Assembly: GCA_903900805.1 (NCBI GenBank)
Contig: CAIUOP010000016.1
Span: 35,041-99,040 of the forward strand
Direction: 5' to 3'
Source of the DNA: an uncultured beta proteobacterium
GTDB taxonomy: Bacteria > Pseudomonadota > Gammaproteobacteria > Burkholderiales > Burkholderiaceae
Length of the DNA: 64,000 nucleotides
Part shown: piece by piece, positions 1 through 64,000 of the stretch
Layout of the letters: each line of letters starts with the position of its first letter
Numbering within the stretch: the stretch's first letter is position 1
Translations under genes and position numbers: made by a program
The notes under the pieces: model-generated
The model's database searches: none
What the model was told of the DNA's origin: nothing
Seen by the model: the letters and a program-made list of their open reading frames with translations, nothing else

Positions 1-415
1 CTTTACTTACCCAGTCGGCAAGCTGGGATCGAGTCTCTTCGTATGCTGGGTTCATTAAAAGATTGGCCAGTTGCCACTTGGCAGCTAAAGTTGGCTGATC
101 CTGGGTCGTGCGTACTGCTAATTCCCAAAATGACCCCCAGCCAAAACCAAAGGCGGGGGAATTAAAGGTCTCTACCAAGGGGATGTTAGCAACTTGGGCA
201 AAAACCACAGAAATTTCATCTTGAATCGCACCTTGATTCTCAAGTGTTTGATTTGTAATAAAAAAATAGGATTTTTCTAGCCAAATGAGGGCATTAGCAG
301 GTTGAATTGGGGTTTTGAAAGCCCCTGTCATATAGGCTTGTGCCAGCTTTTGTTGCGCCAATACATCACCTAAGCGGGCAGAACTAAGGATTTTTAGGAA
401 TTCGCGACTTGCCAT
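1..415 (-). CDS. Sel1/TPR-like repeat protein, N-terminal part (runs off the window)
   Basis: The open frame reads leftward from an ATG at 415-413 and is still open at base 1, so only about 138 N-terminal residues are visible. It is absent from the ORF track because it has no stop here. The start reads MASREFLKILSSARLGD, followed by a stretch (LAQQKLAQAYMTGAF, then ALIWLEKSY) that looks like a Sel1-like repeat: paired helices with conserved Gly, Ala and Tyr. The codon set just upstream contains an in-frame TGA, so this is the first possible ATG; no clear Shine-Dalgarno precedes it. Sel1 proteins usually act as protein-binding scaffolds. No signal peptide or membrane segment is visible. The specific function is unknown. 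Confidence 0.6.
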   Translation of the reverse strand, partial: MASREFLKILSSARLGDVLAQQKLAQAYMTGAFKTPIQPANALIWLEKSYFFITNQTLENQGAIQDEISVVFAQVANIPLVETFNSPAFGFGWGSFWELAVRTTQDQPTLAAKWQLANLLMNPAYEETRSQLADWVSK

Positions 416-431
416 ATGACAATTTTGTCAT
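416..431. promoter_or_regulatory. 16-bp perfect dyad, possible operator
   Basis: ATGACAATTTTGTCAT has 7-bp perfect arms around a TT centre. It abuts the start codon of the leftward Sel1-like gene and lies about 190 bases upstream of the porin gene. A regulator binding here could control the leftward gene. No regulator is identified and no known box is matched with certainty. Confidence 0.35.
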
Positions 432-623
432 CTAGTGCCCATAAAAGACAGAAAAGAGCACCCTTGTTGCCGAGATACAACGAAGAAAGCCAAAAAACTA
501 TCTTTTCACAAGCAAAAAGAGCTCCTAATTACCCCTACCCCCAGTCTAGACGGGCAATAGAAGCAAAATTCATAGGTCCCAGATTTATTTGGGCATTACT
601 TTTAATTTTTGGAGATTTAAAGA

Positions 624-1928
624 ATGAAAAAATCACTATTAGCACTTGCAGCAATGGGAGCTTTTGCTTCTGTAGCTCAAGCACAGTCAAGCGTGACTGT
701 TTATGGCGTTATTGATGAAGGTTATGTAGGCGGTAATGTCAGATCCAGTAACGGTACTGTTGCTACTACTGGCGCAGCCCCTACTGCAGCTACTGCAACA
801 GCTGGTACAACTGGTGTTGTTAAGAAAACCGGTTCTGGTTTTACAGGCGGCAATGAATCTACTAACCGTTTCGGCATCAGAGGCACTGAAGATTTAGGCG
901 GTGGTATGTCTGCTTTCTTCACTTATGAAACTGGAATTGCTGCGGATGGTGAAACAGCTGCTGGTGCAGCATCTATGTGGGGCACTACCCGTCAAGCATT
1001 TGTAGGCGTGAAGAAAAATGGAATTGGTCAAGTTGCTCTAGGTACACAGAACACCGTAGTCTATGACGCTATTTTGGCTACTGCACCAACTGGTGTTAAC
1101 AATATTACTGGTAGCTTAGTTGATAACATGTCAACAAAAGGCCCACAAGGTAATGCAGCCTATCAGACTGGTCTTGGTACCACTTCTGGTTACGAAACTC
1201 GTATTGGTAACACTCTTGGCTTGAAATCAGACAAGTTTGCTGGCTTTAACGTTCGTGCGCAATTGACTTCATGGAGCTCTAACACAACGGAAACTAGCAT
1301 AGGTGGAGCTGGTGCTGGTGTAGGTGGTACAAATAACGTAAATGGTGCAGCTATTGGTCTTGACTATGGTTGGCAGAAGTTGTTTTTGACAGCTAACTAC
1401 CAAAGCTACACAGCTTCATCAAATGCCAATGCTCAAAGCACTGCGCCAATTCTCTTTGGTGCAACTGTTTCTGGTGCAGGTGGTGGTCAGAACGCCTTGG
1501 GTGTTAACGTAAGAGATGTTGGTCAGTACTACGCTGCAACTTATGACTTCGGTATTTTGAAGGGATTTGTTCAGTACCTCAATCGTAAGGCTACTACTGA
1601 CTCTCTCCCAACGGCTTACAGCAAATTTACTGCTCAACAAATTGGTGTGCGTAGCTTTATTACGCCTGCACTTGAAGGCTGGATTGCTGGTTCTATGGGT
1701 AAATATCAATCACTTCCACAAACCTCTACAGGCACTGTTACTTACACGCCTGGTCAGGCTAACCTGACTGCAATGCAAGTTGGTGCAAACTATTTCCTTA
1801 GCAAGCGTACAAACTTGTATGCAATCTACGGTCAGACAGCTTCATCTAACGTAGCATTCTCTGCAGTTGGTAATACAACTAGCGCTAACGTGAACAACTA
1901 TGCACTTGGTGTACGTCACACTTTCTAA
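624..1928 (+). CDS. Gram-negative porin (Burkholderiales general porin family)
   Basis: Outer-membrane beta-barrel channel for small hydrophilic solutes. The 434-residue product starts with a classic signal peptide (MKKSLLALAAMGAFASVAQA) cleaved after AQA. The mature part opens with QSSVTVYGVIDEGYVGG, the first strand of this porin family, and ends in the C-terminal aromatic HTF needed for barrel assembly. It contains alternating hydrophobic strands and the typical ENRFGIRGTEDLGGGMSAFF-like block (here TNRFGIRGTEDLGGG). Length is at the upper end for the family because of Thr/Ala/Gly-rich loops near residues 45-70. GGAG at 611-614 precedes the ATG with usual spacing. The gene stands alone with its own terminator. 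Codon use looks highly adapted, consistent with an abundant protein. Confidence 0.93.
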   Translation: MKKSLLALAAMGAFASVAQAQSSVTVYGVIDEGYVGGNVRSSNGTVATTGAAPTAATATAGTTGVVKKTGSGFTGGNESTNRFGIRGTEDLGGGMSAFFTYETGIAADGETAAGAASMWGTTRQAFVGVKKNGIGQVALGTQNTVVYDAILATAPTGVNNITGSLVDNMSTKGPQGNAAYQTGLGTTSGYETRIGNTLGLKSDKFAGFNVRAQLTSWSSNTTETSIGGAGAGVGGTNNVNGAAIGLDYGWQKLFLTANYQSYTASSNANAQSTAPILFGATVSGAGGGQNALGVNVRDVGQYYAATYDFGILKGFVQYLNRKATTDSLPTAYSKFTAQQIGVRSFITPALEGWIAGSMGKYQSLPQTSTGTVTYTPGQANLTAMQVGANYFLSKRTNLYAIYGQTASSNVAFSAVGNTTSANVNNYALGVRHTF

Positions 1929-1975
1929 TAGTTTGTTGATGTCGGTTTTATAGGCATAGTTTGACAAGAAGTGAG

Positions 1976-2004
1976 AAACACCCGCCATTGGCGGGTGTTT
2001 TTTT
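1976..2004 (+). terminator. Rho-independent terminator of the porin gene
   Basis: An 11-bp perfect stem, AAACACCCGCC paired with GGCGGGTGTTT, with loop ATT, is followed by a T-run. It lies about 50 bases after the porin stop. Confidence 0.92.
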
Positions 2005-2026
2005 ATTTGGGTAGCTTTATTTTTGA

Positions 2027-2332
2027 CCCAGTCTAGTTATATTGCTCGAAAACCATTGCCAATTGCAGCAGGTAATTAAAGCTTTTCATAACGAATACTT
2101 CGTTGGGGCCGAGAAAATACTGAGGGACATTATTGATTTCGGCGAGTTTAAAAAAAGCGCTAAATTATTATGAGCAACCTATTCAATTAAGCCCTGACTT
2201 TATTCAGATGTATTAGGGTTATCAAGCAGATTTAGCGCCAGAACACCTCTTTTTATAGGCTAGTTTGGCCAGAAAGGCTAGATTAAACCCCAAAAACCTG
2301 CTAAAAAAGAGCAATTGCATCAAAAGCTGTTT
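2027..2332 (+). pseudogene. Decayed tetratricopeptide-repeat gene
   Basis: This otherwise empty 435-base gap contains a recognisable broken coding remnant. One frame (from about 2027) reads LQQVIKAFHNEYFVGAEKIL and continues to a stop near 2172. The reading then continues in the next frame with KKALNYYEQPIQLSPDF, the consensus layout of a TPR helix pair (A..YYE.AI.L.PDF). It goes on through two in-frame stops to ASLARKARLNPKNLLKKSN. At least one frameshift and two nonsense codons are therefore needed to read it. It has no start codon or ribosome site of its own. TPR identity rests on visual match to the repeat pattern; the original function is unknown. The rest of the gap holds the porin terminator and the transporter leader. 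Confidence 0.45.
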
Positions 2333-2363
2333 TAATTAATTTTTGGTATTCAAAAGGATCCAC

Positions 2364-3290
2364 ATGAAAATGAGCAAGTTAGCATTAATCTCTTCAATTA
2401 CATTCGCCCTGACCGCAACCTTTACTGGCGCGTCATCTGCACTAGCTGCAAGTGCAACCTTGGATAAGATCAAATCTACTGGAGCAGTGACGATGGGTGT
2501 TCGTGAATCATCTATTCCAATGTCTTACACCACTGGCGATAGCCGTTTTGATGGTTACCACGTTGAAGTTTGTCGCATGATTCTCAATGATATTAAATCT
2601 AAGCTTGGGATGAGTACACTCCGCATTAATTATCAGCCAGTAACCTCACAAAACCGCGTGCCTTTAGTGCAAAACGGTACCGTTGATATTGAGTGCGGCA
2701 CTACCACCAATAATGCCGGTCGCGCAAAAGACGTCAGCTTTGCGAATACGCTATATGTGGAAGAGGTTCGTATCGCTGTTAAAGCCAATTCAGGCATCAA
2801 TTCAATTTCTCAATTGGCAGGCAAAAAAGTGGCTACCACTACTGGTACCACCTCCGTACAGTTATTACGCAAACATGAAAAAGCGAATAACGTAAATTTT
2901 GATGAAGTATATGGAAAAGACCATGCGGATAGCTTCTTGTTATTAGAGTCTGGCCGTGCTGATGCCTTTGTGATGGATGGTTCAATTTTGGCTGGCAATA
3001 TCGCTAACGCTAAGAATCCTAAAGATTACAAAATTGTTGGCGAAGTTCTCAGTACTGAACCTATTGCAATTATGGTGCGTAAGGATGACCCAGAGTTTTT
3101 AGCAGATGTGAATGCTGCAATTGCTAAGATCGTCGCTAATGGAAACATGCCTGGCTTATGGAATAAGTGGTTCCTTGCTCCAATTCCACCTAAAAATGCT
3201 GTTGTTGGTTTAGAGTTATCTCCGGCTACAAAAAATGCCTGGGCTAACCTTAATAGCAGACCAGCTGAAGATTACCAGCAAAAGAAATAA
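2364..3290 (+). CDS. gltI: Amino-acid ABC transporter periplasmic binding protein (glutamate/aspartate type)
   Basis: Periplasmic receptor that delivers an acidic amino acid, probably glutamate or aspartate, to the inner-membrane permease. The start is set at ATG 2364, preceded by AAAGGATC; the longer track version begins at a TTG inside the leader. The 308-residue product has a signal peptide ending TGASSALA. The mature part is a family-3 solute-binding protein: early segment TGAVTMGVRESSIPMSY, then GYHVEVC, then IECGTTTNNAGRAKDVSFAN, which matches the GltI ligand-binding region. It is the first of four genes (gltI, gltJ, gltK, gltL order). Substrate is inferred from resemblance; a broader polar amino acid range is possible. 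Confidence 0.88.
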   Translation: MKMSKLALISSITFALTATFTGASSALAASATLDKIKSTGAVTMGVRESSIPMSYTTGDSRFDGYHVEVCRMILNDIKSKLGMSTLRINYQPVTSQNRVPLVQNGTVDIECGTTTNNAGRAKDVSFANTLYVEEVRIAVKANSGINSISQLAGKKVATTTGTTSVQLLRKHEKANNVNFDEVYGKDHADSFLLLESGRADAFVMDGSILAGNIANAKNPKDYKIVGEVLSTEPIAIMVRKDDPEFLADVNAAIAKIVANGNMPGLWNKWFLAPIPPKNAVVGLELSPATKNAWANLNSRPAEDYQQKK

Positions 3291-3349
3291 AATAATCCAT
3301 CCATTACTCGCATAATTTTTTTCATTCATTCTTTAGGGCGGGTAAATAG

Positions 3350-4141
3350 ATGGCTTTAGATATGGGTGTTTTTTGTAAAAGCACCCTAGATGGAGAAGCG
3401 GTTGATCACTGCTTCTCCTCGCTTTTTGGGCTTGGCCGCAATGCTGATCCCAGCTATCTAGATTGGCTTATGACAGCATGGGGCTGGACCTTGGCTGTTG
3501 CTGGCTTAGGCCTCACTATTGCCCTGATCCTTGGAGCGATCATGGGCACTCTCCGCACGCTCCCTGATACAGGCAGGATGAGTAGAGTACTAGTGCATCT
3601 AGCTACTGCCTGGGTTGAGCTCTTCAGAAATATCCCAGTGCTCGTGCAAGTATTTCTTTGGTATCACGTCATCCCTGCTTTTTTTGTCCCCCTGAAAGCC
3701 CTGCCGTCGTATTGGCTGGTCAGCATTGCATTGGGATTCTTTACTTCTGCACGGATTGCTGAGCAGGTAAGAGCAGGTATTCAGTCTTTACCAAGCGGGC
3801 AGCGTGCTGCTGCAACTGCGCTCGGATTAACTACGATACAAACCTACCGCTACATTATTTTACCAATGGCCTTGCGTATCGTGATTCCACCACTTACATC
3901 TGAGAGTATGAATGCTGTTAAGAACTCTTCAGTAGCCTTTGCGGTATCAGTTCCAGAGCTTACCCTGTTTGCAATGCAAGCCCAAGAAGAGACCTCACGT
4001 GGCGTTGAAATTTATTTAGCGGTTACCTTACTCTATGCACTCACTGCCTTTTCTGTGAATCGCATTATGGCCCTCATTGAGAGGAGAAGCCGTGTTCCTG
4101 GATTCATCACGGCATCTAGTGATGCTAGTTTGGCTCACTAA
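3350..4141 (+). CDS. gltJ: Amino-acid ABC transporter permease, GltJ type
   Basis: One of two inner-membrane permease subunits forming the channel of the acidic amino acid importer. The 263-residue protein has several hydrophobic helices (first near residues 45-67). It carries the HisM/GltJ-family cytoplasmic loop that docks on the ATPase (EQVRAGIQSLPSGQRAAATALG). The N-terminal extension MALDMGVFCKSTLDGEAVDH is typical of GltJ-type subunits. It follows the binding protein by 59 bases and precedes gltK by 11, consistent with one transcript. Confidence 0.88.
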   Translation: MALDMGVFCKSTLDGEAVDHCFSSLFGLGRNADPSYLDWLMTAWGWTLAVAGLGLTIALILGAIMGTLRTLPDTGRMSRVLVHLATAWVELFRNIPVLVQVFLWYHVIPAFFVPLKALPSYWLVSIALGFFTSARIAEQVRAGIQSLPSGQRAAATALGLTTIQTYRYIILPMALRIVIPPLTSESMNAVKNSSVAFAVSVPELTLFAMQAQEETSRGVEIYLAVTLLYALTAFSVNRIMALIERRSRVPGFITASSDASLAH

Positions 4142-4152
4142 ATGGAAATGAA

Positions 4153-4821
4153 ATGCTGAGCTTAGATTTAAGTTTCTACAACTGGGAGTTATTTACTAAC
4201 TACATCCTCAAGGGCTTGCTCTTTAGTGTTCAGTTAACTGTCATTGCAACGGTTGGCGGTATTGTAGTTGGGACGTTTTTAGCCTTAATGAGACTGTCTG
4301 GAAAACCTTTTTTAGTTTATCCAGCCGCATTCTATGTAAATACTATGCGCTCCATACCGCTAGTCATGGTTATTCTTTGGTTCTTTTTATTGATCCCGAT
4401 GCTCATTGGTAGACCTATCGGTGCTGACCTATCAGCTACATTGACTTTCATTGCATTTGAAGCGGCCTTCTTCTCGGAAATTGTGAGAGCTGGTATTCAG
4501 TCAGTGCCAAGAGGTCAGATCTTTGCTGGCGAAGCCCTAGGCATGACCTATGGACAAAATATGCGGCTGATTGTTTTGCCGCAGGCATTTAGAAATATGA
4601 TCCCAGTTTTTATGACGCAAACAATTATTTTATTTCAGGATACTTCTCTGGTCTACGCCATTGGCGCATACGATTTATTGAAAGGTTTTGAGATTGCTGG
4701 CAAAAATTATGGTCGCCCAATCGAAACCTATATATTGGCTGCAGCAACCTATTTTGTGATTTGCTTTTCGCTTTCTAAGACAGTACGAGCAATTCAGGCA
4801 AAAGTGGCTATTATTCGCTAA
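4153..4821 (+). CDS. gltK: Amino-acid ABC transporter permease, GltK type
   Basis: Second permease subunit, pairing with GltJ. It is 222 residues, the usual size, with about five hydrophobic segments. The EAA docking loop is clear (EIVRAGIQSVPRGQIFAGEALG). N-terminal LSFYNWELFTNYILKGL resembles the GltK start. It lies 11 bases after gltJ and 36 before the ATPase gene. Confidence 0.88.
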   Translation: MLSLDLSFYNWELFTNYILKGLLFSVQLTVIATVGGIVVGTFLALMRLSGKPFLVYPAAFYVNTMRSIPLVMVILWFFLLIPMLIGRPIGADLSATLTFIAFEAAFFSEIVRAGIQSVPRGQIFAGEALGMTYGQNMRLIVLPQAFRNMIPVFMTQTIILFQDTSLVYAIGAYDLLKGFEIAGKNYGRPIETYILAAATYFVICFSLSKTVRAIQAKVAIIR

Positions 4822-4857
4822 TCATTTCTACTCATTGAGATAAATAGATAGATCATC

Positions 4858-5592
4858 ATGATTGAACTCCAAAACGTTTCTAAATGGTATGGCTCCTTTC
4901 AGGTTTTGACTGATTGCACTACGTCAATTAATAAGGGTGAAGTGGTTGTGATTTGTGGCCCTTCGGGCTCCGGGAAATCTACCTTGATTAAAGCGATTAA
5001 TGCCCTTGAGCCATTTCAGAAAGGTGAAATCACTGTTGATGGGATTAATTTGCATGACCCTAAAACTAATCTTCCAAAGTTGCGAGCAAGGGTTGGCATG
5101 GTGTTTCAGAACTTTGAACTATTCCCTCACTTAAGTATTACTGAGAATCTCACTCTTGCACAAATCAAAGTATTAGGTCGGTCAAGCGATGAAGCTAAAA
5201 CCCATGGCCATAAGTATCTGGAGCGCGTTGGTCTGATTGCACAAAAAGATAAATTTCCTGGCCAGCTTTCTGGAGGTCAGCAACAGCGGGTTGCGATTGC
5301 TCGTGCTTTAAGTATGGATCCTATCCTGATGCTATTTGATGAGCCTACTTCGGCGCTTGATCCAGAAATGGTTGGTGAAGTATTGGATGTCATGATCAAG
5401 CTTGCTAATGAAGGTATGACAATGTGCTGCGTTACCCACGAGATGGGTTTTGCCAAAAAAGTCAGTAATCGCGTAATCTTTATGGATCAAGGCCGAATTG
5501 TCGAAGACTGTAGTAAAGATGAATTTTTTGGTAATCCAGAAGCGCGCTCACCTAGAGCCAAGGACTTCCTATCCAAGATTTTGGCAAGCTAG
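4858..5592 (+). CDS. gltL: Amino-acid ABC transporter ATP-binding protein, GltL type
   Basis: Cytoplasmic ATPase that powers the importer. The 244-residue protein shows Walker A (GPSGSGKST, near residue 34), Q-loop ([10 protein letters not shown]), signature [15 protein letters not shown], Walker [15 protein letters not shown] and the H-loop ([10 protein letters not shown]). The arrangement matches polar amino acid ATPases (GlnQ/GltL/HisP). It is last in the four-gene operon and converges on the HtrA gene with a 13-base gap. No hairpin terminator was seen between them. Confidence 0.92.
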
Positions 5593-5605
5593 GGCCTGCA
5601 CTGAA

Positions 5606-6784
5606 TTAATTGAGCGCTTTAGGTTTAGGGCGCTTGCCAGTTTGGATTTTGAGTTCTAACTCTTTGTCTTTGCGAAAAATTCTTAGGCTTGCCTCGTTTC
5701 CAGGACCAATTTGTGCGATTTGATTGAGGAGTTGCTTAACATCCTTAGTTTTATTGCCATTAACAGTTGTTAGAACATCGCCAGGTTTTACCCCGCCACG
5801 AGCTGCAGGGCCGCCTTCCAGCACTCCTGATATAAGTACTCCCTCAGTATTGCCGGGTAGCCCTAAAGATTCAGAAAGCTCTTTTGATAGGTTTTGTGGC
5901 TCAACACCAATCCAGCCTCTAGTAACACTTCCATTTTTCAAAATGGACTCCATTACTTGCTTAGCAAGGTTAACTGGAATGGCAAAACCAATTCCCATCG
6001 AGCCACCATTGTTCGAGAAAATCGCAGTATTGATGCCAATCAGATTACCGCGCGTATCAATGAGTGCCCCTCCTGAATTACCTGGATTAATTGCGGCATC
6101 CGTCTGAATAAAATTTTCAAAAGTATTAATGCCGACATGATCACGACCCATAGCAGAAACAATTCCGGAAGTCACAGTTTGGCCAACTCCAAAAGGATTT
6201 CCAATTGCAAGCACCACATCTCCTACGCGGACGGATTCAATTTTCCCTAGAGTAATTGGAGTCGGTAATTGTTTGGCTTCAATTTTTAGAACCGCAATAT
6301 CTGTCTCTGGATCGCTGCCAACGACCTTTGCTTTTACTTTTCTACCATCAGCAAGCGCAATATCAATCTCATCGGCATCATTAATGACATGATGATTTGT
6401 GAGAATGATGCCCTCTGGGCTGACTAATACCCCAGAGCCCAGACTGGAGATGGGCTCCTCGTCTGGCGCTTGATCACCAAAAAAGAATTTGAATAAGGGG
6501 TCAGCAGGGTTTTGTTTATTGCCTTTACGCGTTTTTGGCTTTGCAGAAACTTTACTTGTAAAGATATTGACAACAGCTGGCATCGATCTTTTTACTGCAT
6601 CGTGATATGAACCAGGATTCAGACTATTGCTTTCGTACGTGCCTTCTTTTAAGGTAACACTGTCGACTATCGAGCCAACACCTTGGCCAGATATCCAATT
6701 GGGTTTTAGGGTTGCAGCAATAAACCACACCGCAAAAAGAATGGTTACTGTTTGCGCAAATAGTAACCATAGGCGATTAAACAT
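5606..6784 (-). CDS. Membrane-anchored HtrA-family serine protease with one PDZ domain
   Basis: Envelope quality-control protease of the S1C (Do) family. The 392-residue protein has an uncleaved-looking N-terminal membrane anchor (about residues 5-25) and a trypsin-like domain. Catalytic residues are His132 (TNHHVI), Asp162 (TDIAVLKI) and Ser237 (NPGNSGGAL). A single C-terminal PDZ domain (about 280-380, with GPAARGGVKPGDVLTTVNG) follows. One PDZ and an N-terminal anchor is the DegS layout, rather than the two-PDZ secreted DegP. DegS cuts the anti-sigma factor RseA in enterics; whether this one does is not shown. It lies 21 bases downstream of mscL on the same strand. Start is ATG 6784. Confidence 0.9.
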   Translation of the reverse strand: MFNRLWLLFAQTVTILFAVWFIAATLKPNWISGQGVGSIVDSVTLKEGTYESNSLNPGSYHDAVKRSMPAVVNIFTSKVSAKPKTRKGNKQNPADPLFKFFFGDQAPDEEPISSLGSGVLVSPEGIILTNHHVINDADEIDIALADGRKVKAKVVGSDPETDIAVLKIEAKQLPTPITLGKIESVRVGDVVLAIGNPFGVGQTVTSGIVSAMGRDHVGINTFENFIQTDAAINPGNSGGALIDTRGNLIGINTAIFSNNGGSMGIGFAIPVNLAKQVMESILKNGSVTRGWIGVEPQNLSKELSESLGLPGNTEGVLISGVLEGGPAARGGVKPGDVLTTVNGNKTKDVKQLLNQIAQIGPGNEASLRIFRKDKELELKIQTGKRPKPKALN

Positions 6785-6805
6785 ATTATATTTTTCTCTG
6801 TGAAA

Positions 6806-7228
6806 TTATTTTTTGAGACTATCGCGAATCTCGCGCAGTAAGATCACATCTTCTGGAGTTGGCGGAGGTGGAGGCGCATCCCTCAAGCGGATCTTGTTAA
6901 CGACTTTTACCATTTGAAAAATTACGAATGCTAGCAAAATGAAATTAATGGAAATGGTGATGAAATTGCCATAGGCAAAGATAGGTACCCCAGCCTTTTT
7001 AAGCGCATCGAAGGTTCTGGGAACCCCATCCGGAATGCTGCCCAATACAAGGAAAAGGTTTGTAAAATCGATATGACCCCCCAAAAGGGTGGAAATAATG
7101 GGCATAACGATGTCATTGACCAGCGAATCGACGATTTTCCCGAAAGCCCCGCCAATAATCACACCTACGGCTAAATCAATGACATTTCCCTTGACGGCAA
7201 AGTCCTGAAACTCCTTTAAAACACTCAT
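6806..7228 (-). CDS. mscL: Large-conductance mechanosensitive channel MscL
   Basis: Pentameric inner-membrane channel that opens under membrane tension to release solutes during hypo-osmotic shock. The 140-residue size is normal. The N-terminal helix and first transmembrane segment are diagnostic ([21 protein letters not shown], near residues 8-28). A periplasmic loop, second membrane helix (about 75-97) and a charged C-terminal helix follow. The gene is divergent from petA across 137 bases and precedes the HtrA protease gene, with which it may be co-transcribed. Confidence 0.95.
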
Positions 7229-7285
7229 TTAGGCCACCCTTTTTGTTTGGATCCTGATTAAGCTGAGATTAACCCCATAACTTTC

Positions 7286-7313
7286 TTGCTTACCCTACTT
7301 TTTACTTTAAAAT
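7286..7313 (+). promoter_or_regulatory. Sigma70-like promoter for petABC
   Basis: TTGCTT, 16 bases, then TAAAAT, about 50 bases upstream of the petA ATG. It is the best promoter-like match in the mscL-petA spacer, judged by eye. Confidence 0.5.
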
Positions 7314-7365
7314 ACTAGGTTTAAGCAATTTCCACCCAAAAATACCCTTTCTAGGAATTTTGTAA

Positions 7366-7968
7366 ATGAGTGACAAGCCCAGTATGGACAAGGATCGACG
7401 TAATTGGTTGATCGCCACTTCGGCGGTTGGCGGCGTAGGTGCTGCTGCAGCCCTTTACCCTTTTGTAGACAGTTTTGAGCCTTCTGAGCGCGCTAAGGCC
7501 GCTGGAGCAGCTGTTGAAATCGATATAGCTGACATGAAGCCAGATGAAATGAGAATGGTTGAATGGCGCGGCAAGCCGGTATGGGTTGTGCGTCGCACCC
7601 CTGAGCAGGTCGCTGAATTATCCAAAATTGATGGTGAATTGGCAGACCCTAATTCATTACGTGATCCAGCTCAATACACGCCACCATATGCTCAAAACCA
7701 ATGGCGTTCAATTAAGCCTGAATACATGGTTGTTGTAGGCATCTGTACACATTTAGGCTGCTCTCCAACGCCAAAGTTTGAAGCAGGTGCTCAGCCTTCC
7801 TTGCCAAATACATGGCCTGGTGGCTTCTTGTGCCCATGCCATGGTTCAACCTTTGATTTAGCAGGCCGTGTCTATAAAAACAAACCAGCCCCAGACAATA
7901 TGGAAGTGCCGCCACATATGTATTTGAGCGACACCAAGATTCTGGTCGGCGAAGATAAGAAAGCCTAA
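7366..7968 (+). CDS. petA: Ubiquinol-cytochrome c reductase Rieske iron-sulfur subunit
   Basis: Takes electrons from ubiquinol in the bc1 complex through a 2Fe-2S cluster. The 200-residue protein has the two Rieske ligand boxes, CTHLGC and CPCHGS, near residues 127 and 158. The N-terminus (DKDRRNWLIATSAVGGVGAAA) is a Tat-type signal anchor, but with a single visible DRR motif rather than a textbook twin-Arg box. AGGAA lies at normal spacing before the ATG. It is first of petA-petB-petC, 9 bases before petB. Confidence 0.96.
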   Translation: MSDKPSMDKDRRNWLIATSAVGGVGAAAALYPFVDSFEPSERAKAAGAAVEIDIADMKPDEMRMVEWRGKPVWVVRRTPEQVAELSKIDGELADPNSLRDPAQYTPPYAQNQWRSIKPEYMVVVGICTHLGCSPTPKFEAGAQPSLPNTWPGGFLCPCHGSTFDLAGRVYKNKPAPDNMEVPPHMYLSDTKILVGEDKKA

Positions 7969-7977
7969 GGAGAAATA

Positions 7978-9378
7978 ATGGCATTTCACGAAAAAGAAGT
8001 CCCAGCAGACGCCTCAGCCGCTGTAAAGCTAATGGCATGGGTTGACTCACGTCTTCCTGTCACAGAAGCATTCAAGCGTCACATGAGCGAGTACTACGCG
8101 CCTAAGAACTTGAATTTTTTCTATATTTTTGGCGCCTTAGCGATTGTCGTATTGGCGATCCAGATCATTACCGGTATTTTCTTGACTATGAACTACAAGC
8201 CAGATGCTGCTAAGGCATTTGAGTCTGTTGAATACATCATGCGAGAAGTTCCTTTCGGCTGGCTAATTCGCTATATGCATTCCACTGGCGCTTCGATGTT
8301 CTTTGTGGTGGTTTACATGCATATGTTCCGCGGTTTGATCTATGGTTCTTATCGTAAGCCGCGTGAACTTATTTGGATCTTCGGTTGTGCGATTTTCTTA
8401 GCCTTAATGGGCGAAGCATTTTTTGGATACTTGCTCCCATGGGGTCAAATGTCCTATTGGGGCGCCCAAGTTATTGTGAATTTATTCTCTGCAATCCCAT
8501 TGATTGGCCCAGACCTTTCTTTATGGTTACGTGGTGACTATGTTGTGGGCGATGCTACGCTCAACCGTTTCTTTGCGTTTCACGTCATTGCGATTCCATT
8601 GGTACTGATTGGTTTGGTTGCGGCGCATATTCTTGCATTGCATGAAGTAGGTTCAAACAATCCGGATGGCATAGAGATTAAAAATACGGTTGATGAAAAA
8701 GGTATCCCCTTGGATGGCATTCCTTTCCACCCGTTTTACAGCGTACATGACGTCATGTACCTGGGTGGTTTCTTGATCATTTTTGCTTCGATTGTTTTCT
8801 TTGCTCCAGAGATGGGCGGTTACTTCTTAGAGGCAAATAACTTCATCCCTGCAAACCCATTTGTTACACCAACACACATTGCTCCAGTTTGGTATTTCAC
8901 GCCGTTCTACTCAATGTTGCGTGCAACTACTACAAACTTCCTCCTGCCTTTATGGATTTTCTTAGCAGTGATTCTCGGGATGTTTGCCCTTCAGTCTAAA
9001 GATATCAAAGTAAAGGGTGCTTGCGCGATTATTGCTTTAGTTTTAGCTGCTGGCTTTTATGCACTTGACGCTAAGTTCTGGGGTGTTGTGATCATGGGCG
9101 CTTCCGTAGTGATCCTGTTCTTCTTGCCATGGTTAGATCACTCCCCAGTCAAATCCATTCGCTATCGCCCTCAGTTCCATAAATATATTTATGGCATCTT
9201 TGTGGTGACCTTTGTGATTTTGGGTTACTTAGGTATTGAGGCGCCATCACCTCTGTATGAAAAGATTTCTCAGATTTGCACTATTTACTATCTGGGCTTT
9301 TTCTTGGCAATGCCTTTTTGGAGCAAGCTTGGTACATTCAAGCCAGTTCCAGAGCGCGTTACTTTTGAATCCCATTAA
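7978..9378 (+). CDS. petB: Cytochrome b of the bc1 complex
   Basis: Integral di-heme subunit carrying the quinol oxidation and quinone reduction sites. The 466-residue protein has paired heme-ligand histidines in helix B and D regions (IRYMHSTGASMFF and FFAFHVIAIPL). It also has the PWGQMSYWGAQV motif and the PEW-type Qo loop, here FAPEMGGYF, a variant of the usual PEWY. Multiple hydrophobic helices are present, including extra C-terminal ones. AGGAG precedes the ATG. It sits 9 bases after petA and 41 before petC. Confidence 0.95.
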   Translation: MAFHEKEVPADASAAVKLMAWVDSRLPVTEAFKRHMSEYYAPKNLNFFYIFGALAIVVLAIQIITGIFLTMNYKPDAAKAFESVEYIMREVPFGWLIRYMHSTGASMFFVVVYMHMFRGLIYGSYRKPRELIWIFGCAIFLALMGEAFFGYLLPWGQMSYWGAQVIVNLFSAIPLIGPDLSLWLRGDYVVGDATLNRFFAFHVIAIPLVLIGLVAAHILALHEVGSNNPDGIEIKNTVDEKGIPLDGIPFHPFYSVHDVMYLGGFLIIFASIVFFAPEMGGYFLEANNFIPANPFVTPTHIAPVWYFTPFYSMLRATTTNFLLPLWIFLAVILGMFALQSKDIKVKGACAIIALVLAAGFYALDAKFWGVVIMGASVVILFFLPWLDHSPVKSIRYRPQFHKYIYGIFVVTFVILGYLGIEAPSPLYEKISQICTIYYLGFFLAMPFWSKLGTFKPVPERVTFESH

Positions 9379-9419
9379 TTTACGCCTGAGATAACAGCTA
9401 AGAGAAATTAGGAACTAGT

Positions 9420-10193
9420 ATGAAACGAATTCTGCACACTTTGATGGGCGTCTGCCAAGCAGCTACCCTGGTTATTGCCCTTGGGTTTGGCCTAAGTGCA
9501 AATGCAAGCGAGGGTGGCTTTCCTTTAGATAAGGCGCCAGACCGTGTCAGCAGCAATGCTTCTTTACAAAACGGCGCTAAGATTTTTGTTAACTATTGCT
9601 TAAACTGCCATGCAGCAGCAAGCATGCGTTATAACCGTTTGCGCGATATTGGCTTGACCGATCAGCAGATTAAAGACAACTTGATTTTGACTGATGCTAA
9701 GGTTGGCGATTTGATGACTATTGCCATGACGCCAAAAGATGCCAAGGTTTGGTTTGGCAAGGTCCCACCAGATTTATCTGTTGAGGCTAGAGCTCGCGGC
9801 ACTGATTGGCTTTATACCTACTTCCGAACTTACTATAAAGACGATACGACTCCAACCGGTTGGAATAATCTGGTATACCCAAACGTTGGTATGCCACACG
9901 TACTCTGGCAGTTACAGGGTGAGCGTGCCGCTAAGTTTGAGGAACGTAAAGATCCACATGATGCAAGCAGAATGGAGAAAGTATTTGTAGGCTTTGAGCA
10001 GCTAACCCCAGGCACGATGAAGCCACAAGAATATGACGATAATATTGCCGACTTGGTGGCCTTCATGTCATGGATGGCTGAGCCAGTGCAATTAGAACGT
10101 AAACGTCTTGGCGTAGTGGTGCTTTTATTCTTGGCGCTCTTTACCTTCTTAGCTTGGCGTTTGAACAAGGCTTATTGGAAAGATATTCACTAA
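9420..10193 (+). CDS. petC: Cytochrome c1 of the bc1 complex
   Basis: Membrane-anchored c-type cytochrome passing electrons from the Rieske protein to a soluble cytochrome c. The 257-residue product has an N-terminal signal sequence (to about residue 29). A CLNCH heme-attachment motif follows near residue 59 (NYCLNCHAAASMRYNRL), with a distal Met ligand region (NVGMPHVLWQL or similar). The C-terminal anchor is VVVLLFLALFTFLAW. It ends the petABC operon; a hairpin follows before sspA. Confidence 0.95.
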   Translation: MKRILHTLMGVCQAATLVIALGFGLSANASEGGFPLDKAPDRVSSNASLQNGAKIFVNYCLNCHAAASMRYNRLRDIGLTDQQIKDNLILTDAKVGDLMTIAMTPKDAKVWFGKVPPDLSVEARARGTDWLYTYFRTYYKDDTTPTGWNNLVYPNVGMPHVLWQLQGERAAKFEERKDPHDASRMEKVFVGFEQLTPGTMKPQEYDDNIADLVAFMSWMAEPVQLERKRLGVVVLLFLALFTFLAWRLNKAYWKDIH

Positions 10194-10201
10194 TATTTGT
10201 G

Positions 10202-10226
10202 ATGAGCCCTGTAGGTCAGGGTTCAT
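10202..10226 (+). other. Hairpin between petC and sspA
   Basis: ATGAGCCCTG and CAGGGTTCAT form a 10-bp stem with one G-U pair around a TAGGT loop, 9 bases after the petC stop. No T-run follows, so it is not a standard terminator. It could be an mRNA-stabilising end or partial attenuator separating petABC from sspAB. Confidence 0.4.
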
Positions 10227-10292
10227 GAGTGAAGAAATTTAACGCTGTTGTGCGTTTGTTGTATTGAAGTAGAAATTTAAGGAAATAAATTT

Positions 10293-10904
10293 ATGATGGT
10301 GTTGTACTCGGGCACTAACTGCCCATTCTCGCAACGCTGCCGTCTGGTGCTTTTTGAAAAAGGCATGGATTTTGAAATCCGTGATGTTGACTTGTTCAAC
10401 AAACCAGAAGACATCTCGGTAATGAACCCTTACGGCCAAGTTCCCATCTTAGTGGAGCGCGATTTAATTCTGTATGAATCAAACATCATCAATGAGTACA
10501 TTGATGAACGTTTCCCTCATCCACAATTAATGCCGCCTGATCCTGTGGCTCGTGCGCGTGCGCGCCTTTTCTTGTTTAATTTCGAAAAAGAGTTGTTTGT
10601 ACACGTTGCGGCTTTGGAAAACGAAAAAGGCAAAGCTGCTGAAAAGCTTCACGAGAAAGCGCGTTTAGCAATTCGTGATCGCTTGACTCAGTTGGCACCA
10701 ATTTTTATCAAGAATAAGTACATGCTAGGCGATGAATTTTCTATGCTGGATGTAGCGATTGCGCCTTTGTTATGGCGTCTTGAGCACTACGGAATTGATC
10801 TTTCTCGTAATGCTGCAGCTCTTCTGAAATATGCTGAGCGTATCTTCAGTAGACCAGCCTATATCGAAGCTTTGACTCCTTCTGAAAAGGTAATGCGCCG
10901 CTAA
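10293..10904 (+). CDS. sspA: Stringent starvation protein A
   Basis: GST-fold protein that binds RNA polymerase and adjusts transcription under starvation and acid stress in enterics. The 203-residue product begins MMVLYSGTNCPFSQRCRLVLFEKGMDFEI, the thioredoxin-like GST N-domain of SspA. NPYGQVPILVERDLILYES follows, the cis-Pro segment, then an all-helical C-domain. AAGGAAA precedes the start. It lies 28 bases before sspB, the usual partner, and after petABC as in many betaproteobacteria. Confidence 0.93.
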   Translation: MMVLYSGTNCPFSQRCRLVLFEKGMDFEIRDVDLFNKPEDISVMNPYGQVPILVERDLILYESNIINEYIDERFPHPQLMPPDPVARARARLFLFNFEKELFVHVAALENEKGKAAEKLHEKARLAIRDRLTQLAPIFIKNKYMLGDEFSMLDVAIAPLLWRLEHYGIDLSRNAAALLKYAERIFSRPAYIEALTPSEKVMRR

Positions 10905-10932
10905 GCTTCACTAGCGGTTCATTTCAGCGGGC

Positions 10933-11340
10933 ATGTCTGACGTTCCAAGTAATAAACCCTACCTAATCCGCGCTCTGCATCAGTGGTGTGCGGATTTTGG
11001 TTTTACGCCGTTTATAGCGGTCTTTGTGGACGCTAGGGTTGAAGTACCCATGGAGTTTGTAAAGAACGATGAGATTGTTTTAAATCTTTCCTTAGAGGCT
11101 TGTCATCAACTCCAGATGGAGAATGATTGGATTAGCTTTCAAGCGAGGTTTGGCGGCATTCCAAGGAAGATTATGGTTCCAGTCAGCCATGTTTTGGCTA
11201 TTTACGCTAGGGAGAATGGACAGGGCATGTCTTTTCCGTTTGATCCAAAGCAGGCTCGAGACTTGCATGTTGCAGACGCCTCGGATGGCTCCCCTGAGAA
11301 GCCGAAAACGGGTAGACCTTCCTTGAAGATTGTGAAATAA
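10933..11340 (+). CDS. sspB: ClpXP protease adaptor SspB
   Basis: Adaptor that binds ssrA-tagged proteins and tethers them to ClpX for degradation. The 135-residue protein has the SspB fold start (KPYLIRALHQWCADFGFTPF). Its C-terminal GRPSLKIVK closely matches the ClpX-binding tail of E. coli SspB (GRPALRVVK). The stretch between them is the expected flexible linker. It follows sspA in the same direction and ends just before the tRNA-Thr gene. Confidence 0.94.
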   Translation: MSDVPSNKPYLIRALHQWCADFGFTPFIAVFVDARVEVPMEFVKNDEIVLNLSLEACHQLQMENDWISFQARFGGIPRKIMVPVSHVLAIYARENGQGMSFPFDPKQARDLHVADASDGSPEKPKTGRPSLKIVK

Positions 11341-11348
11341 GTTAAAAT
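11323..11348 (+). promoter_or_regulatory. Possible promoter of tRNA-Thr inside the sspB 3' end
   Basis: TAAAAT at 11343-11348 lies 9 bases before the mature tRNA, a fitting -10 position. TTGAAG upstream is a weak -35 candidate with short spacing (14 bases). Read-through from sspB is an alternative. Confidence 0.3.
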
Positions 11349-11357
11349 ATCAGCGTT

Positions 11358-11433
11358 GCCCCTTTAGCTCATCTGGTAGAGCAACTGATTTGTAATCAGT
11401 AGGTGGTCTGTTCGAGTCGGACAAGGGGCACCA
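11358..11433 (+). tRNA. tRNA-Thr (anticodon TGT), CCA encoded
   Basis: A 76-base cloverleaf. The acceptor stem GCCCCTT pairs perfectly with AAGGGGC, discriminator A, then encoded CCA. The anticodon stem ACTGA/TCAGT encloses loop TTTGTAA with anticodon TGT, reading ACA. The T loop is TTCGAGT. The D arm AGCTC...GAGC is intact. Confidence 0.97.
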
Positions 11434-11463
11434 TCAATTTCTCGGCATTTAATATTCCCCTAG

Positions 11464-12540
11464 ATGTCATATAAAAAAATCGGATTTGATGCAGGCTTGA
11501 TGTCTCTTAGAGGCACTCATATTGCAATATTCGATTACGCTCTTCAAAACCAAAAAATCCTAGGCAATGAATCGGTCATTTTTTATGATCGTCGCTCCGA
11601 GCAAATTCAACCCTCCGTTTTCCAGAAATTCCAAAGAGAATTTAGCCTTGTTCCATATGATCAATTTAGTGAGGTTCGGAATGCGTCTGCATTAGAGCGC
11701 ATTGATGCGATGTATCTTATTAAGTCGGGCGAGCGGGATGATTACTTTCTTCCAGGGGTCCCAAATTTGATACATGCGGTATTTCCACAGAAAATTCAAG
11801 AGATGCATGGCGATATATATGCATATGTATCTAAATGGTTAAGTGATGAATGTTCCAATGGAAAAATTCCTTACGTTCCGCACATGATTAATTTGCCTTT
11901 AGCTGGCGTTTCATTAAGGACTAGCTTGGGAATCCCTGAAGGCGTGAGCGTTTTTGGTTACTACGGTGGAAGTGATAGTTTTAACTTAGAATTTGTGAAG
12001 AATGTGATTGCTGAGATTGTGCATAAAAACTCACAGATCTATTTTCTTTTCATGAATATTGATCGCTTTATAGATCACCCGCAAGTCATTTTCATGCCGG
12101 GTAATCCAGACCCCATATTTAAATCAAGCTTTATTAATACCTGTGATGCAATGATTCATGCAAGGGGTATTGGTGAGAGCTTTGGCCTTGCCTGCGGTGA
12201 GTTTTCTATTCACAATAAGCCTGTGATTACTTATGCGCTTTCTCCGCAGCGAAACCACATTGAAGTCTTGGGCTCAAAAGCAATTTTATATAAAGGCCCT
12301 CATGAGCTGAAGCAAATTTTCTTGGACTTCGATAGGATTTGGCATCAGAATCAAGAGTGGGACTGCTATTCTGAAGAGTTTTCACCACCAGCAGTGATGA
12401 AAAAATTTGCATCTGTATTTTTGGATGAGAAAACCTTAAAACGAGCTGAAATTGAAATTAATGGCTTAGATAGGGTCGTAGTTCAAGGTAAACGCTTTAG
12501 GAAAAAGCTTCGTAGCCTATTACGAAAGTTGTACCTATAA
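11464..12540 (+). CDS. GT-B-fold glycosyltransferase-like protein, orphan
   Basis: Probable glycosyltransferase of unknown acceptor. The 358-residue protein has no signal peptide or clear membrane helix. Its C-terminal half has the GT4-type nucleotide-sugar region: strand FGYYGG near residue 165, and an E-x7-E motif (E238 and E246) in ESFGLACGEFSIHNKPVITY, the catalytic/donor-binding signature of retaining GT-B enzymes. The C-terminus is basic (KRFRKKLRSLLRKLYL), which could bind membrane or RNA. It starts 30 bases after tRNA-Thr and converges on the MFS gene with a 10-base gap. It has no polysaccharide neighbours. The tRNA-adjacent position is a common insertion spot, but no repeat of the tRNA end was seen downstream. 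Family assignment is by motif only. Confidence 0.65.
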   Translation: MSYKKIGFDAGLMSLRGTHIAIFDYALQNQKILGNESVIFYDRRSEQIQPSVFQKFQREFSLVPYDQFSEVRNASALERIDAMYLIKSGERDDYFLPGVPNLIHAVFPQKIQEMHGDIYAYVSKWLSDECSNGKIPYVPHMINLPLAGVSLRTSLGIPEGVSVFGYYGGSDSFNLEFVKNVIAEIVHKNSQIYFLFMNIDRFIDHPQVIFMPGNPDPIFKSSFINTCDAMIHARGIGESFGLACGEFSIHNKPVITYALSPQRNHIEVLGSKAILYKGPHELKQIFLDFDRIWHQNQEWDCYSEEFSPPAVMKKFASVFLDEKTLKRAEIEINGLDRVVVQGKRFRKKLRSLLRKLYL

Positions 12541-12550
12541 GATTGGCTTC

Positions 12551-13900
12551 TTAATCCAATAAAGAATTGTCTCGAGTTTCTGGTAGGTACATAAAAGCGA
12601 CGATCGCGCCGGCAGCTAAAAAAAGTGTTGGATACCAAAGGCCGGCGATATCACTATCCCATTTCTGATTTAACCAGGTAACAATGAGCGGTAAAAGTCC
12701 GCCTATCCAGCCTGCTGCAAGATTATGGGGAAGAGTTGCAGCGCTATTGCGAGTCTTGGCGGGGAAGAGTTCAGCTAGGAGGGCTGTTTGAGGGCCAATT
12801 ACCAAAGCAAGTACTAGAGATAAGCAAGTTAAAACTAGTCCAATCAAAATAAGTGAACTACTAGTTTGTGGTGACTGAAGATATTGCGCACTTAATACTT
12901 GAAGTATTTGAAATGCGGGATGAATGAAAATTGCGCCTAGCAAAAGACCACTGATCACAACTGGCTTGCGTCCAACTTTATCTGAAAGCCAGCCTGCAAA
13001 AAGTGTTAGTGGAAAAAGTACTAATGTTGCATAAATACTGAGTTGATCTACAGTTTCGGGCGATAGCTTGGCGGAAGTCTTTAAAAAAATTGCCGTGTAA
13101 ACCTGTACACAGAAAAATAGTACCGCCCCGCCTGCAGAGACGCAGAAGAAAAGCAAAAACATGCGCTTGCGTGTTTGTGGATCTCGAAAATTACTTAGTA
13201 ATGGGCGCTCAGTTTTTTTACCACTTTTACTAAGTTCCAAAAATACAGGCGTTTCTTCCAAAGCCATTCGTGCTTTAAATGCAATCATCAGAAGAAAAAT
13301 TGAAATCCAAAATGGAACCCTCCATCCCCATTCGACAAACTCTTCCGGGGAGAGGTAATTCCTGAGGAGCGCAATTTGCAAAGTGGAAAACAGGATTCCA
13401 AGCGGACCCATCAGTTGCAGAAAGCTAGTTTTTAGCCCCCTATATTCATTGCCGGCATGCTCGGTGAGGTATACGGCGCTGCCGCCAATTTCACCGCCTG
13501 CAGATAATCCCTGAAGTAGACGCAAGCTGACCAGTAGGATTGGCGCCCAGATTCCAACTTGGGCATAGGTAGGTAGGAAGCCTACGCTAAATGTTGCCAG
13601 GCCCATTAAGACAATAGTGATCATAAAGACGGGCTTACGACCAATGCGATCGCCCATAGAGCCAAATATAGCGGCGCCGATAGGGCGCACTACCATCCCA
13701 ACACCAAAAGTCGCTAGGCTTGCCAAGAGGCCTGTGTTTGGATCGCTGGAGGGAAAAAATAAAGGGGCAAAAACAACTGCCAAAGTGGCAAAAGTTAGAA
13801 AGTCATACCACTCCAAAAAGGTCCCAAAACAAGCAGCAGTTGCTATTTTTCGGTAGGAATGAGAGCCTTTAAATTTTTCTAAGTTATTGATTTTATTCAA
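12551..13900 (-). CDS. MFS transporter, metabolite:H+ symporter (MHS) type
   Basis: Inner-membrane secondary transporter with about 12 helices. It probably imports a small carboxylate or betaine-like solute; the substrate is not determinable. The N-terminal ATAACFGTFLEWYDFLTFAT and GDRIGRKPVF loop are typical of the ShiA/ProP/KgtP group. A second loop GWLSDKVGRKPVVISG lies in the C-half. No in-frame ATG exists near the N-terminus. TTG 13900 (NKINNLEKF..., preceded by AAAAGAA) is preferred; the track version starts at TTG 13939. The gene is divergent from the phasin gene. A 13-codon mini-ORF lies upstream in another frame. Confidence 0.82.
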   Translation of the reverse strand: MNKINNLEKFKGSHSYRKIATAACFGTFLEWYDFLTFATLAVVFAPLFFPSSDPNTGLLASLATFGVGMVVRPIGAAIFGSMGDRIGRKPVFMITIVLMGLATFSVGFLPTYAQVGIWAPILLVSLRLLQGLSAGGEIGGSAVYLTEHAGNEYRGLKTSFLQLMGPLGILFSTLQIALLRNYLSPEEFVEWGWRVPFWISIFLLMIAFKARMALEETPVFLELSKSGKKTERPLLSNFRDPQTRKRMFLLFFCVSAGGAVLFFCVQVYTAIFLKTSAKLSPETVDQLSIYATLVLFPLTLFAGWLSDKVGRKPVVISGLLLGAIFIHPAFQILQVLSAQYLQSPQTSSSLILIGLVLTCLSLVLALVIGPQTALLAELFPAKTRNSAATLPHNLAAGWIGGLLPLIVTWLNQKWDSDIAGLWYPTLFLAAGAIVAFMYLPETRDNSLLD

Positions 13901-13982
13901 TTTAGTTCTTTTTACAAAATATTTATTGCAAAGCAGCAAAAAATTCTTGATTTGTCATATTCATTCAGTTACAGTTTTATGG

Positions 13983-13991
13983 TGCAGTGCA
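13983..13991. promoter_or_regulatory. Possible PhaR-type operator upstream of the phasin gene
   Basis: TGCAGTGCA is a short dyad (TGCA on both sides of G) in the divergent spacer, 83 bases before the phasin start. PhaR repressors of PHB-granule genes bind TGC/GCA-rich dyads. The match is short and could be chance. Confidence 0.3.
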
Positions 13992-14074
13992 ATATTTAGG
14001 GTATCTGAATTGTTCCGATTTCTAAATCTTTCACTCAATGAACTAGTTGTACCACTTAATTTATGGAGAAATAC

Positions 14075-14659
14075 ATGAACCAAGATCAAATTACCGCTAA
14101 ATTGTCCCAAATTAACAGCAAGGGCCTCGAAGCTTCATTTTCTTTGAGCGAAGCTGCGTTGGAAAATGCTCAGAAATTAGTTGAGTTGAACTACGCTGCT
14201 TCTAAAGATGCAATGGTAAATGCTCAAGATAGTATTCAGCAAGTGTTGACAGCGAAAGATCCAAAACAAGTTACTGAACTCTTGAGCGCAGAAACATTGC
14301 AAGCTGCTAGTACACAAGCTGTTGCTTATCAAAAGAAAGTAAGCAAAGTATTGCGTGATAGCAATAAAGAATTTGTAAACGTGGTTGACGCCAGCATTGA
14401 CCAGTTACAAGATGGTCTCCAAGACTGGATCAATACCGTTACCACTAACGCGCCTGCTGGCTCTGATGCTTTCTTATCTTCATTTAAGACTGTGTACGGA
14501 AGTACATTACAAGGTTTCGAGCAATTCCGCGCTGCTAGCAAAGAAGCTTTTGCAACAGCTGAAAAAACTGCTGATCAAGCGATCGATGCTCTTCAAGGTC
14601 AAATCGCTCAAGTTAAGAAAGCTGCTACACCTGCATCACGTGCACGCAAATCAGCTTAA
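14075..14659 (+). CDS. phaP: Phasin family protein (PHB granule coat)
   Basis: Small amphipathic helical protein coating polyhydroxybutyrate granules. The 194-residue product matches phasin_2: SLSEAALENAQKLVELNYAA, then repeated Ala/Gln/Lys-rich helices, and a lysine/alanine-rich tail (KKAATPASRARKSA) that may bind DNA or the granule. No membrane helix. Start is ATG 14075, preceded by TGGAGAA at ideal spacing; the track start at 14063 overlaps that ribosome site. It stands alone with its own terminator. No other PHB genes are in the window. Confidence 0.88.
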   Translation: MNQDQITAKLSQINSKGLEASFSLSEAALENAQKLVELNYAASKDAMVNAQDSIQQVLTAKDPKQVTELLSAETLQAASTQAVAYQKKVSKVLRDSNKEFVNVVDASIDQLQDGLQDWINTVTTNAPAGSDAFLSSFKTVYGSTLQGFEQFRAASKEAFATAEKTADQAIDALQGQIAQVKKAATPASRARKSA

Positions 14660-14693
14660 TTAATAGATCTCAATAGAGAACTAGGTTTTAAAT

Positions 14694-14729
14694 AAAACCC
14701 TGCTTGGTACCAACTAAGCGGGGTTTTTT
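14694..14729 (+). terminator. Rho-independent terminator after the phasin gene
   Basis: AAAACCC.GCTTGGT and ACCAACTAAGC.GGGGTTTT form a stem with minor mismatches, followed by a T-run. The A-rich 5' side could let it also end rmuC-side leftward transcription. Confidence 0.8.
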
Positions 14730-14737
14730 ATTGTCAC

Positions 14738-16012
14738 CTATTCAGAATCTGTGGAAGATTCGATCAATGGCGTAGATAGATTTTTGCTGGGTTTGATTCC
14801 AAGCTCACGCACTTTTTCGGCAGAGCGAATCAGGTTGCCTTTGCCAGACTTTAGTTTATTAAAGGCATCGTGGTAACTGGTTTGTGCTTGATCTAAACGT
14901 TGCCCAAGCTTCTCTAAGTCCTCTACAAACCCCACAAACTTATCGTATAGATTGCCACATTGTTTGGCAATCTCAAGGGCATTGTGGTTTTGCTGATCTT
15001 GCCTCCATAAATGTGCAACAGTTCGTAAGGTTGCCATCAAAGTACTTGGGCAAACCAAGACAATATTTTTGGCCAGGGCTTCTTGATAGAGATTTGGTGC
15101 GGTCTTAAGCGCCAACAAGAATGCTGGTTCAATCGGCACAAACATTAAGACAAAGTCGACGGAGCCGACTCCATATAAGGAGCTGTAATTCTTGCCAGAT
15201 AGACCCTGTATATGTTGGCGTAACGATTGGATATGGGCTACTAGCTCTTCTTCTGCAACAATCGGATCGGTCGTTTCAGCATGTCTTGCATAGGCTGTAA
15301 TTGATACTTTGCTATCTACCACTAGGCTTTTGCCTTCAGGTAGCTTAATTACAACGTCAGGCTGTAGACGTGATCCATCAGATTGAGTATGGCTATCCTG
15401 CACTAGATACTCTTCGCCCTTACGCAGACCAGAAGATTCTAGGATTGACTCCAAAACAAGCTCTCCCCAATTACCCTGGACTTTTGAATCGCCCTTAAGT
15501 GCTTGCGTTAAAGAACGTGTTTCATCAGACATTCTTAAATTGAGATTAGCCAAGCGCTCGATCTCACTTTTAAGGGCAAAGCGCTCGCGTGCTTCATTAC
15601 CATAAGAGGTGCTCACCTGTTCTTTAAACTCGGTGAGCTTAGTTTGGAGTGGTTTTAGTAGTGCATCTAAGCTGGCGGCATTTTGCTCTGTAAAACGCTT
15701 AGATTTATCTTCTAAAATTTCATTAGCTAAATTTTTGAATTGGTTTGTTAAAGCCTCTTTAGCTTCATTGAGAGACTCAATTCTTCCGAGACCTTGTTTG
15801 CGCTCAGAATCTAGCTCTGCCTCAAGACGTACGGCGTTCTGCAGTGCCTGATCCCGCTCGGCACGCAGATTAACTGTAAGGCTTGCTTCTATCTGACTTT
15901 GTTGTTCTGTGCGGGATAGAGTAGAGCGTAAGTTGATCGCGTAAACCAAAAGGCCTGCACATAAAGTAAAGGGCAGGCCAAATAGTAAAAGTGAGCTTAG
16001 ATCAAAAGTCAC
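14738..16012 (-). CDS. rmuC: DNA recombination protein RmuC
   Basis: Putative nuclease-fold protein that limits inversions at short inverted repeats. The 424-residue protein has one N-terminal membrane segment (about 5-26), then a long coiled coil (about 30-170, Glu/Lys/Ala-rich). The RmuC nuclease-like domain follows with the conserved core VQGNWGELVLESILE and LVVDSKVSITAY. Length is typical. The next gene upstream is grxD, 18 bases away on the same strand. Confidence 0.92.
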   Translation of the reverse strand: MTFDLSSLLLFGLPFTLCAGLLVYAINLRSTLSRTEQQSQIEASLTVNLRAERDQALQNAVRLEAELDSERKQGLGRIESLNEAKEALTNQFKNLANEILEDKSKRFTEQNAASLDALLKPLQTKLTEFKEQVSTSYGNEARERFALKSEIERLANLNLRMSDETRSLTQALKGDSKVQGNWGELVLESILESSGLRKGEEYLVQDSHTQSDGSRLQPDVVIKLPEGKSLVVDSKVSITAYARHAETTDPIVAEEELVAHIQSLRQHIQGLSGKNYSSLYGVGSVDFVLMFVPIEPAFLLALKTAPNLYQEALAKNIVLVCPSTLMATLRTVAHLWRQDQQNHNALEIAKQCGNLYDKFVGFVEDLEKLGQRLDQAQTSYHDAFNKLKSGKGNLIRSAEKVRELGIKPSKNLSTPLIESSTDSE

Positions 16013-16030
16013 AGAGCTAATGCTGAGTAA

Positions 16031-16339
16031 TTAAGCTTTAACTAACTTTTGTAACTCACCAGATTCGAACATTTCACTAATGATGTCTGAGCCACCAATG
16101 AACTCACCATTGATATAGAGCTGAGGAATGGTTGGCCAATTAGCAAATTCTTTGATGCCTTGACGAATCGCGGCATCTTCCAATACGTTAACGGTGTGGA
16201 GTGTTTCGACACCGCTTGCACGCAAAATATTGATAGCGTTACCAGAAAATCCGCATTGAGGAAACTGCGCAGTTCCTTTCATGAATAAAACAACAGGATG
16301 GCCAGTAACGATTTCTTTGATTTGAGCTTGTGTATCCAT
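16031..16339 (-). CDS. grxD: Monothiol glutaredoxin GrxD (Grx4 family)
   Basis: CGFS-type glutaredoxin that carries or transfers 2Fe-2S clusters. The chosen start at 16339 (MDTQAQIKEIV, 102 residues) follows AAGAAAG at good spacing; the track ORF adds seven weak residues. Diagnostic signature: FMKGTAQFPQCGFSGNAI, with the single-cysteine CGFS site, followed by FANWPTIPQLYINGEFIGGSDI. It lies downstream of hemA-prfA-prmC on the same strand after a 96-base gap, which may hold its own promoter. Confidence 0.95.
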   Translation of the reverse strand: MDTQAQIKEIVTGHPVVLFMKGTAQFPQCGFSGNAINILRASGVETLHTVNVLEDAAIRQGIKEFANWPTIPQLYINGEFIGGSDIISEMFESGELQKLVKA

Positions 16340-16435
16340 AAATTCTTTCTTAACGAGCATTCATTTTGTAAAAAGAGCTTGTAATTCTCTTGGGTAGATT
16401 TTAAGACTTTATGCGAAAAAAGGTTATTTTTGGGA

Positions 16436-17290
16436 TTATCGACTTCCTGAGTTTCTACCAGATGCAACTCTGTGATGCCCTGCTAAATCTAGGTAGGTTT
16501 GAATATCGCTCAGACCACTGGTTTTCAGGAGATCAACGACTGCATCTGATTGATCAAAGCCATGCTCAATAGCTATTAAGCCATTTGGATTGAGGTGTAC
16601 TTTGGCACCATCGATAATAGCCTCTAGGCAGGTCAGCCCGCTAGCGTAATCGGTTAGGGCTGAGATAGGTTCAAAACGTAAATCATCTTGGCTTAAGTGT
16701 GAGTCCAAAATCGATATATAGGGTGGGTTGCTCAGAATGATGTCAAACTGGGCATCACTACTTAAAGCCTCATACCAGCTTCCTTGCATTAATTGCACAC
16801 GAGCTTCCAGCTTTAGAAGTTGGGCGTTAGTCTTTGCAATATCCAAAGCTTCAAATGATTGATCTGTAGCGGTCACTAATGCATGAGGACTCGCATTTGC
16901 AATCGCTAAGGCAATAGCTCCAGAACCAGTTCCCAAATCCAATACTTTTGCTGACCCAAGAAGCCGTACAATTTCTTGGAGGCCAATTTCAACCAAGAGC
17001 TCGGTTTCAGGACGCGGTATAAGTACGCCTGGTGCAACATATAACTCGATGTCATGAAAACCCCGTTTGCCAATGAGGTAAGCAATCGGCTCTCCAGCCA
17101 GTCTTTTAGATTGCAAGCTTTGCCATTGCAAGCTTGCTTCTGAGCTCAGTTTCATGTCATCGCGAGATAGAAGTGCGGAGCGGGGCAGTTGATAGTGCTT
17201 TTCCAGTACGTGAGCCATTAAGAGGCGAGCTTCGCTAGAAGGAAGCGGTGAGTCGCTCAATAAAGAGCGCAGACTTAATTCTTGACTCAT
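16436..17290 (-). CDS. prmC: Peptide chain release factor N5-glutamine methyltransferase PrmC
   Basis: Methylates the Gln of the GGQ motif in release factors using S-adenosylmethionine. The 284-residue protein has the SAM-binding VLDLGTGSGAIALAIA motif and the catalytic NPPYI, and a helical N-domain. It lies 7 bases downstream of prfA, its substrate gene, in the usual order hemA-prfA-prmC. Confidence 0.96.
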   Translation of the reverse strand: MSQELSLRSLLSDSPLPSSEARLLMAHVLEKHYQLPRSALLSRDDMKLSSEASLQWQSLQSKRLAGEPIAYLIGKRGFHDIELYVAPGVLIPRPETELLVEIGLQEIVRLLGSAKVLDLGTGSGAIALAIANASPHALVTATDQSFEALDIAKTNAQLLKLEARVQLMQGSWYEALSSDAQFDIILSNPPYISILDSHLSQDDLRFEPISALTDYASGLTCLEAIIDGAKVHLNPNGLIAIEHGFDQSDAVVDLLKTSGLSDIQTYLDLAGHHRVASGRNSGSR

Positions 17291-17297
17291 AAGTGAT

Positions 17298-18377
17298 TTA
17301 GCTGTCGCCCAGTGCGGCGAGGAGTTCAGCTTGATGTTCAGAAGCTAATGCATTGCACAGATCATTAATATCACCATCCATCATCGCGTCGATTTTATAG
17401 AGCGTCAGATTGATGCGGTGATCAGTAATTCTTCCCTGCGGGAAGTTATAGGTACGAATACGATCGCTGCGATCACCAGAGCCAATCAGAGATTTTCTAG
17501 TTTGCGCTTCAAGCTGATGCTTTGCGCGTTCACGCGCATCCATAATGCGTGAAACGAGAACTTTCATTGCTTGCTCACGATTACGGTGTTGACTGCGATC
17601 ATCTTGGCATTCCACGACAGTGCCAGTTGGTAAGTGAGTAATACGGACTGCGGAGTCAGTCTTATTAATATGTTGACCGCCAGCACCAGAGGCGCGGAAG
17701 GTGTCAATTCGCAATTCAGCAGGATTAATTTTGACAGCCTCTAACTCATCTGCTTCTGGCATCACCGCTACAGTGCAGGCCGATGTATGAATGCGGCCCT
17801 GAGTTTCCGTTTGTGGAACACGTTGCACACGATGACCACCAGACTCGAATTTTAGGCGAGAGTACACGGCTTGACCAACTAAACGAAGTACAACCTCTTT
17901 GTAGCCACCTAAATCAGATTCAGCAGCACTGACTACTTCTACTTTCCAACCTTGCCGTTCTGCAAAGCGTGTATACATACGTAGTAAGTCTCCAGCAAAG
18001 AGCGCACTTTCATCACCACCAGTGCCTGCTCGTATTTCTAGGAAGACATTACGTTCATCGTTCTCGTCTTTTGGTAGCAAGAGCTTTTGTAGGGCTCCTG
18101 CAAGCTCTTCCATAGTAGCTAAAGCTTGCTTTTGTTCTTCATCGGCAAAATCCTTCATCTCTGGATCTTTACGCATCTCTTCAGCGGCTTGGGCATCTGC
18201 CTGTGCCTGCTTGTAAAGACCAAATTGTTCAACTACCGTAGCAATATCAGAATGTTCGCGCGTGAGTTTCCTATAAGCATCCATATCTTTGGTTGCTTCT
18301 TCGGAAGTTAAAAGGGAATTAAGTTCGGCTAAGCGTGTGTCTAGATGTTCTAGCTTAGCCCGCATGCTGGGCTTCAT
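17298..18377 (-). CDS. prfA: Peptide chain release factor 1
   Basis: Recognises UAA and UAG and triggers peptide release at the ribosome. The 359-residue protein contains the universal GGQ motif ([19 protein letters not shown], near residue 233), methylated by PrmC. The C-terminal [20 protein letters not shown] and [14 protein letters not shown] are characteristic of RF1. Its ATG directly follows the hemA stop (TAG|ATG), pointing to translational coupling. Confidence 0.97.
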
Positions 18378-19694
18378 CTAATGATCTTCTGGCTTAATGT
18401 GTGTGGCGAATAGTTTGGGTAAGAGCTTAATTAGGGCATCACGCTCAGCACCGTTGGAGTGTTGCAATGCATGCAGTGAGCCATGTAAGAATTTATTTGT
18501 TAGACCTTGAGCCATCGCATTCAGAACTTCTTGTGGATCATCGCCACGCATCAAGCGTTTCATAGCTCGCTCTAATTCAAGTTGTCTTAGACGCTCACCT
18601 TGCAATTGAATATCTTGAATGATCGGAACAGAGTTTCTCCCGTGCATCCAATGCATAAAGTTACCAACACGATCTTCAATAATGGCTTCAGCTTGACTGA
18701 CTGCAGCCTGGCGTAAACTAGCGCCAGTCTGAATCATGACTCCTAGGTCATCTACCGTATAAAGATATATATCTGCTAGCCGTGAGATTTCTGGCTCAAA
18801 GTCACGCGGAACTGCTAGATCAATCATCACTATCGGCTTATGGCGGCGTTGCTTGAGGGCGCTCTCCACCATACCTAAACCAATAATGGGCAGGGATGAG
18901 GCGGTGCTAGAGATAATAATGTCGAATTCATGAAGACGGCCGGGAAGCTCTGAGAGCTTTAGTGAATCGGCTTGCACATCTTGCGCAGAAATAGCATCAG
19001 CTAATTCTTGACCACGTTCAATGGTACGGTTGGCAATCACAACATTTTTGGGCTTACGGGCAACAAAGTGCGTGGCGCATAAACTAATCATGTCACCAGC
19101 GCCAATAAATAAAATACGTTGATCTGAGATTTTTTCAAAGATACGTTCGGCAAGGCGAACAGATGCAGCAGCCATCGAAATTGAATGTGCGCCAATTTCA
19201 GTGGAGCCACGTACTTCTTTAGCAACGGCAAATGTTTTCTGAAAAAGTTGATTAAGGTAGGTTCCCAACACACCCGCATCATTTGCAGTGCGAACTGCAT
19301 CTTTCATCTGCCCCAAAATCTGAGTCTCGCCAATCACCATAGAATCTAATCCGCAGGCAACTCTGAAGGCATGACGCACAGCATCAGATTGCGGCAGGGA
19401 ATAAATATGAGGGGCAAGATTACTAGGCGCTAGTTGTTGGGTTTTGGCAAGCCAATCAAAAGTAGCTTCGTGTAAGAGACCGGCAGCGCTGGCATCATTT
19501 GCTGCACAGTACACCTCGGTTCGGTTACAGGTTGATAAAATCGTTGCCTCGGGCAGCCCAGCCTGATTCGCGCCAAGCAAATGTTGGCGTAGATCATGCA
19601 AGGCCTCTTGAAGAAATTCAGGAGCGAAGGCGACCTTTTCCCGAATGGCGACCGGTGCTGTGTGATGATTGATGCCGAGTGTCAACAACTTCAT
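18378..19694 (-). CDS. hemA: Glutamyl-tRNA reductase
   Basis: First step of C5-pathway tetrapyrrole synthesis: reduces Glu-tRNA to glutamate-1-semialdehyde with NADPH. The 438-residue protein starts with [18 protein letters not shown] and has the catalytic cysteine in [11 protein letters not shown] (about residue 55). The NADPH-binding domain follows ([11 protein letters not shown]), then a helical dimerisation region. It heads hemA-prfA-prmC and is divergent from a small membrane protein gene. Confidence 0.96.
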
Positions 19695-19737
19695 AATGGT
19701 AATTATAGATTTGATGACACTATTAATGGGGGTATCA

Positions 19738-19992
19738 ATGGGGTTTTTAGCTTTTCTGGTGATTGGGGGTATTTCTGGGGCTTCTGCCTGGATTTTTTAC
19801 CCTGGTCAAGCCAGTAGACCAAAGCTGGGAAAGCTTCTGCTAGCAGCGTTTCTTGGCTTTCTAGCCGCCCTTGCTAGTTCTTATCTTGGGCAATATTTGG
19901 GGCTCTTTCAGTCTGGACAGATGCTGGAGTGGCTGAGTGCTATTTTTGCCTCTTGCCTGGCAGCTTGTATTTTTACAGCTTTAGCTAAATAG
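19738..19992 (+). CDS. Small membrane protein, GlsB/YeaQ/YmgE-like
   Basis: Hydrophobic 84-residue protein with about three membrane helices and Gly-rich turns ([15 protein letters not shown], then [23 protein letters not shown]). The layout resembles the GlsB/YeaQ/YmgE (transglycosylase-associated) family, whose function is unclear. Several in-frame ATGs exist (19669, 19696, 19714, 19726, 19738). ATG 19738 is preferred because GGGGG lies at fitting distance and the size then fits the family. Upstream starts would overlap or sit on the hemA start. Its 3' end overlaps ung by 8 bases, convergently. Confidence 0.55.
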
Positions 19993-20737
19993 GTTTGTCT
20001 GGGGGTGTTTCACCCACCCAAACAATCTCTTCCTTATCAAGTTGTTTTAGCCATTGATTCGCTTTGGTGAAATGACCGCAACTTACTTTAGCCCCGGGTT
20101 CCAAAAAAGGCCTATCAGTTTTATAAACACCTAAGCCGGATGGATGTGAGGATTGCAGAATGAGCTGATCAATACCTGATTCAATTAAAGCCAGCTTAGA
20201 TTGTGCATGGCCACCCCAGAGCATCCAAACTAAATGAGGTCTCTGAAGAGCTAAACCTGAAATAAGCCGATCAATCAAACTTTTCCAACCTAGATTGGCA
20301 TGACTTCCTGCTTCACTTAATTTAACGCTTAGTGCTGTATTGAGGAGTAGCACTCCTTGTTCGGCCCAGGCGTGAAGGTCACCGTTGGGCAAATGATCAA
20401 ATCCCTCAAGAGCAAGTGCTTTGCTAATGTTACGTAGTGAGCTAGGAAATGCGCGTGAGTTGGTGGGGATATTGGCTGGAATTGAGAATGCTAAGCCTTG
20501 CGCAAGGTCTGGCGAGTGATAGGGATCCTGCCCCAAAATCACTACTTTGACAGATGCAACAGGGGTTAACTTTAGCGCTTTGAAAAAATTCTTTGACTCA
20601 GGCCGAATCATTTTTGGATCAACATCAAGTGCTGCTTGTAAATTACCCGCTAAATTTTTCCAATCGCTAGAATCAAAATAGTTACCTAGTAGGTCGCGCC
20701 AATCTTTTGGAATATCTTCTTTAGAAAAAGCGGGCAT
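19985..20737 (-). CDS. ung: Uracil-DNA glycosylase
   Basis: Removes uracil from DNA in base-excision repair. The 250-residue protein has the water-activating GQDPYHSPDLAQGLAFS motif, LLLNTALSV, and the C-terminal HPSGLGVYK loop that inserts into DNA. Length is a little above E. coli Ung. It is downstream of the M61 peptidase gene on the same strand with a 30-base gap. Confidence 0.96.
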   Translation of the reverse strand: MPAFSKEDIPKDWRDLLGNYFDSSDWKNLAGNLQAALDVDPKMIRPESKNFFKALKLTPVASVKVVILGQDPYHSPDLAQGLAFSIPANIPTNSRAFPSSLRNISKALALEGFDHLPNGDLHAWAEQGVLLLNTALSVKLSEAGSHANLGWKSLIDRLISGLALQRPHLVWMLWGGHAQSKLALIESGIDQLILQSSHPSGLGVYKTDRPFLEPGAKVSCGHFTKANQWLKQLDKEEIVWVGETPPDKPI

Positions 20738-20767
20738 GTATTCGAGAGAGATATTGGTATTACAAAT

Positions 20768-22540
20768 TCAAGAGTTGGAGATTAAGGCATACTGCATCGG
20801 TAGTTGACTGGCATGAAAGTTTGCCATGCGCTCATGTTCTAAGTCATCGCGGTAGAAGCAAAAATGAATACTTTGCCCTTCAGTAAGGGAAGAGAGAATT
20901 TTATCTAGGCGACCACTAGTGACGCGTTGACCATTGATGCTTGCTACTAAGTCGCCGGGCGCGAGTCCTGCCAACTGGGCCGCCCCTCCATCTAAGACAT
21001 GAGTGACCTTGAGCCATCCATTGACATCAGTATGGCGCATACCAAGCTGAAGCTTTATCTTCTCTAACTTAGATTGTGTTTTTTGTTTAACTAAAATCGA
21101 TTTAGAGGAAACCCATTTTTGAAGTGGGATATCTTCAGTGCCAAAGATGTAGCGTGATTTAATGTCAGCCCAGGTTTTAGAAAAATCAGATCCAAGTAAT
21201 TCATGTACTAAATTGTCTAGCCCGTCCTCAAAAATTCCATCAAGAGTGACACCATGCCTTTGCCAAATCAAGCGCATCAGGTCATCTAGAGATTTCTTAT
21301 TTTTGGAAAATGCACGGATTTGTAGATCCAAACCTAGCGCTAGTAGTGCACCCTTACCGTAGTAACTCACTACTGCGTTGGGGGTATTTTCATCTGCTTG
21401 GTAATACTTCGTCCAGGCATCGAATGAGCTATCGGCTAGGCTTTGCTTGTTTCTTCCTGGCCCGCGCAGGATGCCATTCCAGTTAGTAGAGACTAGATCG
21501 AGATACGTTTTAAGATCAATGCGCTTGCTACGGAACAGCTGAAGATCATCGTAGTAGCTAGTAAAACCCTCGAATAGCCAGAGTAAGCGAGTGTGATTAC
21601 GCTTGCTAAGATCATAGGGTTGAAATGCTTTTGGTTGAATACGTTTTACTAGCCACGCATGAAAGTATTCATGGCTACACAAACCCAGAAACTCACGATA
21701 GGCAGACTCATCTAGCGGCATATCCACTTGTGGAATTTGATCACGACGGCAGAGTAGTGCGGTGCTATTGCGATGCTCAAGGCCACCATAACCATTTAGC
21801 ACTGCATTTGTTAAGAAGAGGTAGCTCCTAAAAGGAGCTTGCTTAGTCTTTGGTTCGAAGAGATTGATCGTACAAGTGCAAATTGCTTGCAAATCTTGCG
21901 CAAGGCGTTTTATATCAACGGAATTAATACATCCTTGGATAGCCATACTGTGTGGGATACCACCAGATATCCAACGAATGATTTGAAACTCTCCCATGGC
22001 AACGGGATGATCAAGCAGATTCTCATAATCTTGTGCAAGATAAAAGCCAAATCCGCGCGGATCTGTTTTTACAGCCCTTAAGCTGGTTTGTACTGACCAG
22101 TGATCAGTAAATCCTCCTTCTGGTGGAGCAATCGCAAGTGAGCAAGCCAAATTTTCTTGACCTTGAACCTCAAGACATAGGCTGCTTGCGTTGAAGAATG
22201 CACGCTCCGTATCCAGATAGGCAGCGCGCACAGAGGAATCGTATGCGTATATCGTGGTGAGGACCTCAACTGGACTACTTACTTTTGGTAAGCGCCATTG
22301 ATCATTATTTAATCTCTCTAGAGAAAGCTTCTTCTTACTGCCAACAGAATAAGCCTCAATGGATTCAATCTGCTTACTAAAATCGCGAATCAAATAACTT
22401 CCCGGAATCCAAGCCGGCATTTGCAATACTTGTCCCTCTGGATCAGGTTCTGCGATATGTAATTTCACTTGGTAGCGATGACCATGAAGGTCTGCCGGCC
22501 ATACGGTGTACTGAATTGCTGGTAGATCTGCTTTATTCAT
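20768..22540 (-). CDS. M61 family metallopeptidase with PDZ domain
   Basis: Zinc aminopeptidase of the glycyl-aminopeptidase group. The 590-residue protein has an N-terminal beta-rich domain (PAWIPGSYLIRDFSKQI is strongly conserved in M61). The zinc site HEYFH lies near residue 290 (LCSHEYFHAWLVKRI) with a downstream Glu in LWLFEGFTSYYDD. A C-terminal PDZ domain follows (AAQLAGLAPGDLVASINGQRV). No signal peptide is seen, so it is probably cytoplasmic. The gene lies between dsbC-like and ung genes; 5 bases separate it from the former. Confidence 0.9.
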   Translation of the reverse strand: MNKADLPAIQYTVWPADLHGHRYQVKLHIAEPDPEGQVLQMPAWIPGSYLIRDFSKQIESIEAYSVGSKKKLSLERLNNDQWRLPKVSSPVEVLTTIYAYDSSVRAAYLDTERAFFNASSLCLEVQGQENLACSLAIAPPEGGFTDHWSVQTSLRAVKTDPRGFGFYLAQDYENLLDHPVAMGEFQIIRWISGGIPHSMAIQGCINSVDIKRLAQDLQAICTCTINLFEPKTKQAPFRSYLFLTNAVLNGYGGLEHRNSTALLCRRDQIPQVDMPLDESAYREFLGLCSHEYFHAWLVKRIQPKAFQPYDLSKRNHTRLLWLFEGFTSYYDDLQLFRSKRIDLKTYLDLVSTNWNGILRGPGRNKQSLADSSFDAWTKYYQADENTPNAVVSYYGKGALLALGLDLQIRAFSKNKKSLDDLMRLIWQRHGVTLDGIFEDGLDNLVHELLGSDFSKTWADIKSRYIFGTEDIPLQKWVSSKSILVKQKTQSKLEKIKLQLGMRHTDVNGWLKVTHVLDGGAAQLAGLAPGDLVASINGQRVTSGRLDKILSSLTEGQSIHFCFYRDDLEHERMANFHASQLPMQYALISNS

Positions 22541-22545
22541 GATAT

Positions 22546-23262
22546 TTACTTCAGTGAACTAAATTTCTTTTCAATATCGGTAATTTGAACTGCTCCAGGA
22601 AAGCGACTGCCATCAGTAAAGAAAAGAGTGGGCGTTCCTGTAATGCCATAGGTTTTTGCAAAAGCAAGATTCTTATCTAGCGGAGTGTTGCAATCACTTT
22701 TTCCGCTAGGGCTAATACCGTTAATCATCCAATCAATATAAGCCTTAAAGGGATCTGCGGCGCACCAGATTTGCTTTGATTTTTGAGTAGAGTCGGCAGA
22801 CAAAATGGGAGTGAGATAGGTATAGATGGTGACATTCTCTAACTGCTGCATAGACTTTTCTAAACGCTTGCAGTAGCCACAATTGGGATCTGAAAATACC
22901 GCCAGCTGACGGCTGCCGTTACCACGAACAGTTTTGATGGCATTAGCTTGATTCAAATCTGCCCACTTAATTCGGTTTAAGTCAGCCTGCCTTTGTTCGG
23001 TAATATTTTTTCCGCTAGCTAGCTCAATGATTTCACCTTGTATGAGATATTTTCCAGAGGCATCTGTATAAAAAAATTCATTACCAACCAATACTTCATA
23101 TAAACCAGGGACTGGAGCTGCTGATACGCTCTTCACTTTTACATTTGGCCCCAACCTTTTTTGTATCTCGGTTTTAATCTGCTGCTCAGCCTGAGGATAG
23201 ACAGCGCCGGAAAAAAGTAGAGTAATGCAGGTAAATACTGCTACAGATAGGAATTTATTCAA
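22546..23262 (-). CDS. dsbC: DsbC/DsbG-type periplasmic thiol:disulfide isomerase
   Basis: Repairs wrong disulfides in periplasmic proteins. The product has a signal peptide (to about VYPQA), a DsbC N-terminal dimerisation domain and a thioredoxin domain. The active site is CGYC (FSDPNCGYCKRLEKS). A second Cys pair (WCAAD...SDCNTP) matches the DsbC structural disulfide, and GTPTLFFTDG is the cis-Pro loop. No ATG is available. TTG 23262 is preferred because GGGGA lies 8 bases upstream; TTG 23268 is the track start. The start is nested in the last codons of ubiH. Confidence 0.9.
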   Translation of the reverse strand: MNKFLSVAVFTCITLLFSGAVYPQAEQQIKTEIQKRLGPNVKVKSVSAAPVPGLYEVLVGNEFFYTDASGKYLIQGEIIELASGKNITEQRQADLNRIKWADLNQANAIKTVRGNGSRQLAVFSDPNCGYCKRLEKSMQQLENVTIYTYLTPILSADSTQKSKQIWCAADPFKAYIDWMINGISPSGKSDCNTPLDKNLAFAKTYGITGTPTLFFTDGSRFPGAVQITDIEKKFSSLK

Positions 23263-24529
23263 AATCAATGTCCCCTAAGGCGCGCTCAATAAGACGCTGT
23301 TTAATAAAATGACTTTTGTTAACCAGACCGAGTCCCCAGTTACGTAGTTGTCGTTCTGTGTTACTGCTGGCAGAAAATAATTTCTTGAGTTTGTCAGTAA
23401 CCCATAAAAGTGCGCTTGTATCCCCCTGGCGTTGACGCTCGTAGCGCCGAAGCAATACTACATCGCTTGGTGAACGAAAAGATTCACGTTTACCAAGAAT
23501 GTTGAGCAATACTGCAACATCCCGTAAGCCTAAGTTAAGACCTTGTCCTGCTAGTGGGTGCATCACATGGGCTGCATCACCAATGAGAACAACCTTGGGC
23601 GTTGCCTCCGGGCCAATAAAACGGGTTGCCCGAATCTTTTTCAATGGAAATGCTGCTGGTATCGAGTTGAGCTTGAGCTCACCTAGTTGCTTTCCAATAG
23701 CACCATTCGCAATTGAGTTAAATCGCTCTTGCCATTCGACTTGGTCTAGTTTTAATAGATCTGCGGCATGTTCAGGCGAGGTTGACCACACCATCGAAAC
23801 TTGTTTACCAGGTAAGGGGAGCATTGCCACAATATCGCCCCCAGGTAAAAACCACTGAAAGGCTGTTTCAAGATGTGGATATGTACAAGTCCAATTGGCA
23901 ACCACAGCGCTTTGTGAGTAATTCTCTTCGCTCACTGCAATACCGAGTTCAGCCCGGATAGGTGAATTTGCTCCATCAGCAGCAACTACGAGTTGCGTAC
24001 GAATGGCACCACCATTTTTTAAGTGAAGCGTACTGCCCTCTGTATCAACTTCAATCTTATTAATCACATCGCTAATCCGCTCCAACTTGTTTTGAAAGCG
24101 AGAAGCCTGATCAAGTGTGTGCTCAATTAAATTTGATTCGCCAATCCAAGCTAATTGCGGCGTACCTGCTTCAAACGCAGAAAGATGGAGTTGATCATTT
24201 TTTTCACCACGATCACCATAAATCCGCATATCGCGCACCGGCTGGATTCGACTATGGTCTAGCGCATCCCAAATTTGTAAATGGGCTAATAGCTTTTGCG
24301 TACTTGGAGAAAAGGCATAGATTCGTTGGCCCCATTCCAATCCTTGCGGTGCGGGAGCCATTTGACTCAGATCCGGAGCAATTTCAATGGTGTTGAGACC
24401 AAGCTGTGCTAGACCAAGTGCGCAAGCCTTACCAGCAATGCCTCCGCCGACAACCACAACGTCAGCAGAGCGGATTTTGACGGATTGCGCAGGGGTTTTG
24501 GATGGGTGGTTTAAATGAACTTCCGACAT
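23255..24529 (-). CDS. UbiH/UbiF/COQ6-type FAD-dependent hydroxylase
   Basis: Ring hydroxylase of ubiquinone synthesis. The 424-residue protein has the N-terminal FAD site (VVVGGGIAGKACALGLAQLG), the middle DG-type motif (VVAADGANSPIRAELGI) and the second FAD box GDAAHVMHPLAGQGLNLGLRD. These define the family but not which ring carbon is modified. coq7, another ubiquinone hydroxylase, is elsewhere in the window. It overlaps the DsbC-like gene by 8 bases and is divergent from ychF across 40 bases. Confidence 0.9.
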   Translation of the reverse strand: MSEVHLNHPSKTPAQSVKIRSADVVVVGGGIAGKACALGLAQLGLNTIEIAPDLSQMAPAPQGLEWGQRIYAFSPSTQKLLAHLQIWDALDHSRIQPVRDMRIYGDRGEKNDQLHLSAFEAGTPQLAWIGESNLIEHTLDQASRFQNKLERISDVINKIEVDTEGSTLHLKNGGAIRTQLVVAADGANSPIRAELGIAVSEENYSQSAVVANWTCTYPHLETAFQWFLPGGDIVAMLPLPGKQVSMVWSTSPEHAADLLKLDQVEWQERFNSIANGAIGKQLGELKLNSIPAAFPLKKIRATRFIGPEATPKVVLIGDAAHVMHPLAGQGLNLGLRDVAVLLNILGKRESFRSPSDVVLLRRYERQRQGDTSALLWVTDKLKKLFSASSNTERQLRNWGLGLVNKSHFIKQRLIERALGDIDFE

Positions 24530-24569
24530 AACTTGATGATATCGAATCTGACCCCTTTACAATAAGCTC

Positions 24570-25664
24570 ATGTCTTTGAAATGTGGCATCGTCGGCCTGC
24601 CTAACGTCGGCAAATCTACCCTCTTTAACGCGCTTACCAAAGCTGGGATCGCAGCGGAAAACTACCCTTTCTGCACGATTGAGCCCAATGTAGGCGTGGT
24701 CGAGGTTCCTGACCACCGTCTAGCTGCCCTGGCTGAGATTGTGAAGCCTGAACGCATCCTGCCCGCTGCCGTCGAGTTTGTCGATATTGCTGGTTTGGTC
24801 GCTGGCGCTTCCAAAGGTGAGGGCCTTGGAAATCAATTTTTAGCGAATATTCGGGAAACGGATGCCATTACCCATGTAGTCCGTTGTTTTGAAGATCCGA
24901 ATGTAATTCACGTCGCCGGCAAGATTGACCCGATTGCCGATATTGGCGTGATTGATACTGAATTGGCTTTATCAGATTTGGCTACTGTTGAGAAAACACT
25001 TAACCGTTCCAGTAAAGCTGCGAAGTCAGGCAACGATAAAGAAGCAGCAGCCTTAGTTGCTGTTCTGACTAAAGTGCTAGCCCATTTAGACTCAGCTCTA
25101 CCGGTGCGCAGTCTAAATTTAAGCGAAGATGAATTACTGTTGATTAAACCCTTGTGTTTAATTACTGCAAAACCAGCGATGTATGTAGCTAATGTAAAAG
25201 AGGACGGTTTTACCAATAATCCTCATCTGGAGGCGGTAAAGCAGCATGCTGCAAAAGAAAATGCTCCAGTAGTTGCTGTTTGTGCAGCGATTGAGGCTGA
25301 GATTGCAGATCTTGATGATGCTGATAAAACAGAATTTCTGGCTGATTTGGGTATGGAAGAGCCCGGCCTAGATCGCGTGATTCGTGCTGGGTACTCTTTA
25401 CTTGGTTTACAAACTTACTTTACTGCTGGTGTTAAAGAAGTACGTGCATGGACCATTCATCTAGGTGATACTGCGCCGCAAGCAGCAGGCGTTATTCACA
25501 CAGACTTTGAGCGGGGCTTCATCCGCGCGCAAACCATTTCTTATGATGACTTTGTTCAATTTAAGGGCGAGGCTGGTGCTAAAGAGGCTGGTAAGATGCG
25601 AGCCGAAGGCAAGGAATACGTGGTTAAGGATGGGGATGTATTGAACTTCTTATTCAATGTCTAA
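24570..25664 (+). CDS. ychF: Redox-regulated ATPase/GTPase YchF
   Basis: Obg-family P-loop protein that binds ribosomes and prefers ATP; linked to oxidative stress. The 364-residue protein has Walker [16 protein letters not shown] near residue 8, switch region with [19 protein letters not shown], and a C-terminal TGS domain (ending [19 protein letters not shown]). Length and both ends match the family. A terminator follows closely. Confidence 0.97.
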
Positions 25665-25689
25665 CTCAGCGATATATCTCACGCCCCAA

Positions 25690-25721
25690 TAAAAAAGCCC
25701 TTATCACAAGGGCTTTTTTAT
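25690..25721 (+). terminator. Bidirectional rho-independent terminator
   Basis: AAAAAAGCCCTT...AAGGGCTTTTTT with loop ATCAC forms a perfect stem flanked by A- and T-runs. It can end ychF rightward and the winged-helix gene leftward. Confidence 0.9.
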
Positions 25722-25736
25722 TGAGGTGAAAGAAGC

Positions 25737-26087
25737 TTAAGCAGACTTAGCAGCTTTCTCTAAGCACTTAGAAATTTCTTCATAGCGCTTGATCGCTAAC
25801 TTCGTTGGCACTACTTCTTTCTTACGGCCATCAGTATTTGATGCCATCTTGATATAGCCCATCACACTAAGATTCTTTACGCGACCATGCAATGTTGCTT
25901 GAGAACCAAGTTCTGAGAGTGAAATCAAATCACCTACCAATACCGACTCTTTTAAATGTGAACAAGTAACAATTTTGTCCAGCAAACTTTCTTCGATATA
26001 GTCCAGTTTCTTGCCAGGGTTAATGCGGTCTAAGGTATCGAGTAAGTTCAAAAATCGGATATAAGAAGGGGACTTTGCGGTAGCCAT
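25737..26087 (-). CDS. Small winged-helix (MarR-like) protein, function unknown
   Basis: 116 residues with no signal peptide. The central part (VLVGDLISLSELGSQATLHG, then RVKNLSVMGYIKMASNTDGR and KKEVVPTKLAIKRYEEI) reads as helix-turn-helix plus a charged wing and a long last helix, as in MarR-type regulators. The N-terminal helix LNLLDTLDRINPGKKLDYIEE would be a dimer or scaffold helix. It is divergent from a MASE1-like membrane protein gene across 121 bases. Possible targets are itself and that gene; this is inference. Confidence 0.6.
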   Translation of the reverse strand: MATAKSPSYIRFLNLLDTLDRINPGKKLDYIEESLLDKIVTCSHLKESVLVGDLISLSELGSQATLHGRVKNLSVMGYIKMASNTDGRKKEVVPTKLAIKRYEEISKCLEKAAKSA

Positions 26088-26208
26088 TTTTTAAGAGTAT
26101 GTTGTTGTGCAGTGAATTGATATTAGCTGTAGAGCTAGTATCAGTGTATACCCTTGGCTTAATTTTCTCAACCGGTACTCGTTATCGAAAGCATTCATAA
26201 TCGATGTA

Positions 26209-26778
26209 ATGAGTAAACAATTGGGAACGCTTTCTGAGGTCACTTTTGCACTTGTCATTAGTGCGCTATCGTACACATTTCTTTTCTATCTCAATAATTG
26301 GCTGACAAGTGAGCTGGTATTTAGTCTAGGCGTTAATTGGATTTATTTGCCAGCAGGCCTGCGTTTATTTTTAACCTTAATTTTTGGACTTCCAGGTGCG
26401 ATTGGGATTGCTTTAGTCTCTTTTTTGATTAGCTACTATGGCGACTTTCCTCATAACCTCATACTTTGTATTGGTATAGGCTTGATATCTGGATTTGCCC
26501 CTTATCTAGCAAGGGTTTTTGTGATTAGCAATGTGCCCTTAACACCTGATCTAAGCGATCTCAATTTTCAGAAGCTAGTAATTTGTATTTTGATATATGC
26601 AGTGCTGAGTGCTGGATTGCATCAGTGGTGGTTTTCTACTATGGCGCTAGAGAATGCAGGCGGGATAAGCCATGTCACTGTAATGTTTATCGGTGACGTA
26701 CTTGGCTCATTACTGCTAATCTCTCTAATTAAATACAGCCTAGATCTGTTGAAGAAGGCTAGGGAAACAGTTCACTAA
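26209..26778 (+). CDS. Integral membrane protein resembling a stand-alone MASE1 sensor domain
   Basis: 189 residues with five or six hydrophobic helices. The motif [18 protein letters not shown], with a Trp/Pro-Ala-Gly-x-Arg core, resembles MASE1, a membrane sensory domain usually fused to kinases or GGDEF proteins. No cytoplasmic output domain is present; the protein ends soon after the last helix. The 3' end overlaps trpC convergently by 20 bases. The function is unknown. ATG 26209 has no strong ribosome site. Confidence 0.55.
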
Positions 26779-27562
26779 GAGCTGCGCCAGGATCAGCGGC
26801 CCTCATAAATGCTTCGCCAACTAAGAACGCATTAATTTGATTATCACGCATGAGTTGTACATCAGAACTGCTCAATATTCCAGACTCAGTTACCAAAATT
26901 TTGTCCTGGGGAACCATGGGCAAGAGGGATAGTGTTGTTTGTAGCGTGACTTCAAAGGTCTTCAGATTGCGATTATTAATTCCAAGCAAGGGCGTTTTGA
27001 GTTCTAGAGCTTGCTCTAGCTCAGGAGCATTGTGAACCTCCACTAAAACATCTAGACCTAGCTCATGGGCGCAGGCCTCAAGCTCTTTCATTTGATTAAG
27101 CTCTAGGCAAGCTACGATTAATAGAATTGCGTCGGCACCAATTGCACGAGCTTCATAGACTTGGTACGGATCTATAGTGAAGTCTTTGCGTAGCACGGGA
27201 ATACTGCAAGCAGCTCTAGCCTCTTGAAGGTAAGCATTGCAGCCCTGAAAGTAGTCTTTATCAGTGAGGACTGATAAACAAGTAGCGCCATGCTTTTCAT
27301 AAGACTGAGCAATTTCAGTAGGCTTAAAATTTTCTCGTAGTACTCCCTTGCTTGGACTCGCCTTTTTAATTTCAGCAATAACGGCAGCTTTTCTGGCGCT
27401 AATTTTATTTTCAATTGCATGAATAAAGTCACGCGGTTTAAGTAGAGCATCCTGATTATTGGATTGGGCAATCTCGCATTGATTGCCAAGAGAGATTTTC
27501 TTAAGGTTATGGGCAATCTCAATCTTCTTAGCTGCAACAATTTTATCGAGGATATCGCTCAT
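26759..27562 (-). CDS. trpC: Indole-3-glycerol-phosphate synthase
   Basis: Converts CdRP to indole-3-glycerol phosphate in tryptophan synthesis. The 267-residue TIM barrel contains [17 protein letters not shown] (catalytic Lys), [50 protein letters not shown] and VTESGI. It is last in the leftward rpe-trpEGDC group, 6 bases after trpD. No fused PRAI (TrpF) domain is present. Confidence 0.96.
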
Positions 27563-27568
27563 GAGTAA

Positions 27569-28594
27569 TTATTTAGCCTGGGTTGCTGCAATAAAGTTGT
27601 CTAACTTCTTACGCGCTGCGCCGGATGTAATTGCAGCTTTGGCCATTTGCACACCAGAAGCTATATCTTGGGCTACGCCAGCAACATAGAGAGTTGCACC
27701 TGCATTCAGGCACACAATGTCGCTTGCTGCGCCTGGCTTGTTATCGATCACATCTAATACAATTTTTTTAGACTCTTCTGCATTAGCTACTTTGAAGCTA
27801 TTTGTGAGGGCGGTATTGAGTCCAAAGTCTTTCGGATGAATTTCATATTCACGAACAACTCCGTCCTTGAGTTCGCCCACAAGAGTAGGGCCCTCTAGGG
27901 AGATCTCATCGAGGCCATCGAGGCCATAAACCACAAGAGCGTGCTCCATACCTAAAGCTTGCAATACCCGAGTCTGTATTCCAACAAGATCTCGGTGGAA
28001 TACACCCATCAAAATTCTTTTGGCATCAGCAGGATTGGTAAGAGGCCCCAAGATGTTGAAAATAGTTCGAACACCCAATTGTTTGCGGATCGGCACGACG
28101 TTCTTCATGGCAGGGTGATGATTTGGAGCAAACATAAATCCAGCCCCTACTGTAGCAATACATTTGGCGACTTGATCTGCAGAGAGCCCTAGATTTACAC
28201 CTAAGGCTTCGAGCACATCAGCGCTACCAGATTTGCTACTGACGCTGCGATTGCCATGCTTGGCAATTTTGGCGCCAGCTGCTGCAGCAACGAACATGGC
28301 TGCAGTTGAAATATTAAAAGTGTGCGCCCCATCGCCGCCTGTACCTACAACGTCAACTAAATGAGTGCGGTCATCCACATGAACGGTAGTTGCAAACTCA
28401 CGCATCACTCGTGCAGCAGCAGCTATTTCTCCAACGGTTTCTTTTTTAGTACGAAGAGCTACTAATAGTCCGGCCACTAACTCAGGTGACATTTCACCGC
28501 TCATGATGAGTCTCATCATCGCAGTCATTTCTTCATGAGAAAGTTCATAATGTTCGATGCAACGCTGCAGTGCTGCTTGTGGAGTAATTGGCAT
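27569..28594 (-). CDS. trpD: Anthranilate phosphoribosyltransferase
   Basis: Transfers phosphoribose from PRPP to anthranilate. The 341-residue protein has the PRPP-binding [16 protein letters not shown] and [21 protein letters not shown], and [14 protein letters not shown], all family landmarks. It lies between trpG and trpC with gaps of 8 and 6 bases. Confidence 0.97.
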
Positions 28595-28602
28595 AAGACT
28601 CT

Positions 28603-29169
28603 TTACTTATTTAGCAAGAAATTCTTAAGCAAGGCATGACCATGCTCAGAAAGAATAGATTCAGGATGGAATTGCACACCTTCAACTGCGAGTTCGCGAT
28701 GGCGTACGCCCATAATTTCCCCGTCCGAAGATGTCGCTGTCACCTCTAGTACTGCAGGTAGAGATCCCTTTTCGATGGCGAGTGAATGGTAGCGAGTGAC
28801 TTTAAATGGATCAGGTAAGTTTTTAAATACACCCACACCGGTGTGGTGAATAGAGTCAGTCTTGCCATGCATCACCTTTTGGGCGCGAATCACCTTGCCA
28901 CCAAAAGCCTCACCGATGGCTTGATGACCAAGACATACACCTAGGATCGGAATTTGTCCTGCATAGCGTTTGATAGTCTCTACCGAGATACCAGCCTCTG
29001 CTGGGCTGCATGGCCCAGGAGAAATACAAATACGCGCAGGATTCAGTTTTGCAATATCTTCTACTGCGATTTCATCATTCCGAAATACTTTTACCTCTTC
29101 ACCTAGTTCGGCAAAATATTGCACGAGGTTGTAAGTAAAAGAATCGTAGTTATCAATCATGAGGAGCAT
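28603..29169 (-). CDS. trpG: Anthranilate synthase glutamine amidotransferase subunit
   Basis: Supplies ammonia from glutamine to TrpE. The 188-residue protein has the class-I triad: Cys in [16 protein letters not shown], and His/Glu in [13 protein letters not shown]. The N-terminal [19 protein letters not shown] is typical of TrpG/PabA, so a shared role in folate synthesis is possible. It overlaps the trpE 3' end by 17 bases. Confidence 0.95.
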
Positions 29170-30658
29170 CGAGTCCTCCTTGTACTAATTCCGCTGCTGT
29201 TAATACTGCGCGCGCTTTAGCTTCAGTCTCTTTCCATTCGGCTGTAGGGTCAGAGTCAGCTACAACACCAGCACCTGCCTGGGAATGCAACATGCCATCA
29301 CGAATGACACCAGTGCGAATGGCAATAGCTACATCCATATCCCCCGAGAAGGAAAGGTATCCTACTGCGCCACCATAAATACCGCGCTTTACAATTTCCA
29401 TCTCATCAATAATTTCCATGGCACGAATTTTAGGTGCGCCAGAGAGAGTGCCTGCTGGGAAAGTAGCTCGTAAGACATCCATATTACTCATATTATCTAG
29501 AAGATCGCCCTCTACTGAGCTAACAATATGCTGAACATGAGAATATTTTTCGATTGCCATGGAATCGGTGACTTTGACAGACCCTGTCTTAGCAATTCTG
29601 CCAACGTCATTACGAGCAAGATCAATCAGCATGACATGCTCAGCAATTTCTTTGGGATCTGCAAGCAGCTCCTTAGCTAGACGCTCGTCTTCCTCTGGGC
29701 TAGCACCGCGGGGACGGGTGCCAGCAAGCGGACGAATCGTCACAATCTTTTCAGCAGCGCGTTTTTCCTGTCGAACAAGAATCTCCGGGGATGAACCAAC
29801 AATTTGCATATCGCCAAAATCATAAAAATACATATAAGGCGAGGGGTTCAAAGAGCGAAGTGCTCTGTATAGCGCTAATGGTGAATCGGTAAAGGGCTTG
29901 CTAATTCGTTGACCAATGACAACTTGCATGCAGTCACCAGCTAAAATATATTCTTTGGTTTTACGCACTGCATCTTCAAAATCTGCAGTCTTAAATTTAC
30001 GAATTAAATCTGTCTTTGTGCTCGGTAATGATGCTGGTATGTAAGCTGGCTTACCCAGGCAGGTGAGCAATTCTTTCAAGCGGTCTTGAGCTTTTTCAAA
30101 GCTGTCAGCAATGCTTGGATCTGCATAGACAATAAGGTAAATTTTGCCAGCGACATTATCAATCACCGCTAACTCTTCAGTAAGCATGAGTTGGATATCA
30201 GGCAGACCGAGCTCATCCGGTAAATCATATTTTGCTAAACGTGATTCAATATATCGAACAGTGTCATAGCCAAAGTAGCCAGCAAGACCGCCGCAAAAAC
30301 GCGGGAGACCTGCTTGAACGGCAACCTTGAAGCGTTTGAAATAAGCGTCTACAAAATCTAATGGGTTATCAGTATTGCTCTCTACTACTTTTCCATCGGT
30401 GAGTACTTCATTGACTGGCGCAGATGGAGTGCCAACTGTTCTGATAATCGTTTTGGCAGGTAGACCAATAAACGAGAAACGGCCAAAACGCTCACCACCT
30501 AATACGGACTCGAGCAGGTAGGTATTTTTCTCACCAAAGGCTTGACTGAGTTTGACGTAGAGCGATAGCGGCGTTTCTAAATCAGCAAGAACCTCCTTAA
30601 CAAGAGGAATACGATTGAAACCCTGTTTGGCTAGGGCGTTAAATTCTTCGCGCTGCAT
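29153..30658 (-). CDS. trpE: Anthranilate synthase component I
   Basis: Makes anthranilate from chorismate. The 501-residue protein has the LLES tryptophan feedback motif ([19 protein letters not shown], near residue 48) and the C-terminal catalytic core [32 protein letters not shown] and [18 protein letters not shown]. The LLES motif predicts inhibition by tryptophan. Its ATG shares a base with the rpe stop. Confidence 0.97.
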
Positions 30659-31383
30659 TAGGATTTTCCAATCTTTCCTAATTCAGTGCGCATTGCCTCA
30701 ATCACTTGGGCATAATTTTCTTTCCCAAAAATGGCTGAGCCAGCAACAAAGGTATCGGCACCCGCCTGCGCAACCTGCGCAATGTTATCCACCTTGATTC
30801 CACCGTCTACTTCAAGACGAATGTGGCGACCTGTTTGAGCTTCGTAACGATCTAAGCGTATACGAACTTGTTCAATCTTATTGATGGTGCTTGGAATAAA
30901 GGATTGACCACCAAATCCTGGATTGACAGACATGAGTAGCACTAAGTCAATTAATTCTAGGGTGTGATCTAAATGATCAAGTGGCGTTGCAGGGTTTAAT
31001 ACCAGACCGGCTTGGCAGCCTTGATCGCGAATTAAATTGAGAGTGCGATTTACGTGAGGGCTTGCCTCAGGGTGAAAGCTAATTAAGTTTGCACCAGCTT
31101 TTGCAAAATCAGGCACGATTCGATCCACCGGCTCAATCATCAGGTGAACGTCGATCATTGCAGGCTTGCCATTTTTCATGGCGTGTGGACGAATAGCCTC
31201 ACAAACCAGGGGGCCAATTGTGAGGTTGGGGACGAAATGGTTATCCATCACATCAAAGTGAATCCAATCAGCACCCGCTGCCAGAACATCTTGGACTTCC
31301 TTGCCTAGGCAGGCAAAGTCAGCCGACAGAATGGAGGGGGCAATGACAAATTGACGATTTGGAGGTGATTTTTGGCTTTCCAT
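30658..31383 (-). CDS. rpe: Ribulose-phosphate 3-epimerase
   Basis: Interconverts ribulose-5-P and xylulose-5-P. The 241-residue TIM barrel has [51 protein letters not shown] and LEVDGGI, covering the metal and catalytic residues. It abuts trpE with no gap. The phosphoglycolate phosphatase gene (gph) often found between rpe and trpE in relatives is absent here. Confidence 0.96.
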
Positions 31384-31432
31384 CCCTAGATTCTAGCTTG
31401 CAGTTGGCCTTAGGATAGAGCAGAATTCGAGC

Positions 31433-31807
31433 ATGAATCCTCACGAAATTAGCATTACGGTCAAAGCCCAGTACCTACCGGAGCAATCTGACCCTGATAA
31501 CCGTCAATTTGCCTTTGCTTATACGGTCACCATTCGGAATGCTGGCACCTCCAGTATTCAGCTTATTGCCCGCCATTGGTTCATTACCGATGGGGACAAT
31601 GATGTTCAGGAGGTTCGTGGTTTAGGGGTTGTTGGACAACAGCCCCTATTGCGAGCTGGGGAGCAATTTGAGTACACCAGTTGGGCCACTTTGCCCACGC
31701 CAGCAGGAACTATGCGAGGTGAGTACTTTTGCGTTACTGAGGAGGCGCAGTTTTTTCAGGCACCAATCCCAGAATTTGCCCTAGTAATGCCCCGAACCTT
31801 ACATTAG
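31433..31807 (+). CDS. apaG: ApaG protein
   Basis: Small FN3-like beta-sandwich protein of uncertain role; mutants affect Co2+ resistance in Salmonella. The 124-residue product has the family core FAYTVTIRNAGTSSIQLIARHW, followed by ITDGDNDVQEVRGLGVVGQQPLL and the C-terminal GTMRGEYFCVTEEAQFF. It is divergent from rpe across 49 bases and converges on a tiny membrane-protein ORF. Confidence 0.94.
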   Translation: MNPHEISITVKAQYLPEQSDPDNRQFAFAYTVTIRNAGTSSIQLIARHWFITDGDNDVQEVRGLGVVGQQPLLRAGEQFEYTSWATLPTPAGTMRGEYFCVTEEAQFFQAPIPEFALVMPRTLH

Positions 31808-31826
31808 AGCGAAGTGCTCGGAAAAA

Positions 31827-31940
31827 CTATTTTTTCCCTTTGCTCGTCCATAGGACAATAAACAGCAACAGCCCTAAAGCGATAACACCTTCCATTACAA
31901 AGAGCAACATTGGGTATTCATCGAGTAAATTGCTAATCAT
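31827..31940 (-). CDS. 37-residue single-pass membrane protein (not in ORF track)
   Basis: A short frame with ATG at 31940 and TAG at 31827. It has a short polar N-terminus with DEYP, one membrane helix (MLLFVMEGVIALGLLLFIVL) and a basic tail (KGKK), consistent with N-out/C-in topology. It is convergent with apaG (19-base gap). Its start codon overlaps the mltA start codon on the other strand in the tetramer CATG, so the two genes would be divergent with no spacer. Ribosome-site support is weak (AGAAA). Coding status is inferred from composition and membrane character only. Confidence 0.5.
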   Translation of the reverse strand: MISNLLDEYPMLLFVMEGVIALGLLLFIVLWTSKGKK

Positions 31941-33048
31941 GATTTCTAAATTTAAGTTATTTCAAGTAAGTGTATTCGCTATTCTGATTGCGAGCTTGGT
32001 TGTTGGGTGTTCAACACCCCCTACCCGAGGTGCGGCTTATCGATCTAGTGGTTCTGGTGCATCACCGATATCTTATAGCTCTTCGATAGCAAGCTTTAAT
32101 GCAGTATCTTGGCAAGCCTTACCAGGCTGGCAAGATGATGATTTATCTCAAGCTTGGACTGCGTGGCTAAAAAGTTGCGATGTATTACGTAAGCGTAGTG
32201 GAGAGGTGAATTGGCGTCAGGCGTGCATGCAAGCCGCAAGTGTATCTTCCCGTGACGCTCAAGCAGTTCGTCGTTACTTTGAAAGTAACTTCCAAGCCTA
32301 TGAAATTCGGAATAACTCTGGCAGTGAGACGGGCTTGATTACTGGTTACTACGAGCCTGTAATGAAGGGCTCACAAACACGAACAAGCACTTACAGTGTG
32401 CCGCTCTATGCGTATCCAAATGCATGGCGAAAATCTAAACCTAACCCAGGCCCAACGCGGGCAGAGCTGATGAGTTCAGGAGTTTTAAAGGGCTCAGAAA
32501 TTGCTTGGGTGCAAGATCCTGTTGAGGCAGCCTCTATGCAAATACAGGGATCAGGAAAAATTCGTCTCGAAAACGGCACAATATTACAGTTAGGATTTGC
32601 TGGAACGAATGAGCAGCCCTTTAAATCTTCAGCACAATGGTTGCTTGAGCGTAAAGAAATAACAAGCAAAGAAGCCACGATGCAGGGTATTTCGCAGTGG
32701 GCTAAGCGTAATCCTGAGCGCGTGAATGAAATGCTAAACGCTAATCCCCGTTTTGTTTTTTTTAAAGAGACATCAGGCACTGTCGGCGCCCTTGGGGTGT
32801 TATTAACCGGCGAACGCAGTATTGCGATTGATCCGCAATCAATACCCTTGGGTGCCCCCGTATTTCTTGCTACCACTAAACCTTTGAGCGCTGAACCCCT
32901 GCAAAAGTTAGTAATGGCCCAGGATACTGGCAAAGCCATTGTGGGTGGGGTCAGGGCTGATTACTATTGGGGATCTGGCGATGCTGCAGGAGAGATGGCT
33001 GGCCGCATGAAGCAAAATGGCAAGATGTGGCTATTGTTACCCCGTTAA
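31939..33048 (+). CDS. mltA: Membrane-bound lytic murein transglycosylase A
   Basis: Outer-membrane lipoprotein that cleaves peptidoglycan, releasing 1,6-anhydro-muropeptides. Start ATG 31939 gives a clean lipoprotein signal (MISKFKLFQ..., lipobox VVGC near residue 24). The track start at 31840 would add a polar extension that spoils it. The 369-residue protein has LITGYYEPVMKGSQTRT, IQGSGKIRLENG and the C-terminal 3D domain with AQDTGKAIVGGVRADYYWG, whose Asp residues are catalytic. The ribosome site is weak. It is followed 25 bases later by an enoyl-CoA hydratase gene. Confidence 0.93.
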   Translation: MISKFKLFQVSVFAILIASLVVGCSTPPTRGAAYRSSGSGASPISYSSSIASFNAVSWQALPGWQDDDLSQAWTAWLKSCDVLRKRSGEVNWRQACMQAASVSSRDAQAVRRYFESNFQAYEIRNNSGSETGLITGYYEPVMKGSQTRTSTYSVPLYAYPNAWRKSKPNPGPTRAELMSSGVLKGSEIAWVQDPVEAASMQIQGSGKIRLENGTILQLGFAGTNEQPFKSSAQWLLERKEITSKEATMQGISQWAKRNPERVNEMLNANPRFVFFKETSGTVGALGVLLTGERSIAIDPQSIPLGAPVFLATTKPLSAEPLQKLVMAQDTGKAIVGGVRADYYWGSGDAAGEMAGRMKQNGKMWLLLPR

Positions 33049-33073
33049 TTGATTACATACAGGAAAGAAATTC

Positions 33074-33850
33074 ATGAGCTACAAAACAATTTTGACTGAG
33101 GTTGATGGCAAGGTTGCTACCATCATCTTGAATCGTCCTGAAGTTCTCAATGCGCTAAATGATCAACTCATGGATGAGCTAGGTGAGGCATTGCTTACAT
33201 TTGATGCAGATGACAATATTGGCTGCATCATTGTGACAGGTAGCGAGAAGGCATTTGCTGCCGGTGCCGATATCGCATCAATGGCGAAGCGTAACTTGCA
33301 AGATGTATACCGCCATAATTTTATTTCCCGCAATTGGGAGCATATGCAAAAAGTTCGCAAGCCTGTGATTGCAGCAGTATCAGGCTATGCACTTGGAGGC
33401 GGATGTGAGCTGGCAATGATGTGTGACACTATCATGGCTGCAGATAATGCCAAGTTTGCGCAACCCGAAATTAAGTTGGGAATCATCCCGGGTGCTGGCG
33501 GTACGCAACGTTTGCCGCGGGCAGTCTCTAAAGCTAAAGCAATGGATTTAGCTTTAACTGGAAGAATGATGGATGCTGCAGAGGCAGAGCGTTCAGGCTT
33601 AGTATCCCGAGTCTTTCCAAAAGCAGATTTATTAAAAGAAGTAAAGGCGATCGCGAAAGAGATCGCTGATATGCCGCTGCTAACACTAATGATGGTCAAA
33701 GAAGCAGTTAACACTGCTTATGAAACTACGCTCTCACAGGGAATCCATTTTGAGCGTCGCTTGTTCCACACTTGCTTTGGAACGAATGATCAAAAAGAAG
33801 GCATGGCAGCATTTATAGAAAAACGTCCAGCTAAATTTACTAACTCTTAA
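33074..33850 (+). CDS. Enoyl-CoA hydratase
   Basis: Crotonase-fold enzyme hydrating trans-2-enoyl-CoA. The 258-residue protein has the oxyanion-hole segments [11 protein letters not shown] and [15 protein letters not shown], and the catalytic Glu regions ([19 protein letters not shown]). Size and motifs match the short-chain EchA/PaaF group. AGGAAAG precedes the ATG. No other beta-oxidation genes adjoin, so the pathway is open. Confidence 0.93.
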
Positions 33851-33854
33851 GGGC

Positions 33855-35051
33855 TTAACTTTTTTCTAGGTAGCGTTGTGCTAGCTTTACCCAGTAGCTC
33901 ACACCTACAGGGATTAATGTGTCGTTAAAATCATAAGAGGGATTATGGAGATGGCATGGGCCCATGCCATGACCTACAGAGCGGTGATCTCCATCTCCGT
34001 TGCCTAAAAATACATAGCATCCTGGCTTCTCTAGCAACATGAAGGCAAAATCTTCTGCGCCCATGGTGGGATCAATATTCGTATTAACGTTTTGTTTGCC
34101 GACTAATTCGCTCATTACCTCGCTGGCAAACTGAACTTCAGCATCGTGATTAATCAATGGTGGATAGCTTCTTTTAAAAGAAATTTCTGCTTTGCAATCA
34201 AATGCGCTTGCGACACTATGTGCAATTTCACGAAGTCGTTGCTCCATTAAATCGAGTACTTCCAGGGTAAATGTTCTGACAGTACCGCCGATAAAGGCGC
34301 TGTCGGGAATAACATTACTTGTTTCGCCCGCATGAAACTGCGTGACTGAGAGAACTGCTGCATCAACTGGACGCTTATTACGAGTAATAATGCTTTGGAG
34401 TGCTAATACGACTTGCGCTCCAGTAAGTACTGGGTCAGCGCTGTTGTGAGGTAGCGCAGCATGACCACCCTTACCGGTAATGGTAATTTCAAAAGCGTTA
34501 CTTGAGGCCATCATAGGACCAGTAGTAACTCCAAAGTGACCTTCGCCTAGGCCCGGCCAGTTGTGTAATCCAAAAACAGCATCACAAGGGAATTGTTTAA
34601 AGAGCCCATCTTTAATCATTTCTTTGGCACCGGCACCGCCTTCTTCGCCGGGCTGGAAAATAAATATCACAGTCCCTTTGAAGTCGCGATGATTTGATAG
34701 ATATTGGGCAGCACCTAAAAGCATTGCAGTGTGACCATCGTGACCGCAGGCATGCATCTTTCCAGGATTGCGAGAAGCATGCTCAAAATTGTTGTGCTCT
34801 TGTAGCGGAAGTGCGTCCATATCAGCCCGCAAGCCAATCATTTTTCCAGAACCTAAATCGCCATCAAGACGACCAACAACACCTGTTTTGCCCATGCCTC
34901 GGTAAACAGTAATACCCCAACTAGAAAGTGCTTCTGCAACTAAGTCAGAAGTGCGATTTTCTTCGAAGCGCAATTCTGGATGAGCGTGAATATTGCGACG
35001 AATATCTTGTATAGCTTTTGCAGAATCAAGGATTTCAGGGTGTAAATGCAT
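33855..35051 (-). CDS. M20 family amidohydrolase (hippurate hydrolase-like)
   Basis: Zinc or manganese carboxypeptidase-like enzyme removing N-acyl groups from amino acids. The 398-residue protein has metal-binding HACGHDGHTAMLLGAA, the catalytic Glu pair in FQPGEEGGAGAKEMI and a C-terminal His (GPCHLHNPSYDFND). A dimerisation (lid) domain sits at about 185-300. The substrate is not determinable. It converges on the enoyl-CoA hydratase gene with a 4-base gap. Confidence 0.92.
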   Translation of the reverse strand: MHLHPEILDSAKAIQDIRRNIHAHPELRFEENRTSDLVAEALSSWGITVYRGMGKTGVVGRLDGDLGSGKMIGLRADMDALPLQEHNNFEHASRNPGKMHACGHDGHTAMLLGAAQYLSNHRDFKGTVIFIFQPGEEGGAGAKEMIKDGLFKQFPCDAVFGLHNWPGLGEGHFGVTTGPMMASSNAFEITITGKGGHAALPHNSADPVLTGAQVVLALQSIITRNKRPVDAAVLSVTQFHAGETSNVIPDSAFIGGTVRTFTLEVLDLMEQRLREIAHSVASAFDCKAEISFKRSYPPLINHDAEVQFASEVMSELVGKQNVNTNIDPTMGAEDFAFMLLEKPGCYVFLGNGDGDHRSVGHGMGPCHLHNPSYDFNDTLIPVGVSYWVKLAQRYLEKS

Positions 35052-35108
35052 CCCTTTATCTTATCTGAAACTCCCACCAGTTTCATCTTAGGGCTTGCTC
35101 TAGGGGCT

Positions 35109-35828
35109 TTAATTACTCGTTATTTGGATGTGCTGTGCAGCAAAATCGAGCGCTTCTATTGAATAAGGGCTGTTATGAGATTTTTGAAGTGTTTTAGGTA
35201 GGGAGGGAATTTGTCCTAAAAAGGGTGCATTGATTTTTGCTTCCAAGGTAGCAATATTTTCTTTTAGTAGAGGCATTTCATTTGCTAGGGAGTTGGCAAT
35301 CCATCCTGTAATTTTTAATCCACGGGCTTTAATTGCTTCTTGAGTAAGTAGAGCATGATTAATGCAACCTAACTTCATGCCAACTACCAAAACGATTGGC
35401 AAATTGATTTGCTGCGCAAGATCGCCCAGATCTTCATCATGATTTAGTGGTACCAAGAATCCGCCGGCCCCTTCGATCACAAGGCAATCACCATGCTTTT
35501 GAATTTCATCAAGCGCTTGCATAATGGTTTTTAAGTCTAGACTAATACCTTTATTTAGCGCAGCCAAATGAGGCGCTACTGGCATATCTAAAACATAAGG
35601 AGATAAGCTTAATTGGCCTGGTGCAAGCTGGGAAGCAATCCGTAAAGTTTCTAGATCTTCGTTGAGAATGCTGTCACTGCTACTTTGATATGTTCCAGCA
35701 ACTACAGGTTTAAAGCCGATAGCTTGCTTTCCTTGTTTGCGTAACTTGAGGATCAGCGCGCCACTAACCAAAGTTTTACCAACTTCAGTATCAGTACCCG
35801 TTACAAAAAAACCAGCTATCTTAGTCAT
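35109..35828 (-). CDS. bioD: Dethiobiotin synthetase
   Basis: Closes the ureido ring of dethiobiotin using CO2 and ATP. The 239-residue protein has the modified P-loop FVTGTDTEVGKTLVSGAL, VIEGAGGFLVPLN and GMKLGCINHALLT. It overlaps bioF by 8 bases and is last in the leftward bioA-bioF-bioD set. Confidence 0.96.
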   Translation of the reverse strand: MTKIAGFFVTGTDTEVGKTLVSGALILKLRKQGKQAIGFKPVVAGTYQSSSDSILNEDLETLRIASQLAPGQLSLSPYVLDMPVAPHLAALNKGISLDLKTIMQALDEIQKHGDCLVIEGAGGFLVPLNHDEDLGDLAQQINLPIVLVVGMKLGCINHALLTQEAIKARGLKITGWIANSLANEMPLLKENIATLEAKINAPFLGQIPSLPKTLQKSHNSPYSIEALDFAAQHIQITSN

Positions 35829-37059
35829 GAGATGCCTTTTGATGCACTTCTTGCTCTATTCTTTTTAAGGTGGTGATGAGTTTACGTAAATCATCGGCAC
35901 TATGGTTTGCAGAAAAAGTAATCCGTAAGCGTGCGGTACCAAGGGCTACCGTTGGTGGACGGATTGCTGGAATCCAATAACCTGCTTCATCTAATAACTT
36001 TGCCGCCATGAGCGCATTGGCATTGCTACCCAAGATTACCGGTTGAATTGGCGTGCAAGAAGAGACCTTGCGCCATTCTGAAAATACCATTTCGTCTTGC
36101 CAAATTTTGATGAGCTGATTCAGTTGTGTACGACGCTTTACGCCCTCATTGCCTGCAATAATCTCAAGGCTTTTAAGTAAGGTATGCGCGATAGCAGGTG
36201 GGGTGGCAGTACTATAAATATATGGGCGACCCTTTTGAATTAGCCATTCAATAAAAGAATCTTGCGCGCAAATAAAAGCACCACTTACGCCAGCAGCTTT
36301 ACCTAAGGTACCGATATAAATGATGCGATCAGAATCAATATTTTCTTGCTCTAAGATGCCATGCCCTTGCTTGCCTAGCACTCCAAAACCATGGGCATCA
36401 TCAATGATCAATAAGGCATCATATTGCTCTGCTATCTTAAGCAAGGCCTTAACTGGTGCCAGATCGCCATCCATACTAAAGACGCCATCAGTGACAATGA
36501 GTTTGAGAGATTTTGTATCCTTTTTGAGTAGGTCAGTTAATGAATTAAGCTGAGTGTGATCAAACAAGTTGACTGTGGCATTCATTTGCGCAGCTGCCAA
36601 TCGAACTCCATCAATCAGCGAAGCATGATTCAGTTTGGCCGAGTAAAGGCTGAGATCTCCCCGCTCAGCAAGTCTAGCTAGACCAGTAATGGCGGCGAGA
36701 TTAGCGAGGTAGCCGGTACTGAAAAATAAGGCACGTACTTTGGATATATGTTGCTCTTGAAAAGAAGCTAACTGCTTTTCAAGTAACTCGTGTGCTGCGC
36801 TATGACCACTGATTAAATGCGAAGCACCACTACCAACACCATATTTTTGGCCGCCTTGTGCTAGGGCATTGATTAAGTCTGGATGATTGGCAAGCCCAAG
36901 GTAATCATTACTGCAAAAGGCCTTTAGTTGCCTGCCATCTATTGTTGCTGTGATATCGCAAGGAGATTGCGCAATACGCAATTTTCGTTTGAGCAGTTGC
37001 AAATCTAACTCCGCAATTTGTTCTTGCGCAAGTTTTAAGGCGTTAAATGAGTTAGTCAT
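35821..37059 (-). CDS. bioF: 8-amino-7-oxononanoate synthase
   Basis: PLP enzyme joining pimeloyl-thioester and alanine. The 412-residue protein has FCSNDYLGLANHPDL, LIIDDAHGFGVLGKQGHG and the PLP-lysine region IYIGTLGKAAGVSGAF. It overlaps bioA by 4 bases (ATGA-type) and bioD by 8, so the three are probably translated from one message. Confidence 0.96.
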   Translation of the reverse strand: MTNSFNALKLAQEQIAELDLQLLKRKLRIAQSPCDITATIDGRQLKAFCSNDYLGLANHPDLINALAQGGQKYGVGSGASHLISGHSAAHELLEKQLASFQEQHISKVRALFFSTGYLANLAAITGLARLAERGDLSLYSAKLNHASLIDGVRLAAAQMNATVNLFDHTQLNSLTDLLKKDTKSLKLIVTDGVFSMDGDLAPVKALLKIAEQYDALLIIDDAHGFGVLGKQGHGILEQENIDSDRIIYIGTLGKAAGVSGAFICAQDSFIEWLIQKGRPYIYSTATPPAIAHTLLKSLEIIAGNEGVKRRTQLNQLIKIWQDEMVFSEWRKVSSCTPIQPVILGSNANALMAAKLLDEAGYWIPAIRPPTVALGTARLRITFSANHSADDLRKLITTLKRIEQEVHQKASHD

Positions 37060-38402
37060 GCCAAAACTTTCTCTAATGCACGCTTAATAGCATCACCCAT
37101 TCGCATTGTTTCTTCAGTAGACAAGATATATGGGGGCATGACATAAATCGTATTACCGATTGGCCTGATCAGCACCCCTTCCTCTAGACCTTTAGTAAAC
37201 ATTTCACGAGGAAAGCTGCTGATATTTTTAATGCCGTCATGTTTTATGTCGAAAGCTAAGATCATTCCTTGCTGACGCCAGTGCTCTATTCCGGAATCTG
37301 TTTTAGCCCACGCAAATGCATTTGCTAAATCTTGTGCGCGACTTAAGTTCTTCTCTAAAACATTCTCAGCTTCAAAAATCTTCAAGCAGGCCAGTGCTGC
37401 TGAGCAAGCTAGTGGGTTTCCTGTATAGGAGTGAGAATGTAAGAAACCTTGTTGCGTTTTATCACTATAAAAAGCTTGATAAATCGTATCGGTAGTCATG
37501 CAAAGCGAGAGAGGAAGGTAGCCGCCGCTAATGCCTTTGGATAAAGTTAAAAAATCAGGCCAGATACCCGCATGCTCGCAGGCAAAGAACTTACCGCTAC
37601 GACCACATCCCACTGCAATTTCATCAGCTATCAGGTGTATCTCATAGCGATTGCATAACTCCCTTACTAGCCGAAGATATTCTGGGGAATATATTGCCAT
37701 TTGTCCTGCGCATTGCACTAGCGGTTCGACGATGATGGCAGCAATATGTTGATGTTCTTTTTCTAATAATTTTTCTAGTTCAGCTGCTGCGTGTTTTGCA
37801 ACATTCTCTGCACTCTCACCATTTTTTGCTTTGCGTGCATCAGGCGAGCTAACTGTGTAGACATCTTGTAAGAGTGATCCATAGGCTTCTCGAAAGATAG
37901 CAACATCGGTCACAGCTAATGCGCCTAGTGTTTCTCCGTGATAGCCATTTTCTAAGCAGACAAATTTTTTCTTTTGAGGTTTACTATTTAGTTGCCAAAA
38001 ATGGTGACTCATCTTCAAGGCAATTTCTACTGCAGACGCACCATCAGATGCGTAAAAGACATGGCCTAAATTTCCGTTTGTCAGTGCGGCAAGTTTTTCA
38101 GAGAGCTCAACCACTGGTTGATGTGTAAATCCTGCCAGCATGACGTGTTCAATTTTTTGTAGCTGATCAATAATGGCTTGATTGATCTTTGGATTAGAGT
38201 GGCCAAATAAATTAGTCCACCAAGAGCTGATGCAATCGAGTAGGGCATTCCCCTTTTCGTCATAGAGCCACGGACCTTTGCCTTTGGTGATGGCAATAAG
38301 GGGAAAAGACTCGTGATGTTTCATCTGAGTGCAGGGGTGCCAAACGGCAGCTAGGCTGCGATCAACGAGAGTGGGTTGATTTAAATCAGAAATAACCTTC
38401 AT
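37056..38402 (-). CDS. bioA: Adenosylmethionine-8-amino-7-oxononanoate aminotransferase
   Basis: PLP aminotransferase making DAPA with SAM as amino donor. The 448-residue protein has the substrate region VWHPCTQMKHHE, LLDCISSWWTNLFGHSNPKI, ENGYHGETLGALAVTD and the PLP-lysine LTLSKGISGGYLPLS. It heads the leftward bio set and is divergent from bioB across 89 bases. No clear BirA-type operator was seen there. Confidence 0.96.
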   Translation of the reverse strand: MKVISDLNQPTLVDRSLAAVWHPCTQMKHHESFPLIAITKGKGPWLYDEKGNALLDCISSWWTNLFGHSNPKINQAIIDQLQKIEHVMLAGFTHQPVVELSEKLAALTNGNLGHVFYASDGASAVEIALKMSHHFWQLNSKPQKKKFVCLENGYHGETLGALAVTDVAIFREAYGSLLQDVYTVSSPDARKAKNGESAENVAKHAAAELEKLLEKEHQHIAAIIVEPLVQCAGQMAIYSPEYLRLVRELCNRYEIHLIADEIAVGCGRSGKFFACEHAGIWPDFLTLSKGISGGYLPLSLCMTTDTIYQAFYSDKTQQGFLHSHSYTGNPLACSAALACLKIFEAENVLEKNLSRAQDLANAFAWAKTDSGIEHWRQQGMILAFDIKHDGIKNISSFPREMFTKGLEEGVLIRPIGNTIYVMPPYILSTEETMRMGDAIKRALEKVLA

Positions 38403-38491
38403 GTTTGATATTTGACCACTAGTTTTTCCAATTTCCGGCTTGTATCTGTTATGTTTATGTCTTGAATTGATCTATTTTCTGGAATTTGCCC

Positions 38492-39529
38492 ATGTTGGAC
38501 GCCCAAACTGCTGAAAAACCTCTTACCTTAGTCAAATCTAAGGCTAATTTACGTAAAGAATTAGATGCCTCTGGCCAATGGACCTTGGCCCAAATTGAAG
38601 GATTATTTGCCCTGCCTTTTGATCAACTAATGCTCAAGGCTCAAGAGACTCACAAAACGCATTTTCCTGAGGGTGATGTGGAACTTGCCACCTTGTTATC
38701 CATCAAGACTGGTGGCTGCCCAGAGGATTGTGGCTACTGCCCACAGGCTGCGCGCTACGATACCGACGTTAAGGCTGAGAAGTTGATGGGGCTAGAGGAG
38801 GTTTTAGAGGCTGCTAAAGCCGCTAAGGCAGCAGGATCAAATCGTTTCTGTATGGGGGCGGCCTGGCGCGAGCCTAAAGATCGCGATATTGAAAAAGTGA
38901 CGGCAATGATCAAGGGCGTTAAAGCTTTGGGCTTAGAAACCTGTGCCACTTTAGGCATGTTAGAGGCTGATCAAGCTATGGCCTTACAAGAGGCGGGCTT
39001 AGATTTTTATAACCATAACCTCGATACCAGTGAAGATTTTTATCGTTCAGTGATTTCTACTCGTGGCTATCAGGACCGCTTGGACACAATCTCCAATGTC
39101 CGTGCAGCGGGTATGTCGGTTTGCTGCGGCGGCATTGTGGGCATGGGTGAGTCCCGTGAGCAGCGAGCTGCTTTCTTGGCGCGTTTAGCAAATTTGAGTC
39201 CTTATCCTGAGTCCGTTCCTATAAACCACTTAGTACCTGTTGCTGGTACACCTTTAGCTGACCAGAAGCCTTTAGATCCTCTGGAGTTTGTCAGAACAAT
39301 TGCAGTGGCTCGCATCACTATGCCTAAGGCCCGCGTACGCTTATCAGCAGGCCGTCAACAATTAGGAAGGGCTGTTCAGGCTATGTGCTTCTTAGCCGGC
39401 GCCAATTCCATCTTCTATGGTGAGCAATTACTCACTACCGGTAATCCAGAGGCAGAAGAAGACCGTGCGCTATTGGCGGAGCTGGGGCTAAAGACGAAAC
39501 AAAGCTGCAAAGCTGAGGTTTTGGTTTAA
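38492..39529 (+). CDS. bioB: Biotin synthase
   Basis: Radical-SAM enzyme inserting sulfur into dethiobiotin. The 345-residue protein has the 4Fe-4S CxxxCxxC motif [32 protein letters not shown], and [16 protein letters not shown]. Start ATG 38492 is preferred over the track TTG two codons earlier; GGA at 38481 gives usual spacing. It lies 12 bases before coq7 and may share its message. Confidence 0.96.
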
Positions 39530-39541
39530 TTTTTCTGGCAT

Positions 39542-40171
39542 ATGACCCCAATAGACCGCTTCATTGTTGAGTTTGATACCGCACTTCGTTCTGTTGTTGG
39601 TGGAGCAAATGCTCAAAGACCTACTCCAGGCTCTGAATCTGGGGCAAATGCTGCACTCGATTCCGAGCAACGAAAGCATGCAGCAGGGTTGATGCGGATT
39701 AATCACGTTGGTGAAGTTTGTGCACAAGCTTTATATCAGTCACAAAAATTAGTTGCAAGAAATTCAGAAATTAAAGAGATGCTTGATCACTCTGGTCAAG
39801 AGGAAGTGGATCATTTGGCTTGGTGTGAAACTCGTCTCAAAGAGCTTGGCTCGCACACTAGTTATCTTAATCCATTTTGGTATGCAGGATCCTTTGCAAT
39901 CGGCTTGGCAGCAGGCTTAGCGGGCGATAAGTGGAGTTTAGGTTTTGTTGCTGAAACTGAAAAACAAGTTGAGAGTCATCTCGAAAGTCATCTCAAAAAA
40001 TTACCCGAAGAAGATCATCGCTCACGTGCGATCGTTGATCAAATGCGGATGGATGAAATCGAACATGGGCAAGCAGCCTTGCATGCAGGTGGAGCAACCT
40101 TACCTGAGCCAATTCAAAAAATAATGCAAGCAATGTCTAAAGTGATGACAACAACTGCTTACAAAATTTGA
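39542..40171 (+). CDS. coq7: 2-polyprenyl-3-methyl-6-methoxy-1,4-benzoquinol hydroxylase (Coq7)
   Basis: Di-iron hydroxylase of ubiquinone synthesis acting near the last ring modification. The 209-residue protein has iron-ligand Glu and ExxH motifs in a four-helix bundle: [35 protein letters not shown] and [16 protein letters not shown]. The region [20 protein letters not shown] may bind membrane or quinone. It follows bioB closely. The gap after it holds the dcw control region. Confidence 0.95.
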
Positions 40172-40247
40172 ATTGAATAATGACTATTTAGTCGGAATTA
40201 ATCAAGAGCTTGAATTGCAGATTAATTTTGATATATTTTTTAAGTAC

Positions 40248-40267
40248 TACTGTTTTTAAATACAGTA
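40248..40267. promoter_or_regulatory. Perfect LexA-type SOS box
   Basis: TACTGTTTTTAAATACAGTA fits the beta/gammaproteobacterial LexA consensus TACTGT-N8-ACAGTA with both half-sites exact, an 8-base AT-rich centre and an almost perfect palindrome. It lies 77 bases after the coq7 stop and about 235 bases before mraZ. No start codon follows on the + strand before mraZ. A terminator reading is unlikely because no T-run follows. LexA occupancy is inference. Confidence 0.65.
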
Positions 40268-40378
40268 TATTTAAGCATTATCTAGTCATATAGCTAAGAC
40301 CTATTCTTAAGTATATTTTCCAAGCCATTGTTTCAAGTAGCTATTTTATTATCACCATTTTCTGAAGACATAGCGCTA

Positions 40379-40394
40379 AGTGTTTGTAAACACT
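40379..40394. promoter_or_regulatory. 16-bp dyad upstream of the mraZ promoter
   Basis: AGTGTTTGTAAACACT has 7-bp perfect arms around GT. It ends 32 bases before the predicted -35 box, an activator- or repressor-like position. No known regulator is matched. Confidence 0.4.
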
Positions 40395-40426
40395 AGAGAA
40401 TTTCCCAAAAAAATACCCAAAAAGAC

Positions 40427-40455
40427 TTGACCCCCTTATTGCGATCCTCTAAAGT
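40427..40455 (+). promoter_or_regulatory. Sigma70-like promoter of the dcw cluster
   Basis: TTGACC, 17 bases, then TAAAGT. The start of transcription would fall near 40462, giving a short leader to mraZ. The -10 box overlaps the first MraZ-type repeat. Confidence 0.6.
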
Positions 40456-40478
40456 GGGAGGAAGTGTGAAAAAGTGGG
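40454..40478 (+). promoter_or_regulatory. MraZ box: three direct repeats at 10-bp spacing
   Basis: GTGGG at 40454, GTGTG at 40464 and GTGGG at 40474 repeat exactly every 10 bases just before mraZ. This is the known MraZ operator pattern (TGGGN repeats with 5-base spacers). It overlaps the -10 element and start point, consistent with autorepression. The middle repeat is imperfect. Confidence 0.8.
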
Positions 40479-40485
40479 GTAAATG

Positions 40486-40914
40486 GTGTTTCAAGGTGCT
40501 TCAGCTCTCAATTTAGATGCAAAAGGACGGATGTCTGTTCCGGCCAAGCATCGTGACGCCTTGTTAGTTCAAGGCGAGGGTCGCCTCACGCTCACAAAAC
40601 ATCCAGATGGTTGTCTGTTGCTATTTCCAAGACCCGAGTGGGAAAGTTTTAGAGCGCGGGTTGGGCAACTGCCAATGGATGCGCATTGGTGGCGCAGAAT
40701 TTTCCTTGGCAATGCAGCAGAAATTGATTTGGATAATGCTGGCCGAATTTTGGTGAGCCCTGAATTGCGCACAGCAGCAGGAATTGAAAAAGAAGTGATC
40801 TTACTTGGTATGGGCAGTCACTTGGAATTATGGGACGCAGCTACATATGCTGCAAAAGAACAGGCTGCGATTGCACTAGGCATGCCTGAAGCACTCAAGC
40901 AATTTAATTTTTGA
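40486..40914 (+). CDS. mraZ: Transcriptional regulator MraZ
   Basis: AbrB-fold regulator that heads and represses the dcw cluster in E. coli. The protein has the N-terminal [21 protein letters not shown] and a second half-repeat [20 protein letters not shown], the two DXXXR-containing SpoVT/AbrB halves. GTG 40486 (142 residues, starting xFQGAS) is preferred: GGGG lies at better spacing and homologues begin FQGA or FRGA. The ATG just upstream (40483) is possible. It lies 12 bases before rsmH. Confidence 0.93.
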
Positions 40915-40926
40915 TGACAGGGTGCT

Positions 40927-41877
40927 ATGAACATGACTCATCGCCCAGTGTTGCTGGCCGAGGCGGTGACGGCGCTAATCAGTGGTCCGCTTATTCAAAA
41001 ACAAAACGCAGCAAAAAATATTTTGGTAATCGATGGAACATTTGGGCGCGGCGGTCATACGCAAGCTTTACTCAAACAGCTTCCCTCGTCTGCGCGCATG
41101 ATTTCTTTCGACAAGGATTTAGATGCGATCGCAGTGGCACAGAAGATCAACGATCCACGTCTAACCATTGTGCACGACAGTTTTGCGCAGATGGATCAGT
41201 ACGCGCAAGCAGAATCGGTCGATGGAATTTTGTTGGATCTAGGAATCAGTTCGCCACAGGTAGACGAAGCGCATCGGGGCTTCTCCTTTCGTCGCGAGGG
41301 CCCGCTCGATATGCGGATGAATACGGATCAGGGTTTAACTGCTGCAGAGTGGTTAGAGCACGCGCCGCAAGAGGAAATCACGCACGTGATTAAGACTTAC
41401 GGAGAAGAGCGTTTTGCATTTCAGATCGCTAAAGCCATTGTGGCAAAGCGAGAAGAAGGTTTGTCACCAAAAACAACAACACAACTAGCGAGTTTGGTTG
41501 CTAGCGTGGTACGTACACGTGAAGCTGGTCAAGATCCAGCGACTAGAACTTTCCAAGCATTGCGTATTTTTATCAATCGCGAGCTAGAGGATTTGGAGCT
41601 TGGCCTAAAAGCCACTTTGAGCTTATTAAAGCCAGGGGCAAGACTTGCAGTGATTAGCTTTCATTCATTAGAAGATCGTATCGTGAAACAGTTTCTACAG
41701 GCACATTCAAAGGTAGAGCTACCTCGTGGTTTACCTGTGCGCGAAAAGGACTTGCCACAAAGTGCTTTAGAAATTATTGGTCGTGTTAAGCCAAGTGAAG
41801 CTGAGGTTTTAGAAAACCCACGTGCCCGTTCAGCCATCATGCGTATTGCCGAAAAACGGATGGATACATCTGCATGA
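40927..41877 (+). CDS. rsmH: 16S rRNA (cytosine1402-N4)-methyltransferase
   Basis: SAM-dependent methyltransferase of 16S rRNA C1402 (formerly MraW). The 316-residue protein has [26 protein letters not shown] (SAM motif), [22 protein letters not shown] and [17 protein letters not shown]. Second in the dcw cluster; its stop overlaps ftsL by 4 bases. Confidence 0.96.
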
Positions 41878-42140
41878 ATCGCGCTACCTTGACTTTGCTC
41901 GCCTTGTTATTGATTTGTGCCTTATCGCTAGTAGCGGCACAGCAACGTGCGCGAAAACTATTTATTGCTCAAGAGCGCGCCCAAATTGAAGAGCGTAAAT
42001 TAAATCAAGACTGGTTACGCTTGGAATATGAGCAACGTAATCTTTCGAAGTCTGCGCGTATTCGTGATGTTGCCCGCAACCAATTACGCATGTCCCCGAT
42101 TTCTCCTGAACGTACTTTGTACTTAAAGGAGGCTAAATGA
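41874..42140 (+). CDS. ftsL: Cell division protein FtsL
   Basis: Small bitopic divisome protein that works with FtsB and FtsQ to activate FtsWI. The 88-residue product has one N-terminal membrane helix (about 5-22, [19 protein letters not shown]) then a coiled-coil periplasmic domain rich in Arg, Glu and Gln. Identity rests on position between rsmH and ftsI and on topology. It overlaps both neighbours by 4 bases. Confidence 0.9.
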
Positions 42141-43909
42141 GGCGGGTTGGTTTTTCTACTACGCCAAATTTAGTATTACGACTGCCAATGTGGCGGTCGC
42201 GCTTAATGCTATTTCTTTTATTCTTCGTTTTCATGATGCTATTGCTACGCGCGTTCTGGATTCAGGGCCCTGGAAATGCATTCTATGAAGCTAAGGGAGT
42301 ACGAGGAACTCAGCGTGAACTCGAGTTACCTGCAAGCCGTGGAAAAATTTTAGATCGCAATGGTCAAGTCATTGCTACTAGCTTGGAAGCAAAGTCCGTG
42401 ATTGCTTATAACGATACAGTCCCTGATGATTTGGCCGTAGAGAAAGTGCAAAAGCTTGCCGCTCTATTGCAGATAAATGAATCAGAGTTGCGCAAAAAAT
42501 TAAAAGAAGATCGTAAGCAGATTTTCTTAAAGCGTCAGGTTGAACCAGCAATTGCACAACAAATTAAACAATTAGAAATTCCGGGTATTGGCTTAAATAA
42601 CGAATATCGCCGCTTCTATCCAGAGGGTGAAGCGATGGCACACGTCGTTGGCTTTACGAATGTTGAGGATCGCGGCCAAGAGGGCATGGAGCTTTCAAGA
42701 GAAAAAGAACTTGCTGGTCATCCCGGGCAAAGGCGTGTAGTGGTTGATCGCTTAGGCCGTGTTGTTGAGGAAATGGCGATCTTGCAGTTGCCACAAAATG
42801 GTAAAGACTTAAACCTCTCTATTGATAGCAAGATTCAGTATCTGGCTTACAACGCTGTTAAGAGCGCAGTAGAGAAGCACCACGCTAAAGCTGGTGGTGC
42901 TGTAGTTTTAGATACGCAGACAGGTGAAATTTTGGCCTTGGCTAATTACCCAAGTTATAACCCAAATGATCGTAAATATCTCACGGGTGAGCAGCTTCGT
43001 AATCGCGTGTTGACAGATACATTTGAGCCTGGCTCAACCATGAAGCCATTAACGGTTGCAATTGCTTTAGAAAAGGGTGCAGTAAAGCCAGAGACCAATA
43101 TGGTGATTGGTGCTAAGTATCTTATCGGACCTAAACCCATTACTGACACGCACCCTTATGGGAATCTAACAGTTGCAGAGATTATTCAGAAATCCAGCAA
43201 TATCGGTACTGCCAAAATTGCTATTAACAGCCTGTCTCCAGAAGAGATGTGGGATTTTTATACTGCAGTTGGTTTTGGTCAGGCGCCAAAAATTGGCTTC
43301 CCTGGAGCTGTTGCTGGAACAGTGCATCCATTTAAAAAGTGGATGCCAACCGATCAAGCGCGCATTGCATTTGGCTACGGAATTTCTGCATCGCTCTTTC
43401 AGGTAGCGCAGGCCTACACAGTATTCGCACGCGATGGAGAATTAGTGCCGCTCACTATTGAGCGTAGTACTAATTTCAAACCAGGCACGAGAGTACTTTC
43501 TGCGAAGACTGCGATTGAAATGCGCACCATGCTTGAGACCGTAACCGAGCCCGGTGGTACTGCAATTAAGGCTCAGGCTGAAGGCTTTAGAGTTGGAGGC
43601 AAGACAGGGACTGCACATAAACTGGTTGGTAAAGATTATGGCAATAAGTATCGCGCTTACTTTGCTGGCTTAGCACCGATCAGTGCTCCGCGGATTGTGG
43701 TTGCAGTCATGATTGATGAGCCAACCGTTGGTGGTCACTATGGTGGTGAGGTTGCTGCACCAGTGTTCTCAACCATTGTGAGTGAAACACTTAATACTCT
43801 TAATGTATTGCCTGATAACAAAGTGAAGCAAATGGTTTTGCAAGACAAGAATCCTGAAGAGATTCGTACTGCAAATGTACAGACGCAGCAGGTGGTTCTG
43901 AAAAGATGA
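42137..43909 (+). CDS. ftsI: Peptidoglycan transpeptidase FtsI (PBP3)
   Basis: Septal class-B penicillin-binding protein. The 590-residue protein has an N-terminal membrane anchor (about 20-42), a pedestal domain (RGKILDRNGQVIATSL) and the transpeptidase motifs: STMK (SxxK, in FEPGSTMKPLTVA), SSN and KTGT (GGKTGTAHKL). It overlaps ftsL and murE by 4 bases each. Beta-lactams are the expected inhibitors of this family. Confidence 0.96.
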   Translation: MRRVGFSTTPNLVLRLPMWRSRLMLFLLFFVFMMLLLRAFWIQGPGNAFYEAKGVRGTQRELELPASRGKILDRNGQVIATSLEAKSVIAYNDTVPDDLAVEKVQKLAALLQINESELRKKLKEDRKQIFLKRQVEPAIAQQIKQLEIPGIGLNNEYRRFYPEGEAMAHVVGFTNVEDRGQEGMELSREKELAGHPGQRRVVVDRLGRVVEEMAILQLPQNGKDLNLSIDSKIQYLAYNAVKSAVEKHHAKAGGAVVLDTQTGEILALANYPSYNPNDRKYLTGEQLRNRVLTDTFEPGSTMKPLTVAIALEKGAVKPETNMVIGAKYLIGPKPITDTHPYGNLTVAEIIQKSSNIGTAKIAINSLSPEEMWDFYTAVGFGQAPKIGFPGAVAGTVHPFKKWMPTDQARIAFGYGISASLFQVAQAYTVFARDGELVPLTIERSTNFKPGTRVLSAKTAIEMRTMLETVTEPGGTAIKAQAEGFRVGGKTGTAHKLVGKDYGNKYRAYFAGLAPISAPRIVVAVMIDEPTVGGHYGGEVAAPVFSTIVSETLNTLNVLPDNKVKQMVLQDKNPEEIRTANVQTQQVVLKR

Positions 43910-45456
43910 GGGCAGCATTGAATATAGATCCCAATCATCTGATTGAACACTTGCACAGCCTAGCAAATAGCACAGCTAAGGTCAGTGCGGATAGTCGCCA
44001 GGTTCAGTCTGGCGATATCTTTTTTGCTTACCCTGTTGGTCAGGGCAATACATTGCGGGATGGCCGTCAATTTATTGATGCTGCATTGGAGAATGGTGCA
44101 GCAGTAGTGGTGTTTGACCCTCTAGGCTGTAACGCTCAATATCTAGATCACCCAAAATGCATCGCGGTTGAAAACCTGGCAGAAAAAGCTGGCGAATTAT
44201 CTGCTCAATGGTTTGACTATCCAAGTAAACAATTAAAAGTGATTGGTGTAACAGGTACGAACGGTAAAACGAGTATTACGCAATGGTTGGCACAAGCTTT
44301 GGATGAGCCTAATCATCGCACAGCAGTAATGGGTACCTTAGGTACGGGCTTTTCAGGTTCTTTAGTGCAAACTGGCTATACAACTCCAGATGCACCAAAG
44401 CTACAAACCCAATTTAAAGAATTATTGAATGCTGGTGCTAAGCAAGTAGTGATGGAAGTGTCATCACATGCCCTGCATCAGAACCGTGCTGCCGGTACTC
44501 AATTAAATTGTGCTGTGTTCACAAATCTGACACAAGACCATTTAGATTATCACGGCAGTATGGCTAACTATGCCGAGACAAAAGCAAAGTTATTCCAGCT
44601 GATAGGGCTAGAGCATGCCGTCATTAATTTAGATGATGCATTTGGCCGCGAGATTACTATGAAGCTTTTAGCTAAGGGTGATATTAAGGTTTGGGCATAC
44701 ACAGTTAACCAAAGCGCTCTTCAGGGATTTGAAAAGTTTGGTAATCGTTTGCAGCGTATTTACGCAAAAGATAGCATTTTAAATGGTGCCGGATATGACT
44801 CTCTGTTCACCTATGAGGGAGTCGGCAGTAATACCTTACATATTCCTGTATTGGGTGAATTCAATTTAAGCAATGCGCTTGCAGTGTGGGCTGTATTACT
44901 AACCCAAGGCCTCACTTGTGATGAGGCAAGCAAGCGAGTAAATCAATTGCGTCCTGTACTTGGACGCATGGAATTAATTCAAGTGGGTAAGCAACAAAAA
45001 GCGGAAGGTTTGTTGGTAGTAGTTGATTACGCTCACACACCCGATGCTTTGCAAAAGGCCTTACAGGCATTAGCCCCCATTGCGCAGCAACGTGGTGGAA
45101 AAATTTGGTGTGTATTTGGCTGTGGTGGCGATCGTGATATTGGTAAACGTCCTCAGATGGGTGCGGTGGCTCAGCACTATGCAGATCAAATCATTATTAC
45201 TAGCGATAACCCTAGATCTGAAGAGCCACAGGCAATTATGGAAATGATTCTGGGGGGTATCAGCCAAGAATCTTCAAATGTGCAAATGATTGTTGATCGT
45301 GCTGCAGCGATCATGGCTGCTGTGCGTCATGCTGCCCCTCAAGATATTGTCTTGGTTGCAGGCAAAGGCCATGAAACTACCCAAGAAATTAATGGTAAGA
45401 AATTTGATTTCTCCGACCAAGAGCATATTCGCTTGGCTAGCGGAGGTATAGCTTAA
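43906..45456 (+). CDS. murE: UDP-MurNAc-L-Ala-D-Glu:meso-DAP ligase
   Basis: Adds the third residue of the peptidoglycan stem. The 516-residue protein has the ATP loop VTGTNGKTSITQWLA, the substrate-site HQNRAAGTQLN and DHLDYHGSMANYAETKAKLF, and the DNPR motif (ITSDNPRSEEP) that marks meso-diaminopimelate specificity. It shares its last base with the murF ATG. Confidence 0.96.
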   Translation: MRAALNIDPNHLIEHLHSLANSTAKVSADSRQVQSGDIFFAYPVGQGNTLRDGRQFIDAALENGAAVVVFDPLGCNAQYLDHPKCIAVENLAEKAGELSAQWFDYPSKQLKVIGVTGTNGKTSITQWLAQALDEPNHRTAVMGTLGTGFSGSLVQTGYTTPDAPKLQTQFKELLNAGAKQVVMEVSSHALHQNRAAGTQLNCAVFTNLTQDHLDYHGSMANYAETKAKLFQLIGLEHAVINLDDAFGREITMKLLAKGDIKVWAYTVNQSALQGFEKFGNRLQRIYAKDSILNGAGYDSLFTYEGVGSNTLHIPVLGEFNLSNALAVWAVLLTQGLTCDEASKRVNQLRPVLGRMELIQVGKQQKAEGLLVVVDYAHTPDALQKALQALAPIAQQRGGKIWCVFGCGGDRDIGKRPQMGAVAQHYADQIIITSDNPRSEEPQAIMEMILGGISQESSNVQMIVDRAAAIMAAVRHAAPQDIVLVAGKGHETTQEINGKKFDFSDQEHIRLASGGIA

Positions 45457-46904
45457 TGTCTGTAATGACAACGCTTGCTCAAGTGCATGCCATGTTGCCA
45501 GGAAGTACGCTTCTGAATATTTCTGTAGAAGATGCTCAGTTATTAAATATTTCAAAGGTTGGAACTGATAGCCGTCAGATTGACTCTAAAGAATTATTTA
45601 TAGCTTTGGCGGGTGAGCGCTTTGATGCACATGACTTTTTATCCGATGTTGCTAAAGCAGGAGCAGCAGCAGTGCTCATTAGTAACAAAGATAGATGCCC
45701 TACAAATCTGCCTGCTGTTTTCGTTGCTGATACTCGCATTAGCCTGGGAGTGTTGGCAAAAGCTTGGCGTACTAATCACCTTATTCCATTGGCTTTGGTG
45801 ACTGGCAGTAATGGCAAGACGACTGTTAAAGAAATGATTGCTTCGATATTCAAGGCTGCGGTAGGTGAGCAGCATACGCTTGTCACTAAAGGCAATCTAA
45901 ATAATGATATTGGTCTACCGCTCACCTTATTAAAGCTCTGCTCTACAGATCGGCTTGCCGTAGTTGAGTTAGGTATGAATCATCCAGGTGAAACTGCTCA
46001 GTTAGCGAACATTGCACAGGCAAATATTGCATTGATTAACAATGCACAGCGTGAGCATCAAGAGTTTATGGCTACTGTAGCTGCAGTGGCACAAGAGCAC
46101 TCCAATGCAATTTCTACTCTGCCAAATAATGGTATTGCAGTCTTCCCAGCAGACTCTGAGTTTGCAGGTGTCTGGCATGAAGCTGCTGCTGGACGTAAGG
46201 TAATCGATTTTATTCTGCTATCTGGCAAGACCACATTACAGGCTGCAGTGATGGGGCGCTTATTAAGTAATGGCCACGTACAAGTGCAGACCGAGTTAGG
46301 TTCTATAGAGGTCCAATTAAATGCTTTAGGTAGTCACAATGCACGGAATGCATTAGCTGCCAGCGCTGTTGCAGTGGCAGCTGGGGTCAGTCTCGAGAAA
46401 ATCAAGCAAGGTCTTGAATCATTTGCGCCTGTAAATGGACGTATGCAGGCCAAGAAGATTGATCCTAATCACACTTTAATTGATGACAGCTACAACGCTA
46501 ATCCAGATTCAGTTAGAGCAGCAATTGATGCACTAAAGCAGTCAGGCAATATATCTTGGTTAGTTTTAGGTGATATGGGTGAAGTTGGCAACCAAGGGCC
46601 TGAGTTCCATCGCGAAGTTGGAGCTTACGCTGCCGAGCAGGGAGTCACTAAATTATTTGCTTTAGGTGAACAGTGTCAATTTGCTATTCAAGGTTTTAAC
46701 GATGTTAAGAAGAATGGGGCATCTGGCACCAGTGCAAAACATTTTTCTGAGATGGATAGTCTCATTTTGCAGTTGAGGGATGCATTACATGCACAGTCAA
46801 CTGGTAGCAATGAGCATTTAAATATTTTGGTTAAAGGTTCACGTTTTATGCGCATGGAGCGCGTAGTGCAAGCCTTGTTAGAGGAGGCTAAAACATGCTC
46901 TTAA
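45456..46904 (+). CDS. murF: UDP-MurNAc-tripeptide:D-Ala-D-Ala ligase
   Basis: Adds D-Ala-D-Ala to complete the UDP-MurNAc-pentapeptide. The 482-residue protein has [36 protein letters not shown] and [16 protein letters not shown]. The start overlaps the murE stop as TAATG. The C-terminal end overlaps mraY by 10 bases. Confidence 0.95.
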
Positions 46905-48064
46905 TCTTGGCGCAATGGCTACAGGATGATTTTGGATTCTTCCGAGTCTTTAACTACATCACTTTTAGGGCGGTGATGGCAACAGTTACGGCTTTGTTAA
47001 TTGGTTTGGCTGCAGGCCCATGGGTTATTCGTAAGTTGACTGCCTTGAAAATGGGTCAAGCCGTTCGCACTGATGGACCACAAACCCATTTAGTCAAATC
47101 TGGTACTCCAACAATGGGTGGAGTTTTGATCCTAATTGGTATTTTTGTATCCTGCATGTTGTGGGCAGACTTAAGCAATCGCTTTATCTGGATTGTGATG
47201 ATTGTCACTTTTGGATTTGGTGCAATTGGCTGGGTAGATGACTATCGGAAGGTTGCTCATAAAGATCCCAAGGGAATGGCCTCGAGAGAGAAATTCCTTT
47301 GGCAAACTTTGATTGGTTTATTTGCGGCGATCTACTTAGCATTCTCAGTCTCAGAGGTTAATAACCTCAAAGTACTCCAACTTTTCTACGAATGGCTTAG
47401 AAGTGGTTTTGCTTTAGATCTTCCAGCAAAAACGAATTTGCTATTGCCATTCATCAAAGAGGTTAGTTATCCACTAGGAATGTTGGGCTTCATCATCTTG
47501 AGTTACTTGGTGATTGTTGGTAGCAGTAATGCAGTGAACCTGACTGATGGCCTCGATGGCCTAGTGATCATGCCTGTCATTTTGGTGGGTGCTGCATTAG
47601 GTGCATTTGCTTATGTGATGGGTAATGCAATCTATGCCAAATATTTAATATTTCCCTATATTCCAGGTGCTGGTGAGTTATTGATCTTCTGTGGTGCCAT
47701 GGGTGGGGCAGGTTTAGCTTTCCTTTGGTACAACGCGCATCCTGCACAAGTCTTTATGGGCGATGTTGGAGCACTTGCTCTAGGCGGCGCACTTGGAACC
47801 ATCGCGGTGATTGTTCGCCAAGAAATTGTGCTCTTTGTGATGGGTGGAATATTCGTGGCAGAAACTGTTTCAGTAATGATGCAAGTATTGTGGTTCAAGT
47901 TAACTAAGAAATATTCTGGTGAGGGCCGCCGTATTTTTCGCATGGCCCCACTTCATCATCATTTTGAATTAGGTGGCTGGAAAGAAACGCAAGTAGTTGT
48001 TCGCTTCTGGATCATCACCATCCTATTAGTATTAATTGGCTTATCTAGCCTGAAATTACGGTGA
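46895..48064 (+). CDS. mraY: Phospho-MurNAc-pentapeptide transferase
   Basis: Integral enzyme forming lipid I on undecaprenyl phosphate. The 389-residue protein has about ten helices, with the catalytic signatures [42 protein letters not shown] and the HHHFELGGW motif near the C-terminus. It sits between murF and murD, overlapping each. Confidence 0.97.
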
Positions 48065-49701
48065 GCCTAAAAACCAATATGTTGAACTTACAAAATACTT
48101 TTGCTAATCCTGCTTTTATAGCTGATGCAGGCTATCAGGCTCCCTATCGATTTTTGATTATGGGCCTAGGTGAGTCGGGGTTTGCTATGGCTAAGTGGTG
48201 TCTGCGCAATAGCGCTGCCGTTCGTTTGGTAGATACACGAGATCAGTCTCAATTCTCTGAACGCCAGAATACCTGGCTTGATGAATTAAAAATAGCCGGG
48301 CTGAACGATATTCAGTTTGGGCCATTGAGTGATGGGCTATTAACCGATATTGATGTTATTGGGATCAGCCCTGGTTTATCTCCACTCCAGGAGCCTACTC
48401 AATCATTCTTGGTGAAGGCTAGAAAAGCTAGGATTGATGTTTGGAGCGAGATCGAATTTTTTGCACGTGCAATTTCAGCCTTAGCTCGCATGGCACAAGC
48501 AAACAACTCTTCTTATTCAACATCAGTGTTAGCAATTACTGGTACTAATGGGAAAACTACTACTACTGCCTTAACTGGACAGCTTTGTGAGCGTGCCGGC
48601 AAGAAGGTTGCGATAGCTGGAAATATTAGCCCCGCAGCATTAGATAAATTGATTACTTGTCTGGATGGGGCCGACCAAATTGAAGATATGCCTGATATCT
48701 GGGTGCTGGAATTATCTAGCTTCCAATTGGTTTATACATATACCCTCAATGCAACCGCATCGACTGTTCTTAATATCACTCAAGATCATTTAGATTGGCA
48801 TGGTGATATGCAGACCTATGCAGATGCAAAAGCAAAAATATTTGGTGCGGACACCATTTGCATCTTGAACCGCGACGACTCAATTGTGATGAATTTACTT
48901 TCTGATGATCAAAAATCAGAAAAGTCGATTGTGACTTTTGGCTCTAATAGACCCAATGAGCAAGGTGCTTTTGGTATCGAGCATGACTTACGCGCTGGTG
49001 GAATCGATTGGCTAGTATGGGCAGAGATAGATGAAGATTTTGAGCCAAAGCCTAAACGTCGTCGTAAATCTGACGTAATGAAAGAAGATGAGCCGCTACG
49101 TTTAAAGCGTTTAATTCCGGCTGATGCACTCAGAATTCGTGGTCGCCATAATGCATTGAATGCACTAGCTGCGCTGGCTTTGGCTAGATCTGCTAACTTG
49201 CCTATGAATGTTCTATTGCATGGTTTACGTGATTATCACGGAGAGCCTCATCGTGTTCAGAGTGTTGCGATCGTCAATGATGTGGAATATATCGATGACA
49301 GTAAAGGGACTAACGTTGGTGCAACTGTAGCTGCGTTAAATGGCTTAGGTAGCAATGAATCTGGTAAAAGGATTTGGTTAATTGTGGGCGGTGATGGCAA
49401 GGGGCAAGACTTTAGCCCATTACGCGAACCTGCGCTGCGCTTTGTTAAAGGCGTTTTCTTGATTGGCAAAGATGGCGCTGCAATTGGTGAAGCCCTTGGT
49501 CATGACGTTCCTTGCACGATGAGCGGTAACTTAGAGACTGCGCTTAGGACGGCAGCAGAACAAGCGCAGTCTGGTGATTTAGTTTTACTTTCTCCTGCTT
49601 GTGCGAGTTTTGACCAGTTCAAAGATTATGTTGCCCGTGCCCAGGCATTTGTTAGTGAAGTTGAAGAATTAGGGATGCGTTTTGAAGGAGCTCAAGCGTG
49701 A
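48061..49701 (+). CDS. murD: UDP-MurNAc-L-Ala:D-Glu ligase, with an insertion
   Basis: Adds D-glutamate to UDP-MurNAc-L-Ala. The 546-residue protein has [52 protein letters not shown] and [13 protein letters not shown]. It is about 100 residues longer than E. coli MurD; part is a charged insert near residues 320-355 ([20 protein letters not shown]) between the central and C-terminal domains. The start is GTG 48061, coupled to the mraY stop; ATG 48079 is an alternative. Confidence 0.94.
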
Positions 49702-50969
49702 AGCTAAAAGATAAATTTTTCCCAGACAATCGTTTAGGTTTAGATCGTTTCTGGAATTTTTCTCGAGGCGAGATTGATAACTTCCGTACCGGCTTAAGAG
49801 ATGCGGTATCTGGAGTTGAGCAAACCCGCTCACGCATGATGGAGTACGACCAACTCCTTGTATGGGCGGTGCTCTCTCTTATGTTGATTGGTTTAGTAAT
49901 GGTGTATTCAGCATCGATTACTTTAGCTGATGGCCCTAAGTATGCAAACTACAGTAGTAATTTTTTCTTAATTCGTCATGTGATTTCTTTGGTAATTGCA
50001 GCTGGAGTAGGTATTTGGGTCTTCAAGATACCAACGAAGATGTGGGATCGCTATTCTCCATTGATCTTTGGATTTACCGTCCTGCTATTAATTGCAGTTC
50101 TTATTCCTGGTATTGGCAAAGGAGTCAATGGGGCTAAGCGCTGGATTCCACTAGGCTTAATGAACTTTCAGCCATCCGAGTTAATGAAATTTGCAGCTAT
50201 CATTTTTGCTGCAAGTTATACCGTGCAACGTCAAGAGTACTTGCACTCATTTGTTAAGGGCATGTTGCCAATGGGTATTGCAGTTGCAGTAGTTGGCGGT
50301 CTATTGATGGCAGAACCTGACCTAGGTGCATTCGTAGTGGTCTCCTTAATTGCATTTGGGATCTTATTCTTGGGCGGTATTAATGCCAAATTATTTGGTG
50401 GTTTGATCGTGGTTGGTTTAATGAGTGGCGCAGCGATGATCGCTCTCTCTCCATTCCGTCGCGGTCGCATGCTTGCGTTTATGGATCCATGGCAGGCGGA
50501 TAACGCTGCAAATAAAGGTTATCAGCTAACCCATTCCTTGATGGCCTTTGGTCGTGGGGAGTGGTTTGGTACTGGACTTGGTGGCAGCGTAGAAAAATTA
50601 CATTATTTGCCTGAAGCGCATACCGATTTCATCATGGCAGTGATTGGTGAAGAGCTTGGCTTCGTTGGTGTAGTTGTCATGATCTTCTTATTTTATTGGA
50701 TCGTGCGACGTGCTTTCTTAATAGGTCGAACTGCTTTGCAATTGGATCGCAGTTTTGCGGGTCTTGCGGCTAAGGGTGTTGCTATCTGGATTGGTTGGCA
50801 AGCCTTTATTAATATGGGTGTGAACTTAGGCTTATTACCTACCAAGGGTTTGACATTGCCATTAGTGAGTTACGGTGGATCTGCAATTTTGATGAATACT
50901 ATTGCGATTGCCATGCTGCTACGAATTGATTATGAGAATCGTATTTTGATGCGCGGAGGGAAGTTGTGA
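49698..50969 (+). CDS. ftsW: Septal peptidoglycan glycosyltransferase FtsW
   Basis: SEDS-family polymerase that works with FtsI at the septum. The 423-residue protein has about ten helices, a long cytoplasmic N-terminus (about 55 residues), and signatures AKRWIPLGLMNFQPSELMKFA, HTDFIMAVIGEELGFVG and LTLPLVSYGGSAILMN. It overlaps murD and murG by 4 bases. Confidence 0.95.
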   Translation: MKLKDKFFPDNRLGLDRFWNFSRGEIDNFRTGLRDAVSGVEQTRSRMMEYDQLLVWAVLSLMLIGLVMVYSASITLADGPKYANYSSNFFLIRHVISLVIAAGVGIWVFKIPTKMWDRYSPLIFGFTVLLLIAVLIPGIGKGVNGAKRWIPLGLMNFQPSELMKFAAIIFAASYTVQRQEYLHSFVKGMLPMGIAVAVVGGLLMAEPDLGAFVVVSLIAFGILFLGGINAKLFGGLIVVGLMSGAAMIALSPFRRGRMLAFMDPWQADNAANKGYQLTHSLMAFGRGEWFGTGLGGSVEKLHYLPEAHTDFIMAVIGEELGFVGVVVMIFLFYWIVRRAFLIGRTALQLDRSFAGLAAKGVAIWIGWQAFINMGVNLGLLPTKGLTLPLVSYGGSAILMNTIAIAMLLRIDYENRILMRGGKL

Positions 50970-52039
50970 CAAAACCCTCAATTTTAGTAATGGCTGGTGG
51001 TACGGGTGGACATATCTTCCCGGGTCTTGCTGTCGCTGAATATTTGCGGATCTGCGGTTGGAATGTGTCATGGCTGGGCAATCAAAATGGCATGGAATAC
51101 CGCTTAGTGAAGTCTTGCGATTTTCCATTTGAGGCTATTGAGTTTGGTGGTTTGCGTGGCAAGGGGCTCAAAGCTAAATTGATGCTGCCAATCAATTTAA
51201 TGCGCGCTTGCTTTCAAAGTTGGAAGATTATGCGCCGCATAAAACCATCGGTGGTCTTAGGTATGGGCGGCTACATTACCTTCCCTGGTGGCTTAGTAAC
51301 TAAGTTATTAAAGCGCCCCTTAGTGTTGCATGAATCTAACTCTATAGCAGGAAGTGCTAATCGTGCACTCGCAAAAATCGCCATGCGTACATTGACTGGC
51401 TTCCCAAATACGATGGCGGATGCCGAGTGGGTAGGTAACCCTATTCGTGAAGAATTTGATCATATCTCAGTACCTGCATTGCGTTACGAACAGCGTCAAG
51501 GTCCTCTATCTATATTAGTGGTGGGCGGAAGCTTGGGTGCGGCCGCTTTAAATGAAAATATTCCTGCAGCGTTAGCATTGATTTCTCAAGATGCGCGTCC
51601 TAAGATCATTCATCAAGCAGGCGATAAGCATTTAGCCGAATTGCAAAAACGCTATGCTGATTTAGGTGTCGAGGCCAAGGTTCTTCCCTTTATTGACGAT
51701 ATGCCATCTGCATATGCACAGGCAGACCTTGTGATATGTCGAGCTGGAGCAATGACGGTGTCAGAGCTAGCTGCTTGTGGCGTTGCTGCTTGCTTAATTC
51801 CTTTCCCATTTGCAATTGATGATCACCAAACTGCTAATGCAAAATTTTTAGCCGATGCTAATGCTGCTATTTTATTGCCGCAGAAATATCTTAATCCACA
51901 AGATTTAGCATTAATGATCCAAAACTTTAATCGTGCGGACCTCAAAGAAATGGCCCTACGTGCGCACGCTTTAGCTAAACCACATGCAACCTTGCGAGTA
52001 GCTGAGGTTTGCGCTGATTGTGCGGGAGTAGGCATATGA
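50966..52039 (+). CDS. murG: Lipid II synthase MurG
   Basis: GT-B glycosyltransferase adding GlcNAc to lipid I on the inner leaflet. The 357-residue protein has [47 protein letters not shown] and [26 protein letters not shown], the family set. Starts GTG 50966 and overlaps murC by 4 bases. Confidence 0.96.
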
Positions 52040-53472
52040 AGCATATCGTTCAGCAAATCCATTTCATTGGGATCGGCGGTGCCGGTATGAGCGGGATTGC
52101 TGAAGTTCTATTGAATTTAGGATATCAAGTAACTGGATCTGATCTAGCTGAAGGTGCGGCAACGAAGCGCCTAAAGGAGCTGGGCGCAGTAATTCATATT
52201 GGACATGACCCTAAAAATATTGGTACTGCAGAGGCAGTGGTCATTTCAACTGCTGTAGCAGGCAATAATCCTGAGGTACTCGCAGCGCGCGCAGCAAAAA
52301 TTCCGGTTATTCAAAGAGCGGTGATGTTAGGCGAATTAATGCGCTTAAAACAAGGCATCGCTATTGCTGGAACCCACGGTAAAACCACCACAACTAGTTT
52401 AGTTGCATCGGTGTTAGCGGAGGGCGGCCTAGATCCAACCTTTGTGATTGGCGGCAAATTGAATTCCGCAGGTGCTAATGCCCGCTTAGGTCGTGGTGAT
52501 TTCATTGTGGTTGAAGCCGATGAATCTGATGCCTCCTTCTTGCAGCTCTTTCCCGCAATGGAAGTGGTTACCAATATTGACGCTGATCATATGGATACCT
52601 ATCAGCATGATATGGCGAGACTGAAGCAAGCATTTGTGCAATTTATTCAGCGCATGCCATTTTATGGTGTAGCAGTCTTATGTATTGATGATGCTAATGT
52701 GCGTGACATTATTCCGTTTGTATCACAACCTGTATTGCGTTACGGCTTGTCAGATGATGCGGATATTAGAGCTAGCAATGTGCGTGCTGATGGAACTCGT
52801 ATGCACTTTACGGTGGAGCGCCGCACAGTTCGTAGGCATGGTAATAAGCCCGGCCCACTCAATGTGACACTCAATTTACCTGGCCTGCACAATGTGCGCA
52901 ATGCTCTGGCCGCTATTGGTATTGCCACAGAGCTAGGTGTTGGAGATGAAGCAATCACTAAGGCGCTTGCTGAATTTAGTGGTGTGGGCCGTCGCTTCCA
53001 GCGTTATGGCGAAATCCCTCTTGCCTCTGGGGGCAGTTTCACATTGATTGACGATTATGGACATCACCCAGTGGAGATGGCAGCAACTTTAGAGGCTGCT
53101 CGCGGCGCCTTCCCAGAGCGCCGTTTGGTGTTGGCATTTCAGCCACATCGCTTTACAAGAACACGAGATTGTTTTGGGGAGTTTGTTCAAGTCCTCAGAA
53201 GCTTTGATGCCTTAGTGTTAACCGAGGTTTATCCCGCTGGCGAGGCAAAAATTCCAGGTGCAGATGGTAAGAGTTTGATGAAGGCAGCGCTTGCAGAAGA
53301 GAAGGTTACAAAGGGTTTCTTAAATTCTGCTGCGGTAGTGTTTGCAGCAAATATTGCCGAGATGCCGGAAAAGTTAGCACAGGTATTAAAAGATGGCGAT
53401 GTCTTAATTACGATGGGTGCAGGGTCAATCTCTGCACTGCCACATACCTTAGCGGAGGCAAAAAGTGTCTAA
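52036..53472 (+). CDS. murC: UDP-MurNAc:L-alanine ligase
   Basis: First amino acid addition to UDP-MurNAc. The 478-residue protein has [54 protein letters not shown] and [17 protein letters not shown] 52036, overlapping the murG TGA (ATGA), is chosen over the track start six codons earlier. Confidence 0.96.
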
Positions 53473-54478
53473 GTTAGATTCAGGCCTCGGTATGTGGGGT
53501 GATCGTGTGAAGTCCGAGTTATCCAAATTGGATGCAAAATCACTGGGGCGTGTCGGGGTTTTATTGGGCGGACGTTCTGGTGAGCGAGAAATTTCTCTGA
53601 TGTCGGGTAATGGTGTTTTAGAGGCCTTACTCTCTAAGGGTGTAGATGCTCATGCTTTTGATCCAGGCCTTCGATGCCCAACTGAACTAGCAAAAGAAAA
53701 ATTTGATCGCGTATTCATCTCTTTGCATGGTCGTTATGGCGAAGATGGAACTATCCAAGGTTTATTAGAGTTATTAAATCTACCGTATACCGGTAGTGGT
53801 GTATTGGCTTCTGCTTTATCCATTGATAAGATTGCTACCAAACAAATTTGGCTAAGTAATGGTTTATCTACTCCAGAGTTTGAAGAACTCACCGCAGCTA
53901 GTAACTGGAATGCAGTAGTAAAAAAATTAGGCTTACCTTTGATTGTGAAACCAGCACATGAAGGCTCTTCACTTGGCTTGACTAAAGTAAAGTCTGTAGA
54001 TGAATTACCAGCTGCCTACCAACTGGCTGCAAGCTTAGATAAAAAAGTCATTGCAGAGACTTGTATTGTTGGTGATGAGTTAACTTGTCCATTGGTTGGG
54101 CAAGGCGAAACAGCGGAAGCATTACCAGTGATTAAAATTATTCCGCCACAAGCCAATTATGATTTTCATCATAAGTATTTCTCAAATGAAACCCAATACT
54201 TATGCCCTACGGGGCTTACTGCTGAGGTCAACGAGCACGTCCAAGAATTAGCTTTGGCTGCTTATAAAGCATTGGGCTGTCGCACATGGGGTCGCGCTGA
54301 TGTCATGCTTGATCAAAAAACTGGTAAGCCTTACTTATTGGAGATGAATACCTCACCCGGCATGACTTCTCATTCCTTGGTGCCGATGGCAGCTAAAGCC
54401 GCTGGCATTGAGTATGCCGACCTAGTCTTATGGTTACTTAAGCAAACTTTGCAAGAACAAGAGAGCGCTACTGAATGA
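53465..54478 (+). CDS. ddl: D-alanine:D-alanine ligase
   Basis: Makes the D-Ala-D-Ala dipeptide used by MurF. The 337-residue ATP-grasp protein has [47 protein letters not shown] and [18 protein letters not shown]. It begins at GTG 53465, overlapping murC by 8 bases, and overlaps ftsQ by 4. Confidence 0.96.
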
Positions 54479-55332
54479 GTACGCTTTTAGACCGATTCGG
54501 AGACATCTTCTCTATCATCATGTCCCCCCTTTGGAATTATCCAGAGCGGATGCAAAAACTCAGTCGTTTTTTGATGCGCTGCTTCATCGTGCTGCTACTG
54601 ATTGGAGTTCTGGTTTGGTTAAGTCAAAGACCTGTCTTCACTTTGAAGCAAATTCAAGTAGAGCCTGTTGCCGGTCAAACGCTTCAGCACATTAATAAAT
54701 CTCTTGTGAAGCGCCAGGTAATAGAAACCGTGCAAGGTAACTTCTTTAGCGTGCGTTTAGAGGATGTTAAACGGGGTTTTGAGAGCATGCCTTGGGTGCG
54801 CCACGCTAATGTCCGTCGCGTGTGGCCCAATGGGTTGATTGTCAATATTGAAGAACAAAAGCCATTTGCTACTTGGGGTGGCGAAAGCAGTAATACCCTC
54901 ATGAATACGCATGGTGAGTTATTTGCTGGGCGCGTTTCAGAGCTTGTTGATGACAAACACTTATTTGATTTTTCGGGTCCAGATGATGCTGGCAAAGAAG
55001 TGATGAGTCTTTATGAAAAAGCCAATAACTGGTTTAAGCCATGGAATGTAGAGGTAGTGAGCTTGGCATTAACTGAGCGCTATGCGTGGCACGTCAAGCT
55101 TTCTAATGGCATGAAAGTGGAATTTGGACGCGATGAAGAGAGCTCTGACAAGAACTTAACAGAGGAACGTGTAGCGCGCTTGTTTAAGTACTGGCCACAA
55201 GTTCAAGAGAAATGGGCAAACCGAATTGATGCAGTAGACCTACGTTATGCAAATGGTTTCGCAGTTCATCTTGCCTCTACAAGTATGAAAAAGAATGACG
55301 TAGATGGAAAAAAAAGTGAGCTTAAGCAATGA
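54475..55332 (+). CDS. ftsQ: Cell division protein FtsQ
   Basis: Bitopic divisome hub that recruits FtsB and FtsL. The 285-residue protein has one membrane helix (about 37-57), a POTRA domain ([20 protein letters not shown]...) and a beta domain with [10 protein letters not shown] and [13 protein letters not shown], matching FtsQ. It lies between ddl (4-base overlap) and ftsA (9-base gap). Confidence 0.95.
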
Positions 55333-55341
55333 GGAATGTGA

Positions 55342-56571
55342 ATGAGTAAAGATAATCGCGACCTGTTGGTGGGTTTAGACATTGGAACCTCTAAGGTAGT
55401 TGCCCTGGTAGCAGAGTTAACTCCTGATGGTCAATTCAATGTGGTTGGTGTCGGCCAAACCGCCTCTAAGGGGTTGAAGAAGGGCGTTGTCGTTAATATC
55501 GAAGCAACTGTTCAATCGATCCAGAAGGCTCTAGAAGAGGCCGAAGTGATGGCTGACCGCCAGATTGTCCAGGTGTTTACTGGCATTGCTGGAAATCACA
55601 TTGTCAGCTTTAACTCGAGCGGTATGGTTGCTATTCGCGATAAAGAAGTCGGTGATGGTGATGTTGAGCGTGTGCTAGAAACCGCTAAGGCGATCAATAT
55701 TCCAACTGATCAACAAATTTTACACATCCTCGTTCAAGAATTTATTATCGATGGCCAAGAAGATGTACGTGAACCTATTGGTATGAGTGGTTTACGTTTA
55801 GAGGTGAAGGTTCATATTGTGACGGGCGCTGTCAGTGCTGCACAAAATATTGTGAAGTGTGTGCGTCGTTGCGGTTTAGAAGTAAATGACCTGATTCTGC
55901 AGCCTTTGGCATCCAGTTTGGCCGTCCTTACTGATGATGAAAAAGAACTTGGCGTTGTCTTAGTTGACATTGGCGGCGGTACTACAGATATCGCTATTTA
56001 TTGCCAAGGATCCATTCGTCACACAGCAGTGATTCCAATTGCAGGCGATCAAATTACTAACGATATTGCAATGGCATTGCGGACGCCAACTATCGATGCA
56101 GAAGATTTAAAAATTGCATACGGAATTGCGCGTCAAGAGATGGCCGATTCAGCTGCCATGATTGATGTGCCGGGCGTGGGAGATCGTGAGCCACGTCCAA
56201 TGTCTAAGCAAGCACTTGCTGCTGTGATTGAGCCGCGCGTTGAAGAGCTCTTTACTTTAGTGAGAGGTGTAGTGCGTGATTCTGGTTATGAAGATATGGT
56301 TTCTTCTGGGATTGTGCTCACTGGTGGTACAGCCTTAATGCCAGGAATGGTTGAGTTGGCTGAGCAGGTCTTTTTAAGGCCGGCTCGAATTGGTACACCA
56401 GAGTACCGCGGTCACTTACATGAAGTTCTTCGGAGCCCTAGATACGCCACCAGTATTGGCTTGTTGATGGAAGGTCAAGCGCAATTTTTGCGCGGTCGTC
56501 GTGTTTCTCAATCAGGCGCACTGCAAGGAGTGATGTCGCGCATGAAGGAATGGTTTGCAGGAAATTTTTGA
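55342..56571 (+). CDS. ftsA: Cell division protein FtsA
   Basis: Actin-like protein linking FtsZ filaments to the inner membrane. The 409-residue protein has the phosphate-1 motif VGLDIGTSKVVALVAEL, the phosphate-2 VVLVDIGGGTTDIAIY and the adenosine loop IVLTGGTALMPGM. The C-terminal amphipathic helix MSRMKEWFAGNF is the membrane-targeting sequence. It precedes ftsZ by 48 bases. Confidence 0.96.
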   Translation: MSKDNRDLLVGLDIGTSKVVALVAELTPDGQFNVVGVGQTASKGLKKGVVVNIEATVQSIQKALEEAEVMADRQIVQVFTGIAGNHIVSFNSSGMVAIRDKEVGDGDVERVLETAKAINIPTDQQILHILVQEFIIDGQEDVREPIGMSGLRLEVKVHIVTGAVSAAQNIVKCVRRCGLEVNDLILQPLASSLAVLTDDEKELGVVLVDIGGGTTDIAIYCQGSIRHTAVIPIAGDQITNDIAMALRTPTIDAEDLKIAYGIARQEMADSAAMIDVPGVGDREPRPMSKQALAAVIEPRVEELFTLVRGVVRDSGYEDMVSSGIVLTGGTALMPGMVELAEQVFLRPARIGTPEYRGHLHEVLRSPRYATSIGLLMEGQAQFLRGRRVSQSGALQGVMSRMKEWFAGNF

Positions 56572-56619
56572 TTTTTTTCGTCGTCGTTAATGTTGTAAGT
56601 AATTTACCTAGGAGGGTAT

Positions 56620-57963
56620 ATGGAATTTGAAATGTTAGATCAAGATACAGCTGGCAAAACCATTATTAAAGTGGTTGGAGTCGGTGGAGCTGGTGGCAAT
56701 GCTGTCCAGCATATGATTCGTCGCGGAGTGAGCGGCGTAGAGTTCATTTGCATGAACACCGATGCTGGCGCCTTACAGCGTTCTGAGGCATCTGTGAATT
56801 TGCAACTGGGCTCTAGCGGATTAGGCGCAGGTGCAAAACCAGAGATAGGTGCAGCTTCTGCGGAAGAGGCGCGCGCCCGCATTGCCGATACTTTGCAAGG
56901 GGCGCATATGGTGTTCATTACTGCCGGTATGGGCGGCGGTACTGGCACTGGTGCGGCTCCAATCGTTGCTCAAGTAGCAAAAGAAATGGGTATTTTGACT
57001 GTTGGTGTTATCAGCAAACCATTTGACTTTGAGGGCGTGAAGCGCTTGAAGGTGGCAGAGAATGGTGCTGCAGAACTTGAGTCTTATGTTGATTCCTTGA
57101 TTGTTGTGCTCAATGAAAAGCTCTTTGAAGTTATGGGTGAAGACGCTGAGTTTGATAAAGCCTTTGCTTGTGCAGATGATGTATTGCATAACGCAGTCTC
57201 TGGCATTGCAGAAATCATTAATGTTCAAGGTTTGATTAACGTTGACTTTGAGGATGTGAAGACTGTTATGGGTGAGCAAGGTAAAGCGATGATGGGAACA
57301 GCAACTGTCTCCGGTATGGATCGCGCTCGTTTGGCTGCTGAAGCTGCAGTTGCATCTCCACTGCTAGAGGGCGTTGATTTATCTGGAGCGCGTGGAGTAT
57401 TAGTAAATATTACTGCTAGCCGTTCATTGAAATTGTCTGAAACACGTGAAGTAATGGCAGCAATTCGTGGCTATGCTGCTGATGATGCAACCGTGATCTT
57501 CGGTACAGTGTATGACGAAACTTTGGGTGATGCCTTACGTGTGACTGTGGTTGCTACTGGCTTGAATAATCCCCAAGCCCGTCAAAACCATCAGCCAGAA
57601 GTAGTATGGAGACAAGCTACGGGTACTAGCGATGCAATGCCAACGATGGCTGATCTGAATACTTTTGCCCCTACTAGCGCATCTGCTGTTATGAGTAAGG
57701 TAGGCTTAGATTCTGCTGTGAGTACAAGCGCAGGTATGGCTTTGACTGGTTCTGGCACCGCTCCATCAATGGCAGCTCAACCAGCAGCTAGTAGCGGCGT
57801 TGATTACAGTCAATATGATTTGCCACGGGTATTTCGCAGTTCCCGTGAGGCGTCTCCTGCACCTACTTTAGGCGCAGATAGCTCACCTCAGGCTAAATCC
57901 ATGCTGGATAAGGGGGCTGATTACTATGAAATTCCAGCCTTTTTACGTAAGCAAGCAGACTAA
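56620..57963 (+). CDS. ftsZ: Cell division protein FtsZ
   Basis: Tubulin-like GTPase forming the Z ring. The 447-residue protein has GVGGAGGNAVQHMIRRGVSG, the tubulin signature GGGTGTGAAPIVA, and the catalytic T7 loop NVDFEDVKTVM. A long Ala/Ser-rich linker (about 330-430) precedes the C-terminal DYYEIPAFLRKQAD, the conserved peptide that binds FtsA. A strong ribosome site (AGGAGGG) precedes the ATG, fitting high expression. Confidence 0.97.
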   Translation: MEFEMLDQDTAGKTIIKVVGVGGAGGNAVQHMIRRGVSGVEFICMNTDAGALQRSEASVNLQLGSSGLGAGAKPEIGAASAEEARARIADTLQGAHMVFITAGMGGGTGTGAAPIVAQVAKEMGILTVGVISKPFDFEGVKRLKVAENGAAELESYVDSLIVVLNEKLFEVMGEDAEFDKAFACADDVLHNAVSGIAEIINVQGLINVDFEDVKTVMGEQGKAMMGTATVSGMDRARLAAEAAVASPLLEGVDLSGARGVLVNITASRSLKLSETREVMAAIRGYAADDATVIFGTVYDETLGDALRVTVVATGLNNPQARQNHQPEVVWRQATGTSDAMPTMADLNTFAPTSASAVMSKVGLDSAVSTSAGMALTGSGTAPSMAAQPAASSGVDYSQYDLPRVFRSSREASPAPTLGADSSPQAKSMLDKGADYYEIPAFLRKQAD

Positions 57964-57994
57964 CTAAACCTCAATACAATAGATGATTGCGAAA

Positions 57995-58043
57995 TGCCAG
58001 CGCGGCGCCCCTCCGGACGACGAATCCCGCGCTTGCGTTGGCA
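57995..58043 (+). other. GC-rich hairpin between ftsZ and the peroxiredoxin gene
   Basis: TGCCAGCGCGG pairs over 11 bases (three G-U or equivalent wobble pairs) with TTGCGTTGGCA, enclosing a 27-base GC-rich loop that can fold further (GCGCGG with CCGCGC as an alternative). No T-run follows. It may stabilise or attenuate ftsZ message; function is unknown. Confidence 0.45.
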
Positions 58044-58074
58044 TACTTACTAACAATTATTTATTGGAGATGTC

Positions 58075-58575
58075 ATGATTACTGTTGGACAAAAATTACC
58101 TAGCGCTACTCTTTATGAATTTTTTAATGAAGAGAGCGAAGGCTGCTCCTTAGGGCCAAATGCCTTTGAAGTTGAGAAGCTTGTAGCTGGCAAAAAAATT
58201 GTGATCTTTGCATTGCCTGGTGCATTTACACCAACCTGCTCTGCAAAGCATGTACCTGGATATGTTGAGCACTATGATGCGATTAAAGCCAAGGGTGTTG
58301 ATGAGATTTGGTGTATTTCTGTGAACGACCCATTTGTAATGGGTGCTTGGGGACGCGATCAAAAAGTTGGGAAAAAGATTCGCATGATGGGTGATGGCAG
58401 TGGCGAATTTACTAAAAAGATGGGCATAGAGCTGGACCTCAGTGCTCGTGGTTTAGGTGTGCGCTCAGATCGTTATGCCATGATTGTCGAAGATGGTGTA
58501 GTGAAGTCTTTGGATCGTGAAGCTCCAGGTAAGTTTGAAGTGAGTGACGCCGCATCTATTTTGAAAAAACTCTAA
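58075..58575 (+). CDS. Peroxiredoxin, Prx5 type
   Basis: Thiol peroxidase reducing hydrogen peroxide or organic peroxides. The 166-residue protein has the peroxidatic site FALPGAFTPTCSAKHVPGYVEH (Cys near residue 50) and the Prx5-family PFVMGAWGRDQ and later RSDRYAMIVEDG. No C-terminal glutaredoxin domain. GGAGA precedes the ATG. It lies between ftsZ and lpxC, as in many betaproteobacteria. Confidence 0.92.
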   Translation: MITVGQKLPSATLYEFFNEESEGCSLGPNAFEVEKLVAGKKIVIFALPGAFTPTCSAKHVPGYVEHYDAIKAKGVDEIWCISVNDPFVMGAWGRDQKVGKKIRMMGDGSGEFTKKMGIELDLSARGLGVRSDRYAMIVEDGVVKSLDREAPGKFEVSDAASILKKL

Positions 58576-58620
58576 TTCTGAATTTGCCAATTAATACCCC
58601 CTGAATTTAGAGATATCACC

Positions 58621-59535
58621 ATGATGAAACAAAGAACCATTGCCGCTCCAGTGAAGACTGTAGGCATTGGTTTACATTCTGGCTGCAAGGTGACTATTTC
58701 TATTAAGCCTGCACCGGCAAATTCAGGGGTACAGTTTGTGCGTGTGGATACGCCAGAACAGTCAGTAGTTCCCGCAACCGCCTTAGCTGTCTGCGATACA
58801 AGGCTTGCATCTGTCATTCAGAAGGATGGCGTGCGCGTCTCTACAGTCGAGCATCTACTATCTGCCTGTGCTGGCCTAGGTTTAGATAATCTATTGATAG
58901 AGCTTGATGGTGAAGAAGTTCCCATCATGGATGGTAGCGCTGCCTCATTCTTATTTTTAATTGAATCTGCTGGAATTGTTGAGCAAGACGCACCGCGTCA
59001 GTATGTTGTGATTAAGAAGCTAATTGAAGTGCGCGAGGGCGATAAGCTTGCGCGCTTAGAGCCTTTCTTTGGATTTAAGTTAGATTTCACAATCGATTTT
59101 AAGCACCCAGCAGTGGATAAAACTGGCCAACGTTTTATTGTAGATTTTGCAGAGCATGCTTACCGTAGTGAAATTGGTCGCGCGCGTACCTTTGGCTTTG
59201 CTCATGAAGTAGAAGCTTTGCGTGAGATGGGGCTGGCTCGCGGCGGTAGTTTAGATAATGCGATTGTTTTAGATGAGCACCGTATCTTGAATAACGAAGA
59301 GTTGCGCTATGAGGATGAGTTTGTGCGCCATAAAATTTTGGATGCGATTGGGGATCTTTATTTAGTGGGTCACCCAATTGTGGGCGCTTATGTGGCTGAA
59401 AAATCGGGCCATGCTCTCAATAACGCTCTTTTGCGTAAGCTTTTAGATGATCCGAGCTCATATACGATTGAGACTTTTGTCCAAGCCAAGGCTCCTGTTG
59501 CCTATTCTCAAGAGAGCCAACCCCTCTTTTTCTAG
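58621..59535 (+). CDS. lpxC: UDP-3-O-acyl-N-acetylglucosamine deacetylase
   Basis: Zinc enzyme committing UDP-3-O-acyl-GlcNAc to lipid A synthesis. The 304-residue protein has [15 protein letters not shown], zinc ligands in [15 protein letters not shown] and [17 protein letters not shown], and [21 protein letters not shown]. An ATGATG start leaves one-codon ambiguity. It converges on the dciA gene with a 21-base gap. Confidence 0.96.
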
Positions 59536-59556
59536 AGCGGCCTAAAAATTATTTAG

Positions 59557-60096
59557 CTACTTAGATTTATTTTGTAGCAGGTGTTCAACTGCTCTACGCA
59601 GATCAGAGTCTGGCGGAAGTTTTTCTAAGAGGTCTTGCCATGATTTTTTTGCCACCTCATTTAAGCCTTTAGGGGGCGCATTTTTAGGGCTTTGTCTAGG
59701 TTTCACCTCCCAGTCCATGGCAGCGGGCTTTACTTTCACTTTAATAGCCTTGCAATGAAGCCCAATTTTTCCTAACTCACTGATTAAACTAGGTAAAATT
59801 TGCTGTAGACGGGTTCCAATGCTGGCACTACTCACTAGTAAAAAAAGCTCATCTTGAGCCCCTGAGCGCCATCCAGCCTCAATTTTCGAGCTTAAGTGCC
59901 CAATATCTAAGCGCTCCAAAGCCAGCAAAAGCTTGGCCTTTAATTGGGCCAGATCTTCTGTTTTAGCCAGAATACCCCCAAGACCATGAGATTCCCGTAG
60001 GTATTCCATCCAGTCATGGGCTGAATGATTGCGGGATGGTTTGCGGGCAAAGTTCATAAAAAATGGGGTGGCAGGTGATAAACTCAAGGACTTCAT
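59557..60096 (-). CDS. dciA: DUF721/DciA-type protein (putative replicative helicase loader)
   Basis: DciA proteins load DnaB helicase in bacteria lacking DnaC/DnaI. The 179-residue product (from ATG 60096) has a helical N-domain ([17 protein letters not shown]...), then a KH-like DUF721 region ([19 protein letters not shown], and [15 protein letters not shown]). The C-terminal half is longer than in minimal DciA. The track start at TTG 60105 and ATG 60057 are alternatives. It is divergent from secA with only 15 bases between start codons. The family call is moderate, from fold pattern and the lpxC-secA context. Confidence 0.65.
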
Positions 60097-60111
60097 TTTC
60101 TTCAATATCCC

Positions 60112-62877
60112 ATGGTAATCGGTCTTCTAAAAACCCTGGTCGGCAGTCGTAACGACCGCCTCTTAAAACAGTATCGCAAAGTCGTTGCCAAGGTTGGCGC
60201 TTTTGAGGCAAGCCTGCAATCTTTGGATGATTCTGCTCTTGCTGCAAAAACAGCCGAGTTCAAATCACGCTTAGCTAGCGGAGAGACTTTAGAAGATATT
60301 TCCGAAGAAGCATTTGCAGTAGTTCGAGAGGCTAGCGTTCGTGTCATGAAAATGCGCCATTTCGATGCGCAGATTATGGGAGCCCTTGCTTTGCATCAAG
60401 GCAAGATTGCTGAGATGGGTACTGGTGAAGGAAAAACCTTAACGGCAACACTCCCAGTCTACTTAAATGCTTTAACTGGTAAGGGTGTTCATGTAGTTAC
60501 GGTAAATGATTATTTGGCTCAGCGCGATGCTGAGTGGATGTCAACCCTGTATAACTTCTTGGGTATGAAAGTTGGCGTGAATCTATCCCAGATGGATCAT
60601 AAGACAAAACAAGAAGCTTATGCCGCAGATATTACATACGGCACTAACAACGAGTTTGGTTTTGACTATTTGCGCGACAACATGGTTCAGGATTTGGATC
60701 AGCGCGTGCAACGGGGTTTAGCGTATGCGATCGTCGATGAGGTTGATTCGATTCTGATTGACGAAGCACGCACACCACTCATCATTTCTGGTCAGGCTGA
60801 AGATCACACAGATCTTTATATCAAAATCAATGCACTTCCTTCTTACTTAGAGCGTCAGATTGGTGAAGAAAAATCGGATGGTAGTGGTGTTGAAAAGCCT
60901 GGTGATTACTGGGTAGATGAAAAATCGCAGCAGGTCTATCTGACCGAACGGGGCCACGATAAAGCTGAAGAAATTTTAGTGCAGTTGGGCGCCTTAAATG
61001 ATGGTGCTTCTTTATATGCCCCACAAAACATTACTTTGATGCACCATGTTTATGCAGCATTGCGTGCGCACTGTTTGTATAACCGTGATCAACATTATGT
61101 AGTACAAAATAAAGAAGTCATTATTGTTGATGAGTTCACCGGTCGATTGATGCAAGGTCGCCGTTGGTCTGATGGTTTACATCAAGCAGTAGAGGCTAAA
61201 GAGGGCGTCCCGATTCAAAATGAGAATCAAACCCTTGCCACGATTACTTTCCAGAATTACTTCCGTATGTATGGCAAGTTGTCAGGAATGACAGGTACTG
61301 CTGATACTGAAGCGTATGAGTTTAAGGAAATCTATAGCCTTGAAACAGTAGTCATTCCACCTAATAGAATTAGTCAGCGCAAAGATCGTCAAGACCAAAT
61401 CTTCAAGTCTTCTCCTGAACGCTATGACGCCGTCACTAAAGATATTGAAGATTGCTATGAGCGTGGCCAACCGGTTCTGGTAGGTACCACTTCGATTGAA
61501 AACTCTGAGCTGATTTCTAAATTACTTGATCAACGTAAATTGCCGCACCAAGTTTTGAATGCTAAGCAGCACGCACGTGAAGCAGAAATCATTGCGCAAG
61601 CAGGCCGTCCAAAAATGATCACTATTGCTACCAATATGGCTGGTCGTGGAACTGACATTGTGCTTGGCGGTAATGTAGGAAAGCAATCTACACTAATTGA
61701 AGCTGATTCTGCGCTGTCTGATGTAGAAAAAGCAGGCAAGATTAAAGTGCTTCAAGATGAGTGGCAGGGTTTGCATGATCATGTTCTTAGTGCTGGTGGT
61801 TTGCATATCATTGGTACAGAGCGTCACGAAAGTCGTCGTATTGATAACCAATTAAGAGGTCGCTCAGGCCGTCAAGGTGATCCAGGTTCATCTCGCTTCT
61901 ATCTTTCCTTAGATGATTCACTGCTGCGTATTTTTGCTGGGGATCGTTTGCGTGCGGTAATGGAACGTTTAAAGATGCCTGATGGCGAGCCAATCGAAGC
62001 TGGCATGGTGACGCGTTCGATTGAGTCAGCGCAGCGTAAGGTTGAAGGCCGTAACTTTGATATTCGTAAACAGTTATTGGAATATGACGACGTTGCCAAT
62101 GATCAACGTAAAGAAACTTATCGCTTAAGAAATGAAGTTCTCGAAAGTAAAGACATTGGCGATTTAATTACTAATTTGCGTGAAGATGTTGTGCGCTCGA
62201 TTTGCTCTCTTTATGTCCCTCTTGAATCGATGGAAGAACAGTGGGATTTGCCTGGACTTGAAAATGCTTTGGCAAGCGATTGGGGTTTGACTGTGGACTT
62301 GCGCAATTGGGTTGAGGGTGCCCAGACAGTAGATGATGCAGAAATTGTGGATCGTGTACTTCAAGCTACTAAAGAAACTTATGATGCGAAAGTTGAATTA
62401 TCCGGCCGTGAGTCATTTGCAAGATTTGAGCGCTCTGTTCTTCTTTACAGCCTAGATACTCACTGGCGTGAGCACTTAGCAGCCTTAGATCATTTGCGTC
62501 AAGGCATCCATTTACGTGGCTATGCTCAAAAAGATCCAAAACAAGAGTACCGTCGTGAAGCATTTGAGCTGTATGGTGAGCTGCTTAGTGTGATTAAGAA
62601 TGATGTTGTGAAAAGCATCATGACCGTCAAGATCAGAAGCGCTAGTGAATTGGACGAAGCTGCTGAATCGATGAATGATGACTTAGCCAAATTAGCGGAT
62701 GTCCAATATCAACATGCTGACCCTGATAAAGAGGTAGCTGGCTCAACAGGTGACCGCGGCGATGCGATTGAGGTTATCCCTGCGCCTATACGAACTGGTC
62801 CAAAGATTGGCCGTAACGATCCCTGTACTTGCGGTAGCGGCAAAAAATATAAGAATTGCTGTGGCGCCTTAAGCTAG
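60112..62877 (+). CDS. secA: Preprotein translocase ATPase SecA
   Basis: Motor that drives secretory preproteins through SecYEG. The 921-residue protein has Walker [19 protein letters not shown], the [19 protein letters not shown] block, [15 protein letters not shown] and [25 protein letters not shown]. The C-terminal zinc motif ([14 protein letters not shown]) binds SecB and phospholipids. Length is normal. A hairpin follows before argJ. Confidence 0.97.
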
Positions 62878-62916
62878 GGGCTGTTTAAAGGGACCTGCTA
62901 GCCCCCCTTTAAGCCC
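62878..62916 (+). terminator. Possible secA terminator
   Basis: GGGC-bulge-TTAAAGGG pairs with CCCTTTAA-GCCC around a 12-base loop just after the secA stop. The following T content is low, so termination strength is doubtful. Confidence 0.45.
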
Positions 62917-62936
62917 TCATCTACAATTGTCAGACT

Positions 62937-64000
62937 ATGACAGTTAATCTACCCCTCCCCCAAAAAGCGGATCTCAAGCCAGTTAAAGGATTTGAGATGG
63001 GCATTGCTGAAGCTGGAATTAAGAGAGCAAATCGTAAAGATTTATTGGTAATGACCTTGGCTCCTGGATCTCAGCTTGCTGGCGTGTTTACTTTAAATCG
63101 GTTTTGTGCTGCGCCTGTCCAGGTTTGCCGTGAACATTTGGCGCAAGAGGGTCGCAATGGAGAAATTCGTGCTTTAGTAGTTAATACTGGTAATGCTAAT
63201 GCGGGTACTGGTGAGTCTGGTATGAAACATGCCCTAGAAACATGTGCCGCTCTAGCTAAAGACCTCAAGATTAATCCAGAACAAATTCTGCCGTTTTCAA
63301 CAGGCGTGATTCTGGAGCCCTTGCCGATTGAAAAAATAATTAGCGCTTTACCAAAGGCGGTCTCCAATTTAGGTGAAGACAATTGGTTAGATGCTGCTCA
63401 GGCCATCATGACTACAGATACCCAGCCTAAGGCAAGCTCAATATCGGTATCAACACCAGCGGGGCCGGTAGTGATTACCGGCATCTGTAAAGGTGCCGGG
63501 ATGATTCATCCGAATATGGCAACCATGTTGGGCTTTATCGCAACCGATGCTGGTTTTGCCCCAGGCTTACTGGGTAATCTCACTCGTGAAATTGCTGATC
63601 TTTCTTTTAACGCTATTACGATCGATGGCGATACCTCAACGAATGATTCATTCATCATTATCGCAACCGGTCAGTCTGCAGTGCAGATTCAATCAGTCAC
63701 AGATCCAAGTTACGCGGTGGTACGTGATGCCTTGATTGCTCTCGCTAGAAAGTTGGCACAAATGATTGTGCGTGATGGTGAAGGCGCCACGAAATTCATC
63801 ACCATTGAAGTGCTTGGTGGCAATACCCAGGCAGAGTGCCATTTAGTTGCAAAAGCGGTTGCTCACTCACCTTTGGTAAAAACCGCTTTCTTCGCAAGCG
63901 ACCCAAATTTGGGTCGTATTTTGGCGGCAATCGGATATGCAGGTATTACCGATTTAGATGTAGGCCGTGTGCAGATGTGGCTCGGTGATGTTTGGGTTGC
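62937..64000 (+). CDS. argJ: Glutamate N-acetyltransferase ArgJ, 5' part
   Basis: Recycles the acetyl group from N-acetylornithine to glutamate in arginine synthesis, and may also use acetyl-CoA. The frame starts at ATG 62937 and is open to the window end (about 354 codons seen; family size is near 410). Visible motifs include [30 protein letters not shown], and the self-cleavage site [21 protein letters not shown], where the ATML threonine becomes the catalytic N-terminus of the beta chain. [19 protein letters not shown] is near the end. The track misses it because no stop is in the window. Confidence 0.95.

Follow-up and report, generated by a model that had tools for sequence, protein, structure and literature searches.

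A Predicted LexA Operator Ahead of mraZ and the Division Gene Cluster in Most Polynucleobacter

Results

The LexA Box, Its Regulator, and the dcw Cluster

In most Polynucleobacter, the division cluster is headed by what its sequence identifies as a perfect LexA site. In the genome analyzed here, this box very probably functions as a LexA operator at the head of the complete dcw cluster, from mraZ to ftsZ, and the sequence is best read as placing a transcript that enters mraZ under SOS control. The operator reading follows from the exact consensus, present alongside the boxes of recA and umuDC, from a conservation footprint in which arms exceed core and core exceeds flanks, from a matching LexA, from the lack of any gene, terminator, or structured RNA between box and mraZ, and from the distribution of the box among genomes. 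Coordinates refer to the window, i.e., the whole stretch of 64,000 nucleotides that was analyzed (Table 1).

Table 1. Features around the LexA box, with positions in the window
Feature	Position	Strand	Basis
coq7	39542..40171	+	same-strand gene upstream of the box
LexA operator (SOS box), TACTGTTTTTAAATACAGTA	40248..40267	+	exact consensus; arms conserved; motif also at recA and umuDC
Candidate -10 hexamer TATATT of a LexA-controlled promoter, overlapping the box end	40266..40271	+	inferred
Conserved leader/upstream region separating the box from the mraZ promoter	40288..40426	+	77-94% conserved by segment
Separate sigma70-type mraZ promoter, TTGACC-N17-TAAAGT	40427..40455	+	both hexamers 100% conserved
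Three MraZ-box-like repeats, GTGGG/GTGTG/GTGGG, 10-bp spacing	40454..40478	+	sequence; conserved
mraZ	40483..40914	+	TIGR00242 109 bits, PF02381 101.6 bits
Rest of dcw: rsmH, ftsL, ftsI, murE, murF, mraY, murD, ftsW, murG, murC, ddl, ftsQ, ftsA, ftsZ	40927..57963	+	contiguous ORFs
Small ORF family loci of Polynucleobacter relatives: L214, L215, L226-L230, L284-L299, and others			

The box lies between the end of coq7 and the start of mraZ and is a CTGT-N8-ACAG palindrome, the type of LexA operator found in γ- and β-proteobacteria. An earlier note on this DNA had described it as an exact match to TACTGT-N8-ACAGTA; this is right for both arms, including the outer TA/TA, and for its position. The same note was also correct that mraZ is the next gene on the same strand and leads an intact cluster: the dcw ORFs, named here by sequence and gene order, are unbroken, on one strand, and mostly overlapping through ftsZ. 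The conserved start of mraZ is more likely the GTG at 40486 than the ATG at 40483.

Pattern searches of the genome (a 1.9-Mb assembly, 92% complete) found the exact motif at four sites in three loci: mraZ, recA (twice), and umuDC. The recA box is TACTGTTTTTATATACAGTA, and the exact motif at umuDC lies in its promoter. Near-identical recA-upstream segments with the same box occur at the ends of contigs C37 and C54 (G000; L006, L008), a doubling that is probably strain variation in the assembly. The comparison with other SOS boxes of the genome, which the earlier note had proposed, thus shows a motif shared with recA and umuDC, and a version with two mismatches at lexA (TGCTGTATACAATCCCAGTA, on C34), which overlaps the -10 of that gene and differs little among the four genomes in which it was read. 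In two complete relatives (G012 and G036), exact sites are found at mraZ, umuDC, and recA only, two of these sites being assigned through matching box sequence. A non-complemented control pattern gave one forward match in total in eight relatives. Six boxes of the analyzed genome with one or two mismatches were read (position 6746 of the window and L278-L282): five are within or at the start of coding sequences, and the sixth, on C39, is intergenic with two mismatches. In another genome (G010, L272), a further exact intergenic box precedes a membrane-protein-like gene by 94 bp.

The genome codes for its own LexA (TIGR00498, 232 bits; PF01726 also matched). In the alignment with LexA of Escherichia coli, the stretch NAAEEHL is identical and the Ala-Gly pair is conserved; these are the recognition helix and the cleavage site, as established for the E. 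coli protein. A lexA or related match is present in 60 of the 61 genomes of the genus scanned, a count that includes a few partial assemblies in which only a related umuD-type match was seen. In one genome (G043, C19:40545-41237), the lexA match runs through one TAG stop codon. In 21 Polynucleobacter genomes, no match to SulA (PF03846) exceeded its cut-off, with a positive E. coli control, which agrees with the setting assumed in the earlier note, i.e., a division link without a SulA-type inhibitor.

Conservation and Distribution of the Box

Conservation was computed with weighting over 57 distinct mraZ-upstream sequences of box-bearing Polynucleobacter. The CTGT/ACAG arms are 99.6% conserved and all 12 arm positions 97%. 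The N8 core reaches 75%, and the flanks are lower still, with 54% over the 60 bp before the box and 69% over the 20 bp after it. The core varies (TTTTAAAT, TTATTAAT, ATATATAA) and the arms remain constant. Because the arms are invariant over deep divergence while adjoining bases turn over, loss of the box is selected against. Its position before the orthologous genes is also conserved, at 232-245 bp from the start of mraZ across the clade. Conservation among close relatives, on which the proposal of SOS control had been made to depend, is therefore strong. Every mraZ locus checked in the clade is preceded by a sequence with at most two mismatches to the box. This includes four genomes (G002, G033, G054, and G017) that the exact pattern did not pick up or whose loci are degenerate, and in which the box has one or two mismatches. 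In G017, the reading frame of mraZ is broken, being split into two overlapping matches (L264), and the box has decayed to two mismatches; with a genome of 1.6 Mb, this may be a reduced symbiont.

In the tree of coq7-mraZ-rsmH, the mraZ box marks one monophyletic clade of Polynucleobacter (UFBoot 91), and two deep lineages of the genus lack it. A search of 338 genomes of the family, from 24 other genera, did not find it. The arrangement had been called unusual. It is less so than supposed, given that gut Gram-positives were already reported to have a LexA site ahead of mraZ (PMC3998124).

A Small LexA-Boxed ORF in the Sister Lineages

In the lineages lacking the mraZ box, exact LexA boxes are found at recA, at umuDC, and at an unannotated membrane-type ORF of 32-40 aa. 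An example is MKTLIANPIWSVLSGLVIWMVFAEKPGEWQRKEWICSRSE; the ORF has a ribosome site, and the LexA box lies 51-113 bp upstream. Members of the family have a hydrophobic stretch and the invariant pattern W..F.E..GE....EW.C, and they have no Pfam or NCBIfam match. None was found outside the genus, as the single match among 130 genomes of the family belongs to the same genus. The promoters of these boxed ORFs are clear and share the layout seen at the mraZ box, and at several of them the -10 has the same overlapping placement. The family is likely a new one of SOS-induced small membrane proteins, and its size, hydrophobic stretch, and LexA control suggest, by analogy with SidA, that it may act as a division inhibitor.

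The small ORF was found in 49 of the 186 genomes of the genus scanned. It has a LexA box in 28 of these (27 exact, and one with a single mismatch, in G041) and none in the other 21, where the best candidates have three to five mismatches. The mraZ box is absent from all 16 genomes checked among the 28, and present in all nine checked among the 21. In the genome analyzed here, and in most of the box clade, the small ORF is not detectable. This mutual exclusion amounts to a single event on the tree, and hence the genomes cannot be counted as statistically independent tests of the association. By parsimony, the distribution suggests that the ancestor held a LexA-controlled small ORF, that the mraZ box was gained once, and that the small ORF then lost its box and disappeared from most of the clade. 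The link between SOS and division thus appears, from these sequences, to have shifted a single time, the leader of dcw taking the place of a small SidA-like protein. A stronger version is that a checkpoint was rewired once: LexA control would have left a dedicated small membrane division inhibitor of the new SidA-like family (32-40 aa) for a promoter added to the dcw operon, and damage would adjust division through the dosage of MraZ and dcw without any dedicated inhibitor. We hold this version tentatively, at somewhat less than even chances.

From the Box to mraZ: Proposed Mechanism and Alternatives

Two promoters may serve mraZ. One is the sigma70-type promoter directly before the gene, whose two hexamers, TTGACC and TAAAGT, are shared with Cupriavidus, Pandoraea, Trinickia, and Ralstonia, and which is followed by repeats whose sequence and 10-bp spacing are those typical of MraZ boxes. 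Since this is a standard mraZ promoter, the LexA box is an addition some 160 bp further upstream. The other is a candidate promoter at the box itself. Its putative -10 (TATATT) has columns conserved at T100/A82/T98/A76/T89/T89%, and no clear -35 accompanies it in the window. The earlier proposal of SOS control is thus supported in part: the box is conserved and shares its motif with recA and umuDC, but a separate LexA-free promoter also drives mraZ.

We consider it probable that the LexA operator represses a second, upstream promoter of mraZ-dcw, which damage opens, with a change in MraZ/dcw dosage and in the timing of division, and that this link replaced control of a small protein; promoter activity, induction by damage, and the effect on division are the predicted parts of this model. 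In undamaged cells, mraZ would be transcribed from the downstream promoter, with its own MraZ boxes. Upon DNA damage, LexA would be cleaved and the upstream promoter opened, and a transcript with a leader of ~200 nt would cross the MraZ boxes into mraZ and the genes for division and wall synthesis. The altered dosage of MraZ and dcw would then alter division timing, by either arrest or boost. In evolution, the mraZ box would have taken over from LexA control of the 32-40 aa membrane-type protein that is still perfectly boxed in sister lineages.

Alternatively, LexA at the box might act as a roadblock or insulator that keeps transcription of the coq7 operon from running on into mraZ; damage would then lift the block, with no promoter at the box. 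Consistent with this, coq7 and mraZ are codirectional, no terminator was found between them (nor between box and mraZ), the region upstream of the box where a -35 is expected is the poorly conserved one, and in some species the box directly follows the coq7 stop. However, the -10-like hexamer at the end of the box is better conserved than the sequence flanking it, LexA usually acts by promoter occlusion, and clear promoters of the same layout precede the boxed small ORFs. We regard a roadblock as unlikely.

It is decidedly unlikely that LexA uses the box to little consequence, with nearly all dcw mRNA supplied from downstream. The mraZ promoter proper is strong, conserved, and equipped with MraZ boxes, and it may be the dominant one, but selection against loss of the box, as seen in invariant arms amid the turnover of their neighbors, argues that the box matters.

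A third alternative is that what the box controls is not mraZ but a short RNA or peptide, induced by SOS and made from the leader (40268-40425). The leader is well conserved and of fixed length, and, contrary to the earlier claim that no start codon lies in between, it contains a 22-aa ORF starting with TTG at 40328 and a 16-aa ORF starting with GTG at 40380. The first is kept in 38 of the 57 sequences and absent in 19; neither ORF is in all 57 and neither has a ribosome site, so that no other gene is credible between box and mraZ, and a peptide gene was rejected. A structured leader RNA was likewise rejected, as the region has no Rfam match and nothing unusual in its folding (z-score -0.5). 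Together with the missing terminator, this makes a short product very improbable. The homologous core of the leader also occurs in species without the box, which fits ordinary promoter-upstream DNA, as opposed to a product controlled by LexA. A minus-strand target of the box was rejected as well, the only ORFs there being within coq7. Finally, a chance palindrome or the site of another protein, for which one might invoke the AT-rich spacer, is hardly credible given the motif shared with the recA box, the conservation footprint, and the near absence of control patterns.

The region upstream of the mraZ promoter has features of its own. A CTAAG..TTGTT-like motif is repeated at 40288-40415, and other Burkholderiaceae have elements resembling it. 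A palindrome at 40380-40393 (GTGTTTGTAAACAC) becomes GTGATTGTAATCAC in the deep lineages. The repeats and the palindrome are probably a site of a further dcw regulator.

Discussion

Most known links between the SOS response and division rely on a dedicated inhibitor protein: SulA in E. coli, YneA in Bacillus subtilis, and SosA in Staphylococcus aureus are SOS-induced division inhibitors. In Caulobacter, this is the case for SidA, of 29 aa (PMC4211646). The mraZ box resembles these systems in that LexA would couple damage to division. It differs from them in the controlled unit, which in Polynucleobacter would be the dcw operon itself instead of a dedicated inhibitor. In the sister lineages, the small ORF with the LexA box resembles SidA in size and control only. 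In the anatomy of the box, the closest likeness is to the E. coli recA promoter, where the -10 overlaps the right end of the LexA box; the target gene is another one, and in Polynucleobacter the -35 is weak or absent in the window.

Although MraZ is highly conserved, no trigger is known for this regulator (PMC9395523). It represses dcw in E. coli (PMC9395523, PMC8475190), where dcw downregulation accompanies filamentation (PMC9395523). In the β-proteobacterium Neisseria elongata it raises dcw expression, and its overexpression leads to shorter cells (PMC9395523). If the model is true, LexA would supply a physiological input for MraZ. LexA would control the division operon itself, and the switch away from an older target, a small protein, could be traced, which would make a clear case of natural rewiring of a checkpoint.

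The literature search found no paper linking Polynucleobacter and the SOS regulon. A published analysis of predicted SOS regulons in β-proteobacteria covers Burkholderia, Ralstonia, Cupriavidus, and Variovorax (PMC3323433); the first three share with Polynucleobacter the bacterial family and the type of LexA motif. A search of its text turned up no cell-division target for the group. The nearest precedent comes from gut Gram-positive metagenomes, in which a LexA site was found upstream of mraZ and bound in vitro by LexA of B. subtilis (Cornish et al. 2014, PMC3998124), and whose authors proposed that links between SOS and division evolved repeatedly. The likeness lies in a LexA operator before a mraZ homolog and in the proposed tie between SOS and division. 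The gut system belongs to another phylum with another LexA motif, and is known from metagenomic fragments without conservation across a genus. In Polynucleobacter, one clade of the genus has a fixed box of the β-proteobacterial CTGT-N8-ACAG type, and there is evidence for the SOS target that it replaced. Hence, a LexA site before mraZ was already known (PMC3998124), and what is new is its fixation at the level of a clade in a β-proteobacterium, the anatomy of the box, and the small-protein target that it appears to have replaced.
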